64,000 bases of DNA from Sweltsa coloradensis (lineage: Eukaryota > Arthropoda > Insecta > Plecoptera > Chloroperlidae): assembly GCA_024449915.1 (NCBI GenBank), contig JAMZAV010000157.1, forward strand, positions 62,001 through 126,000, written 5' to 3'. Below the pieces are notes generated by a model, which ran no database searches, was not told the origin of the DNA, and saw only the letters and a list, made by a program, of their open reading frames with translations. Positions 1 to 64,000 of the stretch are shown piece by piece (the first letter of the stretch is position 1; each line of letters starts with the position of its first letter). The translations under genes were made by a program, and so were the position numbers.

Positions 1-545
1 ATCTGTGACTGTTTAGCTGTCCATGTATGCTTTATTGACAACATTGCCAAGTTTCATATACGTGGGATGCTTCTTGGCCGAGGGAATAGCTATTTGCTAA
101 CTGCCAAATGTGTCCTATTCCAAAATATTAAACGATCGATACATAATCAAGTGTTGATAATAGTGTCATAATTTTATATGATTTAATATGATTTTTATCA
201 TTATTTTTTAGAAGTGACACACGCACGGACGGACAAAGGAACAGACATGCATGCATAGGAAGCTTCGCTCGCTTAAGAGGGAAGATGACACATTAATGGC
301 AGTTGTCAAATAGCTATTCGCTCGGCCAAGAAGTATCCGAAGTATATACAACTTAGCAAAGTTGTCAATGAAGTTTACATGGACATCTTTACAGCCGTAT
401 ATTTTCAAAATTTAGTCTCAATCAGCCACAAAAAAAATCAGGAATATAGAATATCTCGTATTTTTTAACAATAAAAAATCGGGAAAATCAATTTAAAAAA
501 TTTGTTTTAAAATAAATTTTAGAAAAGTGTTTTCGTAAGCACTTT
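1..545. repeat. Family D dispersed repeat, two copies head to head
   Basis: Positions 11-128 and 298-398 are imperfect inverted copies of one sequence, marked by the phrase atagctattcgctcgg in one orientation and its complement in the other, followed by an AATAAAG-like stretch. A third copy lies at 11775-12030 in the same orientation as the second, and the similarity there runs on through the A-rich 3' part ('attttagaaaag'). No coding capacity was seen. Three copies in 12 kb indicate a dispersed non-autonomous element; its class is unknown. Confidence 0.6.
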
Positions 546-1078
546 ATTTCCACTTTCATGACAACTGTTTTAAAATTTTAAACACCTATGGAGTCAGTCA
601 GCTGAGCGATGAGAAAAATGGCTTAAACGCAGGTCCAATAAAATCCTATATATCCGCTATAAACCCTCCAGCAAACTGACCTACCTTAATCCGCCAGGGT
701 TAGGCAAAGTTAACCAACAAACCCTACTGTATGTATGTCCCCCTAAATACAACCAACCACAAGCACAACAACAACAACCTGTAGTGTGTCTATTTCGCCC
801 TGGGGCTAAATATACTCTAGCTTCATTCCACCAAGTCAAACTTCTCCATTTGCCATAATTAAAACAACCAGTAATTAGGTTCTCAGCGGGTAATACTTCT
901 CTTCACTATTACACTGATCTATTTGCAGTAAAGTATTGAGAGTTTGAAAACTCATCTACACTTTTTAACAATTACTTTCGTGCGAGTAGTCGCAGAGGAA
1001 GATTTATGTCACTATTAAAGAGTATGATCTGCTGCCTGTCTAGACGTACGCCGGCTAGTGGCTATTGTTACGAGGTGT
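546..1078. other. Unannotated AT-rich stretch
   Basis: No gene, repeat or regulatory cluster recognised. It contains a short CAA-rich patch near 755-780. Confidence 0.5.
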
Positions 1079-1570
1079 AATAAGATTCGAAGGCCAGTGG
1101 CGTTGGGTGACTAGTCAGAGTAATAGCTTTTACCCGGCTTCAGCCTGCTCACTTGTGGGCTACCTACACGTTTTGAGCGCGCTAGTTGTTAGCACTGATA
1201 GTCGCCCAACCTAGCAGACAACTAGGGAGGTAATTGGTTTTCCGGTCACTTCTGCTCAGTCAACAAATTTGATCCTAGCGCTTGCAGCGCATTTCTTGTG
1301 TAACTACTTCAACACTAATGACGCGCAAATTTTGAATTTGGGATTTGAAATCAGATAACTTGCTGTTTTGAAATTAAGATGCTTCTTTGCTTAAAATCCA
1401 AGCTAGGTGAAAATTATTGTTGCAATGTATTTGCTGCGCATTTTTCACGTTGTTATTATTATATAATGTATTTCTTTTTTACAGGATGATAGTTAGGTCT
1501 ATATGAAACAAATTAAAATGTTACTACTGAGCCTCCCTTGGGCACTATTTATGTGATATGATGTTTTTTT

Positions 1571-1650
1571 ACCATCCTGTGTCTGTACCTAAATAATAAC
1601 TTGTAAAAAATCCCTAATTTTAGGCTTTTGAGACCCGGATATTATCATAT
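1571..1650 (+). repeat. Internal direct repeat, copy 1
   Basis: An 80-bp sequence starting ccatcctgtgtctgtacc and ending near gacccggatattatca recurs in the same orientation at 6517-6597. It sits just inside the left TIR here and inside the right TIR there. Because the TIRs are inverted while this segment is direct, it was probably added separately. Confidence 0.8.
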
Positions 1651-2511
1651 TTTGCTAATACTGGATAATGAATGGAAAGCCCTAGATTGAGAAAATTCGG
1701 AATAACAATTTTTACTGTGCTATAGTTACCTTTTCACCTTTCTCTAGATAGGTAACTATTTTGAAATTAAAGCAAACAAGAACAAAAAATAATATTTGTA
1801 CCGTCCTTCGATGACACTTCTCCCCAAAATTTTTTCTTTCTCGAATCGCAACAGCATGCTATCACCAATAACTTCAATATCTTGAGGCATATTCATTACA
1901 CACGTGTTGTTTTTGACAGCAGACTCAGATTTGTAACACTTTGTAAACAAGTGAATTTTCGAACGGAAAAATGTGGGAAAGGGGGGGAAAACCTGTCTCC
2001 GCGCAGAAAGACTTTTGTTATTCGCTAATTAGAAAAGGGCTCGGCAATGGGGCGTGAAGGGGATGGGTGTTGTTGTGGAAAATTCCAAGAACACTAGATA
2101 ATCTTCAGACCAGTTGAACAGGAGCGTCACAACAACACCACTTCGTCACGTCATTATCATGTTCTCGACTCAACTGTTATGAAACCAACATTTTTAGTGC
2201 TAATTCGATTTGGCTCACGTCACGGTTGATTTTCGCGATTATAGAGTCCCGCGTTTCTGTTTTGTTTTTGATAAATGTTGTATGTCGGGGTGTTCATGAT
2301 AGATAATTCCCATTTCGAGCCCCATGCAACGCATTATTGTTTTCTTGTTCTCCACGTTTCCGACATTCATAAATAAACCATTAAAATACATTTGAATGTA
2401 AACAATCTGCTGTGGCGCTCTAACGGCCATCTAGATAGATGATGCCAGAGAACCAATAAATTATTAGTGTGATTCCTGGGTCTGGCTAGTCATAAAAATT
2501 AGATTATTACA

Positions 2512-2860
2512 TAATGACGTTTGTTACATTGCATGAAATTCTTATAATATGATATCGCTGTTTTTACTGGGGAAAGATATTACACGAGATTACGTACGCA
2601 AGTATGTAGGTGTAATATCAGAAGCCATTTTTTTGTACGCACAGTTTTGTAGGTTAACAGTTCCCCTTTCATCATAATAAGTATGTGTGAAATATAATAT
2701 GATATCCTGTGTTTACATGGGGAAGATATTACACGAGATTACGTACGCAAGTATGTAGGTGAAATGTCAGAAGCATGTTTTGTACGCACAGTAAACGATC
2801 TGCTTTTTAGCATATTATTATACAATTGACGTTTGTTACATTACATGAAATTCTCCGCTA
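2512..2860 (+). repeat. Two-unit tandem duplication of about 150 bp
   Basis: The unit with cgagattacgtacgcaagta occurs at 2585-2604 and again near 2733-2752, each followed by a gtacgcacag phrase. The flanking phrase gacgtttgttacatt also occurs twice (about 2515 and 2827). It lies inside the long-TIR element. Confidence 0.8.
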
Positions 2861-2980
2861 TAAATATGCCAACTATAGTATGACTAGATTTTTTTATGGG
2901 TGAGAACGTCGACGAACGAGTTGTGAAAGTTGCTCAATGCTCAGCACATTGTAAATGTATAGGCAAGTAGCAACGCTTTA

Positions 2981-3260
2981 CAACAACAATGCAACATGCG
3001 AACCGAATGAAGGGCAAGCCACAGGTTGTCTAGGATATCAAAACACTAAAGACATGACATATTTCTAGGAATAAAAAAGTGGCTAAAATGGAAACTACCA
3101 TACATTAAAATTTGAAAAACTGTCAAATTTAAATTTTTGGGTAGATTCCTCAACCACTTTTTATTATTTTAGAAAAATGTACAATGGGTTTTTGGGTTCG
3201 TATCCTAGACAACCTGAGACTTGCCCTTCACTCGGTTCGCATGTTGCATTGTTGTTGCAG
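2981..3260. repeat. Inverted repeat with 60-bp arms
   Basis: Arms at 2981-3040 and 3201-3260 are complementary (for example ccgaatgaagggcaag against cttgcccttcactcgg), separated by about 160 bp. It looks like a small foldback element nested in the larger transposon. Confidence 0.75.
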
Positions 3261-3599
3261 TAGTGTTGCTAGTTGGCTATGGTACTGGAATACATACTTT
3301 TACGCTGTACATTTGGACTGTAGATTGTAAATTAGCACTTAGTTTTTAATTTTTTCACTACACTGATAATTCAAAATTAGTTGCTTTTCTAGCAGGATAC
3401 TTTCAGACTATAATTTCAGCATTAACTATAATCGTCAAGTGACAGAACGGGAATTAAGTGAATACATTATTAAAACTTCGTTATAAAATGTGATGGCAAA
3501 CATAAAATAACGGTCGGTCGATGTATCTATATAAGGTGGTGGTGCTGGCGATGTGCGTCATTTTGTACAAAAATATAGACTGTGCGGCCACAAAAACAA

Positions 3600-4215
3600 T
3601 TTTTACGAAATAACAGAATAAAACAGTAGGTAGTTTTGGAGTAAGAACATCATAAGTAGGCCTAGTCATTTGAGAAGACCTTAACTATGTTCGAACATTT
3701 TTTGCGTCCATGCATACTCCCATGTATGACGTCTTTTTCATGCATTTTTTTATCTTTCTATAAATAATATACGAGTTGGATAGGTAATTTTTTACCATAG
3801 TTAAACACTTACCCATCCGTAACAAGGACATGTGATATATTGAAGTGTGTATTTTTAAAATCTTGCTTTAAGAAACTTTTTTTTTTTTTTTTCCGGTACA
3901 AATAATCTCAGCTTTACCGGAAAACGCAAAAAAATCATTGTAGGCTAATATTAGAGATAGGACCTACACACTTCAAAATGTCATAATGTCTTAGTCACGG
4001 GTAATTGTAATTACTATGGTAAAAATATCGGCCATCCAACTCATATACTTTTTATAAAATGATCTACAAAAATGCTTTAAAAAGCCGCAATATTGAGAGT
4101 ATGCTAGACGAGAAAAATGCTCAGAAAATAGTTTGGCCTTCTTTAAAAACACTATTTAAGATGTTATTAGGCCTACTCGAAACTAATGATTTTTTAGTTG
4201 TTTTTGTAAAAATGT
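3600..4215. mobile_element. Family B foldback element, copy 1
   Basis: This segment is imperfectly palindromic around about 3900: the region at 3768-3822 (acgagttggatag...) is the inverse of 3998-4049 (...gccatccaactcatatac). It contains the phrases ttttggagtaagaac and atccaactc, shared with a second copy at 58087-58450. It is AT-rich with no coding capacity, so a non-autonomous foldback DNA element is likely. A 60-codon ORF at 4059-4241 lies within it and is not considered a gene. Confidence 0.6.
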
Positions 4216-4405
4216 TTTCGTGCCCGGACAGTCTTAAGTAACAATAAAGAAAATATTTCTTATTATTATTTTATATTATTATAATGTGTAAGGTGGTTGT
4301 GACAATGTGATTATGTTGCACGCAATATTTTAGGTAAACAGTAAATTGTGGCTATAATATTAAGTTGACACTTAGGCCTACACTCGATCGAAACGTTATT
4401 TTTGG

Positions 4406-4800
4406 GGTTTCAATCAATAGGGTTAACGATTTGCCAAGCCCTATTGAGGATCTCCCCTCCCAAAAAAAAATTTCCCCATCTACGGTCGGGAGTTTGACGT
4501 ACTGGGTGGGGCTGTTGACCAGCAGGGTTAATCTAGCGACGACCGCAAATCAATTAATTTAAAAACAATGTAAGGAAATAATAATTTTCACGTACTAATA
4601 AAATTATACAACTAGGCTTGAAACCTTTTAAAGTTTCACCCCCCCTTCCCCGTGTCACGTATGACGTGTTATGCAATCACTCATCATGCAATCCCAAACA
4701 AGGCCGTCCGGGCAAGCCATCGGAGACTGAGTTGGGACCTTTCATCTCGTCTTCCACAGCGATCTCGTTTTTGCGCGGTTGCATTATTTGAATGGCAAAC
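4406..4800 (+). repeat. Direct duplication, copy 1
   Basis: About 400 bp is repeated in the same orientation at 5447-5872. Shared phrases are ccccatctac-gtcgggag, ttgacgtactg-tggggctg, gcaatcactcatcatg and tgcattatttgaatggcaa. Copy 2 has a long C run (about 5691-5715) where copy 1 has a short one. Both lie inside the long-TIR transposon. Confidence 0.85.
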
Positions 4801-5446
4801 ATTAATTATTATTTAATTATTTGTTGAAGAAAATTTATTTTTTAGTTTGCCAAACGCGTATGGAGATGTTTTCCCGATAGTTGACTTTGACAATGGCGAG
4901 TGTTCCCGGAATTAAATGGAGCTCGCGTCCTAATTTTCGCAACTTGCAAAAACAATAAAGCGCAGGTCAGTAAACAACGTCATTACAATGTTCGCGACTT
5001 TGCGGTATGTTATAAAATTAAAACTTTTAATTCGATTCGGTTGACGATGCGGATTACTTTTTCGATTATAGAGGGCACGCGTTTTGTATGTTTCGATGCA
5101 TGTTTTAGTCAGGAATATAGAGATGGGTTTTGCGCGATTAATATATACAAAATATAATAATAATTGCCAAGCTCGCCCCTAGTTTCGGGGTCTTTCAGAC
5201 TCGCAGTCGGTCGCCTCGCATTGTTGAAGGCAGACATGGTTCATTTTTGCTCTTGTCTTGATAATGACGACAATGACGACAACAAAGCGACACGAAACAC
5301 TAACCATAGGATAAAAATAACCAACCATAAAAGCTCATCCCTCAACGCGACTGGAAAAAACGTTTTGCGAAGTGCCTAGTTTAGCCCTTGTGAATGTGAT
5401 AGATAGGCAAGTATATACGAAGTTATATTCGACGATTGTTGTTTGT

Positions 5447-5872
5447 GGGGTTTCATTTAGTTGGGTTAAAAAAGTGGTATGCTCTTTTTAGGGTCTCTCC
5501 TTCCAAAAAGATTCCCCATCTACAGTCGGGAGTTTTGACGTACTGATGGGGCTGTTAACCCAGGCATGGGTTAATTCAGCGACGACCGGGGAAATCAAAT
5601 TAATTTAACAACAATGACGGAAATAATAATAAGTACTAAGAAAATTATACAACTAAACATGAAAAACCTTTCGATGTTCCACCCCCGTCTTCCCCCCCCC
5701 CCCCACCCCACCCCCGACTAGTGTCAGATGACGTAATGATGCAATCACTCATCATGACTGTAATCTCAAAACAGGCCTCCGGGGCAAGCCATCTGAGACT
5801 GAGATGGGAAACCTCCGACCGACGAGATGCTTAGCGATCACATTATGCGCTGTTGCATTATTTGAATGGCAA
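5447..5872 (+). repeat. Direct duplication, copy 2
   Basis: Second copy of the 4406-4800 segment, with an expanded C/CA-rich tract at about 5691-5715. No coding function recognised. Confidence 0.85.
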
Positions 5873-7323
5873 CATGGGACTAGAGAGAGACCATTCGCGC
5901 CCCGCATTTCCAAGGAATTCTTCAGCAATTGTTTTAAAGGCTTTTGTTAACTGTTCTGGTTCTGTCACCACAAGGATAAAATAAAGAGTGCTGACATTCA
6001 ACCAATTTACTTACTTGCGTGTTTTATTAACGTATTTATTGGCCTGTTTTAGTCAAAGAAAATCTTCTTTGAAGTTGGAGTTGTTGAAAATGTGTTGTTG
6101 CGTCCATATTTACTAATACTGATCCCACGGGGGTGAAGTTTAGCTTAGGGAAATGGGTTTGTTTTTTTTTTCGATTATGCCTAGGGCCCATATAGTGTTA
6201 TTTTGCAAATAAAAAATTGATAATTTTTACATTCACTCTAAATTTTTATTTTACTCGACGCAGCCAAGTCCATCATCGTAAAACAAATACAAATTGTAGT
6301 CCCGGCTGCCGTAGTCCAGGTTTGCAGCCAAAAACCACGTCCTTCGAAGAGTCCAATCCGCCCTCGAACTCATCAACATCTACGAGCTACGAGTGGTGGG
6401 GAGGGGGGTGTTTCGAGTTACAATAACAACAACACAGCACAGTCTTTTGGCTAGGAAAGAATATTTAATGCCAAAATAATCTCGGGAACTCATTAACTTT
6501 ATTTTACAGTTATTTACCATCCTGTGTCTGTACCTAAATAATAACTTGATATAAATCCCTAATTTTAGGCTTTTGAGACCCGGATATTATCAATTTTAAA
6601 TTAATTAATTTAAATTTTTACATTTTATTATTTAATTATGCCTATCCTTAGGATAGTCCCACATACTTTGGGCTGAAACGTGAACACAACCAAATATATT
6701 CGCGCGGCGAATGTCCCCAGCAATTTATTTTAATAGCACATAAATAACTTACAACCCCAAAACACATAAATGCGGAATGATGTTTAAATACTTTGTGTTG
6801 CTTTTGTATGTTGATGCTCTCAAACCCCAAATCATATCACATAAATAGTTGCCCAAGGGAGGCTCAGTATAACAATTTAATTTTTTTTCATATAGACCTA
6901 ACTATCATCCTGTAAAAAAAGAAATACATTATATAATAATAACACGTGATAAATGCGCAGCAAATAAATTGCAACAATAATTTTCACCTAGCTTGGATTT
7001 TAAGAAAAGAAGCATCTTTAATTTCAAAACAGCAAGTTATCTGATTTCAAATACAAATTCAAATTTGCGCGTCATTAGTGTTTGAAGTAGTTACACAAGC
7101 ATGCGCTGCAAGCGCTAGGATCGAATTGTTGACTGAGCAGAAGTGACCGGCAACCAATTACCTCCCTAGTTGTCTGCTAGGTTGGGCGACTATCAGTGCT
7201 AACAACTAGCGCGCTCTAACGTGTAGGTAGCCCACAAGTGAGCAGGCTGAAGCCGGTAAAAGCTATTACTCTGACAACACTAGTCACCCAACGCCAGTGG
7301 CGGTCGACCACGTCAATAAGATT

Positions 7324-7944
7324 TGTACATAAACATTCAACAAGTGCATTCACAAGAAAGCAGTACCACTGACCATGACTACAGTATTATCATTTCAACG
7401 TATCCAAAGTTAAGCACTTTAAATTATAAACAATTGCTAGACTTCCCGCTGCACATTAGCCCTATCTTGTCCATGTTATTTGTCTTTAAACATAGGCCAA
7501 CTCTCGCACAAAAAGATCTGACTGGTGAACGATTAAAAACAGTGCGTTACACTTTATACAAGGTTCTCTCTCTGCGTGTATGGTAAAAGTTGATTTATAA
7601 ACAATTTGTCTTCTAAGAAATACACCCAACATACGCAAAGTATTGTCAAAACTACAATTTTGTAAAAATCTGCATAAAAACGCTTTAAAGGTAGGCCTAC
7701 TGAAAATGGAATAGCATACTAGCATAGATGTAGCTTTCCTTCACAATCCAGTGTTTACTTGCGTCTTCTGACTCTGTTAGTTTGGCAATCAGACCTTTTC
7801 CCGTGAGCAATGTTTTGTGCCCAACTCTGGCCTAGAAATGCCCTCTTAAAATGTGGGTTATGGAGTGGTCCTGTACGTTTAACTCATTTTAACTGTTGTG
7901 CTGAAATAAGGTAATAGAACATCAATTTTGTCACAAAATTAAAG
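7324..7944. other. Unannotated stretch
   Basis: Short overlapping ORFs on both strands (up to 87 codons) show no recognisable domain, signal peptide or splice framework. No repeat was recognised. Confidence 0.4.
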
Positions 7945-8583
7945 GGGTATTTAACCGCTATAATCTCAAAAAATATATTTCATTCAAGCTAACTAGTAAT
8001 GAATTTAGCAATAACACAAAAAAAAAGGGGCCACCATGACCTCCCAAAAAATTGTCAAACATGACATTTTTCGAGCTAGGTCCCATAGGCAAAATCTCCC
8101 ATACGAAATAACATGAGGACGATCTTTATACCCCGTTACCTTGGAGAATTTTGCTTTAAAAAAATATGGCCTTTATTGACGTACTCTATAGCCTTTTCTG
8201 TAAATTCTCTATATTTTGTTTTGTAATTTGGGCAAGTAGTTCGGTCAAAATATCCTGATTACCAAGATGGGGTGTGATTTTGGAATGCATATTCTAGCGT
8301 GTTTTATGGTATATTTGAGCACAGTTTCAAGACACGATGTAAAAATGGGCATTTTAGATTGGTATGATGCTCTATTACCTATGTGGCCAAAACAGAAGCA
8401 GATTAAAGCCGATTCAAGAAATAGCCCAAATTGCCAATTTTTGCAAATTTCAGGATCAAAAAAACTTTAAAAAATCATGTTGAATCACAGTTACAAGACA
8501 TAATTTTTTAAATGTTCATTTGAGTGCAGTATTATTCGATAGATTATGTGGTAAAAAATAATTTTTTGGGTTAATTGCCCTTT
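7945..8583 (+). mobile_element. Family C non-autonomous transposon, copy 1
   Basis: About 640 bp matches, in inverted orientation, 40146-40788 in intron 1 of the peptide gene. Shared phrases include gaccgaac/gttcggtc, cttgcccaaattacaaaac (complement), gagctaggtcccat and tttcaagacacgatgt. The edges read ttaaaggg at the left and ccctttaa at the right, giving short inverted ends next to TTAA. This resembles a TTAA-targeting (piggyBac-like) MITE, but that is inference. No transposase is encoded. Confidence 0.7.
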
Positions 8584-8705
8584 AAGTGAGCATCACAAAT
8601 TAAACTCCTTATTGGAAACCTGCACAGGGAAAATAGTGACTAAGGTTACTTTAAAGTTAGTGTAGTTGAGAAGAGAATCTGTTTCGGGAGACTAACACAC
8701 TTTTC

Positions 8706-8795
8706 AGTCAGGATTGCCTGTGGCAGATATCGAACCCACGACTTTCTGATATAGAGGCTCGCAGTCGCGCATTATACACTAGAGCTACATCTGTG
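8706..8795 (-). repeat. tRNA-derived SINE, 5' fragment
   Basis: On the minus strand this has the SINE order: tRNA-like head with a box-B-like gggttcgatatc, then the linker complementary to cagtcaggattgcc. The 3' body is missing. Confidence 0.5.
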
Positions 8796-8877
8796 CATAG
8801 CCCTTCTAAATTTAACTTAAAATCACCCAAACGAAAGGCTTGATTTAAGTATTATCAGAAATAACACTTTGAAAAGT

Positions 8878-8880
8878 TTA

Positions 8881-8968
<88 letters not shown>
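8878..8968 (+). repeat. (TTAG)n microsatellite
   Basis: About 22 nearly perfect ttag units, ending in a ttaggttag interruption. It is tetranucleotide and so not a telomere repeat. Confidence 0.98.
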
Positions 8969-9102
8969 GTTAGTTAATTAATGTTGTTTTAGGGCACTCA
9001 ACAGTAGAGTTATCAATGCCTATGTCAAGTGTATTGGAATCTTCCAAATTTTCTTTTTCCATAATTGTGGATTAGTTACTATGATGAAACAATTTAGAGT
9101 AG

Positions 9103-9304
9103 GTCATGATTTTTAGGACTATACACTATTCAAACCAAAACGAGGATTACGATATTTCAAAGTTTTATAAACCTCCTTCATCAGGTTTTTAATGACAGGA
9201 TTGGTCTAACTGTCATTAAAAACCTGATAAGGAGGTTGATAAACCTTTGAAATATCGTAATCTTCGTTTTGTTTTGAGTAGTGAATAGTCCTAAAAATCA
9301 TGAT
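9103..9304. mobile_element. 200-bp hairpin (MITE-like palindrome)
   Basis: The left arm 9103-9198 and right arm 9210-9304 are near-perfect complements (for example tcaggtttttaatgacag against ctgtcattaaaaacctga), with an 11-bp loop. Arms of about 95 bp with few mismatches point to a young foldback MITE or a recent inverted duplication. A transcript would form a long hairpin. Confidence 0.85.
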
Positions 9305-10105
9305 CTTATACTTTGAAAAGTGTTTTAAGTAAGCGTGCTTACTATAAGATTTTACGTTCCTAGTTAAAATTCTAAAACTGTTTTGTTTTATTTCTCTATG
9401 TACAAAATATTAGAATAATTATGTGTTTTAGAAACAAGGAAAATGCATTAGACAATGTGCAATATGCATGTTAAAAAAGTATTATATTGGTATATCACCG
9501 TAGCTTGACGCGATAAAATTGCATACATAAATTGTGATTATTGTATGAACATCCTGTTCGCCAACTCACATTTCTGAAGTCTGTTTAGTTCTTGTCGTAG
9601 GAATAATTAAATTTGTTACTACTCTAACTGCATCGTAGCTCGTAAGCCTTATACTAAAGATAAATATTTCATTGGATTGGGTAACACATCAAAACGAACC
9701 TGTGTTTTTATTGGTGTGTCAGATTCATTCCCACGTACATCTAAGCAAAAGAGAATCCAAAGCATGCTCTGACAGGTCACTGAAGGTCGCTGGAGGTCAT
9801 CGTTGCAAGTTTTTGACTTTTACGATCACCGACATCTATTCGACCACTTGAAAATTTTATTCTGTTAATCATAAATAACTCTACCATATAGATGAAAACA
9901 TAAGCTCCCAAAAGACATTATATTATAAGGAAAAGTGTAAGTTCTGTACGAAATATTTTTTCATCAGTGATTTTTGTTTTTTTGTTTTTTTTCACAGTGT
10001 CCTTGCTGTGTTGTGAGTGAAAGAATCAGTGGTTTTTATTTGTTTCGATTATTCCCCAATGTACCACACTGCCCTACTCAACCAACATGATTTATTTCTT
10101 TACTC
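9305..10105. other. Unannotated AT-rich stretch
   Basis: No gene or repeat recognised. Confidence 0.45.
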
Positions 10106-10710
10106 TACTAGGAAGCTTCGCAAACGCTTTTTTTAGTCGCGTTGATGGATGCACTTTTTTGCTAGTTTGCGTAGGACCACTTTTCTTTTTGCAAGAGCTT
10201 TTTGAATGCATTGTAGGTGATTGTTGGCAAGTTTCTATTGGTATTTGTTTTGTTATTATAAACCTCAAAAAACTAATATTAAAACCGTTCTTCTATGGAT
10301 TCTGGCTAACTTTTTCAACTTTTTCTTTCAAAAAGCAATACATCACCATTACCTTAATCTACATGAAAAATAAGAACGTTGTAGTCCTACCCGTTTGGTC
10401 AGAATCAGCCCAAATGTCACGAAAATATCGCACCAAAAATGGTAAAAAACGTAAAAATACGATATTCATGAGAAATATTTCTTCGATTGTACCCAAAAAC
10501 ATGGCAGGTCTAAGTTCAGAGATTTCGAAGGTCCTGCCCCTCCAATTTTTATCAAGATCGAATATGCCGTTTGCCCGTAGCGTGGCGAACAAACAGACAG
10601 AAAAACAAACAAAAGCAAACAAAAAACAAAAACAAACAAAAAAACATTGGAGCTAAATTTTTTGAGGGGTCAGTGAATTGTAGTTTTCGCTTTGCTCATC
10701 CAATTATTTG
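10106..10710 (+). mobile_element. Family A element, copy 1
   Basis: Shares with 20052-20656 and 54752-55515 an ordered set of phrases: a start like actaggaa...gc, gcgttgatggatg, gcaagagctttttgaatgc, ttggtcagaatc, atattcatgagaaatatttc, gtttgcccg, a tract of aaacagacagaaa, then ggagctaaattttttg and a final ctcatccaa. A 189-codon ORF spans most of it, but its frame is not conserved in the other copies, so it is a by-product of the repeat. Non-autonomous; class not assigned. Confidence 0.8.
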
Positions 10711-11120
10711 AAAGTTAACAGCATCTGATTTAACTACTCGGGAATTTCTGTATTTACGTTTTGCTGTCTGTACCAATATTTAACCTAGGCCTATGTTCAA
10801 TAAAGTTTTTTTTGAAGTATACGAATTATATGGTATGTTTCTGAATCTGGTTCCATTTACCCATGGGCAATCCTGTAATGAAGTGTTTATGAAAATTTAT
10901 TTTTGTATTGAAAAATCTTTTCTTAGATACATAATAATTCGGCTTGGGTAGTTTTCGCCACTTTGCGGTGTGGGTTCTACTATTAGATTTAGGGGCATCT
11001 CATCTTCATCAACGCACTGCAATAATTACATTGATGATTAACTTGATTTCTCAAAGTTATTCTTAACATTTTTTTTAACCGTGCACCCAACAATATCAGG
11101 TTATTAATTCAAGTTCAACC

Positions 11121-11350
11121 AGCAGTGTTGACTCGAGCGTTAAGGTCCCGGGTTCAAGTCCCGCCGAGACCGGCAATCATGAATTAAGTTTTTCCGAGGT
11201 TTTCCTCAGTCGTTAATACGAATGAAAGAGATTGAGTCCTCTTAAACAGCCCTTAGATATCCCTTCACAATTGTTCTATCCGCAACATACCTAGTTAGAC
11301 ACCTGAAGAGAGGCATGCATTGCACACTGGGCAGGCTTCCCACGAAAAAT
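11121..11350 (+). mobile_element. tRNA-derived SINE, near full length
   Basis: The head has gcagtgttgactcgagcgtt (box A region) and gggttcaagtccc (box B), with a deletion between them. After it come the linker ccggcaatc, gaggttttcctcagtcg, attgagtcctcttaaacag, ctatccgcaacatacctag, cacctgaagag and the tail ctgggcaggcttccc, ending in an A-rich run. This order recurs in at least nine other places in the window. Confidence 0.85.
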
Positions 11351-11496
11351 TACAAATTAAAATAAATTAAAATACTTCCATGATTACACTATCACAATAA
11401 AGAAAACCTGATAATTTTCAAACATTTTCCAAACAAGAATCCATAAAAGTCTCTTTCTTGTTAGCGAGAATTGTAATAAATTTACCGTGGTAAATC

Positions 11497-11720
11497 TGAC
11501 CATAGTGCAATTGCCTCAGGTGTCTAACTATAGAAATTTTGGAGTTTGGGCAGTTGTGAAGGGAATGTCCAAGGGATTTATAAGAGAACTCAACCCCTTA
11601 AATTGGTACTAACGACTGAAAAATCTTTGGAAAGAACTTTCAGATAGGCTTCCGGTGAAGGTTTTTGAGCCAAGGACCTCCCAAATCATAATCTTGTGCT
11701 TTACGCTTGAGCTATACTTA
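11497..11720 (-). mobile_element. Diverged tRNA-derived SINE
   Basis: Minus-strand copy. The complement of caattgtcctatccgcaac is decayed, but caattgcctcaggtgtctaac, gggaatgtccaaggg and the box-B region (gaggtccttggctcaaaaacc on the sense strand) are in the right order. Confidence 0.65.
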
Positions 11721-11774
11721 TGTTGGTTTGATAGCGAGACCAGAAGTTTAAACTGTTCGCGTCTCTCTGCAAGG

Positions 11775-12030
11775 GTGGAAATGGGACACATTTGGCAGTT
11801 GGCACATAGCTATTCGCTCGGACAAGATGCATCCGACGTATATGAAATTTTATAAAGTTTTCACTTTTCAATAAAGCAAAAATGGACAGCCCTGCGGTTA
11901 TAGAGTTTTTAAATTTTGTCTTAATTAGCCAGAAATATGTCAAAATGCGTGAAAACTAAGTTATTTTTGATAAAGTATTTTAAAACAAAATTTAGAAAAG
12001 GGTTTACGGCAGAGCCCAATATTTCCACAT
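11775..12030 (+). repeat. Family D dispersed repeat, copy 3
   Basis: Matches 298-545: atagctattcgctcgg, then gtatatgaaa, ataaagcaaaaatggacag and the A-rich end ttttaaaacaaaatttag. Confidence 0.6.
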
Positions 12031-13660
12031 TTGTCCTATACTCTCTATCTCATACCTTCCAGACCAGCTTTACTTTTCGCCCGATGTTGAAGATAACCTC
12101 ATCATTGCCGGTTTCCTCAAGTTAAATATCCACGTTTTGAAGCCATTGCAATATAAAATGTGAAGTAATTCCCCAACTAACGGCATCTTGACTTTTGACG
12201 TATGATTTCGTCACCAACTCTAAACACCGTTTTTCACAAAATATTTTATATTAAAATATGAATATTTGTATTTCCCATAAATTACACAGTGACCACACAT
12301 AATTCTATGCACATGCATCATGCGGTGATGAGCGTTAGAGCCATGACTGAGTATATTACCACGCAGTATGAACGTGACTTGGGTGTATTAACGCAGGCGG
12401 GTGGTGATAAATCTACTAATTTATTGAAGCTCGGATAGCCACAGTTGGTTCCTGTTTGCGTCTAAGGTTGCTTGCTGTAGAACTTCTCAAGTATGGGATC
12501 AATAATTATTATTCTCATGATTATTGACTATTTTTATCTCAAAATTTAAATGTTGTTTCACCTTAAAACCGGCGCAAGTGTACTTGTATAATTAAATTAT
12601 ATTTCTAAAAAGCTGTTGTAAAATTTGTTTTGACATTTACTCTTATGTTTCAACCATCAAGACAAACTTTTCATCAAGATTATTGACAGAACATTTTTAA
12701 GTACAAGTCTTATATTAATCGGATCAAAAGTAGGGTACCAATATCACCATTCATCCATCCAGATCTTGATATAAAACATTTTAATTTCCGATTCTTTAAA
12801 AGTAAAAAATGCGGTTTTTATTATTTATTAGGCTTCACGTTTTTTTTATTTAAAGATTTTGCAAGAAATACCTACTAAGAACTAGTTTAAAGCTATCTAT
12901 TCTAGTGTTTTATGTGACTATATTTCATCATTTACCATTAGAAGTGCAAGACACACCCCCGTATTTATGGTTTTTGTGGAAAGTAAAAATAGATGCTACA
13001 AATGCAAATTTGACAAAATTAGTGCTAATTAATATTCGAAATTTAAATGCTAAAAAACCGTATCACTATATTTTATTAGTTTTTTTTTTTGTTTAAAGGT
13101 TGGCCTTCATTGCATAGGTTCCTTTACAATTCACAGGTAACAAATGTGCTTGTTGTATTGAATTCTGATAAGAACATTTCCCGGAAATGACTTTCAATGT
13201 ATAATAATTGTTATTGCAGTGAAACTTTCCCATCCGTCATTGCCATAGGGGACGTCGTAATGATAAGAGTGGAAAAGTCGTCAGTACCATGGCCAGCCGT
13301 TGACTTCATTACACTGCGTCCTTACAAAATGGCGGCACGTCAGGCATGGTGTGGTTATTACTGACATGAGTGTTTCTCTGCATATTGTTGATTTATGTCA
13401 CAAACAATACATAGGGTGACGACCTCTGTTCAAGCAAAGATTCATAGTTTGGAATAGTACACAATAGTTCGTAGTTCGTGGTTGTGGTTCGTTGCACATC
13501 GTGCATTGAAGTTACTAGTAAAATAAATATATCACATTTTTGTAGGCCTCATTTTGAATTTTGAATATTTATGGCACTGAATGTTTAATTTTTAGCATTT
13601 TCTCTGTCTATTTCTACCCACTTTCTGATTTATAAATATTTAAATATATTTATAATTGTT
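12031..13660. other. Unannotated AT-rich stretch with one YY1-like motif
   Basis: No exon recognised. At 13326-13336 AAAATGGCGGC matches the core of the YY1 motif found just inside many TATA-less animal promoters. The surrounding 13240-13360 is locally less AT-rich. No transcript can be inferred from this alone. Confidence 0.35.
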
Positions 13661-13661
13661 T

Positions 13662-13905
13662 AGGTTCAGGTTCAGGTTCAGGTTCAGGTTCAGGTTCAGG
13701 TTCAGGTTCAGGTTCAGGTTCAGGTTCAGGTTCAGGTTCAGGTTCAGGTTCAGGTTCAGGTTCAGGTTCAGGTTCAGGTTCAGGTTCAGGTTCAGGTTCA
13801 GGTTCAGGTTCAGGTTCGGGTTCGGGTTCGGGTTCGGGTTCGGGTTCGGGTTCGGGTTCGGGTTCAGGTTCAGGTTCAGGTTCAGGTTCAGGTTCAGGTT
13901 CAGGT
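13662..13905 (+). repeat. (GGTTCA)n array with a central (GGTTCG)n block
   Basis: About 40 hexamer units without indels. The middle block of about 9 units (around 13812-13865) is uniformly GGTTCG instead of GGTTCA, and GGTTCA resumes after it. The six-base period gives an open dipeptide frame (Arg-Phe/Gly-Phe), which is a repeat artefact. Confidence 0.98.
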
Positions 13906-14225
13906 TTATATCAACGTATCAACTCTCGCAAGTTTCAAGACACGAGACCGTGTTTTCTCCTGGGTGGGTGTCGGCGGCGGGGGTCGTCCTCCTTGACGCT
14001 GTCTCGTGACGCAAGTGACGTCACAGTCACACGCCTCACCTGCGGTGACAGACAGGTGAACAGTACGGTACAAGGACGCGCGCGCACATGCCCAGTGGGC
14101 GCGTGACGATCAGACGTCTTCCGCACCGCCGGCTGCCTGCCTGAGAGGCCTTGCCTGGCGGGCGCCTATAGCAGCGTTCCGGTTTCCACCGGTCACAACG
14201 ACAACCTTCGATCAGACACGCCATT
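13906..14225. promoter_or_regulatory. GC-rich, CpG-rich island between two satellite arrays
   Basis: It is markedly richer in G+C and CpG than its surroundings. It holds a full palindromic CRE (GTGACGTCAC, 14015-14024), E-box-like caggtg sites and a cgcgcgcgcac stretch. Candidate promoter or enhancer. Overlapping short ORFs here have no recognised domain and follow from the low stop-codon density of GC-rich DNA. Confidence 0.4.
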
Positions 14226-14460
14226 TATTCGCCACTTATGCAGATTTTTAATTTATTGATTAAATAGGAAGGACTACCGAAAATATTAAAATCACAGTAA
14301 TTACCTGTTTTCAGTTATCTCACAAAACGCCTCGCAAAATCGAATAAAGTGATTTTTAGAAGTTATTTGATTGAATAGTTAGGTGGTCTGTAGGCAGATA
14401 TTAAATCCTCATTAGTACTGCTTTTAAATACATAATAAATTAAATTTATTATTTCCATAT

Positions 14461-14595
14461 TTGGATTGGATTGATTGGATTGGATTGGATTGGATTGGAT
14501 TGGATTGGATTGGATTGGATTGGATTGGATTGGATTGGATTGGATTGGATTGGATTGGATTGGATTGGATTGGATTGGATTGGATTGGATTGGAT
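14461..14595 (+). repeat. (TTGGA)n pentanucleotide array
   Basis: About 26 near-perfect units, with one shortened unit near the start. The minus-strand ORF across it is low-complexity and not a gene. Confidence 0.98.
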
Positions 14596-15456
14596 AATAG
14601 GACAGCGCGAGAAAGTGAATTTGTAGATTAATTCGGGAGCTCGCGTGTTTCATTTTCATGTTCCTGCTCTGAAAATATTGTAGATTGTAGATTTGAATCC
14701 TGCAATGCTTTCCGAATTTCCCACCGACACCACCCTAGGCACATTTGTCGTTTTGGAGAGAACTCAGATCGAATAATAAGATCAATTTTATTAGTACAAC
14801 GTTAAACTTATATTGCTAGCACTTTATTTTTTATTCATCTGTTTTTTTTTTTTTAACTTGTTGCCTAAGATAAGAAAACATTGTATAATAAAATAATAAA
14901 ACTGCAAACAAGTGATTTGTTCATTGCAATTTGGGCTTGCATTGATTTTTTTCCCATTTTAGTGCATCTAGTTTAACGAGAACAAAACCTTGGCCGAATT
15001 CATAGAAAGGGTTCTACTCCCCCCTCCCAAATTATGCATAAATGTGCTTAGCTGCATGTGCAACAAACAGGTGAATTGATTGAAGTGATGCTGCAAACAG
15101 GTTTATACAGTTTTTCGGTGTCAACATGTTATTCTCGGTGTGGCCTATAATTAAAACCCAACACTTCTAGTAAGTCACACTAGCTGACATGTCTTAAGTC
15201 GATACAAAGTTGCACGTGTATTCCTCGCAGCTGCTCGCTCATGCTCACATTCAAACTACTCACATTACCTTGGCCCTCGATATCATGTCAGGCAGATGTG
15301 GTAAATGGACCTTTACGAAATCTGTTTACAGACTTGCTCCTCTTCAGGAGAATGCGATAGCGTCAGTATGAGTAATCTACGATGAATCGCAGTTTTTATT
15401 TCATGGTTATTTTATAGTTTAATATTTCTTAGAAACGTCATTAAATTTGTTTTTAC

Positions 15457-15515
15457 ATTTTTCGTGGGAAACCTGCCCAGGGTGCAATGGATGCCACTCT
15501 CAGGTGTCTTTTATT
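15457..15515 (-). repeat. SINE 3' tail fragment
   Basis: Minus-strand copy of the SINE tail only: tcgtgggaaacctgcccag, then gggtgcaatggatgcc and caggtgtc. Confidence 0.7.
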
Positions 15516-15590
15516 ATATTATTATTTATTTATTTTATATATATATATTTGTTTAAACTTGGCTTTATAGTAGGCGACTATGACGCTGTT

Positions 15591-15790
15591 ATGTAAGTAC
15601 TTTAGACAGAAATTAAAAAAGTGACTACACCGGGGTTTGAACCCGGGACCTTAGCTTACCGGGCTATGCTCTTACCTTACCTTCTTACCTTCTTCTTATT
15701 GGTAAGAGCATAGCCCGGTAAGCTAAGGTCCCGGGGTTTCAAACCCCGGTGTAGTCACTTTTTTAAATTTCTGTCTAAAGTACTTACATA
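15591..15790. repeat. Near-perfect hairpin made of two inverted tRNA-like heads
   Basis: The left arm 15591-15676 is the complement of the right arm 15701-15790 with only a few differences; the loop (15677-15700) is ctta/cttc-rich. Read rightward, the right arm has ggtaagagc (3' end of a box A), a TAGC/GCTA stem around a 7-base loop and a T-arm-like ccggg...cccgg with ttcaaac in the loop. It therefore looks like a tRNA-derived SINE head duplicated in inversion. It is not a functional tRNA: the 5' acceptor strand is absent. Confidence 0.75.
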
Positions 15791-16198
15791 TATATTTTGT
15801 ATGTGTTACCATCTTTAAATAATTAAATTTACTTCTTTCGGTTTCCCACGTATATTGTTTATTTAAAATCCGACGTTTCGACGGGATTTCACCAATCTTT
15901 GTCAAAGACAGTAAAGCAACTCAAGTAAAATACCCAATATACAAAACACTTCAAGAGGGAAACGAAACAAAAACACAATAATAACAATAAAAAACATAAT
16001 AAACAAGGCAATGCAAGAAGTTCAACGAACAGGAATATTATAACATGTGGAAAGAGTTTAGAAAAACATGTCATGTTATTGATAAGATGAAGTGGCTAGT
16101 CTGCTTGACCAGAACTTGTGGATGATTCTTGCTTAACTTCTTGTCCTTGGACCTTGACTTGTGGAAGGTAGCACGGTTTTGTGAATATTTTGACCAAG

Positions 16199-16203
<5 letters not shown>

Positions 16204-16244
<41 letters not shown>
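16204..16244. repeat. (AT)n microsatellite
   Basis: About 20 AT units directly before a minus-strand SINE, possibly grown from the SINE's A/T tail. Confidence 0.95.
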
Positions 16245-16248
<4 letters not shown>

Positions 16249-16425
16249 GAAAGGACAATTGTAAAGGGATGTCCGAGGGCTGTTTAAGAGGACTCAATTC
16301 CTTGACTGAGGAAAACCTCGGGAAAACATTCAGTCAGGATTGCCGGTCGTGATGGGCTTCGAACCCGGGACCTCCTGAGTCAGAGTTTCAGACGTTACGC
16401 ATGAACCGCCAAACACTGTCGGTAA
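16245..16425 (-). mobile_element. tRNA-derived SINE
   Basis: Minus-strand copy: ggacaattgtaaagggatgt, ctgtttaagaggactcaat, cattcagtcaggattgccg, cgaacccgggacctcctga (complement of box B) and finally acactgtcgg. The 3' tail is missing. Confidence 0.85.
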
Positions 16426-19400
16426 ACGATACGTTGAACTAATGTTGTAAAGTTCTTCCGGTCTAGCCTAGCTTCTTGATGCTTGGGCAGTCCGCGGGTT
16501 ATCATGGGCCAACCATAGTGGGTCTCGTTTGCAATTACCTACATCGTTTGTTGGGCCTTCCTCGAGCGTTGATTATGTGGGCGCCGACAGGGTTGTTTGG
16601 GACCACTTTCGTCCCCCACTGAAATCTGTAACTATCTAAATACATATTTTTAAATTCAGCGAATGTTTTGTAAACTTTATAACATTGACTCTGTTAATAA
16701 TGGTCGGCTTTTTTCTCTAGAGGGCAACTCATCTAATAGCCAAGTGACCCATATCAATTCGAAAAATAATAATTATATTTGTAATTTAATGTAATTATGT
16801 GTATGGATAACTTTTGGCACTTGGGACGAGATTTGTCTAAAATAAAATATTATATCGTAAATTAATGAAATAAAAAGTATTTTGTATACTTTATTATACC
16901 ATAATTCAGTTGTGCTAGAAACGATTTCATAAAAAATATACATTTGTTTATTAAGTACACAATATATTATTAAACCATTAAATATGATATTTTGAATTAA
17001 AATAATCTTTTCAGGGTTAAATTTTGCTTTGATTGGCAATAACATAAAACAATGTATGCAGGTTAGATTTTAAAACATATGTGTCTAAAAAAACATGTTT
17101 GAATCCTTCTCATTTGTTTGCCATCCTCTCTCTGCATAGTTTGGCATTACTTTAATAGCTCTTTATATGTTTTATTCATGTGTTTCGATGTCACATAAAT
17201 ATGTTGTTTCTTAGCTTTCCATAAACAAATACGAAATAAATAACAAAGAAGAGAAATAAAACAGAGGTAAAATGTGACACCGATAATTCTAGATTTTTGT
17301 GTAAAGTAAGTTATCTAGCAGGGCGCGACAAATCATGTTTCTGCCTCGTGCCAGGAGATATGATCTAGCAGCTTGCTTATATTTATAGCAACCCTTGCAA
17401 ACCTGGGCGCATGCAGTGAGGTGTCGGGGTTTATTGCTGTGAGGTGTCACATGGGGTTGATTTGTTCTTCAGGGTAGCGTTGCGTCCTCAAGGGTTGTTG
17501 GAGAGGGAATTGAACGCCATGTGTAGGACAGTAGGGTTTAGAAATAACGAAAGAGTGTGATATGTCCAAGGTTTAAGAGAAATTATGGATTTTGACGTTT
17601 TGAGCGATAAGTTATATTTTTGGATTGTTCTTTGAAAACTAGTCTTGCAGTAAAATTGAAAGCATAATTTGCAAAGACTGTTACTTCAGAGGCAGTACGT
17701 CTAAGATAAAATGCAGAACTGACAATCAGAAGCGAGTTGAAAACAGAGAATTAATTTAATCAACCAAATACTTTAAAACGAAAACAAAATAAGTGGACCT
17801 ATTTTCAAACAAAAACCAAACATTATGCAATTAAACTACAGCAGTTCCAGTTACTTTTAAAAGTCCACGGTTAAACCGAAAACCAATCATGATTTTAAAC
17901 AAACAATCGTTTCAATGGAATAATGTGATATTTTTAGTCAGCTTCATACAAAAGTACCTAATGTTATTAATTGATTATGAAGATAATCTGCCCTGGAATA
18001 AATTTACCTTGTGTCTGTGACTGACTATTTATAGAGGTATGTTTATAGTTGAACTGTGTAGTATTTATTATGCGTGTAAGCATTGGAGAACGGTCTTCCT
18101 GATATTGCTCAAATAAGAGAATAGATTTGAGCTTTAACTGATTTAGAAATAAAGACAAAATCAAGAATTAAAATCATTAAACAAAGGAAAAATAATTCAC
18201 TCACGTTATTACATTTTGACCAAGGAACACTTTAAACAAATATTCAGTTATATTTACTGGTGTTCAGAGCTTAAAATTATACTTCCGGATACATCCCTAC
18301 AGAAATAACAATAACAACCGAATCGAGTAATAAAATTAGCTCTTAGAAGAAACTCGATGAATTTTCATCTCATACCAGTATCTTCATTATCTTTATCTTG
18401 CTCTCGACGAAAGTGAGACCAATGCAAATCTATCTACCCATAAAGGCGAGATATCCTCTCTCACAACCTAACCCTTGATCAATCTAACTAAATCACCACC
18501 AACTAGTCCTCAACATCCCTCCATTCAGCCACGTCTTCTACTCGCATAACTCTGCAACATCATTGTCGACATTACGAGCTTGTGCGCAGGCGCAGAAGCT
18601 CCATGCACGCAGTCCTCGACCTTCCACAACATCATAAAGCATGGCCGTGTTAAGTGGAACTCACAGCTGGGGTCTCGGATCGACCCCCCGCCGGCCCCTA
18701 GCGGCTCCCAGCGCACTGGGGACCACTTATCTATTGTAAGAGAGTGATTTAAATCGACTCTGCGGCTCCTCTATACTCTTCGTATAGCTCGTTTTCATGT
18801 TCGTAGTTCGTTTACATTTGAAAAGATGATTTCTATTTGTACGGTGTGTATTCGTAATGATATTTATTACAGTAATTATTGTCATAATGGAATTTGATAA
18901 TGAAATGTTGTTGAATTATGTCTGTACGTGAAAAATATGTTATTCTGAATAGTAGGCCTACCTAAATGTGATTAATTATTTTCAATCGCAGTTTCCAATT
19001 ATCTTGTTCAAAAAGATAATCTACTGCGATTCATATTATTTTATCTTCCTTTTTCGTGCAATAGAATAAGTCGTCGACAAACCAAATCACTTTCCTTGTG
19101 TCCCCTTTAGTTAAATTAACTCAGGAGACGCTATAGCGTTGGATCTGGGTGGCTTGGTATGTTAGTCAACTCACATTTTCGTATTTGGAGCGTGTATCTA
19201 TCATATGTTTGTAAATAGATACATTATGTCACTATATGTCGCCATTTACATTTATTTATCGATTAAGTTATAGTCGGAAAACACGACCGTATAAGTGAAA
19301 TTGATAATAATTAATACAATGTGGCCACCCTGGAATATGGGACGACCAGGTTCAAATTCCGGTTTGGGCCGAATTTTTCTAATTTCTTGGTCGTATTATA

Positions 19401-20051
19401 CATTAACATTAGATTGATGATTTTGAGCTGTATCATTTTGGTTGACGTTGCTACGAGACGGAGGTTACGGAGGGGTAGTCAAGATAAAGGGGAATGGGGG
19501 CATGAGCCCTTTCCATATTTGTGTCAAAAATGCTGCTGTTGTGTGACTGAGTTAAAATTTGGACCTTGGTTATGGAATCGGAAAACAGTTTTTTTTACAA
19601 TTGCATTATCGTTGTGTCAATTGGGAAGCAAAATTATGCTAAAAAATTAACTATTTAAAATTATAATTATATGATTAATTTTTTCAACTCATTTAGTTCT
19701 TATATTCCCTCGCCACCTTGCCTTCCTACCCAGTCGTCAAACTAGCCTGCCTTGAGATTCTTATAACATCACATCATCGCTATGACCCTCTCTGCAAGTC
19801 TATTCTAGGCTCTAAACCTTTAGTGAATGTGTTTGTATGCAAATGCTCGGCTCTGATCGGCTTAGCTCGGCTTAGTTCGACACCTAATGAAGTGTCGGCA
19901 GTGCAGCTCGATATGACTCGACTGCAGATCGAAGTCTCGCCCTGAATGACCCTGGAAGTGTAGCAAGACATACCGAGGATCTAAGAATCACTTTGCTGAG
20001 ACAAGTTATAGAAGCTTTTTTCAGGAGCTTTTCTAATGCAAGTTGCTTTAA
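16426..20051. other. Long AT-rich stretch without recognised genes
   Basis: Both strands were scanned and no exon with signal, domain or splice support was seen. Two minor observations: a GC-richer patch at 18530-18725 contains tgcgcaggcgca (an NRF1-like half match), and 19321-19375 carries a box-B-like ggttcaaattcc that may be another decayed tRNA-derived repeat. Confidence 0.45.
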
Positions 20052-20656
20052 AACTAGGAAAACGCTAAAGTCCCGCCGCGTTGATGGATGACGTTTTTTG
20101 TTAGTTTTTTGTTTGCATTTTTTGCGTTTGTTTGCACTTTTCCTTTGCAAGTGCTCTTTGAATGCATTGTAGGTGATTGTTGTCAAGTTTCTAATTGTTA
20201 CTTGTTAATTGGTATTATAACCCTAAAAAACTAATAATTAAAACCTTTATTTCTATAGATTCTAGCTAATTTTTTTCAATTTTTTCTTTCAAAAGTCACA
20301 TCACATTACCATAATCTTAATGTCACGTTGAAATATGAACGCTGTAGCCCCACCCGTTTTGGTCAGAATCGGCCAAAATGTGGACGAAAATATCGCATTA
20401 AAATCGAAAAAAATCGTAAAAAACGATATTCATGAGAAATATTTCTTCGATTGTACCCAAAAGCAATACACCTCTAAGTTCAGAGAAAAACAAAGGTCCC
20501 CTCAAAATTTAATCAAGATCGCTTATGCCGTTTGCCCGGAATCCTGCTAACAAACAGACAAAAATACAGAAAAAAAAAAAAAAAAACATTGGAGCTAAAT
20601 TTTTTGGGGGTCAGTGAAATTGAAGTTTTCGCTTCGCTCGCTACGCTCATCCAACA
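20052..20656 (+). mobile_element. Family A element, copy 2
   Basis: Starts actaggaaaacgctaaagtc, then gcgttgatggatgacg, gcaagtgctctttgaatgc, ggtcagaatcggcc, atattcatgagaaatatttc and gtttgcccggaatc. A poly(A) run follows (about 20570-20586), then ggagctaaattttttgg and cgctcatccaac. Same order as the copies at 10106 and 54752. Confidence 0.85.
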
Positions 20657-20894
20657 AGAACGCGTATAAGAGTACTCAGGGAACAAAGCTTATCTTCATA
20701 TTTCACTTGTTTTAGCCGTGACTTGTGATGGAGGTACCGAGTACGTAAATATTCAATCTTTCTTAGTGGTTTCCCGCCTTATAAAGCTCGATGTCAACCA
20801 AAACATTCTGTATCATCCATTTTGAAGGTCAATATTTAAAAAAATCTCATGAGAATCGGATGTCATGTTGCTAGATTTCCCCAAAAGATGTAAA

Positions 20895-21300
20895 ACCTTG
20901 AACCCGGCGCCTCCACCAAGGATATTTCACAACACAGTTCTACTAGAGAGCGAAGCTCCCATATAAGCATCACTTTTTGTTTTTCGTCAGTGAGTGAGTC
21001 ACGTCTTACGATAAAAACTGAAAACGACCTCGGAATAAAATGCGGTTGTTTTGTTGACCACGTCCTTCGTCAATTGGGATGATTCAGAAACATTTTGGTG
21101 ACCCTAGGTCAAAGGCTGGGTCAAGCGTATCTCAAAGTTTACACCGAAATAAGCTCCTAGCCCCTCCAACGACAAGAACAACGAGACTTAAATGCACGAA
21201 CACTAACGAATTTTTGTATTTCTCTTCTTACCCGGCACCTCCACTAACAAAGTTGCATAAATTAAATGAGACGTTAAGCAATATCCAATCAAATCAATCA
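20895..21300. repeat. Dispersed fragments carrying the CCCGGCACCTCCACCA motif
   Basis: cccggcgcctccaccaagg (about 20900) and cccggcacctccactaac (about 21230) are variants of a motif also at 34848-34863 (complement), 57961-57975 (complement), 59446 and 60420. A gagcgaagctccc phrase follows the first. After the second, 21245-21290 matches, inverted, 29008-29040. Probably termini of one or more non-autonomous elements. Confidence 0.5.
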
Positions 21301-21499
21301 ATCCACAACAACTGTGGGAAAAAATATTATTTAGTTTTGTATATTTCTTCCATATCTGTTGAAGAAGTTGCTTCGTTCCTTTTTGGGCACTCCCGTACCT
21401 ATAGTATCTAGTAGAGAATAAAACTCATGCATTCTGAAGCTCGGTCTGCGAGAATATAGACACAATCCACGTATTATCATCTCTCTAGTACCAGCTAGC

Positions 21500-22261
21500 A
21501 TAGGGAACCTAAGTGGGCGTTGTCTGGTTCTCTCCGGTCAGCGTGGTATAGGCGATTAACCGTGCTAATGTTTCGTAAGCGATAGCGCGAGAACCCGACC
21601 ACGGACCGGAATTATATTCATACTGTAAGAAACTATAATCTTTCCTCTTTGCGTGGGATATACATAACTCTGCTCTATCACAAAAATTAATGACATTTGT
21701 TTTGAGTCAAAGTGAACTCTACATTTACACTGTTGCCAAACCTTCCAAACTGCTCATGAAAAAGCACGTAAAAACATTTTGTCCGTGGCATCAGCATAAC
21801 ATTTGGTATCCGACTTGCTTTGTGGCTACTGTGAGGTCACTGGGTTGTACTAGATTATACATTACTAATAAAATATCCTTTAATGTGCCAACAAAATCTT
21901 GAATGAAAAGTACATTTAGCAACCATGGACAGGCGCGTGGTATGCAAGGATGCCACAGCTGCACACAACGTGGCTGCGTCTCGCTTAGGTTGCCGCTCAG
22001 TCAGAGTACATTTGCGACAGCGCGCAAACATGGGTCCACTTAACTCATAATAGTTTGAATTTAGGAAGCGTCATCGAGCAAAGTAGAATGCCATCATCTT
22101 CTCCACAAAATTATGCATCTTGTAATGTTATGTGTTTAGATTTCTTTTGCGCGAGTCAAAAGATACGGCGAGTTACATTTTCGTACCATGCTAATTCTTA
22201 TGGGCGCTGAGACCAGAGAGAACCAATTTCCTTCCCGCCTTCAAAACTGAGGTTCCCTATT
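21500..22261. mobile_element. 0.76-kb MITE with TAGGGAACCT ends
   Basis: The left end (atagggaacctaag, about 21500) and right end (ctgaggttccctat, about 22248-22261) are inverted. The homology runs inward through ggttctctc-ggtc...cgc on both sides for about 60 bp. No coding capacity. The ends resemble those of the element at 36443-37116 (tagggaa), suggesting related transposition machinery. Confidence 0.7.
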
Positions 22262-22654
22262 ATAAAGTTATTTCACAAAATTTCTCGTTTTGGTTAGTCG
22301 GGAAACACATGTTGCCATATTTAATACAAACCAGAAAATAAAAAATTAAATAATCCAGTTCGGCCTGGACTGGGATTGGTCACGGGTTTATCGCTTGCCA
22401 AGCTTTCATATATATCGGTTCGACTAACAAGAAATGTAATTTGGAACAAACACAAGAAAAAAGATTTCTCCGATGAGCGTAAGTAAATGCGCGCAAGAAC
22501 TTCAAGAAGAACGTAAGGGCCTAGTGGCTAAGAAGTTAAAGTTATGTCATAAAAAAGCATTCTTAGAGCATACACATTACTTTTTGTGAACACCATGATG
22601 TTGTAAGTTCTAAATTAGAATACAAATTAAAAGCGATAACTGTAATAACAATAC

Positions 22655-22860
22655 TTTTTTTTCGTGGGAAGCCTGCCTAGGGTGCAATTCATGCCCCAGG
22701 TCCAACTAGAAATGTTGCGGATAGGACAATTGTAAAGGGATGTTTAAACGGATTCAATCCCTTGAAGCCTTCAGTCAGGATTTTCTGTCACGACGGGATT
22801 TGAACTCGGGACCTCCTGAATCAGAGTCGCGCACTTAACGTTTGAGGCATTGCATATCAA
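22655..22860 (-). mobile_element. tRNA-derived SINE
   Basis: Minus strand: tcgtgggaagcctgcctagg, gtgcaattcatgcccc, tgttgcggataggacaattg, cttcagtcaggattttctg, tgaactcgggacctcctgaa and gcgcacttaacgtttgag. Nearly complete, with an internal deletion of the cctcagtcg part. Confidence 0.85.
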
Positions 22861-25026
22861 TGATAATAAATTAAAAATTTATTTGTAAGAAATTATCTGC
22901 ATGTGATACATGGTTATGTATTTATTTATATGCAATGTGTAAACACAAGTAGTTATTAAACTGATTCAGATCAAATAAATCAAATACAAATACTGGATAT
23001 ATTAATTCACGTCAAGTTCTTTTAAGAAAGGTTCAGGTTCCTAATTCCCACGTGTGAATAGGATCATCGCATGACATTCAACCGCACCAACAGGTGTCTC
23101 AATTACAATGTTTTATTTTACGACCTGGTGCTGGTTATGAAGCGCCAAGTGGGGTGACAAACATCCATAAAACTCACCACAAAAGACGAACGCACAGAGA
23201 AAGTAATAACTTAACACAATTTTCTTTAAGAACCTCACAACCCTCGGCAATAATATTAGTTTTAAGTGGCCAACTTATTTCATGCTTATATTAGGCACAA
23301 AAAGCTAAACCAACGGATATTTTACTTTGTATCGTTAATGTAGTGTGTTAAGCGATAAATCCCTATTCAGCTCCCCTCGAGTCGAGTTTGTTCGGAACAG
23401 TGGGGTAACCTCCTAACCAACTACCCCAACTAAACTGGAAGCTAGCGTAGCAAATTGTGCTTGATTATTATAGAAAATTGGCCGAGAAATAAAGAGGAAT
23501 TGAATCAATTGGTGAATTGACTCGCTTTTCAAGGGGTCATGTGGTTGCGCTCGCTCTCAGATCTGCTGGGCGAGTGAGGGGGGGGGGGGTAAGCTGATTG
23601 GGGAGAAGATGTTGTGTGAAGAATGAGAGGATAAAGTGTGAGACTGACTAAAGTGGCTGGGATGGGTAGAAGGAAGTCTTCACACTGTGTGGTTGTGTGT
23701 GTGAGTTGATGTGAAACATGGCAGCAATGATTTGGTTTCTTATATTTCCAAGTGAAGAAAGTAATCGAACTCACACTCACACACCATAACTTACAGTCAA
23801 TACTTAACTCTCAATTCAGTCTGATATTCTAATTTTTGCAACAGGTCTCTTAAAGTTTATAAAATTTTTAATTTGTAATTTTGATAGGTGTTTCTTTCCA
23901 AAATAAAATAAATTATAAATACAATGTTGTATTTCGAAAGAATGAACAATATTATTGCAAATATGTATTTACAGCAGTCCATATGGTAGGTACACTAATC
24001 TAAAAACACAAAATATAATTGATAATAAAGAACTAACACAATATAAATTTCAATACAAATACTTAAAAATTGTTTTCATAAAAATGTACATTAAAAAACT
24101 TGAGTGGGGAGGGTTATGAATTCATCAAGGGAATACAAATATTTCTCCAGAAAGTACTTTTTGAGGTAAAACTTAAATGATTGATAATTGGCGTGGGTAT
24201 TGTCCCAATTTTTTCGTTTCAAGTTGATAATATCTAATTAACAAAATAATACGTTCATGTTTTCGAAACAATCTTACTATTTTGACGAAAAAACGAAAAA
24301 AAAATTACGAAATGTCAAAATTTCCCCAAAAGTGATGTTTTTTTTAAAAAAGAAAAGCATTTTTTAATTATTTCCTACATTTAGAACAAATTAACAGACA
24401 TAATCCATCTAGAGTCGTGTTTCTCGTGGCGCCCTTTGCGACGCGTGGTACAACGTGGAAACACAACCTCCACAACCCGGCCCTCTCGATGTCTCGATGC
24501 ACCCAGGATGCCGTGACAAAGAACAGAGAGAAACCCGAGTTGCTCTCATTACAACATCCTCAAACAAAGCGCGCATCATCTTGCACAGACAAATTGAAAG
24601 GAAAAGACAACAAGATAAAAGATGTCATCTCACTACGTACTTCTAACTTCCATCCGATAGCCTAATTCCGGCTGCACACACAAAGCGACGTGCATGAATA
24701 CAACATGGATCGTATCTCTAATCAACACCGTATGCTAATGATCTAATCCAGGGCTTGGAGCGGCGCCACTGGAATACAATGAACCAGACGAGCGTGGTCT
24801 TAAAGACCATACAACATAGTCTTAATTGTGTTGGAGGATCTTATAACCAAGGGTGGGGAATAATAGATAGGAGTGCAGGTGGATTTAAGAGTCGTGGACT
24901 GCTCAGTGAAGGGAGTTAGTGATGGTTTTAGATGGGTGTAGGGAGTATTTTCAAATTTGGTATGAAATATGACTATGGAATGACTATGGAGATATGAATT
25001 ATGGTAACTAAAAAACAACGAAACAA
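22861..25026. other. Unannotated stretch
   Basis: No gene recognised. A G run lies at about 23579-23589. A CpG-richer patch at 24420-24790 has overlapping ORFs in two frames (24417-24665 and 24455-24646) but no recognisable protein. Confidence 0.4.
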
Positions 25027-25610
25027 TTGCAATTTTTTATTTTTAGCACTTTCATACTTAAAGTAAGCATTTTAGAGCATCTTGATACTTCCAAATCAGT
25101 GCAACAGCTTCAATTCAAGTTTGTAGCACTTTGATACAAATTTACCATTTTAGAGCATCTTGATATCTCCTAATCGGTGCAACAGTTTCAATTGAAGTTT
25201 TAAGCTTTTTGATACTGAAATTTAGAACCTGCGGTTATAACTCAAAATCAATTTAACAGTTGCAATTTTTGTTAATAAAATTTATTTATTTATTTATAAC
25301 TCAAAATCAATTTAACAGTTGCAATTTTTGTTTGTAACACTTTTATACTCAAATTTAGCATTTTAGAGCATCTTGATATCTCCAAATCAGTACAACAGTT
25401 TAAATTAAAGTTTTAAGCACTTTTATACTCAAATTTAGCATTTTAGAGCATCTTGATATCTCCAAATCAGTACAACAGTTTAAATTTAAGTTTTTAGCAC
25501 TTTGATACTCAAATTTAAAATTTGGAGTTGTGATTATAACTGAAAACCATGCAACAGTAGCAATTGTTTTATTTTTAGCGCTTTGATACTCAAAGTTAGC
25601 ATTTTGGGGA
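25027..25610 (+). repeat. Minisatellite, unit about 78-84 bp
   Basis: The phrases gcacttt-gatac (about 25046, 25124, 25203, 25335, 25419, 25497, 25578), gcattttagagcatcttgat and caacagtt-aatt recur every 78-84 bp, giving about seven diverged units. One internal stretch (about 25240-25330) is separately duplicated around a ttatttattt insertion. Confidence 0.9.
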
Positions 25611-28414
25611 GTTTTGGAAATCTAATAATTAGCGCTTTTTGTGTATAAATATATTTTACTACGTGCATGGTTCACATTACTGCCACGCTTCTATATTAAA
25701 CTAATTATTGTTTACTGTGTGGTTTGTATGGTTTAGTCAATTATAAATAATTGAGGTTTTCAAAATATAAGTGTACAACTTGGACATCAATTAAAGTGTA
25801 AGGTACTAAAAGCATATGCAATCATCAACGTCTTGTACAATTTTCTGATAAGGGATAAACATATATTTAATGAAAGCTAATTAAAACTAAAATTCAACTA
25901 AGCTTCCAAACCCCTCCGACTGGATGCGTAGCTGCACGCACGACGCACACGTCTCCCCCCCCCCCTCCTGCACACGCACGCCTTAGCATAATATGGAATA
26001 ATACATGTCTTGTGTGGGACATCTCCCATTCTCTACCTGCAGGTGAAGATAGATACGAACAATGGGACGGTCTTGAAGGGTTGAACCTGCTGCGAATATT
26101 GCACACACACACACACTCACACATAGCTCATTATCAGCTAGAGTTTTTTTAAAAATTTATTTTAATTTTCCCCTTCCAAGGTGTTTTTCTCCTTTTTCCG
26201 TAAAGTGAGCCACCGTAGGAGAGATGACAGCCTTCTAGACATGCGTTCGTTCCTATTATGTCGTCGTTGTCGGCGGTGGCTATCAGCTTACCTCCCTTGT
26301 TTATCACACAAGTAGAGCGCTGTCAGCGCCACGGGCGGACAACGCCAGAGTTAATCAGAGGGTATTGTTGGTGACAAAGACCCAGACGACGACTACGACG
26401 ACGACGGCGACGACGAACCCGCATCGGGACGACATGTTGACGTCGTAACGTCCACATACACACGGGGTAAACTCCTGAGATACGAGCATAATGAGATGTT
26501 TTGAGGATAACTTGTGTACGAGGTCCGTTGGGTCAGGAAAGAGACAATGGAGACAAACTACAGGCATTCATATGTGATAACTCTCAAACTTGTGACTGAT
26601 AAGAGTTATTCGGTTGGGGTGTTTTAATTAAACTAACTTGATGTGAGAGGTGGCTTGACGCTGGCATACCGTGAGAAGAATTTAGCCCTGGAGGACATGG
26701 GTTTGATTTTTTAAATTTAAATTCAAAGTAGATCTAGATGTAAGTTTTGTTTTTGATTGGTAGAATTTTTTTACTTTATTTATTTTTATATTTTGTGAAA
26801 ACTTTTAAATTGGTAATTCCTATAGGGTGTTCGGATTAGGAATGAATGTCTAAGAGCTGTTAGTAGGAATCAATGTCAGAATTCGCGAATCAGAGAAAAC
26901 TCTTGTAGTCTGCCGGTGGCTAGTATTAGAGCCCCTCCGGTATGATACCGTCATCGTGCATTTCGTTATATAAGATTTCATTCAATCTATTTCAAACAAA
27001 TGTGAGCACACACTTTACATAATTAAACGTAAATCACTCGACTCAGAAAGCTGTTTATTGTCGAGAAGATTATGCAAAGTGCATGCTCTCCATAAACTGA
27101 TTACTAATGTACGGATAAGAATATTCATTGTTCGTTTCATTGCATTGTGGCCGACAGATAAAGATAGACTTGAGAGTGATCATTGTAAGTCCTAAGCTCG
27201 ATTCCATGCACTGCCATATTGAATTAAGTCTAAGATAAGTTGAACTCAAAGTAAACACGAATAGCATTTAGCGATTTGGGTATTCGGGGATGCACTCCCG
27301 TAGGTGGAATTGTTCAGCTAAGTTACAAAAGCTTTGAAGGAGCCAACTCAATATATTGAGGGCGGGGGTTGACAAGTGGGTGTATAGTTTTTTGACTTGG
27401 TGTTTTTCTTTGAAGATGAGTCCCTGATTGGCCAATAAAACAAAACACTACTTTGTATACTGACATTCCACGTACAGTTTCATGATCAGAATTACAGTTA
27501 GGGACGCTCATTCACATGTATCACTTTCCCGCATGTTCGTCTGTGCGTATGTCACGTATATAACATGGCTGACTTTTAAAAGGAGATTTTATATAAACTC
27601 GGCGCATCCACCAATTTTTTTTAATGCGGGATCTCAGTTGTCCTCCTTTGTAAATTAGTTTTTAAAACTGGATAAAATAGACGTTAAAAATAAATAATTA
27701 AATAATTAGATTAAATTTGTAGGTTCTTCTTCTTGATAAAGTTTTTTTGCGTTCTTCTTGTGATGCTCCCGTATCCTTGCTTATAACTATTTACTTATAA
27801 GTTGTAATGTGTCTCGTTTTTCATTGCTCTAAAAGTTCTTATCGTAATTTAATACATTGTTTGATATATTTTTATATTACTAAAAATTCCCAGCCCGAAC
27901 CGACCATTTTCCTTCACTACTTCCTTCTTCCAAGCAAGTCAGACACAGTCATCGTCCTTTTCCTAATTCCTATTTTCGTAACTGTAATTCTTATGCATAT
28001 TTCCCTACTATCCATGCAGCTATGTCGTGCAAGTGCAATGATCGCACAAGGCTTATCAACATCACGATACACTCTCTAGTCAAGAACAAGATACGAGTGA
28101 CGACAACGCGAACCTACTCTCTCGTCATAGACCTCCCATGGTCGAGGCGCCGCTTGGCTTATAGTGTTTGATGTTCACAAGCATGGACGACGCTCCGAGA
28201 ATTAGACGGGGTGATGACGTCATTATCTAGCATATAGTCGTCAGGTGACCGACGTTGCCGAGTACCAGGTTTGACTCCCGGCTTGGGCATGTGTACACTA
28301 TAAGGAGAAATGTCTTGAAAATAGTTTCACGAAAATAAGGCTCGATTTTCCTCAGCTGACTCGCCGTATTACGTGCGGAAAACGTCGGTTTTGCGGAGTA
28401 GGGTACCATTGTGC
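25611..28414. other. Unannotated stretch with scattered GC-rich patches
   Basis: No exon recognised. A (GAC)n-like imperfect repeat lies at about 26381-26417 and a C run at about 25957-25966. 26200-26560 is CpG-richer. A CRE-like TGACGTCA occurs at about 28214. The ORFs in these patches show no domains. Confidence 0.4.
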
Positions 28415-28439
28415 GGGGGGGGGGGGGGGGGGGGGGGGG
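28415..28439 (+). repeat. Poly(G) run of 25
   Basis: 25 uninterrupted G residues, the longest of several G or C runs of at least 9 in this AT-rich window (also about 5691, 23579, 25957, 32800, 34183, 37431, 46998 and 62442). Confidence 0.95.
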
Positions 28440-28989
28440 TTCTTGACCGGAACGAAAGTTTTTAACACTGTTCACAATTGAGTTGATTTTCAGTTTTCGT
28501 CGAGTAAATATCGATCGGTTAACATTTTGTCATCACAATGTCATATCATTTCAACTATTTTTTTAGTAATAAATTATGAGTTGAACGCACACTAGGGAAA
28601 ATACAGTTAAATGCTCTTCCCTCAAAGAGATCCACCTGCTATAATCGTGTACATGGTGTTGCTTGAAACACGTGTTAATTTAAGCAGTGGGGGGCCGCTA
28701 GAAACCGCAAACATCTGTACCTAAGTTTATACGTTTAGTCGTCTACGTGTCATTGTTATGCCATGATTTGGCGACGCCCTAGCCAAGCCGGAGCGCCACC
28801 CTTGCCTAATATAACCTAGGCAGGTGGATGACTAAATAAACAATTAATAATGAGGACATGATGTGGTAATGACAACGTGTATGCTGTCGTGATCTTGTGT
28901 GGATGATGAAGAGCAGGTAGTGTGGATGCTGCCGCACGCAACACCGCATATGATGGACTACTATACTATATCGTATGTGCGCATCGCCA

Positions 28990-29280
28990 CCAGTCCGCCT
29001 CGTAATTTTATTGGATATTGCTTAACGTCTCATATTTATGCAACTTGGCTAATCGAGACGAAGGGAGGGACGTAAGGAATGACGCGGGGGGACAAGGGGT
29101 GGACAGGCCTGTGCTGGTCAGAACCAGCCACAAGCGTATGGGGAGGGCAGGGGTTCCCCCACGTCGTGGTCGTCTCCGTCTGTCATCATCCGTCCGTGTT
29201 GTCATTGTCGTCGCCGTCGGGGAGGTAGTCAAAGGGAAGGGGAAAGTTCCCCGACAACGACCCAGAGCTCGCCATTAGTT
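28990..29280. promoter_or_regulatory. GC-rich island
   Basis: CpG-rich segment with ORFs in both directions (29018-29278 + and 29008-29232 -) but no recognisable protein. Positions 29008-29040 share an inverted phrase (ggatattgcttaacgtctca) with 21255-21290, so part of it is repeat-derived. Candidate regulatory island only. Confidence 0.3.
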
Positions 29281-29924
29281 TCAGGGAGAAAAACTAATAA
29301 AAAATAAATAAATAATTTTTTTTAGGATGCCCGCTGTAGGGTATACACATCAGATTTAACCGGTGTGACCCTCTTCAGGTGACTTACCATAGGACAATGC
29401 GGATAGGACAATAGGGAACTAGCCTTGGTCTCAAATTCACGTTTTTCACTTTTTATTATTTATAGAACACAGTTAAATAAACTTCACAATTGAAAGATTT
29501 AAAAAAAAAATCATCCGTGGTTACTACGGGGGTACAAAGTTATAGGGTTTTGAACCCCCGCGCAAACGCTCGTTGTTGGTTCAACTGCGTTACGTAGCTT
29601 GCAGCATGCTCATCGTTGTAGTTTGTATAAATACTACAACAACAACAACAACAGCTCGACGAGCGGCCGTGCGCGGCAGCGAAGCCTAGAGGCAATCCAG
29701 TGGACCGTGCTCATCAATAATCGGACTATTTTGACAACACGAACGATGACAAAGATGACGACCATGATGACGACCATGAACCCCGTGATTTTGACAGTGC
29801 GTCTACCCAATCTTGACTAGAAAGCGATTTATTTCTCATTGTGGGGAAAGAGCCCCGGTTATTTATTTCTCTATGGGAAAGAATTTGTAGGTTTATGGTC
29901 TGGCGTAGTCGTACACAGTCATTC

Positions 29925-30240
29925 AAGGCTGCGCTAGGCTAGGCCCTACGCCCTAGGCTGTGTCTTTGCCCTAGGTTAGGTAAACCAATTCTATAAAATG
30001 TCCATTTGGATGCCCTAGACATAGCCTAGCCTAGGTAGGGCTAGGCCGAGGCATTTCCTGTATCCTTAGCCTAGTTTTTTAGGTTGATGATGATATCATT
30101 TATATCATTGATGTTGGGTAGGACTTTATATTTTAAATTTAAATATGTGCCTAGACCTGGGCGTAGTGATAAGCCTACCTCGGCCCTAGGTCCTAAGGCC
30201 TAGGCATAGAGAAATAACCGGCCTAGGTCTACCAAGAGGG
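29925..30240. repeat. CCTAGG-rich degenerate palindromic tract
   Basis: Dense recurrence of ctagg, cctag and cctaggc words (gcgctaggctaggccctac, gcctagcctaggtaggg, tcctaaggcctaggc and others) over about 300 bp, without a fixed period. It abuts the THAP foldback element and may be part of its end. Confidence 0.7.
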
Positions 30241-30258
30241 CAAAGGCTACCACTGTAG

Positions 30259-30426
30259 AAACACCGGAGAAGATCATTTTATACACGTGCCAAAAGAACC
30301 AAACGACAAACAAGGCAAAAAGAATTGTTCAAAGCTGCAGCACGAGAATGTTTTGAGGAGGACGCCCCCTCTACAAATTCACTCTACTGTTGTGAAGACC
30401 ACTTTGATGCAAGTGAATATTATTAA
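30259..30426 (+). pseudogene. THAP-type zinc-finger fragment (transposase-like)
   Basis: A 55-codon open frame directly after a TAG that could also serve as a splice acceptor (ccactgtag). It begins KHRRRSFYTRAKRTK and ends SLYCCEDHFDASEYY then stop. The second half fits the C-terminal part of a THAP domain: a basic, Lys/Arg-rich stretch with conserved Ala residues (KELFKAAAREC), then Cys-Cys-Glu-Asp-His-Phe, matching the C-x-x-H-F zinc-ligand pair. The N-terminal CxxC zinc ligands are absent, so this is one exon or a relic. THAP domains are DNA-binding modules of P-element-like transposases and of host genes derived from them. The inverted partner at 30754-30948 is more decayed and has lost the His-Phe. 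Confidence 0.5.
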
Positions 30427-30753
30427 TTGGTCTACCAGCTTTTTAATTCACAAATGAATTTCCTATAAGCTTCTGTTAGGCTCCGGCCAAATATTCTTGC
30501 AGCAAAATTTGCCTTGGGATTATAAACCTAGGGCCTAAACGTAGAGGCGTTTTCTCGCATGGGAGAATGTCACAAATTCAAAATTTTTAAATACATATTT
30601 GGATTATTTCCCCGCGAAAAAATGAGTTATGTATAGGCCCTAGACTTATAATAATCCCGAGGTAAATTAAAAGCTCATAGGAAACTAACCTGCGAAATAA
30701 AAAAGTAGTAGGTAGACCAATTAATATCATTTACTTACATGAAAGTGGTATAT

Positions 30754-30948
30754 TCACACCGCCTGGGTCCATCCCATTCGAGCAGGCGGTGGGTATTCAC
30801 AACGGCAAAGTGAATTTGCAGCGGTAGGCTCTACGATTCCTCGACATATTCTCGTCTTGTTGCGTTTAACCATTATTTTCACCTGTTTAGTTCTTTTGGC
30901 ACATATATGAATACTTTCTCCGGTATTTCTAGAGTGGTGTGTAAACAC
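30754..30948 (-). pseudogene. Decayed inverted copy of the THAP fragment
   Basis: Open for 64 codons on the minus strand. The aligned part reads CAKRTKQVKIMVKRNK where the + copy has RAKRTKRQTRQKELFK, and NSLCRCEYP where it has NSLYCCEDHF. The His-Phe zinc-ligand end is therefore lost and the frame runs into unrelated codons. Confidence 0.5.
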
Positions 30949-31324
30949 ATTTGTACCTTACACCTTTTATAAAGCGTCATTTCTTTTAAAATCAATCAAA
31001 AGGATCATTGAGAAACGATAGCAAGAATGACAGCGGCGCAGTGACGGCAACTGTCTGCTAGGATGTGTTTGACCCACCGCCGACTGGATGGTAGAATATC
31101 TACCATTTATATCTAGATAGCGGTGCGCTTTGGGTCTGCGCCAGGCTGCGGTCAGCAGTCTGACGTCACACTACTTTTCGTGTTGTCTTTTGGAGGGAAA
31201 GCCAGATTCAAAATTTCAACGTTAAATATTAAGAAAAGTATTAACCTTAGACAAAAAAAAAACTTTTATGTTATTTTTTTTTTAGATGTTATCTTTAACA
31301 TATTTGATTTCTGGAATGAAGGCT

Positions 31325-31515
31325 AGTACCCAATTGTGAAGGGATGTCTGAGGGCTATAAAAAAAAACTCATTCCCTTCCATTCGCATTATCGAATGAGG
31401 AAAACCTCGGAAAAAATCTTCTGTCATGATTGACGGTCTGGACGGGATTCGAGCCCAAGACCCCGGGAATTAAAGTCGAGTGAAGTGCTCGAGCCAACAC
31501 TGTCGGTCCTCGTAT
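31325..31515 (-). mobile_element. tRNA-derived SINE
   Basis: Minus strand: caattgtgaagggatgtctg, cattatcgaatgaggaaaac, cgggattcgagcccaagacc (complement of box B) and gtgctcgagccaacactgtc. The 3' tail is truncated. Confidence 0.85.
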
Positions 31516-32439
31516 TGGAAGAAGAGACGGCTGAGCCATATAGCTAGCTTACCGGGTGCACAGTGGTTAGCGATGTTGACCACCAATTAGATGATTTTGT
31601 GTAATAAATGCATAGTGGTTAGCATCAATAACCACCTTTCTACGGAAAATACAGACTTCCCTTGATACTACAGTTTTTTTTCCAAAATGCAGTGCCTGAC
31701 AGAGATTTTATAGCAAAGTGTAAAAAATGAACGGAAACGGGCAGTTTTTTAAATGTCCCGGAACATTTTTAAATTCATAGCTAGAGATAGAATTGAGACA
31801 AAATAACAAAACAAAATAACCAAAAAAAAAAAATAATATTGATCAAAATTTTTACTAAAAAGTTTGTAACTGCTAATTTCGAATTTACAATAATTCCAAA
31901 ATTTTGACCAAAACCGAAAACAAAATATTGTGTGTATTTTTTATTTTATTTTATCAAATGATTAATTTTGAGAAAAAGTTGACAGTTAAATTCCGTGCCT
32001 GAAAGAGATAACAATCAAAATTAAAATGAAAAGTCTCAGAATTATTTGTAAAATGTTTTTGTTTGCAATAATTTGAAATTGCAGTTATTGTTGGCTTCGT
32101 GCATCATTGGAGCATGGAGTTTTAAAACTTAAAAACTCCATGATTTAAGTACCATTTCAAAGCTCACCACCGGGAACAAGGCCAGTTTAGGATAAAAACA
32201 GTAAAAAAAATTAGTTTTACAATTTTTCATGTTGTTGTTCATCAAATATTCCTTACAAGTTATTCCAATATACCCCACAGGGAGCATTCAATTTTTCCAA
32301 CTTTTTTGTGACTAACTTATTTACTCTGTGACTGTTCAATTTGCATTTCAACTTATCGCCCTGGACACACCAATACTTAAAAGCTACCAAGCCATAAATA
32401 CAGTTTCATAATACCAGATAAATTACACCCTACCTGTCC
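31516..32439. other. Unannotated AT-rich stretch
   Basis: A short duplicated phrase (agtggttagc at about 31563 and 31616) was seen; nothing else recognised. Confidence 0.45.
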
Positions 32440-32850
32440 TTCTCCCGTTCCCCTTGGCGATCCGCTACTTATTATTCATATCACCCTTGACCACACAGTA
32501 TATATTAATTAATCAGGAATGCATTGCATACATCCCTGAGGCTATACCCCTAGATTCTGACCACCCCAACTGAACGAGGTAAATGTTTCGCACAGTGGTG
32601 TCCTGCAGTGGAATCGTTAGCCGTGTAATTAACGACTTTGATCGGGCCACAGTTAATTACCTGCTAGCTTTACTGGCGACCAGGCCTATCGGGTGGGTGA
32701 TAGCGCACCATGGCTTTGTAAGATCCACCCTTTGTCTGATAAGCGGTACCTATTAACTGCTTATCTCTAGCGCCTCTTTACGCCTGCTGGGGTGAGTCGG
32801 GGGGGGGGGGGGGGGCGTCCTCTTAGCGCATAGCGCCACACACGGTGGGG
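32440..32850. promoter_or_regulatory. Candidate cis-regulatory module
   Basis: A 400-bp block of more even base composition with dense transcription-factor-like words: taattaat, gtgtaattaacg and cagttaattacctg (homeodomain type), tgtctgataag and gcttatctct (GATA type), and several CANNTG E-boxes, ending in a G run (about 32800-32815). No ORF. Motif clustering alone is weak evidence; conservation would decide. Confidence 0.3.
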
Positions 32851-33589
32851 TTGCGACCCTAGTTCGTATGCGTATTTATTGATATCACATGTTAAAATAA
32901 TACTGCATGACCATAAGTGCATTCACCACTTACGTAATGTCAAACGGTGTGAATTCCTATATTACAATAAAACAAACTATTAACTAAATGGACTATTTTC
33001 AATACAAAATGTATCTACCAAGTAAACATTAAAATAATGCCAAGACCATTTGGCCTACAAATAATAGCCTTATAGTGTTAATATTTCCTAAAATATAAAA
33101 CCGAAAATATTATAGTTATTGGTAATTAAATAGAAAAGTGTTTGTGTATAGATGGATAATGAGAACAAGGTGGTGAGTTTGCTATCCTAAATTATTTATT
33201 ATAATTATATTTAAAATATTTATTTTTTAATAAAAAGCTATATTAAAAAATGTATTTAGCATACAGTAAATACTGAAACGTATTTCTGTTTCAGAGTGTA
33301 AATTAATTTCAGTTCAGTTATTTAAATTAGGCCCTAAGTAGTGTTAATTGTTGTTTCGCGTGTGCTACGACTTTTTTGTGTGGAAATTGATTCTTGTATT
33401 ATTTTTCCATGGAGAGTGAAAACTGTTGAAGGAAAAAGAAATATTAAGAGAACGTTTGTCTGGAATTTTTAGTACTATACCCGAAACCAATAATTTCAAA
33501 TTGAGTTACAACATTACATGGCGGAATAGTAGAGATATACCTATTGTCAATATAAGAAAACGCGCATACAAAATAATACCTTATTATGT
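32851..33589. other. Unannotated AT-rich stretch
   Basis: No gene or repeat recognised. Confidence 0.45.
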
Positions 33590-33606
33590 TTTATTTATTT
33601 TTTAAT

Positions 33607-33645
<39 letters not shown>
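33590..33645 (+). repeat. (TTTA)n microsatellite
   Basis: About 13 near-perfect ttta units. Confidence 0.95.
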
Positions 33646-33647
<2 letters not shown>

Positions 33648-33854
33648 GTCTATCCTATTCAGTTAAAAAAACTGATTTACAAAGGAGGACAACTAAATAA
33701 ATCTAATTACATAGATGCAGACACAACAATGAACTTTGAAATAGTAATATTACAACAATGCATTAAATACTCAACAAATTTGATAACAAATAAAAAGGAT
33801 ATTAAATGCAATTTATGAATGAATCGAATAATATATATAAAAAAGGGGGTGGGG

Positions 33855-33998
33855 AATGAAAAAAAAAAAAAAAAGAAAAGAAAAAGAAAATAAAAGAAAG
33901 AGAAAAAAATTAAAAAAGAAGAAAGAAAGAAAGGAAGAAAAAAGAAGAAAAAAAACATTAAAAAAGAAAAACGAAAAGGAAAAACAACAAAAGAAAAA
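33855..33998 (+). repeat. A/G-only (polypurine) tract
   Basis: About 140 bp of almost pure A and G on the + strand. It gives Lys/Glu-rich and Phe/Ser-rich ORFs on the two strands, which are artefacts. Confidence 0.9.
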
Positions 33999-34099
33999 CC
34001 TTTTTTGTTCTACATCCACGTTTCGAAACCATTATTTACTTGGCCTTCTCACATTTAACCCCAGCACAAGAGGATTTCGATCTGTATTGGCAAAAAATA

Positions 34100-35419
34100 G
34101 ACACAATTGATTTATCAGCATGTTCAAAGGTGTCATTCCTATTTGTAATCACAGTATCGGAGGGGCGGGTGCGCAAGGGTTGTGTGGGGGGGGGGGTACT
34201 CGAGCGTGGCGAGCAGACACGGGCCATGGGCACATTTGAATAGCCCCGGCAAAAAAACTAATAGCAGTCAATTTAACATATGCTCTGCGTTTTAAACGAA
34301 GTTCATACGCTGTCTAAATGTAATAAATGGCAAATGCTCTTTTGACTCAATTATCTTAATCATTCTAATGTTTGTTTGATAATAGACGTATGATTTTAAA
34401 CCCTATTCAAATTCGGTGGGAGTTTTGCCTACTAGTTGATACCAACAATGCATCCTTTAGTATTAACTGAACTCATTCCCATAACCGAATAGTTAAGGTT
34501 GAGCTCTCCTTGTGCATGGTGACCGTTTAGGTACCACCATGTCCGTTGCTGCGGTCTGTATGACTGAAGCGTGTCTAAAACAGCGCGGGGAGTTTCAAGT
34601 AGTAGGCTAGTGTAGACTTGTTTGTAGTACATGGGCCACTGAAGGAAATGTTGGACTGCATTTGATACTGAATATCAACAACTTCATAGCTTCACATGTA
34701 CAATGAGAATATTGAACTTCCAAATCAACTTCATTTGATTAATATAGTAACTTACATGGGAGTATACCCATAAAAGGGAGCGAAGCGAACAGTCAAAAGA
34801 TTATGAAGACGGCTACCAAATTAAAATGGTTAAAATTTAATTCTTGGTGGAGGTGCCGGGTTGTAGAAAATACACCTTTTGAATGGGACCAAAAGCTTTT
34901 ATGTATCACCCTTGTTCAAGTGTAATGTCAACAACAAATGCAAGTTCTTAAATACTTTGAATTTGAAAATACATTAAAATGCAGACATACCGGCAGACAG
35001 GAATGTGAGTATAGTGTAACTTCGCTCAACAATAATTTTTATTATTTATCATAATAATTTTATTTCGAATTAAGCATTTAAAGTATGTAAGCTAATTTAA
35101 GAAACACGTCAAAATAATCACCCCACTGACCTTATAGTAAAAGTAAAAAATAGTTCCTGGATATATAACTAACACTAAAAACAATGTAGACAATTACATG
35201 TAATAAAATCCAATTTACTTGAATTGTTTGCAATTGAGTAATATAAATTATTAGTTTCACGTATTTATTTAAGTATTAACATAATATAAACTCAAAAGTC
35301 GCCAATGGCTTTCATCATAAACAGAAAGATAATAAAATAACAAAAACAAATATTATTCTTATTCGCTTGATGCCTGCTTTGCAATAGTTATTGCTCATCA
35401 TTCAACATGAGATAGGCTG
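34100..35419. other. Unannotated stretch with one dispersed-repeat terminus
   Basis: 34785-34870 holds gggagcgaagcgaac and the complement of the CCCGGCACCTCCACC motif seen elsewhere. A G run lies at 34183-34194. Otherwise nothing recognised. Confidence 0.4.
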
Positions 35420-35760
35420 ATTCAGTTATCGACGCCTACGTCGGTGGGAGATAGACACAAACCAAACCAAACACAATAAATCCTCTAATATTCCCCACGA
35501 GGCCCGCGTGCGTCGCTTAGATACCATCAACTCCTCTAATTGGGGGTTGAAACTCTCTGACATCGAGACGAGCATTAAACGAGATAATGGGCGGTTGTGC
35601 GGCTGTTTGATCGAGTGGCCACCCCCCCGCGCGCCTCGCCAGGTGGCATCGCGCCCCCCCGACTTCCCACGCCCCCTGCCCCCGGCCCCCCGCATATTGA
35701 GCGAGTCAAACGCTTTGACTGATCGAGAGGGGTAGTCATACACTCGGATGCCGGCAGCGT
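35420..35760. promoter_or_regulatory. GC-rich island with a CTCF-like site
   Basis: 35636-35648 (TCGCCAGGTGGCA) fits 12 of 13 positions of the CTCF core CCRSYAGRKGGCR. The surrounding block has ctctaattggg, aaaccaaaccaaacac and a C-rich run of about 60 bp. Three overlapping ORFs here are low-complexity and unrecognised. Candidate regulatory or insulator element. Confidence 0.35.
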
Positions 35761-36442
35761 CGGCAGGGATTTCAATACAAACATAATTCTGATTAATGTC
35801 GGATCCTCTGTTAAATGCAGATCATGGTTGTAAAGTAGGACTAGCTTGTTTACACGCCTTTGGCTGATTGTGTGAATGTTCTACATATTATTATTAGACC
35901 ATTGATACATTGAGCAGTCTCATTCATGCAACTAAATTATTGGTTATTGTATAAGTATGGCTATAAAATACAGGCAGGGAAGGCTACTGTAGGGTATTTG
36001 TATACAGAAGAATAATGTATCAGGGTTCGCCTTATTGGGTAGAACAAGGGAGTCGAACCCGAACTACAGCTCAACCAAAACAAAAAAATTGCGTAAATTA
36101 ACCCTTAACTGTAAAACCCTATTTTGTATTGAACGCGAACCAGAACTAGAACCAGAAACCAAACTCGAATCTGATGCCTTTTTGGTGTTCGGTATCAGGC
36201 ATTACAAATTGGAGTTTTCTCCATATTTTTCACCATTTAACAGTTGTCGAGACATGCAACCAAGCATTTTTTCCCGACAGAAACTTTAAAACTTGGTGGT
36301 GTCTTGAAGAGTTGAATGTGAGGGGGAGACGGGCTTTAGCACTGTCAATACTGTCATGCAAGTAAATCCAAATCAAAGCAGTCTTTGAACCCAAATTTAG
36401 AATGATGATATGAAATATTTGTGATACCGATTTGGTGTATAA

Positions 36443-37116
36443 TAGGGAATTTGCATAACATTATTTTATGGTTCTCTTTGGTTAAGGCCATCTTCCTTTA
36501 CACAAAAATATCTTATTTTCTTGATTTTGAGGATATTTTCATTTATAAATTAAGGATGAAAGTTTCCTACATATTTTGGCGGGAAAAACGGGTCATACGT
36601 CATCAGCCTTCATGATGCCAATCAACCAATCACGTAACGATATTTCAAGTTACTCGCTTTCGGAGATTATCTTGGCAGTGGAAGCATATTTTGACATCTA
36701 GTTTGTTCTAATATGCTTAATATTTTATTTTATATATTTAGTAATATCACAACGTAAGCTTTAACTGCAGTTAAATTGATAATAAGTATAAAAACACAAT
36801 GTTGATTATAAAACTTGGAAAAGGACATCAACTGTTGTCTATTGTTGCCCATTGTTGTATGAACCAAAGACTTTGGTAAAAGGAGGGAATTTCGTTGTTT
36901 ATCTAGGCGGCCGTGTTCGTCATAAGCGCCGATGACGTAAGCAGCCGTTTCAAAATAAATGTGCGGGAAATTTAAACAGTCAAACTTTGACCCTCAACAG
37001 AATATATTGAACGATTAACTTTAAAAACCTGAAATAAACGTTTATATCATTTTTAGACGAATATCTATATATTGCACATACTTTTACCGATATCTGGAAC
37101 TTATGCAAATTCCCTA
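36443..37116. mobile_element. 0.67-kb foldback MITE carrying E2F- and CRE-like sites
   Basis: The ends are perfect 16-bp inverted repeats: TAGGGAATTTGCATAA at 36443 and its complement at 37101-37116. Imperfect inversion continues inward: tcatacgtcatcagccttcatg (about 36593) pairs with cgccgatgacgtaagcagcc (about 36928). The left arm has TTTTGGCGGGAAAA (36574-36586, E2F-like) and TACGTCAT; the right arm has TGACGTAA (36933-36940) and GCGGGAAA (36963-36970). No transposase. Confidence 0.75.
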
Positions 37117-39539
37117 AAGCCAAACAAGTTAACAAGTGAAAAACAAGTGAAAGCTATTTCCTGAGCACATTTGCTTATCATCGTGCCGTCTTCACAGCTT
37201 TCCGAGTAAACCGAAAAATGATATGCGCCACGACACCAGTTCACCCCCAAGCCTGTGCCGCAGCAAATAACCTATTTTGTTTTCAAAAGAACTACCTTTG
37301 AATTGGATTGTGATGACGTGAAAATAATTATTACTTACATACCATTTTTTTCATAGCTGCATGGAAATGTTTATTAACGATCATGATATATTTTTGTGCA
37401 CAATTCAACGATATACTCTTGTTTGATATTGGGGGGGGGGGGCAAAACTATAGTCCTGCCCCCCCTTGATTTCGCAGGGGGGCAAGTACTCTCTGCCACC
37501 CGGCTATGTATCAAAATATTTCTAATATTATACCAGTTGACTGTGGTTGGTGTGGGTTTCAACTTTGAAACATAATTTCAGATTTTACTAATTCTGTATT
37601 TGATTAAATTTATTACTAAACAACGTGGAATTTTGTTTGAGGTTTCCATCATCGTTTGGATTTATTTGCATTTATTACTGACCAAGTTGTATGACTACCA
37701 GTACATATCTATTGAGTTTTAGGGATTCATAATAATGTATATTCGAAAATTTTATAATTAAACAACAATAAGTATAATTTACGATTAATTAACTTCATTA
37801 ATTTTTTCATGCTATATCCTAAAAGAATAAGCTTTCTGTTATTTTTGGACTTAACTTACTGAAAGGTTGCAAGAACGTAGTTTGGGCACATGGACCATAA
37901 CATTTGGATTCTTTATGGTTAAAGTAGTGTCAACATAAAATCTATCATTGAGCCAATACCAACAACAGACAGAATGTCCGCATGAATTGACTTTGGTGAA
38001 AACATTGTTCATCTAATGCGTTAAGTGAAATTTGTATGTATTGCTCCGTTTCGATTGCACCTAGAAGAAACGTTACATTTCTACGTTTAAACGTTTCAAA
38101 AATTCTCTGAAATTACATGCATAATCTGTTTAGCAGTATGTTTTATAGGGAGAGAGAAAAATACCGAATAATTGAACTGAAAATTAAAACAAAATACAGA
38201 GGCTGTATTTTCATTTCATTAAACAAAATATTTCAAAATACATTATTATTTGCAGCAAAATACAAGATTTTTTTCTCCACAAATAACCTGATATCACCAG
38301 CGTGTGGCAGGAAGTTACGACAATCATTGGTACATTGCTCCGAGATTGCTTAGGTTTATGCAATGGTATTAGTGATTATTACAATTATTATATATTTTAC
38401 TTCAATCAATGTCCTGTGGATAAACCTTTAAAAAAAGTGAAACCTGCCCATAGCAATTAATGTACTTCCTTTTTCCTACGGATACCTAGCCACAATCAGG
38501 CTAGTAATCCATGTATAATAATCATTTATAGGCATTGGGAAACCACACCGTTAATATTATATATCTTACATCCTATATTACAAGATTATTGTTGTTTATA
38601 CTTCGATAAACTGCAGTTCAGGATACTAATAATCTGCTTACATGAATGTTAGATTTAAGTTAAACAAAAAGTAGGCCTACAACAAACAAAGAATAAAACG
38701 TCCCGAATCCGAATATCACATTCATTTTATAAAGTGTAAATCGATTGAATATGGGTTAATTTTTAATAAAAAATCTTAGACGCTCAGTTAGACCTTCAGT
38801 TGTAGTCTTACCGTTTCAAGGTGATAACACTAGAATTGAAACTATCCATAATATTGATATTCAGAAATTAATAAATCTCTTAGTCCGTATAGGCGATGAA
38901 ATAGCAAACATCAGTTAGTAGGGAGGTGCGTATAATATAACTACCTAAAACTAGAGGCGAGGTTTGGCAGTCGTCATTGTGAAACCTCCCTTCGACGACC
39001 ACCACAACGACAACAAAGAGTAAAGACGATGACAACCACGACGAGGGAACCCCTTGCTGTGGCTGGTTCTGTCTACGAAGGGTATTTCCTCGGTCCATTC
39101 CACATCTTCTAAGCTAAAGTAGAGTGATGCATCATAACCTAACTGTTGACGCGCCCTTAAACCAAATAAATCAAACCCATCGTTCAAAATAAATGTTGAT
39201 ATTAAAGTTAGAACATCTATTGCAAGTGAGCGGTAAAGATGATACTATATCTAATTCAGTTCCTTTCCTACAAACGATGCATTTTCTGTTTTCCAGCTTT
39301 TCCAACAATAATAAATCGGATGTTGCAATACCGTTACATAATGATTAAAACAAGAATTGCATGATTGTTAATTTCCCATTCGATTAATCGCATTTTATGA
39401 AACAATTAATTACACTCTAGATAAACGCATTGTTAATCTGAAGTTTAATCCGCAATTGCAAACATTTTATTTTTTAAATAGTCGCCTTCCTCTTAGGTCG
39501 AGGGCTGAATGGGGTAGGGGATAGAGAGGGCGATGGGGG
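37117..39539. other. Unannotated stretch upstream of the peptide gene
   Basis: A G run lies at 37431-37442. No exon recognised. Positions 39300-39470 are rich in taat/attaa words and end in a G-rich patch just before the TATA box, plausibly the gene's proximal regulatory region. Confidence 0.35.
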
Positions 39540-39571
39540 TATATAACCAGGGTCCAACTTCTCGCTACTCA
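39540..39571 (+). promoter_or_regulatory. TATA-box promoter of the peptide gene
   Basis: TATATAA at 39540-39546 is preceded by a G-rich stretch. An initiator-like ctactcaaat lies 30 bp downstream (A at 39571). The predicted 5' leader of about 72 nt contains no ATG before 39643. Confidence 0.75.
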
Positions 39572-39642
39572 AATCACTTCCTTGGAGTGACCCAAGTGTT
39601 CTTGTTTCTCGTCTTGAAGCGAATCTGTCCGGAACTGCAGCA

Positions 39643-42600
39643 ATGAGGGTCTGGCTGTTGAGTCTAGTGGTCGTCTTGGTGGTTGTGGCGGGGACTCAAG
39701 GTAATATCACTTGCTTAACATCTGTGTAACTCTTTTATGCGATTTGGAACCAAATTTCAACTTTAATTAATGTAATTTATTGGTTTTACCTAAACTATTT
39801 ATTATCTAGTGCAACCTGGATTCAGTTTCCGGTTGTTTGCAACCCTAATTTTATTTTGGTGGTGGGATAGTCTAAATAAATAACTCAATGAGTTCGTTTT
39901 TATAGTCTACCCCCTTAAAAGTCACATAACTGATTTTCCTTGGGAGACTTATTTTTAAAGCCAACCAAGCCAACCAAGCTGGCGCCGACGCCAGCGACGA
40001 GCAAACAGTGATCAACCAGAGACCTGTATAGATCTATTGAAGCAAGAAAAATTTGAGTATTTAAAATTTATTTGTTTATTTATTATCAAATTGGAATTCA
40101 AATTCAGTAGTCCTCTTTTTTAACCTTCTGAGTTGATGTCATGCAAAAGGGGGTAGTTTTTTTTACCACATAATCTATAGCATAATAATACACTAAAAAG
40201 ACCGTTAAAAATTATATTTTGTAACTGTGACTTTACACGAATTTTCAAATTTTTGATCCAGAAATTGTTGAAAATTGGCATTTTGTGAAATTTCTTAAAT
40301 CGGCTTTAACCTGTTTCTCTTTTGTTCCACATAGATACTAGAGCATCGTACCAATCTAAAATGACCCTTTATAACATCGTGTCTTGAAACTGTGCATAAA
40401 TATACACTAAATACGCAAAAATATGCAATCCAAAATCACACCCATTCTTGGTAATCAGCATATTTTGACCGAACGACTTGCCCAAATTACAAAACAAAAA
40501 TAGAGGATTTACAGAAAATGCTGTAGAGTATGTCAATAATTGCCAATTTTTTTTTTTATCAAACTCCTCCAAGGCCACGGTGCATAAAGATCGTCCCCAT
40601 GTTATTTCTTATGGGAGATTTTTGTCGATGGGACCTAGCTCGAAAAATACCAAGTTTTGACAAAAAATACGGATAATTTTGGACCCAATAATTTACCTTG
40701 TTATTTCTAAATTCATAACTAGTTAGCCTGAATAAAATATTTTTATTTAGTTTAGAGGGTGAATATCCCTAAATTGACGAAACGTCACAGAGTTGTACGT
40801 CTCGGTCCGGTAGTCGGGAGTGGTGTTTCATTTTAAGCCGGAAACCGTAGTCTCCCCGTGGAAACAGCAAGGGGTACACCATCGGGTCGAGTGTACCGCC
40901 AAGGATGTCGACCCTGTTTTAATGGCTAATTCTTTGCAACTAAAAATTGTTAATAGTATGATAGTATAGAATTGTATTCATTAACGCTCATACGAAAACG
41001 AAATATAGTAATGGAATTAGCAACCATTTAGTTCAGTCTCCAGAAACCGGAGCGTTTTGCCATTTTTTTAATCCAAAATTTTTGTCTTAAATGTATATAT
41101 TTTTATGGTTAGAATACTATATATTTTCAAGTAAAACACAAGTATTACATTCCCTCACTGCTATGTTTGTTTTCACACTCTTCCATCGACTAACAAGACG
41201 ATTTGTGTGAGGCCCCTATAAATTAATTTATTTGAGAATATATTTCATTATTAAGCGATATATTGGTTTAATAAAATTAACGCCTCTACCTCAAAACCCA
41301 AAATTTTATTGTTACTACATAAGTGTGTATAATTTTGCCAGTAGGAGTAAAAATGTAACTAATGTAAGAAATTGACCAAAAGCTAAAAACACATTTCACA
41401 CATACCCATATTCTTGGACAAATTTATGACACAATGAGTAGCCACACAATTATCTTCCATAAAAGTTGGGTAAACTTGTGAATAAAGGTAAAAGATCGAA
41501 TGGTCTGATGAAAATAAAATTACATAATATTATATTATTAGGTTCAACCTTTTCTATATTGTTATATTCAAGCATCTTCTTGGGAATATCCTAGAATATT
41601 TTCATTCATTTTTTTTGCCAAAAACTACGTATCTACATAAAAACCACAAGTTGTTTTATATTTTATTTGGAAATTTGGGACATTTTTTTTAGTTAATGGG
41701 TCGAGATCATCTGCAACATTTATTCAATGACTTAGAAAACGAGTTCGTAACGTATTGCTGGAATAATTTGTGAAAAAGAAGTGGCCACAAGATACATTTA
41801 CATATATAAACCAATTAAAAAACTTGAAAGGTAACATATACCAATCACATTTTCATGTGGTCAAATTTGAATATTAAAATTAATATGCAGACATGTAGCT
41901 CTAATACCTTTCAATTTGGTGTTTTATAGATGGCATTTGACTGCACTTTTTAACCCCCACCCCCTCTTTAATTTTCAAAATTGTTACTAATGTTTTTAAA
42001 AAGCATTCACTCATCATTTTGCACCATCATCATCTTCACAACAATGTTCATAACCATTTATTTCCTTTGTTTAATGTCATATTCAACATAGCCTATGTAC
42101 TATGAATTGAATACGTCACTGGCCTTTATATTATGCTAACAATGTGTATTTTTCACTTTCAGGAAACATTGATCGACAGGCTCGTTTGGCAGTGTAAGTA
42201 TTTCACACGGTTTATAATACGCTAATAAAAGCTAGCGAGAGATTAATTAAAGCTAATTTTTAATCAAACTCTGCAAGTTATTCTACGTAAATGTCCTTAT
42301 TTCAGGTTTGGTGCTGGACAAGGCTTGTTGAACGAGCAGCCTGATGCCATGAGAGTCAGCCGTAATGAACAAACGCGTAAGTCAAGATTCTAGCAGTTAT
42401 GTAATATGTACATTGTAATTATTCTTATTTTTAAAATTATTCAACTACTATATTTCTAAAATCTGTGCAATTTTGTGAAATGTGAATGGTATAAAAGTTC
42501 ATGTACCGTATAACTAAATCTGATGGATTTAATAATACATATGTGTGGTGCTTCTAGCATCCTACCCCTGACGTTGGTAGACAATTATTTATTTTAGAGG

Positions 42601-44145
42601 TGAAAATATTCCACTATTATATTCGGTAGTATTTTCAACTACAGAATAAATTAATGAAATTTAATCATTAATTAAAATCCGATTAAAATCACTACTGTTT
42701 GTATTTGGGATGCAAATTACGGAGGATAGTTCTAACCAATCTATGCAAAACCTACAAGGCACTTCTCGATTTTGTGTATTGCGTTATGTGTGAAATTACT
42801 ACTATTGGCAGTTGTTCTTCCTGTAACCGCACGTGAATATCTCAAAATCTGTTAGGTAAAATAGAATTTTAGTATGAGTGATGTAATTTAAATGAAAGGC
42901 ATTACCTCAGTAAAGTCTCGCTTGGCCAACTAGTAAATGTATAGTATAGTATGTAGTAGACGGATAGTTTGCTTATTCATGATGATATTTGTTGCTTAAC
43001 GGCTCTTAATGCACTAAGGCTATTTGAGACGAATACACAATCCTATTTCTTATGCGGGATACGAACCCACGTCCTCGTGAAGCCATACGTTTCGTATGTG
43101 CCACCGCCGACAACTCTACTTGTTCATAATAATATGTTTTGTGACCTTAATGTCCCTAGATGTCCCTAAAATCCCGTCTTTATTTCAACCGTTTTCGTTA
43201 ATTTTCTACCCCTTTGTCATGTGAGAATGATATGTTTATATTTATGCTATATTCAAAACTATACAAATGTTTCTCTTAGATCCACCCATTCATTATCATA
43301 CCAGCTTATTTTCACTGAATTGAGAACCCAAATCCCAAATCCCAAATCACATTTCTTATTGAAGGTATTTGCCCCTGGAACCTAACTCAGATTTACCAGA
43401 ATTGACTATTTTTCCCATGTTAAGGAACTAGAATGTTAACTACTATTTCAAAAGGTAATCACTCCATTGTTAATGTTTATCTCACTAAAATTGTTGTTCT
43501 GTGTCTTTCAGATGAGACGGTGCGTGAAAAAAGACGCAGATAGTAAGTATTGTGTTTTTTCATTTATGTTCATCCTATCCTTCAAAGGATTCGTAGCCTT
43601 GTTCAGTGTAATATTTAAATTAAGGTAATATTTAAATTAAGTAAATTTTAATTTAAAATTATTTCCATATAGCATACCAAATTTGTAATGTGTTTAAATT
43701 TTATTTATTTGTTTTGTTTTTAATTTATTGAAATGGATATTAAATTTATATACAATATTTTAAATATCGATTTCAAAACAGCGCCTCAATAGATCAGTTA
43801 TAATATATCAAATACGACCAACTCTTTGTTTGGCTAGCAGAGAATTGCAGACACTTTTGTATTTATATAATTATTGTGAAGATTCTCCAAAAAAGGTGTC
43901 ACCACTATCACATTTAATGACGAACATATTTTTTTTAAATTTTGCTTCACATTAAAATGTTTCATTTTTGTCAATATGCTAGATAAAGTATTAAATAATT
44001 TGAGAGGTGTTCCAGTGCTAAATTCATTTAGACGTATTTGTAATTAATTATCTATAATTAAATATGATTTATGTTTTGTTCCAGCTGTTTCAGTAATCCC
44101 GGAATTTGTGGACGAAGGAGCGTTCTTAGAACCCCCGAAGTTTAG
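39643..44145 (+). CDS. Five-exon precursor of a small secreted cyclic, probably amidated peptide
   Basis: Exons 39643-39700, 42163-42193, 42306-42376, 43512-43542 and 44085-44145 have GT-AG borders, four of the five-base donors being gtaag/gtaat, and intron phases 1, 2, 1, 2. They join to 83 codons plus TAG. Residues 1-19 are a signal peptide (MRVWLLSLVVVLVVVAGTQ). Residues 20-59 form a hydrophilic propeptide with LLNEQPDAMRVS. KRRR (about 60-63) is a proprotein-convertase site. Then comes YCFSNPGICGRR: two Cys six residues apart, Gly as amide donor and a dibasic site, followed by an 8-residue tail. Predicted product: a disulfide-closed nonapeptide ending in Cys-amide. Spacing and the central Asn-Pro resemble allatostatin-C (C-x6-C); the Cys-amide end resembles CCAP; an antimicrobial hairpin is also possible. 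Function is not established. The start has G at -3 and is the first ATG after the promoter. Confidence 0.82.
40146..40788 (-). mobile_element. Family C transposon inside intron 1 of the peptide gene
   Basis: Inverted relative to the copy at 7945-8583, with co-linear matches throughout (for example gggacctagctcgaaaaat, gcatattttgaccgaac, gtgtcttgaaactgtg and ttttaccacataatctat). It adds about 640 bp to the 2.46-kb intron and carries no splice-competent ORF that I recognise. Confidence 0.7.
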
Positions 44146-44205
44146 AAGAGGACGAAGTAATATTGTGTTCCTTGGCAAACTTAACAAAGAATGTAAATGA
44201 ATAAC

Positions 44206-44211
44206 AATAAA
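44206..44211 (+). terminator. Poly(A) signal of the peptide gene
   Basis: AATAAA 61 bp after the stop codon, followed at 44229-44250 by a T/GT-rich stretch (tatgtagtattgttcttt) fit for a downstream element. Predicted 3' UTR about 80 nt. Confidence 0.8.
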
Positions 44212-44259
44212 ATGCTTCTTTGACCGACTATGTAGTATTGTTCTTTACTAGGTGCAGAA

Positions 44260-45654
44260 CGCCACCTGTAGGGCGGTGGTCCTTCAGATAAACTCAACCT
44301 CATATCCCCTCAATGTTTCTCATAACAAGATAACGAGCAGTAACAACAATACAGAGGGACACGGCGATTCTGATAACAATGCCATATCTAAGTCTTTCTC
44401 TATCTTTATAAATAGCAGACCTGTGGTTTCTTTGACAAGCTTTGACCTATGTAGGAGACAAGTTTGAAATGTAGAAATGTCTGTCTTATAGACATTTGCA
44501 CATACCCTTCCTAAACAATATTTTAAAGATTCAAGTTGTGAGCAGAAAATTAGAGTTCAAAATGTGTGCAGTGTACCAGAACGCATGGGAAATTCTCTGG
44601 ATTTCGTTATGATTACTGATGAAACTATTTCAATATTTTTTTATTTATTTATTAACTTTTTGTCCTATTGGCACGGGGAATTTTTTTTTTATAATAAAAA
44701 AATGTATAACCAGATTAAAATTTCAAAGTTGATGTACATTGTAATGGGCGTGGGGTCTGAAATGGTTAAATAGACACTTAACGTTGTACAAAAAGCTGAA
44801 CCGAGCTCATCAAACCATCAAAAATCCACGATCCAACCTCCTGGACACATTCGTTCAGGTCCGAGTTAATCCAGCACTAATGAAGTGCAAACACGTGGTG
44901 AATGCACCACACTGACTGACCCTGGTTTGAACTCGGTGAACCATCGGGAGAGAGCTAGCTGGCGCACGATTAGAGTCGCGCTATCACACAAGCGGTGCAC
45001 AAGCTATTTGTTTATCGGCGTCATACGGGCGCGTGCCCATTCATTAGGCGATAAACAAAACAATTATATGGTGAGGTGAGGTGATTAGCATTGCTGGATT
45101 TACAGATGTGTTAGTTTAGTTTTAGAATGGAAATTTAAATTCGCCAGTTACCTCTGTTATAAGTTGACAAGAAATGCATCCAATAATTTTGGATTTGGAT
45201 TTGGTTATAAATGTGTAAATAAGTATAATATTTTGTTACATTCTGACTTTTAAGTAATCAACAAGTTGTTGAAACATACACTTATAACAGATGTTCGTAA
45301 GATTAACCCAGATAAATTTTAATTTATAATAATATAACCAAATACACTGAAATATAACCTCGGTCACTTACTTAAAATTTATTTGGTTTGCCAAGATCGT
45401 GTTTTCGGTTGTTCCCATTTGATTAACATGGTAAATGTAACATTATGTTTATTTGCGAAGATCTTATTTTGAGGTTCCCCGAAAGTAAAGCACTCTCTTT
45501 AAGTACTCACAGTTTTGTGGCGTAACGATAGTTTGTGAAACATTTCCAAGGATTATTTAAAAATTAAATCCTTGAAATAACAATTTATGAGTGAGAATCA
45601 ACTGGGACATAACCTTTACTCATTTTTAAAAAATGTCATTAGTCGGTTGATTAA
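44260..45654. other. Unannotated stretch downstream of the peptide gene
   Basis: 44775-45065 is a CpG-richer block with tgtttatcggcg and gcgataaacaaaac (Forkhead/GATA-like, inverted with respect to each other) and cacgtggtg; candidate regulatory element. The rest is AT-rich without recognised features. Confidence 0.35.
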
Positions 45655-45905
45655 ACGAGGGGTTGATTAAACGAGGGAGCGGAGCGACCGAGTGTCTCCA
45701 TTCAACTCAAACGGCTCTCATTCTGTGATTCTGTATGTCTGCCTGTCTATCTATCTGTCTGTCTGTCTATACGTCGAAAATCAGGCGAACCGCTGAACAG
45801 ATTTCGCTGAAATTTTAAACAGACATCCGGTACAAGTTTACTTAGAACTTAACAAAATCAGCTAGATCCATTGCGATTTAATCCTTCAATAAATAAAAAT
45901 GTAAT
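45650..45905 (+). repeat. Dispersed repeat with gcggagcgaccgag start and (TCTG)n core
   Basis: The tandem doublet gattaaacgagg/gattaaacgaggg is followed by gcggagcgaccgagtg, a ctgtctatctatctgtctg tract and gaaccgctgaacagatttcg. This architecture (gcgaagcga phrase, TCTG/CTGT tract, 'gaaccg-atttc' phrase) is common to non-autonomous elements in many invertebrate genomes. Class not assigned. Confidence 0.5.
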
Positions 45906-46182
45906 TTTTAAAAATATCGATAACATTTGCTTAGTAGCAGCTAGCGTTACGAGAACTGCCTGGTTGGCATGACATAGTGGTAAGCATTTAGCCTACCGCA
46001 CGGAAGGTTGAGGTGCGATGCCCATTGGTTAGAACTTTTTTTATATTTTTACACCCACATATTATTTTTGAGGGGTGTTAAATGGGAAATAAAAATTAGA
46101 TGATTTTGTTTTATCTTGGAAATTTGTTAATGTTTCACACTAATACGTTTCGAACACGATTCGCATTTTGAAAATTTAAATT

Positions 46183-46366
46183 ACTAGGAAAACGCCAAAG
46201 TCGTTGTTAAACGAGTGAGTGAGCCAAGTGTTGAGTACCCGGGAACATCCCATTTCCTCCCATATACCCAAGGCTGGATCTAGCCCAGTATGGGGAATGA
46301 TACCGGGTACTATATACACATGGCGCTCACTCACTCGTTTAACAACGACTTTGGCGTTTCCCTAGT
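46183..46366. mobile_element. 184-bp near-complete palindrome (MITE)
   Basis: The left arm 46183-46225 (actaggaaaacgccaaagtc...gagtgagtgagcc) is the inverse of 46322-46366. The middle is also partly palindromic (gagtacccgggaac against ataccgggtact). Its first 20 bases match the 5' end of family A elements at 20052 and 54752. Confidence 0.85.
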
Positions 46367-46499
46367 GTAAAGTTGATTTTATGGAAATAAATTTAGAAAT
46401 TAAATAACCTATCTTGGCCGGGTATCATACCTGGGTGGGGTGTCCCGATTTCGGGTCGGATCTATGATGCGATTTAACAATCATTTAGTTAGTCGAAAA

Positions 46500-46757
46500 C
46501 CGACAGTGTTGGCTCGAGCGTTAAAAGCGCTTGACTCTGATTCGGGAGGTCCCTGGTTCAAATCCCGTCCCGTAGAGACCGGCAATTCTAACTGAAGATT
46601 TTTTCCAAGATTTTCCTCAGTCGTTAATGCGAATGCAAGGGATTGAGTCCTCTTAAACAATCCTCGGACAATTGTCCTATCCGGAACATACTTAGTTAGA
46701 CACCTGAAGAGGGGCATGAATTGCGCCCGCGGCAGGCTTCCCACAAAAATTATTATC
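46500..46757 (+). mobile_element. Full-length tRNA-derived SINE
   Basis: gacagtgttggctcgagcgt (box A region), ctggttcaaatcccg (box B), ccggcaattctaactgaag, gattttcctcagtcgttaat, gggattgagtcctcttaaac, ctatccggaacatacttag, cacctgaagaggggcatgaa and cggcaggcttcccac, then A-rich. A minus-strand ORF of 110 codons over this SINE is not a gene. Confidence 0.9.
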
Positions 46758-46849
46758 ATTAAGTCAAAATTATTGCCGATGGCCTCTTGTATCGGAGCAT
46801 CGTATGCAAGCAAGGAACCACCTCTCTCCTTATAGAATGTCGTATAAAA

Positions 46850-47170
46850 ACGCGTGTGAAAAGCGTGGCTTAGTCATGATTGTGCCCACTACTCTCTGCT
46901 AAGATGGAGGCGATTGCCGAGCGCTCAATTGGGTGTTACGGCGCTTTAATTGACGGCATCATCAGGGGAAGAACAGACGCTCGTTAACCCGGTGAGGGGG
47001 GGAGGGGGGGGGGAGACAGGGATGAGTAATCCACATTCTCTCTCGCTCACAATCACGCAATCTAGCCACTTACTGGTAGCCACGGGTGTTGTCGTTATAA
47101 CATCGCCATCACCATCAGTAGGTAGAAATATTATTGTCATTATCGTTTGCATAAATGGTGGGAACTGAAT
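46850..47170. promoter_or_regulatory. GC-richer block with homeodomain-like sites
   Basis: Contains gctcaattgggtg, gctttaattgacgg, a G run (46996-47013) and caatcacgcaatctagcc. ORFs on both strands are unrecognised. Candidate regulatory block only. Confidence 0.25.
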
Positions 47171-47504
47171 GGGAAAATTGAGTGAAAATGTGGGAAAACG
47201 TATTCAAGTCTCAACTATTTTTCTTCTTTTCACTTAATTTTATCAAAAAGTTTGTTTACATCGATTTTCCATACCGTATCAAATTAGTATTCTCGTTCAT
47301 TTTTAAATGCACAACTTCTATAAAATAAACTAATATTTATTGGATACGTGATCAAATCCTGTACAATTTCCCTTTGACATTTTCTCAAAAATATCCTAAA
47401 TTCTCTTAAGCCAAAGTTCTCAAGTTCAAGTATTATGAAGAAGTAGTAGTAAATTATAGTTTCACGACATTAACATAAAACTTAAATTTTAAATTTTTCC
47501 GTTG

Positions 47505-47700
47505 GAATTAAACCTGTTATAGGGTGCAATGTATGCCCCACTTCGGGTGAACTAGATATGTTGCTATATTGATCGGACAACTGTGAAGGGATGTCCGAGG
47601 GCTGTTTAAGAGGACTCAATTCTATAAAAAAAAACTTCAGTGAGGATTGCCGGTCCGGTCGGGAATTGAACCCGTGACCTTCCTGCCAACACTGTCTTTA
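47505..47700 (-). mobile_element. tRNA-derived SINE
   Basis: Minus strand: gggtgcaatgtatgcccc, ggacaactgtgaagggatgt, ctgtttaagaggactcaatt, gaggattgccggtccggtcg, aattgaacccgtgacc and gccaacactgtc. Confidence 0.85.
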
Positions 47701-48655
47701 AAATCGATTGATTATTGTTTTCCTCAATTTCAGTGATTCGTCAACACTCACGTAGGTGTAATTGATTTGAAAAAATTAAAATTTAATTGAAATTGAAAAA
47801 AAAGTTTTAAGCGTGGTGGCTCACCTATCTTCTACCAGCATAAATGTTTGCGTGTTCTACGTTGTTTGCTGTAATCCGCCTCCAATGCAAATCCTCCCCG
47901 CTTTGAGTGCCACCCTATACCCTACATCCATCCCCGTTGTTACCTAACCCATCATCTGTTTATTAAGTCAATCAAGTCACCAATTGGCAATTGCTGTACA
48001 TTATCAACTACCCTAACAACAGCGGCCGGGCGATGACTCGCCCCAAGAGAAGGGGTGGGGGGGGACTCATTAACATGACAGACCCTTGATCGTATTCCTT
48101 CACGGGTAATTAAACTATTAATACAGCTCGTGTGTAGCGTGGAACAGCATACGTGTGGGAAACAGTAACTATTCATTAGATGAAGTGGGCTGAGTAAACT
48201 GATAGTTTAGCTATTGTCTTGGGCAATGAGGCTCGTATTGATTTCGATTATGGAGGTCGTGGGCTTGAATCTAGCCGGTTGGGTTACTGGAAGTAAATGA
48301 TGCGATATTATTAGCCTTTTATCGTTGGTGTAATTTGAAGTTATTATGTTTCCTATAAGCATGAGAAAAAACAACAGAAAGAAAATGTCCCACTATATAG
48401 AAAAATAATTTTCCAAGTATTACTCAATGGTCTTATGCTACTTTATATTTCTCTTGATTAATATTTAATTTGGTGATTGTTATTTAATTCTGACCGGTTG
48501 GTTGAGTCCAATATCTACTAAAACTCTTAGTGGACTCGCGAGGAACCTGGATCCGGCGTGGATGTTTAGAGTACCTTGGTTGAGTGTAAGGTGAGATTCT
48601 TTAATGAATTAGGTTCGTAGGGTTATGCTAATATTGAAGTTAGAGCAATGTTCGA
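47701..48655. other. Unannotated stretch
   Basis: Nothing recognised, apart from a box-B-like gggcttgaatctagcc near 48265 that may belong to a decayed tRNA-derived repeat. Confidence 0.4.
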
Positions 48656-48663
48656 AAATATGT

Positions 48664-48735
48664 GTCCCGACCGGGGATCGAACCCGGGTCCTCCGCCTTA
48701 ACGTGGCGACCAAGTAAGCTATCGGTCCACTGGGT
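48664..48735 (-). pseudogene. tRNA-like relic
   Basis: On the minus strand the T-arm is perfect: ccggg, a 7-base ttcgatc loop, then cccgg, preceded by a cgcc/ggcg stem with a 7-base loop (acgttaa). The acceptor stem pairs at only about 5 of 7 positions and the D-arm does not close. Probably a tRNA pseudogene or an orphan SINE head of a family different from the common one here. Confidence 0.45.
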
Positions 48736-51059
48736 ACATATTATCTTTCAGTGTTTCTTATTGTTTAACTTTTAAAGCATTTATGATGACAGGTTGATTT
48801 ATATTTTTTAACGACATAAAAAATATATTCAAAAAATTATCATACAATTAAGTTGTAAACATTAATTTAAAAGTGAGGACACAATTTGTTTTATTGGTTG
48901 GCTTGGTTCTTAAGAAGAGCAAATTATTCATTTAAAAATAATTTTTACTGCAGTGTTATAGTAATATCGTTGACGGGTTTGTTTTCAGGAGTATAAATAT
49001 GTATAGACCAAAAAGATTAAATTATATTAAGAATATATTTTTATATGACATGCTTAATTAAAACATTAAAATTATTTGGATACCTTTAAATTGTAATATA
49101 CATTTATCTAGTTTTCCTTGTGATCTTTTTTTACGTAAACAAATGTGATACAGACCAGAGGGTGTATGCAATTGTTTCTACTGCTCCGTCATCAAATGCA
49201 ATTGAAAATTCTGTGCTTGTATTTTATTACCGTGAATAAAATAATTATGTTATTGTAAAATGTCAATAGTTTAAACGTGTATTATATCCTAAGAAATAAG
49301 TTAATTGCTCATCTAAAGTCCCACTCGCTTAGTAACCCAGTTACGGTCGTCTCCCTTCCCTCCACCCTCCTAGATCGCTTAGCTTGGACACCAGTAATGA
49401 GCAGTGATGCGATAGCTGACTTACAGACTCTCGCTCGCTAATTCCTCGTCTTCATTATCCCCCTCCACAAGAAGAGCGCTAGACCGTTTATTGCAGACGC
49501 GCCGATAACAGATCGTCTCGATTAGTCTTTCTGCAAAAACGGCCACATCGATCAACGAATCAGGGTCGACGATGCTGACCTTAGCGCTTAGCTAAGAACT
49601 TTCATGCCAGGGTGTAATTCGGTTTATGGGCAGGATTTTTTCGGATCTTACATGTGGTTCTTTGGCTCGTTGGGGTGAACTGCAGTTTTGCTCCTTAATT
49701 CTACCCGTGCTGCACTTATCACTTTTATGTATTTATTTATTTTACAATTTTATCAATTATCTACACAAATGCTGATTATGCAACTGCTGTTGGTGCATCT
49801 TGTCTTTGGCAAGTTTGCGAAATAAATAACTTTTAAAAGTTGCTTCATAACGAGAAAATAAAACAATTCAACTTTCTGTTTCTTCAAGAAAGACTCAAAA
49901 AAATTAATGTATAAGTTGTTTTAAAAGCCAGCAGTAAAAAAGTCGTAATTAATGTTACGTTCATGTGCTCGGAATTTCGAATAAAGCTCATGAACCGTAT
50001 ATAAAGTTAACTTTTCTGTTTCAGACAGTAAAATGTAAATATAGGATTGTGTTCGACGGGAGTTTGACATCGTAAGAACTTTTTACAGGAACCTCAAATT
50101 CGTTCAAGTTCCCACATAAAAGTAACTTTTAAAGTTCTTGCGGAGGAAAAGGAATCCGCTTATAGTCACCCTCTCAAGGAATTAAAAAGGGAACAACAAT
50201 AGTTAAATAAATTTATAAATTCGTATTTGGATTGGAGTCTACCTACTCAGTCACAGAACATTTATATTCAGTGGGGGACATTAAATTTAAAGTAGATCAT
50301 GCCAACCCTGTAGCGGCGAGATCGACGAGCGAACAATGACCAACTAGAGACCGGCATATATAAGTAGGAAACACCGATCAATCAAGTTGGACACGATTCC
50401 ACCCGCGGACAGCGCAATTCATTCCAAGCACTAACTTTCTATATTTCAAAACGCTTCTAATTGCTAAGGTTGTGAATCAAATTGAGAAAAAGTCAGTTAT
50501 AAAATGCTCTTTAAACCCATCTCTAAAGATGACGAGGGGGTCTATTCACTAATGACAACAGTTGATCGACAGCGACAAGCGACAATAGTCGACCGAAACG
50601 ACAACTTTAGTGACAATAGTCACGCATCTGACTGCAGCCATACAAGTTTACAAGCTGTGTATTGGCAACAATTACACATTTATTATTTTTATACCGTTTG
50701 CCAATGTGACAACTACATACATCAAATGTACGCAATTACAATTTAATTTGGTATGAAGAAAATTCGAGGTGGCAGTTCTCACTAGCTCTTCTTACTAAAG
50801 TTCTGTTGTCGTTTCGGTCGGCTAATTGTCGCTGTCACTTTTAGTAAATAGATCCCCAGTTCTCTCTTGGTATGTCAACATTAGTATTGGACAAAGACAA
50901 GAAATCGATTACGTGGAACAACGTCCTCCGCATACGTGTGGTCGCGCGTATTCCGTCCCCGTACCGGACCACATGTCCCTCCCGCCCCCTTGTCCCTCCC
51001 GCCACTTATTTATTCAGTAAACCAAGACACACACTTATAAATAGATTAGAGCCGATTAG
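48736..51059. other. Unannotated stretch with a compositionally distinct block
   Basis: 49315-49640 is more GC-rich than its flanks, with gctaattcc, gcttagctaag and cgataacagatcg. 50280-50385 shares phrases (gacgagcgaacaatgacc, agagaccggcatata) with 39990-40035 (gacgagcaaacagtgatc, agagacctgtata), another small dispersed repeat. No exon recognised. Confidence 0.35.
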
Positions 51060-51250
51060 TATACACACTGCTCACCGGTGACTGAAGCGACAGTGAGCAT
51101 ATCAAGTGTCTCGTCGTGTGGGAGGCCCGTCCGTGACGTCACGATCACCTGGCGCGTGACTCCCCCGCGCACGTGGCGGTCACGTGACCAGCCAAGCCGC
51201 CATCTTGTCCACTCTCTCATGCGCTACCTAACGGACGTTTTATTGCCGAT
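51060..51250. promoter_or_regulatory. CpG-rich promoter-like island with CRE, E-box and YY1 motifs
   Basis: GTGACGTCAC (51133-51142), GTCACGTGAC (51179-51188) and GCCGCCATCTTG (51196-51207, the complement of the YY1 motif CAAGATGGCGGC) lie within 75 bp. In animal TATA-less promoters the YY1 motif sits just downstream of the start, in the direction of transcription, so a minus-strand transcript starting about 51210-51240 would fit. No coding exon for it was found. Confidence 0.45.
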
Positions 51251-52389
51251 GTCTTTTGTTTTATCATCGGTTATGACTGGGTGGTAATAAAGGGGGGAAG
51301 GGGCGTGGGAAGAGGATTTCGTGTCTGTCAAAAGTGAGGATTATTTTTACATTGAATATAACCACAATATGAGAGCTCAACCCTCACCTTCTATTGTTAC
51401 CCTTATTTTATTGGGTCGACTCAAATTCCCCTCTTTCCTTCCCTTGGCTAATATTATTTAAACCATCCACTTTATAACACCCTCCCCACAGCCCCATTAT
51501 GGAACGATATTCTTTACCCCTGGAGGATAATCTGTCATAGATGCTTCAACTGGGTCGAAACACACATTTAAAATATTTACATATAATATACCGATATTTA
51601 AGTTACATTCTTTATAAATTTTAACAGGAGATAATTCAGGGCTATAGCCTGAGCCATAGTATGTTAACGTTTACCCTGTGAATGAATAACATCTGTTGTT
51701 TTGTACGTTGTATTACAAGTATTTTTCATTACTATTCTAGTCGGCCGTAGTTACTTATAAATCCAAATACTATTCAAAATCGAATCGTTCTCTTAATAAT
51801 GCACGAGTGTACAACACATGGTTCACATACTTAAACTTGTACGGCCAGAATTCTCGACAGCGTAAATCGCCCATTTGGGAACCCCCCGTGGTTCTATATC
51901 TATAAAATAACAATCTAAATTAATCACAACTTAAATAATCACAAATTAGTAGCCCATTTTGTTACGTCAAACTTCTCAAGTAGACATTTATTTAAATCGT
52001 TATATGGCTATTATGATGATGATCCTTGAGCTAAAGTTGGTCTTTAAAATGCATTGTTCCGATTGTAACTACTGTCATAAGCAATTCCAAAGATATAATG
52101 TCTGATAAAGGTTAGTGCATTTAAATGAACCTCCCCTCTTACCCTTCATTCAATATTTAGCTCACAAAAAGTGCCACCAGTTTAAATCGTGTTTTGTTTT
52201 TGTGGCGTTAAGTCTCTCGGTTGTTAATTTACTGCCTAAGTACAGTCTTGAATAGTTTCAACTGTGGCCCATAGAATACTAGTGTATAGGGGTGCATGTG
52301 CCATAACAAAATCCTCTTAGCTTTATGAGAAAATGTAAAAAAAAGTGCCCAAATGAGTGGATTCTATTGTGTGGAGTGGTTAGGGCAAG

Positions 52390-52510
52390 CGGGGTAACCT
52401 AGAGCGCGTGCGCGTCAGGCGGGTCACGTGTTCGGCGCATGCGCGCTGACCAGAGACAATGAGGGAGTCCCCACAACGCGCCACTTCAAGTTGCAAACTG
52501 TAAACCGGGG
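52390..52510. promoter_or_regulatory. CpG-rich promoter-like island with NRF1 sites
   Basis: GCGCATGCGC (52435-52444) is a perfect palindromic NRF1-type site. GCGCGTGCGCG (52404-52414) is a second, and GTCACGTG (52423-52430) lies between them. It has the look of a housekeeping-type promoter, but no exon is attached. Confidence 0.45.
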
Positions 52511-53790
52511 ATGGTTCGTGACGTATGGATTAGATTACGTATGATTGGTATTGACGGGGTGAGTGATGTGTTTAAATCGCGTACGGTCGAGTTTTGACGG
52601 GCTTGACAGTTTCAGATAGGGGTGACTGCTGGTAACAGGTCAATTATTATTCTCGGCTAATTAACCATTCACTTAGCATTTTAATGTGCTAAGCTCTATT
52701 GTTATAAATGAGCTATTCAAATTGGAAAGTTGCTTGATGTGGTTAATGTGTGAACTGACTAAAATTGACATTGATTGTAACAATAATAAAGCAACGACCA
52801 TGACAAAAAAACTACCCTTTGTAGTACAGAGAAATCTCCCGGTATAGGATTGTGTAACGAAGACAAGTAGATGCAGCAGACAACTGAAAATGGTTTTACA
52901 ATTGGTGTCGGATCAAAATGTTCCAATTTGTCTCTCAATTTGTCAGTTTAAAAAGACTTAGCAATACCTATAACATCAATGAGGCTATATTTTAAATAAA
53001 GACTTTAAAGGCCTGTTTCACGATGAAACATTAATAGGCCCTAAAGGTAAACGATTTAAGCAAATTGACAGATTATGAAACAATTATAAGTAAAACAACA
53101 ACTTATTGAATAAAGAGTATTGTTTAGGTTTTATTAAATTATTAACTTGCATGATATTTATAAATAATTGACATTACATGTCCTCACTTAATCTTAGATA
53201 CTTGTCTAAACACCTCGTAAACACTCACAAGGCTTCATTTACCTTTCATTACCTTTCTTTCATTTTCATTTACTTAAATTTGTCCTATGGTGATGCATTC
53301 ACTTTTACACTTATTGATACTATTACGCAAGTTCATTGTACACATTATCTCTCAGAAATTACTGTTGTGCGTAATGAAAGATATAATACACTCTTAATTT
53401 ATTGGGCTATTGAGGTCGGCCTTTTTCTCAGCATGTGTATAAATTTTCTCAAAATTATTATAGAAATAAATAAATTTAAAAACTGATGCATTCGACTCGT
53501 TCAACAAACAAAAAACTTCTGACCTTACTCTTAAAGAAATCCGACTAAAAGGCACCTAACACCAGACCCACAAGCTTTATGAATTCATTGAAACAAGATC
53601 CTTAATTTAAACAGATTTGCCTAAGCTTTCAATTGGTCAATCTTCATTTGCATATGTTCCATTCAATCACCCTCTGCTTATAGGGGTGCCCTTATTCATC
53701 CCCCCACTTGACTCCACTCATTACCATATTGTCAAAAGACTTTTCATACAATTTAAAGGTTAAAATAAAAATTCTCGAAAAAATTGTCAC
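52511..53790. other. Unannotated AT-rich stretch
   Basis: A 102-codon ORF at 53178-53486 has hydrophobic patches but no signal, domain or splice support, and is probably chance. Confidence 0.4.
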
Positions 53791-53794
53791 CAGT

Positions 53795-53990
53795 TTAATT
53801 GGAGTCGCCGGAAGTAATGCTTTAATCCTGCGCGTGTGCCCGTGAGAGGCTGCGCACACTTAGCGCAACGGACGCGTGATTGCGCACGTGTCGGCTGGAC
53901 TGCGATGACCGCGCGCACGTGGTCAGAACGTCGGGTGGGGAGATAACTCACTGGGGTGGGACCACCTACAGGTTGGCCGGACACCCAGAT
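53795..53990. promoter_or_regulatory. CpG-rich island with an ETS-type site
   Basis: GCCGGAAGT (53807-53815) is a perfect ETS core, followed by gcgcgtgtgcc, gctgcgcaca, gcgcacgtg and gcgcacgtgg. The 71-codon minus-strand ORF over it is unrecognised. Third such island in 3 kb. Confidence 0.4.
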
Positions 53991-54751
53991 GAGAGATGAC
54001 AATACTAGAGTGATTTATTTGTACTATTATACATTTTATCTATCCAGCTCATTTAAACTTATTAACAAAGGAAGTTATACACAGTGCATAAAAGATAATA
54101 AAAAGTTCTTAAAAAATTAACAAAATCTTATAAAAAAACAGCTATTTACGTTAAACTGAGCAAAAGATCTTTGACAACTGTACATTAATTATTCCTTTTT
54201 TGCAAGGTTTATCAATTAATAATAAATGTATAACTACATTTGTAAGTTTTATATTTAGGGAAGTCTATCGTTATATAAATTAAAATTAAACATTAAAATA
54301 CAAAATTTTAAAGATAAAATACAACAAATAAATGGGAAATGCAAATGAAACAATCCCTTAAATTATCGCTTTTCTCTTGTTTGACATATCCATAACAATA
54401 TATCTTCGAATAAATGGAATAAGTTACTTTAAAACGTGATATTTTATTCGAAAATTTTGGGCAATAATTACTCATAACACAACTTTTAAAACAATGTTTA
54501 AAGTTTAAATACAGTGTTGTCTTTTAACATTATTTTATAATAGTGTATTGAATTATGATGTTGGAATGCGAATGTAAAAAATAATGTCTGTATTAAATAA
54601 TATTTTTTGGTTACTAATTTTATGTGGGCCTATGTCAAAATAAAATAAAATGTCAAAACTAAAAGAAATATTTAATTATCATTAACAAAGTATAATAATA
54701 TAATATGTAACATTTTGAAATATAAAAACAGATCAAGGTGTTAATTCATTA

Positions 54752-55515
54752 ACTAGGAAAACGCTTAAGTCCCGCCGCGTTGATGGATGAGCGTTTTTTG
54801 TAAGTTTTTTGTTTGCGTTTTTTGCGTTTGTTTGCACTTTTCCTTTGCAAGTGCTTTTTGAATGTATTGAAGGTGATTGTTGTCAAATTTCTATTGTTAC
54901 TTGTTAATTGGTATTATAAACCCCAAAAAAACTCATATTTAAACCTTTATTTCTGTGGATTCTGGCTAACTTTTTCAACTTTTTCTTTCAAAAGGTACTA
55001 CATCACCATAATCTTAATGTCCATATGAAATCTGAACGTTGAAGTCCCACCCGTTTGGTCAGAATCGGCCCAAGTGTGACGAAAATATCGCACTAAAAAT
55101 TGAAAAACTTATATTATAACCTTTATTTCTATGGATTCTGGCTAACTATTTCAACTTTTTCTTTCAAAATGTACTATATCACCATAACCTTAATGTCAAT
55201 GTGACATGTGAACGTTGTAGCCCTACCCGTTTGGTCAGAATCGGCCAAAATGTCACGAAAATATCGCACTAAAAATCGTAAAAGTACGATATTCATGAGA
55301 AATATTTCTTCGGTTGTACCCAAAAACAATACACCTCTTAAGTTCAGAGAAAACGAAGGTCCCCTACAATTTTCATCAAGATCGCATAAACCGTTTGCCC
55401 GGAATCGAGCGAACAAACAGACAGAAAAAAAAAAAAAAAAAAAAAAAAAAAAACACCCGAGCTAAATTTTTTGGGGGTCAGTGAAATTGAAGTCTTCGCT
55501 TCGCTCATCCAATTA
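54752..55515 (+). mobile_element. Family A element, copy 3, with internal duplication
   Basis: Starts actaggaaaacgcttaagtc and ends cttcgctcatccaatt. It sits exactly at the inner edge of the outer left arm. It carries a tandem duplication of 176 bp that the other copies lack (tctggctaac at 54961 and 55137) and an A run at about 55425-55453. Confidence 0.85.
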
Positions 55516-55534
55516 TTGTTCTTAAGTCTATTGT

Positions 55535-56300
55535 ACCACCTCTGGCCGATAATTTGAAAGTCGAAGAAACATGTCTGAAAAGTTTGCTGAATGAAAGAAG
55601 GTCTTTAAAATAACAGAAAAAAATGTGATTTTTTTGGGCGGGACGTAACCTCACTTTTGGAAATTATATTTAGATTTTTGGACAAAAGTGTAATATACAA
55701 GACTAGTTCAAAATTAAATTTTGAGAATCGGTTTTCTGGACATAGTTTCTAAACACCTTTAGCTATAACTTGATTATAGCTAAAATAGTTTTCTGAAAAT
55801 AACAGTTGGTGTACGAATTTTTTTGTCAAACGGTACAAATACGAGTTTTGTACCGTTTGACAAAAAAATTCGTACACCAACTGTGGTGTTTAGGTCTAGG
55901 TGTTTAGAAACTATGTCCAGAAAACCGATTCTCAAAATATAATTTTGAACCACCTCTGGCCGATAATTTGAAAGTCGAAGAAACATGTCTGAAAAGTTTG
56001 CTGAATGAAAGAAGGCCTTTAAAATAACAGGAAAAAAATGTGAATTTTTTGGGCGGGACATAACCCCACTTTTGGAAATTATATTTAGATTTTTGGACAA
56101 AAGTGTTACATACAAGACTAGTTCAAAATTGAATTTTGAGAATCGGTTTTCTGGACATAGTTTCTAAACACCTTTAGCTTTAACTTGATTATAGCTAAAA
56201 TAGTTTTCTGAAAATAACAGTTGGTATACGAATTTTTTTGTCAAACGGTACAAAACTCGTATTTGTACCGTTTGACAAAAAAATTCGTACACCAAGTTTG
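55535..56300 (+). repeat. Tandem duplication, period 414 bp, each unit with a hairpin
   Basis: accacctctggccgataat occurs at 55535 and 55949, and the units stay co-linear to about 55880 and 56295. Each ends in a hairpin made of tttttgtcaaacggtacaaa and its complement (centred about 55850 and 56255). Unit 1 continues with an inverted piece (gtttagaaactatgtccag) that folds back on itself. Confidence 0.9.
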
Positions 56301-56447
56301 CTGGTCCAGCAGAAAGTTTTGCTGGAATTACAGAGCGTTATGCTGGTTCAGCAAAACATACTGCTGTACCAGCATAATGTTCTGTAATCCCAGCAAAACA
56401 TTCTGCTGCCTTAAGACAAGATGTCGCTCGTTCGTGGCAAAAACAAA

Positions 56448-56453
56448 TTTATT
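56448..56453 (-). terminator. Poly(A) signal for the minus-strand candidate gene
   Basis: AATAAA on the minus strand, 78 bp after the TAA, followed by tttgtttttgcc. Confidence 0.5.
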
Positions 56454-56530
56454 AAAAGATCACAATGTTATAATAATACAATTATTTTTACCAAAAAATT
56501 CACACAGATACACGCGAGAGTTATTCGATA

Positions 56531-56835
56531 TTAAGAAAACACACGACGGCATTGTTCCTTTTTTCCTCCGACAATCACAAATGGTTGTATAGTTTGCTTC
56601 AAAGTTTCTGTACTCTTGCCGCCTTCCGTTGTTGTCTCGTTATCTGCAACGAAGTTGTAATTTTGTAATTAGCTATTTATCTGAGTTTATCAGCACGGTA
56701 CATATTAGGTATAATACATAATAATAATTGTACTATATAATCACATGTTGTATTATACATACCTTTATTATTTGCAACTACTTTGTTGTTAAACCTCACA
56801 GTCATAGGTAAGGTAACTGGCAAGTAAACGACCAT
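56531..56835 (-). CDS. Two-exon candidate gene, 61 residues, unrecognised
   Basis: Exon 1 (56835-56763) starts MVVYLPVTLPMTVRFNNK with a strong start context (AnnATGG) and ends at the donor AAAG|gtatgt. The intron is 119 bp, with a branch-like gctaat and the acceptor gttgcag. Exon 2 (56643-56531) continues in frame (DNETTTEGGKSTETLK, then QPFVIVGGKKEQCRR) to TAA. An in-frame TAG upstream of the start rules out a longer 5' end without another exon. The product is small and polar with no signal peptide, membrane segment or known domain. It could be a captured host gene fragment, a transposon accessory protein, or chance; the co-occurrence of promoter motif, start context, splice sites and poly(A) signal argues against chance. 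Confidence 0.45.
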
Positions 56836-56916
56836 GCTTGATGCTCGGTGCTTCACTTTGCTATTTCTTCCTCGTGGCGTGCGCACTGTAAGCTATCTCG
56901 TCAAATCTCGCGCAGG

Positions 56917-56926
56917 TCTCGCGAGG
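56917..56926 (-). promoter_or_regulatory. TCTCGCGAG promoter-type motif
   Basis: TCTCGCGAGG matches the palindromic TCTCGCGAGA core-promoter motif at 9 of 10 positions, 82 bp upstream of the candidate ATG. It lies in a locally CpG-rich stretch (56870-56930) of otherwise AT-rich DNA. Confidence 0.5.
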
Positions 56927-57199
56927 TAGCTTGCAATACATATCGCTACATTCGAATCAGCAAAACGTTCGGTAAATTTAGCATAATATTTCGCTGCAAC
57001 AGCAGAATGTTTGGCTAAGTACCAACTAGCAAAATATTTTTTGTTGCAGCGAAATATCATGCTGGATTCTTTATTTTAGAGTAAGCAATAATTGTATTGC
57101 TGTTTCAGCATACCTGTTCTGTTAAATTCACCGAAAATATTGCTGGAACAGCAAAATAAAGTTATCAATAATTGTTTGGTAAATATTTTTCTCTGTGTA

Positions 57200-60190
57200 C
57201 CCACCCGGGGGCCTATCAGAAATGCCTTTATATCTTAAAATGGTATAAAACATACAAATTAAAATAAAAATGTAAAATGTAACATGTAACAAATAAATGC
57301 AAAAAACAAATAAAACAACCCCTTAACCTTTTAATTGGGATAATAATATAACTTATTGCTTTTCTCTTGTTTGACATATCCATAACAACATATCTTCGAA
57401 TAAATGGAATGTCACGCCAAGTGACTTTTCCATAGACTGTGAAATGCTTTTCCCATTGCGGTTACTACACCGACATTAAAATGAAGGTTAGTTGGATGAT
57501 GGGGGGTGGGGGGACTCCTTTTTTTAAAGGAGATTGAGTTACCGTATTCAAATTATCTTCGCAAAGATGTAGATCGTATACTATGTTTTAACATGTTTTT
57601 TATCCTAGGTCCTCATGATCATGCTTCTCGAACATTTTGACTCCGCTTTGTAATAACTTAGTTTGTCCCTTTTAAATTTCCTAACGAGTATTCCCTGCAT
57701 CTAACTGTGATACTGTGTAGACTTGTTTCTATGTTGTTATTTTATATTATAACTGTCAAAATAACAACCATTTTTAATTTTTCAAGAACGTTCTTATATT
57801 GGTGTATTCTTTCAGTAGAAGTTCTCTTATAAAATACAAGCGGATTTGTGTATACCTAATATAAGTACAAGCACGGGAACGGGAAATTTCTAAAGTCAAC
57901 TTCTACTAAGTCAACTGGTTTTCGAAGAACTCGAATAAAATAGTGATCATTTACGTTTTTGGTGGAGGTGCCGGGTACGGAAAATTGGAAAATTTAGTGA
58001 GCACAGTGATCAACAAGTTGTGTTTGTGTAACGTTATGGTTTTGCTTAAGGCAAGAAAATAAGTTTTCCAAAATTCCTATTTAACAGTAGTTTTGGAGTA
58101 AGAACACCATAAATAGTATTTTGAAATGACATATTGCCTTAATTGATTTTTTGCGTTTTCCGGTATTTAATAAAAAAAATCGTGCAACTCAAGATTTTAA
58201 AGATACACATTTCAAAATATCACATTTCCTGGTCACGGCCGGATAAGTGTAAACTTGCGATAAAAATATCAGCTATCCAACTCGTATACTTTTTTTTATT
58301 AAATGATCCACAAAAAATGCTTTAAAACTACGCAATATTAGGAGTACGTTTGGACGTTTTTTTTTTTCAAAAATAGTTTCGGTCTTCATTATTACTCCAA
58401 AACTACTGTTTTATAGTTATTTTAGAACACTATTTTCGTGACTGCAGTCATAAAACTAAAAAATAATTTAATAAATATAATAAAGTAGGCCTGCCATGCA
58501 CAATTAAATTTTAACACAACAACAGAATATTTAGGTCAAGTTTTTCAACAGTCAATATGGAATAGCATTCTAGTGTAAGACCAGTCAACAATTAAAATAT
58601 CAGAGACAGAATAATTACGAAAAACTCATATTTTTAACGAGTGTTTAAACCAACCGGATTGTACACCGATGCGGGCTGCTTTACACCCCAACGCTTTCAT
58701 AACAGTTGTAAACAAAAAAGTCAATCAACTAAAAACAATAATTTTTATTTCATCAAATAAAAATGATTTTATCAGAAATACAGCACAAACGTTCTGATTC
58801 GTATCGCTCGAACGTTCAGTGTTTTTGTCAGTGTTTTCATTGAGCTCGATGTGGTTCGCTTTTAAATAAAATGCGAATAGATGTTTGATGTGATTTGACG
58901 CCGCAATATGTGATACGATGAAGTGAAATGTGACAACACAATACGAGGAAGTTATCAAAACAAACTGTAACTGTTTCGGAATAAAAGTGTATGTTTCAAT
59001 GATAATTGCAAAATGTACATACATACAGTTAGTAGATATCAAGAGATTGCAGTAGAACTGTATTGTATACTATGAACACTTCACACACAGTATTATAATA
59101 TATAATAAATTTATATTGTTATATTATATAGAAGTCAAATTTTACATCTCTGTTTAAAACTATACATTGTTGTATGGAAATCAATCCAGAAAAGTTAATC
59201 TCGGCGGTGTATCGAACCCTGGTTTTCAACTTGATGTTTTGTAAATACATCTATAAAAATAGGCTTTAGTTGAAAATGTCAAAAATTGCAATTAGTCTAT
59301 GTAAAATAATAGATATTTATCAATATAGGCTCGTTTCTAATCTTTTGTTAGTTTTTATTTTATATATGTAACACAAACACAACTTGGTTGGATAAAGTTG
59401 GTCAATGTGCTCACTATTTTTTTCAATTTTCCGTACCCGGCACCTCCACCAAAAAAGTGAATTAAAATGATTTTATTCGAGTTCTTCGACAATCTGTTGA
59501 CTTAGTAATTGTTGCGCTCCCTTTTTTAATCTTCCGTCCCCGTGCTTGTACTGATATTTGGTATATAAATCAGCTAGTATTTTGTAAGAGAACTTCTACT
59601 GAAAGAATACACCAATATAAGAACGTTCTTGAAAAATTAATAATGGTTGTTATTTTGACAGTTATAATATAAAATAACAACATAGAAACAAGTCTACACA
59701 GTACTACAGTTAGATGCAGGGAATACTCGTTAGGAAGGGACAAACTAAGTTATTACAAAGCGGAGTCAAAATGTTCGAGAATCATAATCATGAGGATCTA
59801 GGATAAAAACATGTGAATACAAAGTATACGATCTACATCTTTGCGAAGATAATTTGAATATGGTAACTCAATCTCCTTTAAAAAAATAAGAGTCCCCCCA
59901 CCCCCCATCATCCAACTAACCTTCATTTTAATGTCGGTGTAGTAAACGCAATGGGAAAAGCATTTCACAGTCTATGGAAAAGTCACTTTCCATTTATTCG
60001 AAGATATGTTGTTATGGATATGTCAAACAAGAGAAAAGCAATATTATTATCCCAATTAAAAGGTTAAGGGGTTGTTTTATTTGTTTTTCGCATTTATTTG
60101 TTACATGTTACATTTTACATTTTTATTTTAATTTGTATGTTTTATACCATTTTAAGAAATAAAGGCATTTCTGATAGGCCCCCGGGTGGG
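57200..60190. mobile_element. Inner 3-kb element with about 830-bp inverted arms
   Basis: The left arm 57200-58034 is the inverse of about 59368-60190. The ends read cccacccgggggcctatcag and its complement, flanked by TA on both sides (57198-57199, 60191-60192). Within the arms, a g/c-rich patch (ggggggtggggggactcc), gcacggg, and ggtggaggtgccgggtacgg are conserved in both. The 1.3-kb centre holds a family B foldback and a 105-codon minus-strand ORF (58725-59042) with no recognised domain. Confidence 0.85.
58087..58450. mobile_element. Family B foldback element, copy 2
   Basis: Flanked by ttttggagtaagaac (58090) and its inverse tactccaaaactactg (about 58393). The interior matches the copy at 3600-4215 (atccaactcgtatac, aatgatccacaaaaaatgct, gcaatatta-gagta). 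Confidence 0.65.
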
Positions 60191-60526
60191 TATGCCCCCA
60201 TCCCCCCTAAATAAGTCCCAATTATTTCTGTAACAATTAATAAGAATCGTGCATTTTGGGCTAGAAGCATGACATTTGGTGTACACTCCGGGTCTGGAGC
60301 ACGTGTTTTGCACAGTTCTTGGTTGTATAGACATCAAAACACCTTTATTTTTCTGTGACGTTTGGGAGATATATCGCAGATCTTACAGGAAGGGCAACTC
60401 GAATTTATTCTAAGCCCGTACCCGGCACCTCCACCATTTCCATAGAAACATTCTAGAACATATTATCATGCACGTGAGATCCTACCTCGCAGGTCTGCAA
60501 CTATTACTGAAGGTTATTGACTAAGG

Positions 60527-60785
60527 ACCGACAGTGTTGGCTCGGGCGCTAAGCGCGCGACTCTATTCGGGAGGTCCCGGGTTCAAATCCCGTCGAGACC
60601 GGGAATCCTGACTGAAGTTTTTTTTCCGAGGTTTTCCTCAGTCGTTAATGGAATGCAAGGGATTGAGTCCTCTTAAACAGCTCTTGGACATCCCTTCACA
60701 ATTGTCCTATCCGCAACATACCTAGTTAGACACCCGAAGAGGGGCATGAATTGCACCCTGGGCAGGCTTTCCTACAAAAAACTAT
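60527..60785 (+). mobile_element. Best-preserved full-length tRNA-derived SINE
   Basis: gacagtgttggctcgggcgc (box A), cccgggttcaaatcccg (box B), gggaatcctgactgaag, gaggttttcctcagtcg, attgagtcctcttaaacag, ggacatcccttcacaattg, ctatccgcaacatacctag, cacccgaagaggggcatga and ctgggcaggctttcc, then aaaaaactattattatt. It lies between the inner and outer element arms. Confidence 0.92.
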
Positions 60786-61433
60786 TATTATTGACTAAGG
60801 TGTTTCGCAACGAAACAGAGAAAGTTAGTTGTCCAAAACCCCAACAATTCAAAGAATGGGGCGAAGTTACCTGCCTAGAGGTGCCTTTCCAGCTCACATT
60901 ACCATTTCCGTCGTAACATCTTTTAAGAACAATAAATGAATTAACACCTTGATCTGTTTTTATATTTCAAAATGTTACATATTATATTATTATACTTCGT
61001 TATTGATAATTAATAAAATATTTCTTTTAGTTTTGACATTTGAATTTTATTTTGACATAGGCCTACATAAAATTATTAACCTAAACATATTATTTTCATA
61101 CAGACATTATTTTTTTTATATTCGCATTCCAACATCATATTTCAATAAATCATCATAGAATACGTTATAAAATAATATTACAAGACAACACTGTATTTAA
61201 ACTTAAAACATTGTTTTAAAAGTTGTGTTATGAGTAATTATTGCCCGAAATTTTCGAATAAAATATCACGTTTTAAAGTAACTTATTATACATTCGAAGA
61301 TATGTTGGAATGGATATGTCAAACAAGAGAAAAGCGATAATTTAAGGGATTGTTTTCTTTTCTTTTCGCATTTATTTGTTTCATTTTATCTTTAACATTT
61401 TTAATTTTAATTTTTAGTTTTAATTTATATAAT

Positions 61434-61845
61434 GAAATGAAATAAATGAAAGCATAAGTACACACTACACATTTATTGATAAGGAAAGTTTAGTGAAATA
61501 TTTATTTCCTCAGTGATATTAAAGAATAATTGATATTTTTTTTTAAATTTAACATTATTAGAAAATTAGTTCGATTTGTTGTAGGCCTACTGACAAGTTA
61601 ATAATGGTAATATCATCAAATATACGAGCTACCAATTAAAAATAAATGAGACAACACAATTTAAAAAAAATATATAAACCAAACTCGAAACAAATTGTTT
61701 TCAATGAAAAAAAGAAGAATTAGTAACAAAATAAGGTACACATCTATTTACTTTTTATTAACTTTCTGCCTGTCAACCGCGGATGATCCTAATGTATTTC
61801 CTCCACGTATGTCAGGTAGGGGGGGGGGGTGACTTTCACCATCTG
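61434..61845. other. Unannotated AT-rich stretch
   Basis: Nothing recognised apart from a G run at about 61819-61828. Confidence 0.45.
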
Positions 61846-61890
61846 CCTCGTGTGTGCGTGTGCGTGTGCGTGTGCGTGTGTGCGCGCGTA
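61846..61890 (+). repeat. (GTGTGC)n / (GT)n microsatellite
   Basis: Alternating gtgtgc units pass into cgcgcg. Such purine-pyrimidine alternation favours Z-DNA. Three overlapping short ORFs run through it and are artefacts. Confidence 0.9.
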
Positions 61891-63082
61891 CGCCGAGCAG
61901 ATATCCTTATCACGGTCGTCACGCGCCGAGCGCATCTCACCAGCAGCTGGCCACAGTTCACGCTCCGCCTACAATATTCGAGATTACACTTCTTATCGAG
62001 TATTCCAAACATAAGTGTGTACTACATGTTAATATTATCTATTAACGGGCCACCTCACTCGAAAAGAATGCTAATGGTTTCTAACGATAATTCCGGACTA
62101 AAAAAATCAACAACAATAATAATATTTTTGCGACTTTGTCCCGTTGGGTAGTGTTGTATTGCGGATTAGTCAACTTCAGTCACCCCTATACTGATAAGTC
62201 GGTAATTAGCTATGCAATACGAATACACCTGTTCTTCGATACTGTGTTGCTCATAGATAGTTAAACGTAGGTGGGGGGAGTCCCCCCTCCCCCCCCCTTC
62301 CACCACCTCTTCCACACTCTTCCACACTCTACATTTCCCCTTTACGATAAACCTAAACTCGGTTTTATTATATTATATTCAGTTTAAATTACGTATAAGC
62401 CCCTTTCTTATAAATAAAAAAGTATAAACATAAAACATATCCCCCCCCCCCCCCCCTTTATACATTGCTACTCTCACGTTTTAACATACTTTAACTTTAT
62501 TTTCAAGAATATGTCGTGACTCTGTGTAGCCCAAGCTCTCATTCCAACCCCTTTTTAGGGGTTCTCCACTATTATAGAGCAGGAAAATGTTATATATTAT
62601 ATATTTGATGCCATCATTAAATTAATATATTTGATTTTAAAGTAGACCACGTATTGAAATGTATGCACTGACGTTTTGTCAGCATTACAGTTATCATTGT
62701 CAAAGCGAATCTTATCAAAGAGTCAGCATATTATACATAAAAAATAAATACGAGGTCTACCCAAATATATAATAATTTATTATTTATAAATGGTATACAC
62801 CGATAAACACGAAAACCTCAGAAAAAGCGTCTATAGCTGATGAAAAAAACCCGGGGATTTGGAAGGCATTTCCAAATTTAGCCCTACTTTCCTCATGGAA
62901 ACGAAAGCATATGTTATACATTCTTTATATTTCCATATACATCTTTCAAAATGAACATGAATACAGAGGCGTTCGGGGGTTTGAGATTATGAATGTGGAA
63001 CTATTAAATACGATCTCAAAACGTAATGGATCAAACCCGAGCCGAGACAAGATCAACAAAAGCTCCCTCCAATCTATTAGGC

Positions 63083-63085
<3 letters not shown>
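61891..63085. other. Unannotated stretch
   Basis: Poly(C) runs at about 62287-62297 and 62442-62456, with a repeated cttccacactct. No exon recognised. Confidence 0.4.

Positions 63086-63122
<37 letters not shown>
63086..63122 (+). repeat. (GA)n microsatellite
   Basis: About 18 uninterrupted GA units. Confidence 0.97.
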
Positions 63123-63124
<2 letters not shown>

Positions 63125-63342
63125 TGTGCTCCAACTTTCTGTCAACTCCCAATTTAACCTCATCTCTACTCTAATCACAAAGAGGGTTCTATGTGAATTG
63201 TTTCGGATAATTCCCTTGTGTTTCACTAATTATCGTTTGATTCTGTGATCTCTATCAGCCAGCGAGCTATCTCCCCCCCTCCCCCTACCCTCTCCTGGCT
63301 GCGACAGACTCGCCAGCTGACGCTACTCGAAACTACACCCGC

Positions 63343-63960
63343 GCAGCATCGCATAGCATCACATAGCATCACATAGCATCACATAGCATACCATACCACT
63401 GCAACACAAATACACATAGATAGCATAGCATAGCATCACATAGCATCACATAGCATCGCGTAGCATACCATACCACTGCAACACATAGCATACCATAGCA
63501 TAGCATAGCATCACATAGCATCACATAGCATACCATAGCATCGCGTAGCATACCATACCACTGCAACACAGATACACATAGTATAGCATAGCATAGCATC
63601 ACATAGCATCACATAGCATCGCGTAGCATACCATACCACTGCAACACAGATACACATAGTATAGCATAGCATCACATAGCATCACATAGCATCGCATAGC
63701 ATACCATACCACTGCAACACAGATACACATAATAACATAGCATAGCATCACATAGCATCGCATAGCATACCATTGGAACACATCTACACATAGTATATAT
63801 AGCATCACTTAGCATTGCATAGCATCGCATAGCATACCATTGAAACACATCAACCAAAGTGTATAGCATCACATAGCATACCTTTGAAACACATCTACAC
63901 ATAGTATTATATCACATAGCGTCATATAGCTTTACACAGACACATCTACACATAAATCAT
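63343..63960 (+). repeat. Higher-order tandem array of CATAGCAT/CACATAGCAT units
   Basis: Five- and ten-base words (agcat, agcatcacat, agcatacc) are arranged in larger units of about 90-130 bp, each closed by ccactgcaacaca-atacac or, at the right end, ttgaaacacatctacac. At least five larger units are visible, decaying rightward. Minus-strand ORFs rich in Met-Cys-Tyr are repeat artefacts. Confidence 0.93.
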
Positions 63961-64000
63961 CACATCACATTTAATTAATGCAACGAAGCGACATAGTCTC

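Follow-up and report, generated by a model that had tools for sequence, protein, structure and literature searches.

A 64,000-nucleotide stretch of the genome of the stonefly Sweltsa coloradensis (the window, in its entirety; contig JAMZAV010000157.1, positions 62,001 to 126,000) carries a five-exon gene that we interpret, with a probability of about one in two, as the prepropeptide gene of an undescribed family, encoding a secreted, disulfide-closed, Cys-amidated regulatory peptide. The exons splice into a single frame and contain fewer changes than their surroundings, and sister loci share with this gene the promoter, the leader and a motif of exon 3. It is very likely that the gene is real and belongs to a small family because exons 2-5 are conserved and the promoter, the 5' leader and the 58-nt signal exon recur at two further loci, C1549 and C3431.

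The gene lies on the forward strand, where a TATA box (TATATAA, 39540..39546) precedes coding exon 1 (39643..39700, 58 nt), which contains the start codon and a signal-peptide-like leader, MRVWLLSLVVVLVVVAGTQ(G), and ends at a phase-1 donor. Intron 1 (39701..42162, 2462 nt, phase 1) is followed by two propeptide exons, namely, exon 2 (42163..42193, 31 nt), with (G)NIDRQARLA(V), and exon 3 (42306..42376, 71 nt), with FGAGQGLLNEQPDAMRVSRNEQT(H), separated by intron 2 (42194..42305, 112 nt, phase 2). Beyond intron 3 (42377..43511, 1135 nt, phase 1), exon 4 (43512..43542, 31 nt) encodes ...ETVREKRRR, a predicted convertase site, and two bases of a Tyr codon; after intron 4 (43543..44084, 542 nt, phase 2), exon 5 (44085..44145) supplies the ring CFSNPGIC, the putative amidation Gly, RR, the tail SVLRTPEV and the stop codon, with a poly(A) signal (AATAAA) at 44206..44211. 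All four introns are GT-AG, with phases 1,2,1,2, donors GTAATA in the first and GTAAGT in the other three, and acceptors TTTCAG in the first three and TTCCAG in the last. Splicing at these borders yields one 252-nt frame of 83 residues plus stop, the C-terminal part of which reads KRRR-Y-CFSNPGIC-GRR-SVLRTPEV. The architecture proposed in the sequence-only reading, from the TATA box through the exons, phases and intron borders to the stop codon and poly(A) signal, was thus recovered exact to the base, and spliced translation reproduced the precursor with its KRRR, C-x6-C and Gly-Arg-Arg; where that reading placed a signal peptide, the leader is hydrophobic, with a top 12-residue Kyte-Doolittle mean of 3.45 (hydropathy only, windows every 4 residues), and exon 1 also has paralogous counterparts. 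The window is without any Rfam match, and no neighbor genes were recognized by eye among its longer ORFs.

Could such an assembly be a chance arrangement or the residue of a dead gene? Either appears highly improbable. A scan of the two strands of the window for C-x6-C-G-[KR][KR] gives a single occurrence, against 0.06 expected from 100 block shuffles, and among the 234 ring motifs that arose on one strand of 812 Mb of shuffled sequence, 2 had a plausible spliced dibasic exon upstream, the other three exons not being demanded. The original judgment that chance was an unlikely source is borne out by these numbers. A dead gene would fit the fate of one duplicate, C841, which has lost exon 1 and the promoter, but the shuffle controls, the constraint on the exons and the promoter-leader exon common to the paralogues argue against decay, and on the same grounds a chance arrangement is rejected.

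The constraint emerges from two close copies, C5121, which is a haplotig copy of the gene, and C841, a dispersed duplicate, in both of which exons 2-5 are conserved above their surroundings. Compared with C841, these exons show 5 substitutions and no gaps in 194 nt, versus 287 substitutions and 51 gaps in 4430 aligned non-coding bases (Fisher test, coding versus non-coding: p 0.0047 for both kinds of event, 0.012 for substitutions alone and 0.11, not significant, for gaps alone); exon 1 was excluded from the count, that stretch being missing from C841. In exons 4-5, a single, synonymous event was found where 7.0 were expected. Compared with C5121, exons 2-5 show 1 substitution and no gaps, and the non-coding sequence 41 and 20, respectively, in 2011 bases (p 0.025 for both, 0.093 for substitutions and 0.15 for gaps alone). 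The constraint signal is modest, and its source is one genome. Exons 2 and 4 are identical in both copies, the KRRR and GRR sites are unchanged in all three, and the genome matches the exact codon pattern of C-x-x-NPGIC-G at three places, each a copy of exon 5. Several 60-base intron stretches are also 100% identical between the window and C841, so that the exons are not the sole unchanged islands. In C5121, a TATA-like element is present; exon 1 is noisy, with an unreadable start codon.

The sequence-only reading had described a single gene; the gene is very likely real, but it is accompanied by the haplotig, the promoterless duplicate and at least two distant paralogues that share its promoter and signal exon. 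The promoter and exon 1 match C1549 at 81% over 226 bases, and C8457/C3431 at 77% and 76%; over the next 300 intron bases, the alignment with the paralogues is no longer good. A TATA-like element is also found at C1549 and C3431, where exon 1 is identical at 51/58 nt and 54/58 nt, respectively. The changed codons of this exon are non-synonymous in 5/5 cases for C1549 and 3/4 for C3431, some of the changes being common to both. C1549 additionally contains a 71-nt exon with the phases of exon 3 and the motif QPEARGVSR, as well as a conceptual four-residue ring, CNSRGC, although we predicted the splicing of its later exons ourselves, with a GC donor in one case. A terminal ring exon was not convincingly found in C1549 (26 kb) or C3431 (17 kb) by the ring-plus-basic pattern, the dibasic-exon scan or tblastn, the best tblastn lines having E of about 0.8 and above or an internal stop. 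Among paralogous neuropeptide genes, the mature sequence is as a rule preserved, and the interpretation as a regulatory peptide is weakened because no similar ring exon was found at these two loci.

It is possible, albeit on balance unlikely, that the product is instead a defense, venom, salivary or accessory-gland peptide, from a duplicated, TATA-driven family in which the leader is conserved while the secreted part changes fast, and one of whose members carries a small amidated disulfide ring. Such a small multigene family would fit the conserved promoter-leader block with its divergent downstream exons, the presence of the leader at three or more loci, with a further, truncated duplicate, the clear TATA box, the short predicted mRNA and the second conceptual ring at C1549. 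However, no side chain of the predicted nonapeptide amide is charged, in contrast to cationic antimicrobial rings; only one change, a synonymous one, is seen in the ring exon among the three close copies; and amidation next to a dibasic site, although also encountered in secreted defense peptides, is typical of regulated neuroendocrine precursors. It is also possible, though less likely than not, that stoneflies possess an unrecognized multigene family of secreted peptides with a conserved promoter and leader and divergent products, which would include the Cys-amidated six-residue ring described here, possibly CNSRGC at C1549, and others as yet unread.

If the peptide is regulatory, the question is whether it belongs to a known family of ring peptides. 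The sequence-only reading had noted a likeness to allatostatin-C, whose core, CYFNPISC, likewise has a C-x6-C ring near the precursor C-terminus, in which position +3 is Asn and position +4 is Pro. A diverged gene of the allatostatin-C type would explain this agreement, along with a last-exon alignment to AST-CC whose score was matched by 1% of 3000 shuffles; for AST-CCC, however, the figure is 33%. Moreover, in allatostatins C, CC and CCC, Phe occupies +2 and, as in insect and Aplysia examples, Phe or Tyr follows Cys2, whereas here these residues are Ser and the Gly of Gly-Arg-Arg; the first intron is in phase 1, not phase 0; and AST-CC and AST-CCC of the same genome lie on other contigs and have their last exons laid out differently. 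The likeness does not survive these comparisons of key residues and gene structure, and with genuine AST-CC and AST-CCC genes elsewhere in the genome, membership is rejected and even a diverged relationship seems very improbable. PMC8786951 characterizes allatostatin-C by two Cys six residues apart and a single peptide at the precursor C-terminus, both of which hold for CFSNPGIC in exon 5. Excerpts of PMC8851493 and PMC7536072 state an FXP motif for some protostome allatostatin-C-type peptides, and those of the latter give the phase-0 first intron as a feature of such genes.

The stonefly CNMamide gene (CNMa, C121:34055-34080; product GSYMSLCHFKICNM-amide) offers a different resemblance. In both genes, the last exon comprises the ring, Gly, a basic pair and a short tail, with S-x-L-R-x-P in common, and a Tyr codon soon after the basic site is divided by the last intron. 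IC--GRRSVLRTPE aligns with ICNMGKKSSLRRPQ of CNMa; the anchored tail score was matched by 35/200000 shuffles, uncorrected for the three families compared, and for the last exons aligned with gaps the proportion was 0.2% of 5000. That the gene is a diverged CNMamide paralogue from which the two residues following Cys2 were lost is nevertheless improbable: the Tyr codon is split in phase 1 in CNMa versus phase 2 here; CNMa as modeled, its first exon being our own prediction, consists of 3 coding exons (phases 0,1), versus five here (phases 1,2,1,2), and carries another propeptide; its ring holds four residues, not six, and CNM-amide is absent here; and the score of the leaderless precursor against the last two CNMa exons was matched by 4.9% of 3000 shuffles. 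There is, then, a likeness of the tail without a matching gene structure, and the C-x4-C-N-M-amide motif, the exon and phase pattern and the genuine CNMa gene elsewhere exclude membership. CNMamide precursors also differ in length, at 127-179 residues in PMC7179676.

The same source gives CCAP as PFCNAFTGC-NH2, which resembles the peptide described here in its short single ring and, as predicted for the latter, in the Cys-amide end and excision between basic sites, but has five inner ring residues of fixed sequence and a precursor of 143-174 residues in Polyneoptera (PMC7179676). The CCAP exon of this genome is found at C2638 and C4528; an intron apparently splits the ring, which would explain why a first CCAP pattern had no match in the genome, a shorter one matching in two places. 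With this separate exon and a ring of a different size and sequence, CCAP membership is excluded. CCHamides (GSCLSYGHSCWGAH-amide and KRGCSAFGHSCFGGH-amide) share the C-x6-C ring and the amidated end, predicted in our case, but terminate in W/F-G-x-H-amide, and CCHamide-2 directly follows the signal peptide according to excerpts of PMC7179676; neither feature is present here. The available text of this survey, covering about 200 Polyneoptera transcriptomes and 21 single-copy neuropeptide families, describes none like this peptide. Precursor homologues were not detected in the protein database, Pfam or PDB; a search with a three-row alignment returned 390 candidates, all with E above 10; and the ring and its close variants, sought as text strings in the papers themselves, are in no paper of the literature library. 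That the protein searches yielded no relative in any other species weighs against the interpretation as a regulatory peptide. Within these searches, the original statement that the peptide matches no known neuropeptide family exactly holds.

Amidated neuropeptide precursors usually show the order basic site, Tyr spacer, ring, Gly and dibasic site, and this precursor follows it, with basic cleavage sites and an amidation Gly flanking the predicted mature peptide, as is general for neuropeptide precursors. The Gly and dibasic pair after Cys2 predict a C-terminal Cys-amide. The ring CFSNPGIC stands as originally read, but an additional N-terminal Tyr is most likely retained in the mature peptide, giving YCFSNPGIC-amide, for which [M+H]+ is calculated as 1000.4015 with one disulfide, or 1156.5026 if an extra Arg remains. 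The leader would route the 83-residue precursor to the secretory pathway, where a proprotein convertase would cleave at KRRR and GRR, and a carboxypeptidase and an amidating enzyme would then produce YCFSNPGIC-amide, with the Cys-Cys bond closing the ring. The peptide could leave regulated granules as a short-range or blood-borne signal. CCAP and CNMamide signal via G-protein-coupled receptors, and YCFSNPGIC-amide, although by the tested features in neither family, would act like these ring peptides, most likely on a receptor of the same kind.

Provided that the gene is real and expressed, the insect secretome would gain an orphan cyclic amidated peptide whose gene has two or more sisters. The gene would also illustrate how precursors pieced together from exons of 31-71 bases slip past homology searches and long-ORF scans alike, and, should the broader family exist as envisaged, it would represent a lineage-specific signaling or effector system of stoneflies that homology surveys and long-ORF gene finders have missed.

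The five exons proposed by the sequence-only reading (coding parts 39643-39700, 42163-42193, 42306-42376, 43512-43542 and 44085-44145 of the window, plus strand) have exact borders, GT-AG introns throughout and phases 1, 2, 1, 2, giving an 83-residue open frame, and the TATA box at 39540 and the AATAAA at 44206 are both present. That such an arrangement is very unlikely to arise by chance is borne out by shuffling: the C-x6-C-G-basic-basic ring motif occurs once in the window, against 0.06 expected per window (100 block shuffles), and a penultimate dibasic exon was in place for 2 of the 234 ring motifs arising in 812 Mb of shuffled sequence. CpG in the window stands at 0.94 of expectation, that is, without depletion.

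The precursor also matched no known family in the searches made, in line with the sequence-only reading: searches of a protein database, PDB and Pfam with it were all empty, without a homologue in the first two. For the models of two paralogous loci described below, Pfam returned nothing for C3431 and one match below the cut-off for C1549 (DUF2992, E 0.055). Twelve ring strings, searched as exact strings, occurred in none of the papers in the library searched. The window peptide may conceivably be linked to the alternative AST-CC motif of Apteroperla tikumana mentioned in PMC7179676.

The stonefly has its own AST-CCC (contigs C121 and C5922), AST-CC (C449 and C15596), CNMamide (C121) and CCAP (C2638 and C4528), and none of the core patterns for these four or for CCHamide occurs in the window. 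Membership in AST-C was rejected: the hallmark Phe at +2 and Phe/Tyr after the second Cys are both missing, the first intron is in phase 1 rather than the phase 0 described for AST-C genes (PMC7536072), and, whereas the last exons of AST-CC and AST-CCC hold the ring together with propeptide or a basic site, the last intron of the window gene interrupts the residue preceding the first Cys. In the CNMamide gene, too, an intron interrupts a Tyr codon just after the basic site, and the tail, GKKSSLRRPQ, resembles GRRSVLRTPE of the window gene, a score equalled by 35 of 200000 anchored shuffles (gapped last exon, 0.2% of 5000). Without its leader, the window precursor scores against CNMamide at a level equalled by 4.9% of 3000 shuffles, compared with 1% for AST-CC and 33% for AST-CCC. 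Because phase, exon number, ring size, end group and propeptide all differ, we leave the tail likeness as a lead. C121 itself carries both genes, CNMamide at about 34 kb and AST-CCC at about 219 kb, the latter with three head-to-tail terminal-exon copies at 212-base spacing (about 219250-219702, minus strand), the middle one ending SCFD rather than the amidation form SCFG; C5922 holds further, noisier copies.

Two contigs carry close copies of the gene. C5121 is collinear with the window, piecewise, from 35352 to 64000 and most plausibly represents the other haplotype; around exon 1 it shows numerous single-base gaps, and its start codon is unreadable, probably owing to poor sequence. In the 93 kb of C841 compared, besides dispersed repeats, only about 7 kb (37848-44818) match, and this contig is therefore a dispersed duplicate. 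It lacks 39218-39695, and with this stretch the promoter and almost the whole of exon 1; when the genome was searched with a 226-base query covering promoter and exon 1, C841 was not among the matches. Compared with C841, the 194 nt of exons 2-5 show 5 substitutions and no gap, and 4430 non-coding bases show 287 substitutions and 51 gaps. Exons 4-5 have one change, synonymous, where 7.0 events were expected; the other four substitutions all lie in exon 3 and alter three propeptide codons. The combined p is 0.005 for C841 (0.012 from substitutions only, 0.11 from gaps only) and 0.025 for C5121, where neither component alone falls below 0.05. Several 60-base intron stretches are likewise unchanged in C841, and the signal of exon constraint, drawn from one genome, is moderate.

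Apart from the gene, the window holds tandem arrays at 63345-63840, 54927-55283, 55531-56295 and 13658-13906 (an AGCAT-based satellite, 176- and 415-base repeats, and a GTTCAG array) and a dispersed repeat family (10136-10709, 20053-20647 and 54739-55517) with several further copies in C841 and C5121. In the assembly searched (1.45 Gb, 16,871 contigs, with the window at C157:62001-126000), a COX1 copy on C3557, read with code 5, is 98% identical to two Suwallia species and Isoptena serricornis, the best 3 of 120 matches. Suwallia is classified in Chloroperlidae, Plecoptera, and Isoptena also belongs to Chloroperlidae. This copy sits in a contig of 68 kb or longer and is probably a nuclear insertion, which makes the assignment to Plecoptera firm and that to Chloroperlidae likely. 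COX1 has 32 matches on many contigs, one of them on C13, and most fragments are interrupted by TGA, which the mitochondrial code reads as Trp, or by other stop codons, so that nuclear mitochondrial insertions look abundant. The large contig C13 carries, at 886923-888215, cytochrome oxidase genes that look bacterial and an ORF that by eye resembles a transporter, and is perhaps a bacterial genome or contaminant within the insect assembly.

More distant relatives emerged from a looser search with the precursor (E up to 10, 10 matches), in which three weak matches (E 0.07 to 0.42) covered residues 1-23 only, in DNA that shares with the window gene its TATA region, 5' leader, start codon and GTAAT donor. 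The 226-base query gave at least five matches among five candidates, C157 included, a count to be read as a lower bound, with identities of 85% (C5121), 81% (C1549), 77% (C8457) and 76% (C3431); the last two, 96% alike over 3.6 kb, are probably haplotypes. Exon 1 is 58 nt long in the window gene, C1549 and C3431, with 51 and 54 of the 58 bases, respectively, identical to the window gene, and the first 300 bases of intron 1 align poorly. The changed codons are mostly non-synonymous (5 of 5 in C1549, 3 of 4 in C3431, some changes being common to both), and the leader block is therefore no textbook case of protein-level constraint. At C1549 there follow an exon 2 and an exon 3 of 71 nt, both with the phases of the window gene, and exon 3 encodes SRAQESLDKQPEARGVSRRGEQA versus FGAGQGLLNEQPDAMRVSRNEQT in the window gene; the C3431 counterpart encodes GRAQESLEQPEARGVSRDDRK and ends in a different phase. 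A window-type ring exon was not found in 26 kb of C1549 or 17 kb of C3431. Downstream of its first three exons, C1549 (98302-101022) has repeats of pieces resembling exon 2 and exon 3, among them one whose donor is GC and one that would encode CNSRGC; they reflect either a precursor of greater length or the relics of a tandem duplication. A family with conserved promoter and leader and divergent ends would suit a defence or gland peptide, a role that we regard as a plausible though less likely alternative for the window gene.

To judge from its anatomy, the precursor would be secreted and cleaved at KRRR and GRR, and the Cys would be amidated and one disulfide formed, yielding a predicted YCFSNPGIC-amide (calculated [M+H]+ 1000.4015). 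Common convertases usually do not cleave adjacent to a disulfide Cys, according to PMC4237046, and the Tyr and Gly spacers would hold the cut sites away from these residues. The predicted peptide would most likely act at a receptor, either as a neurohormone or as a local signal.
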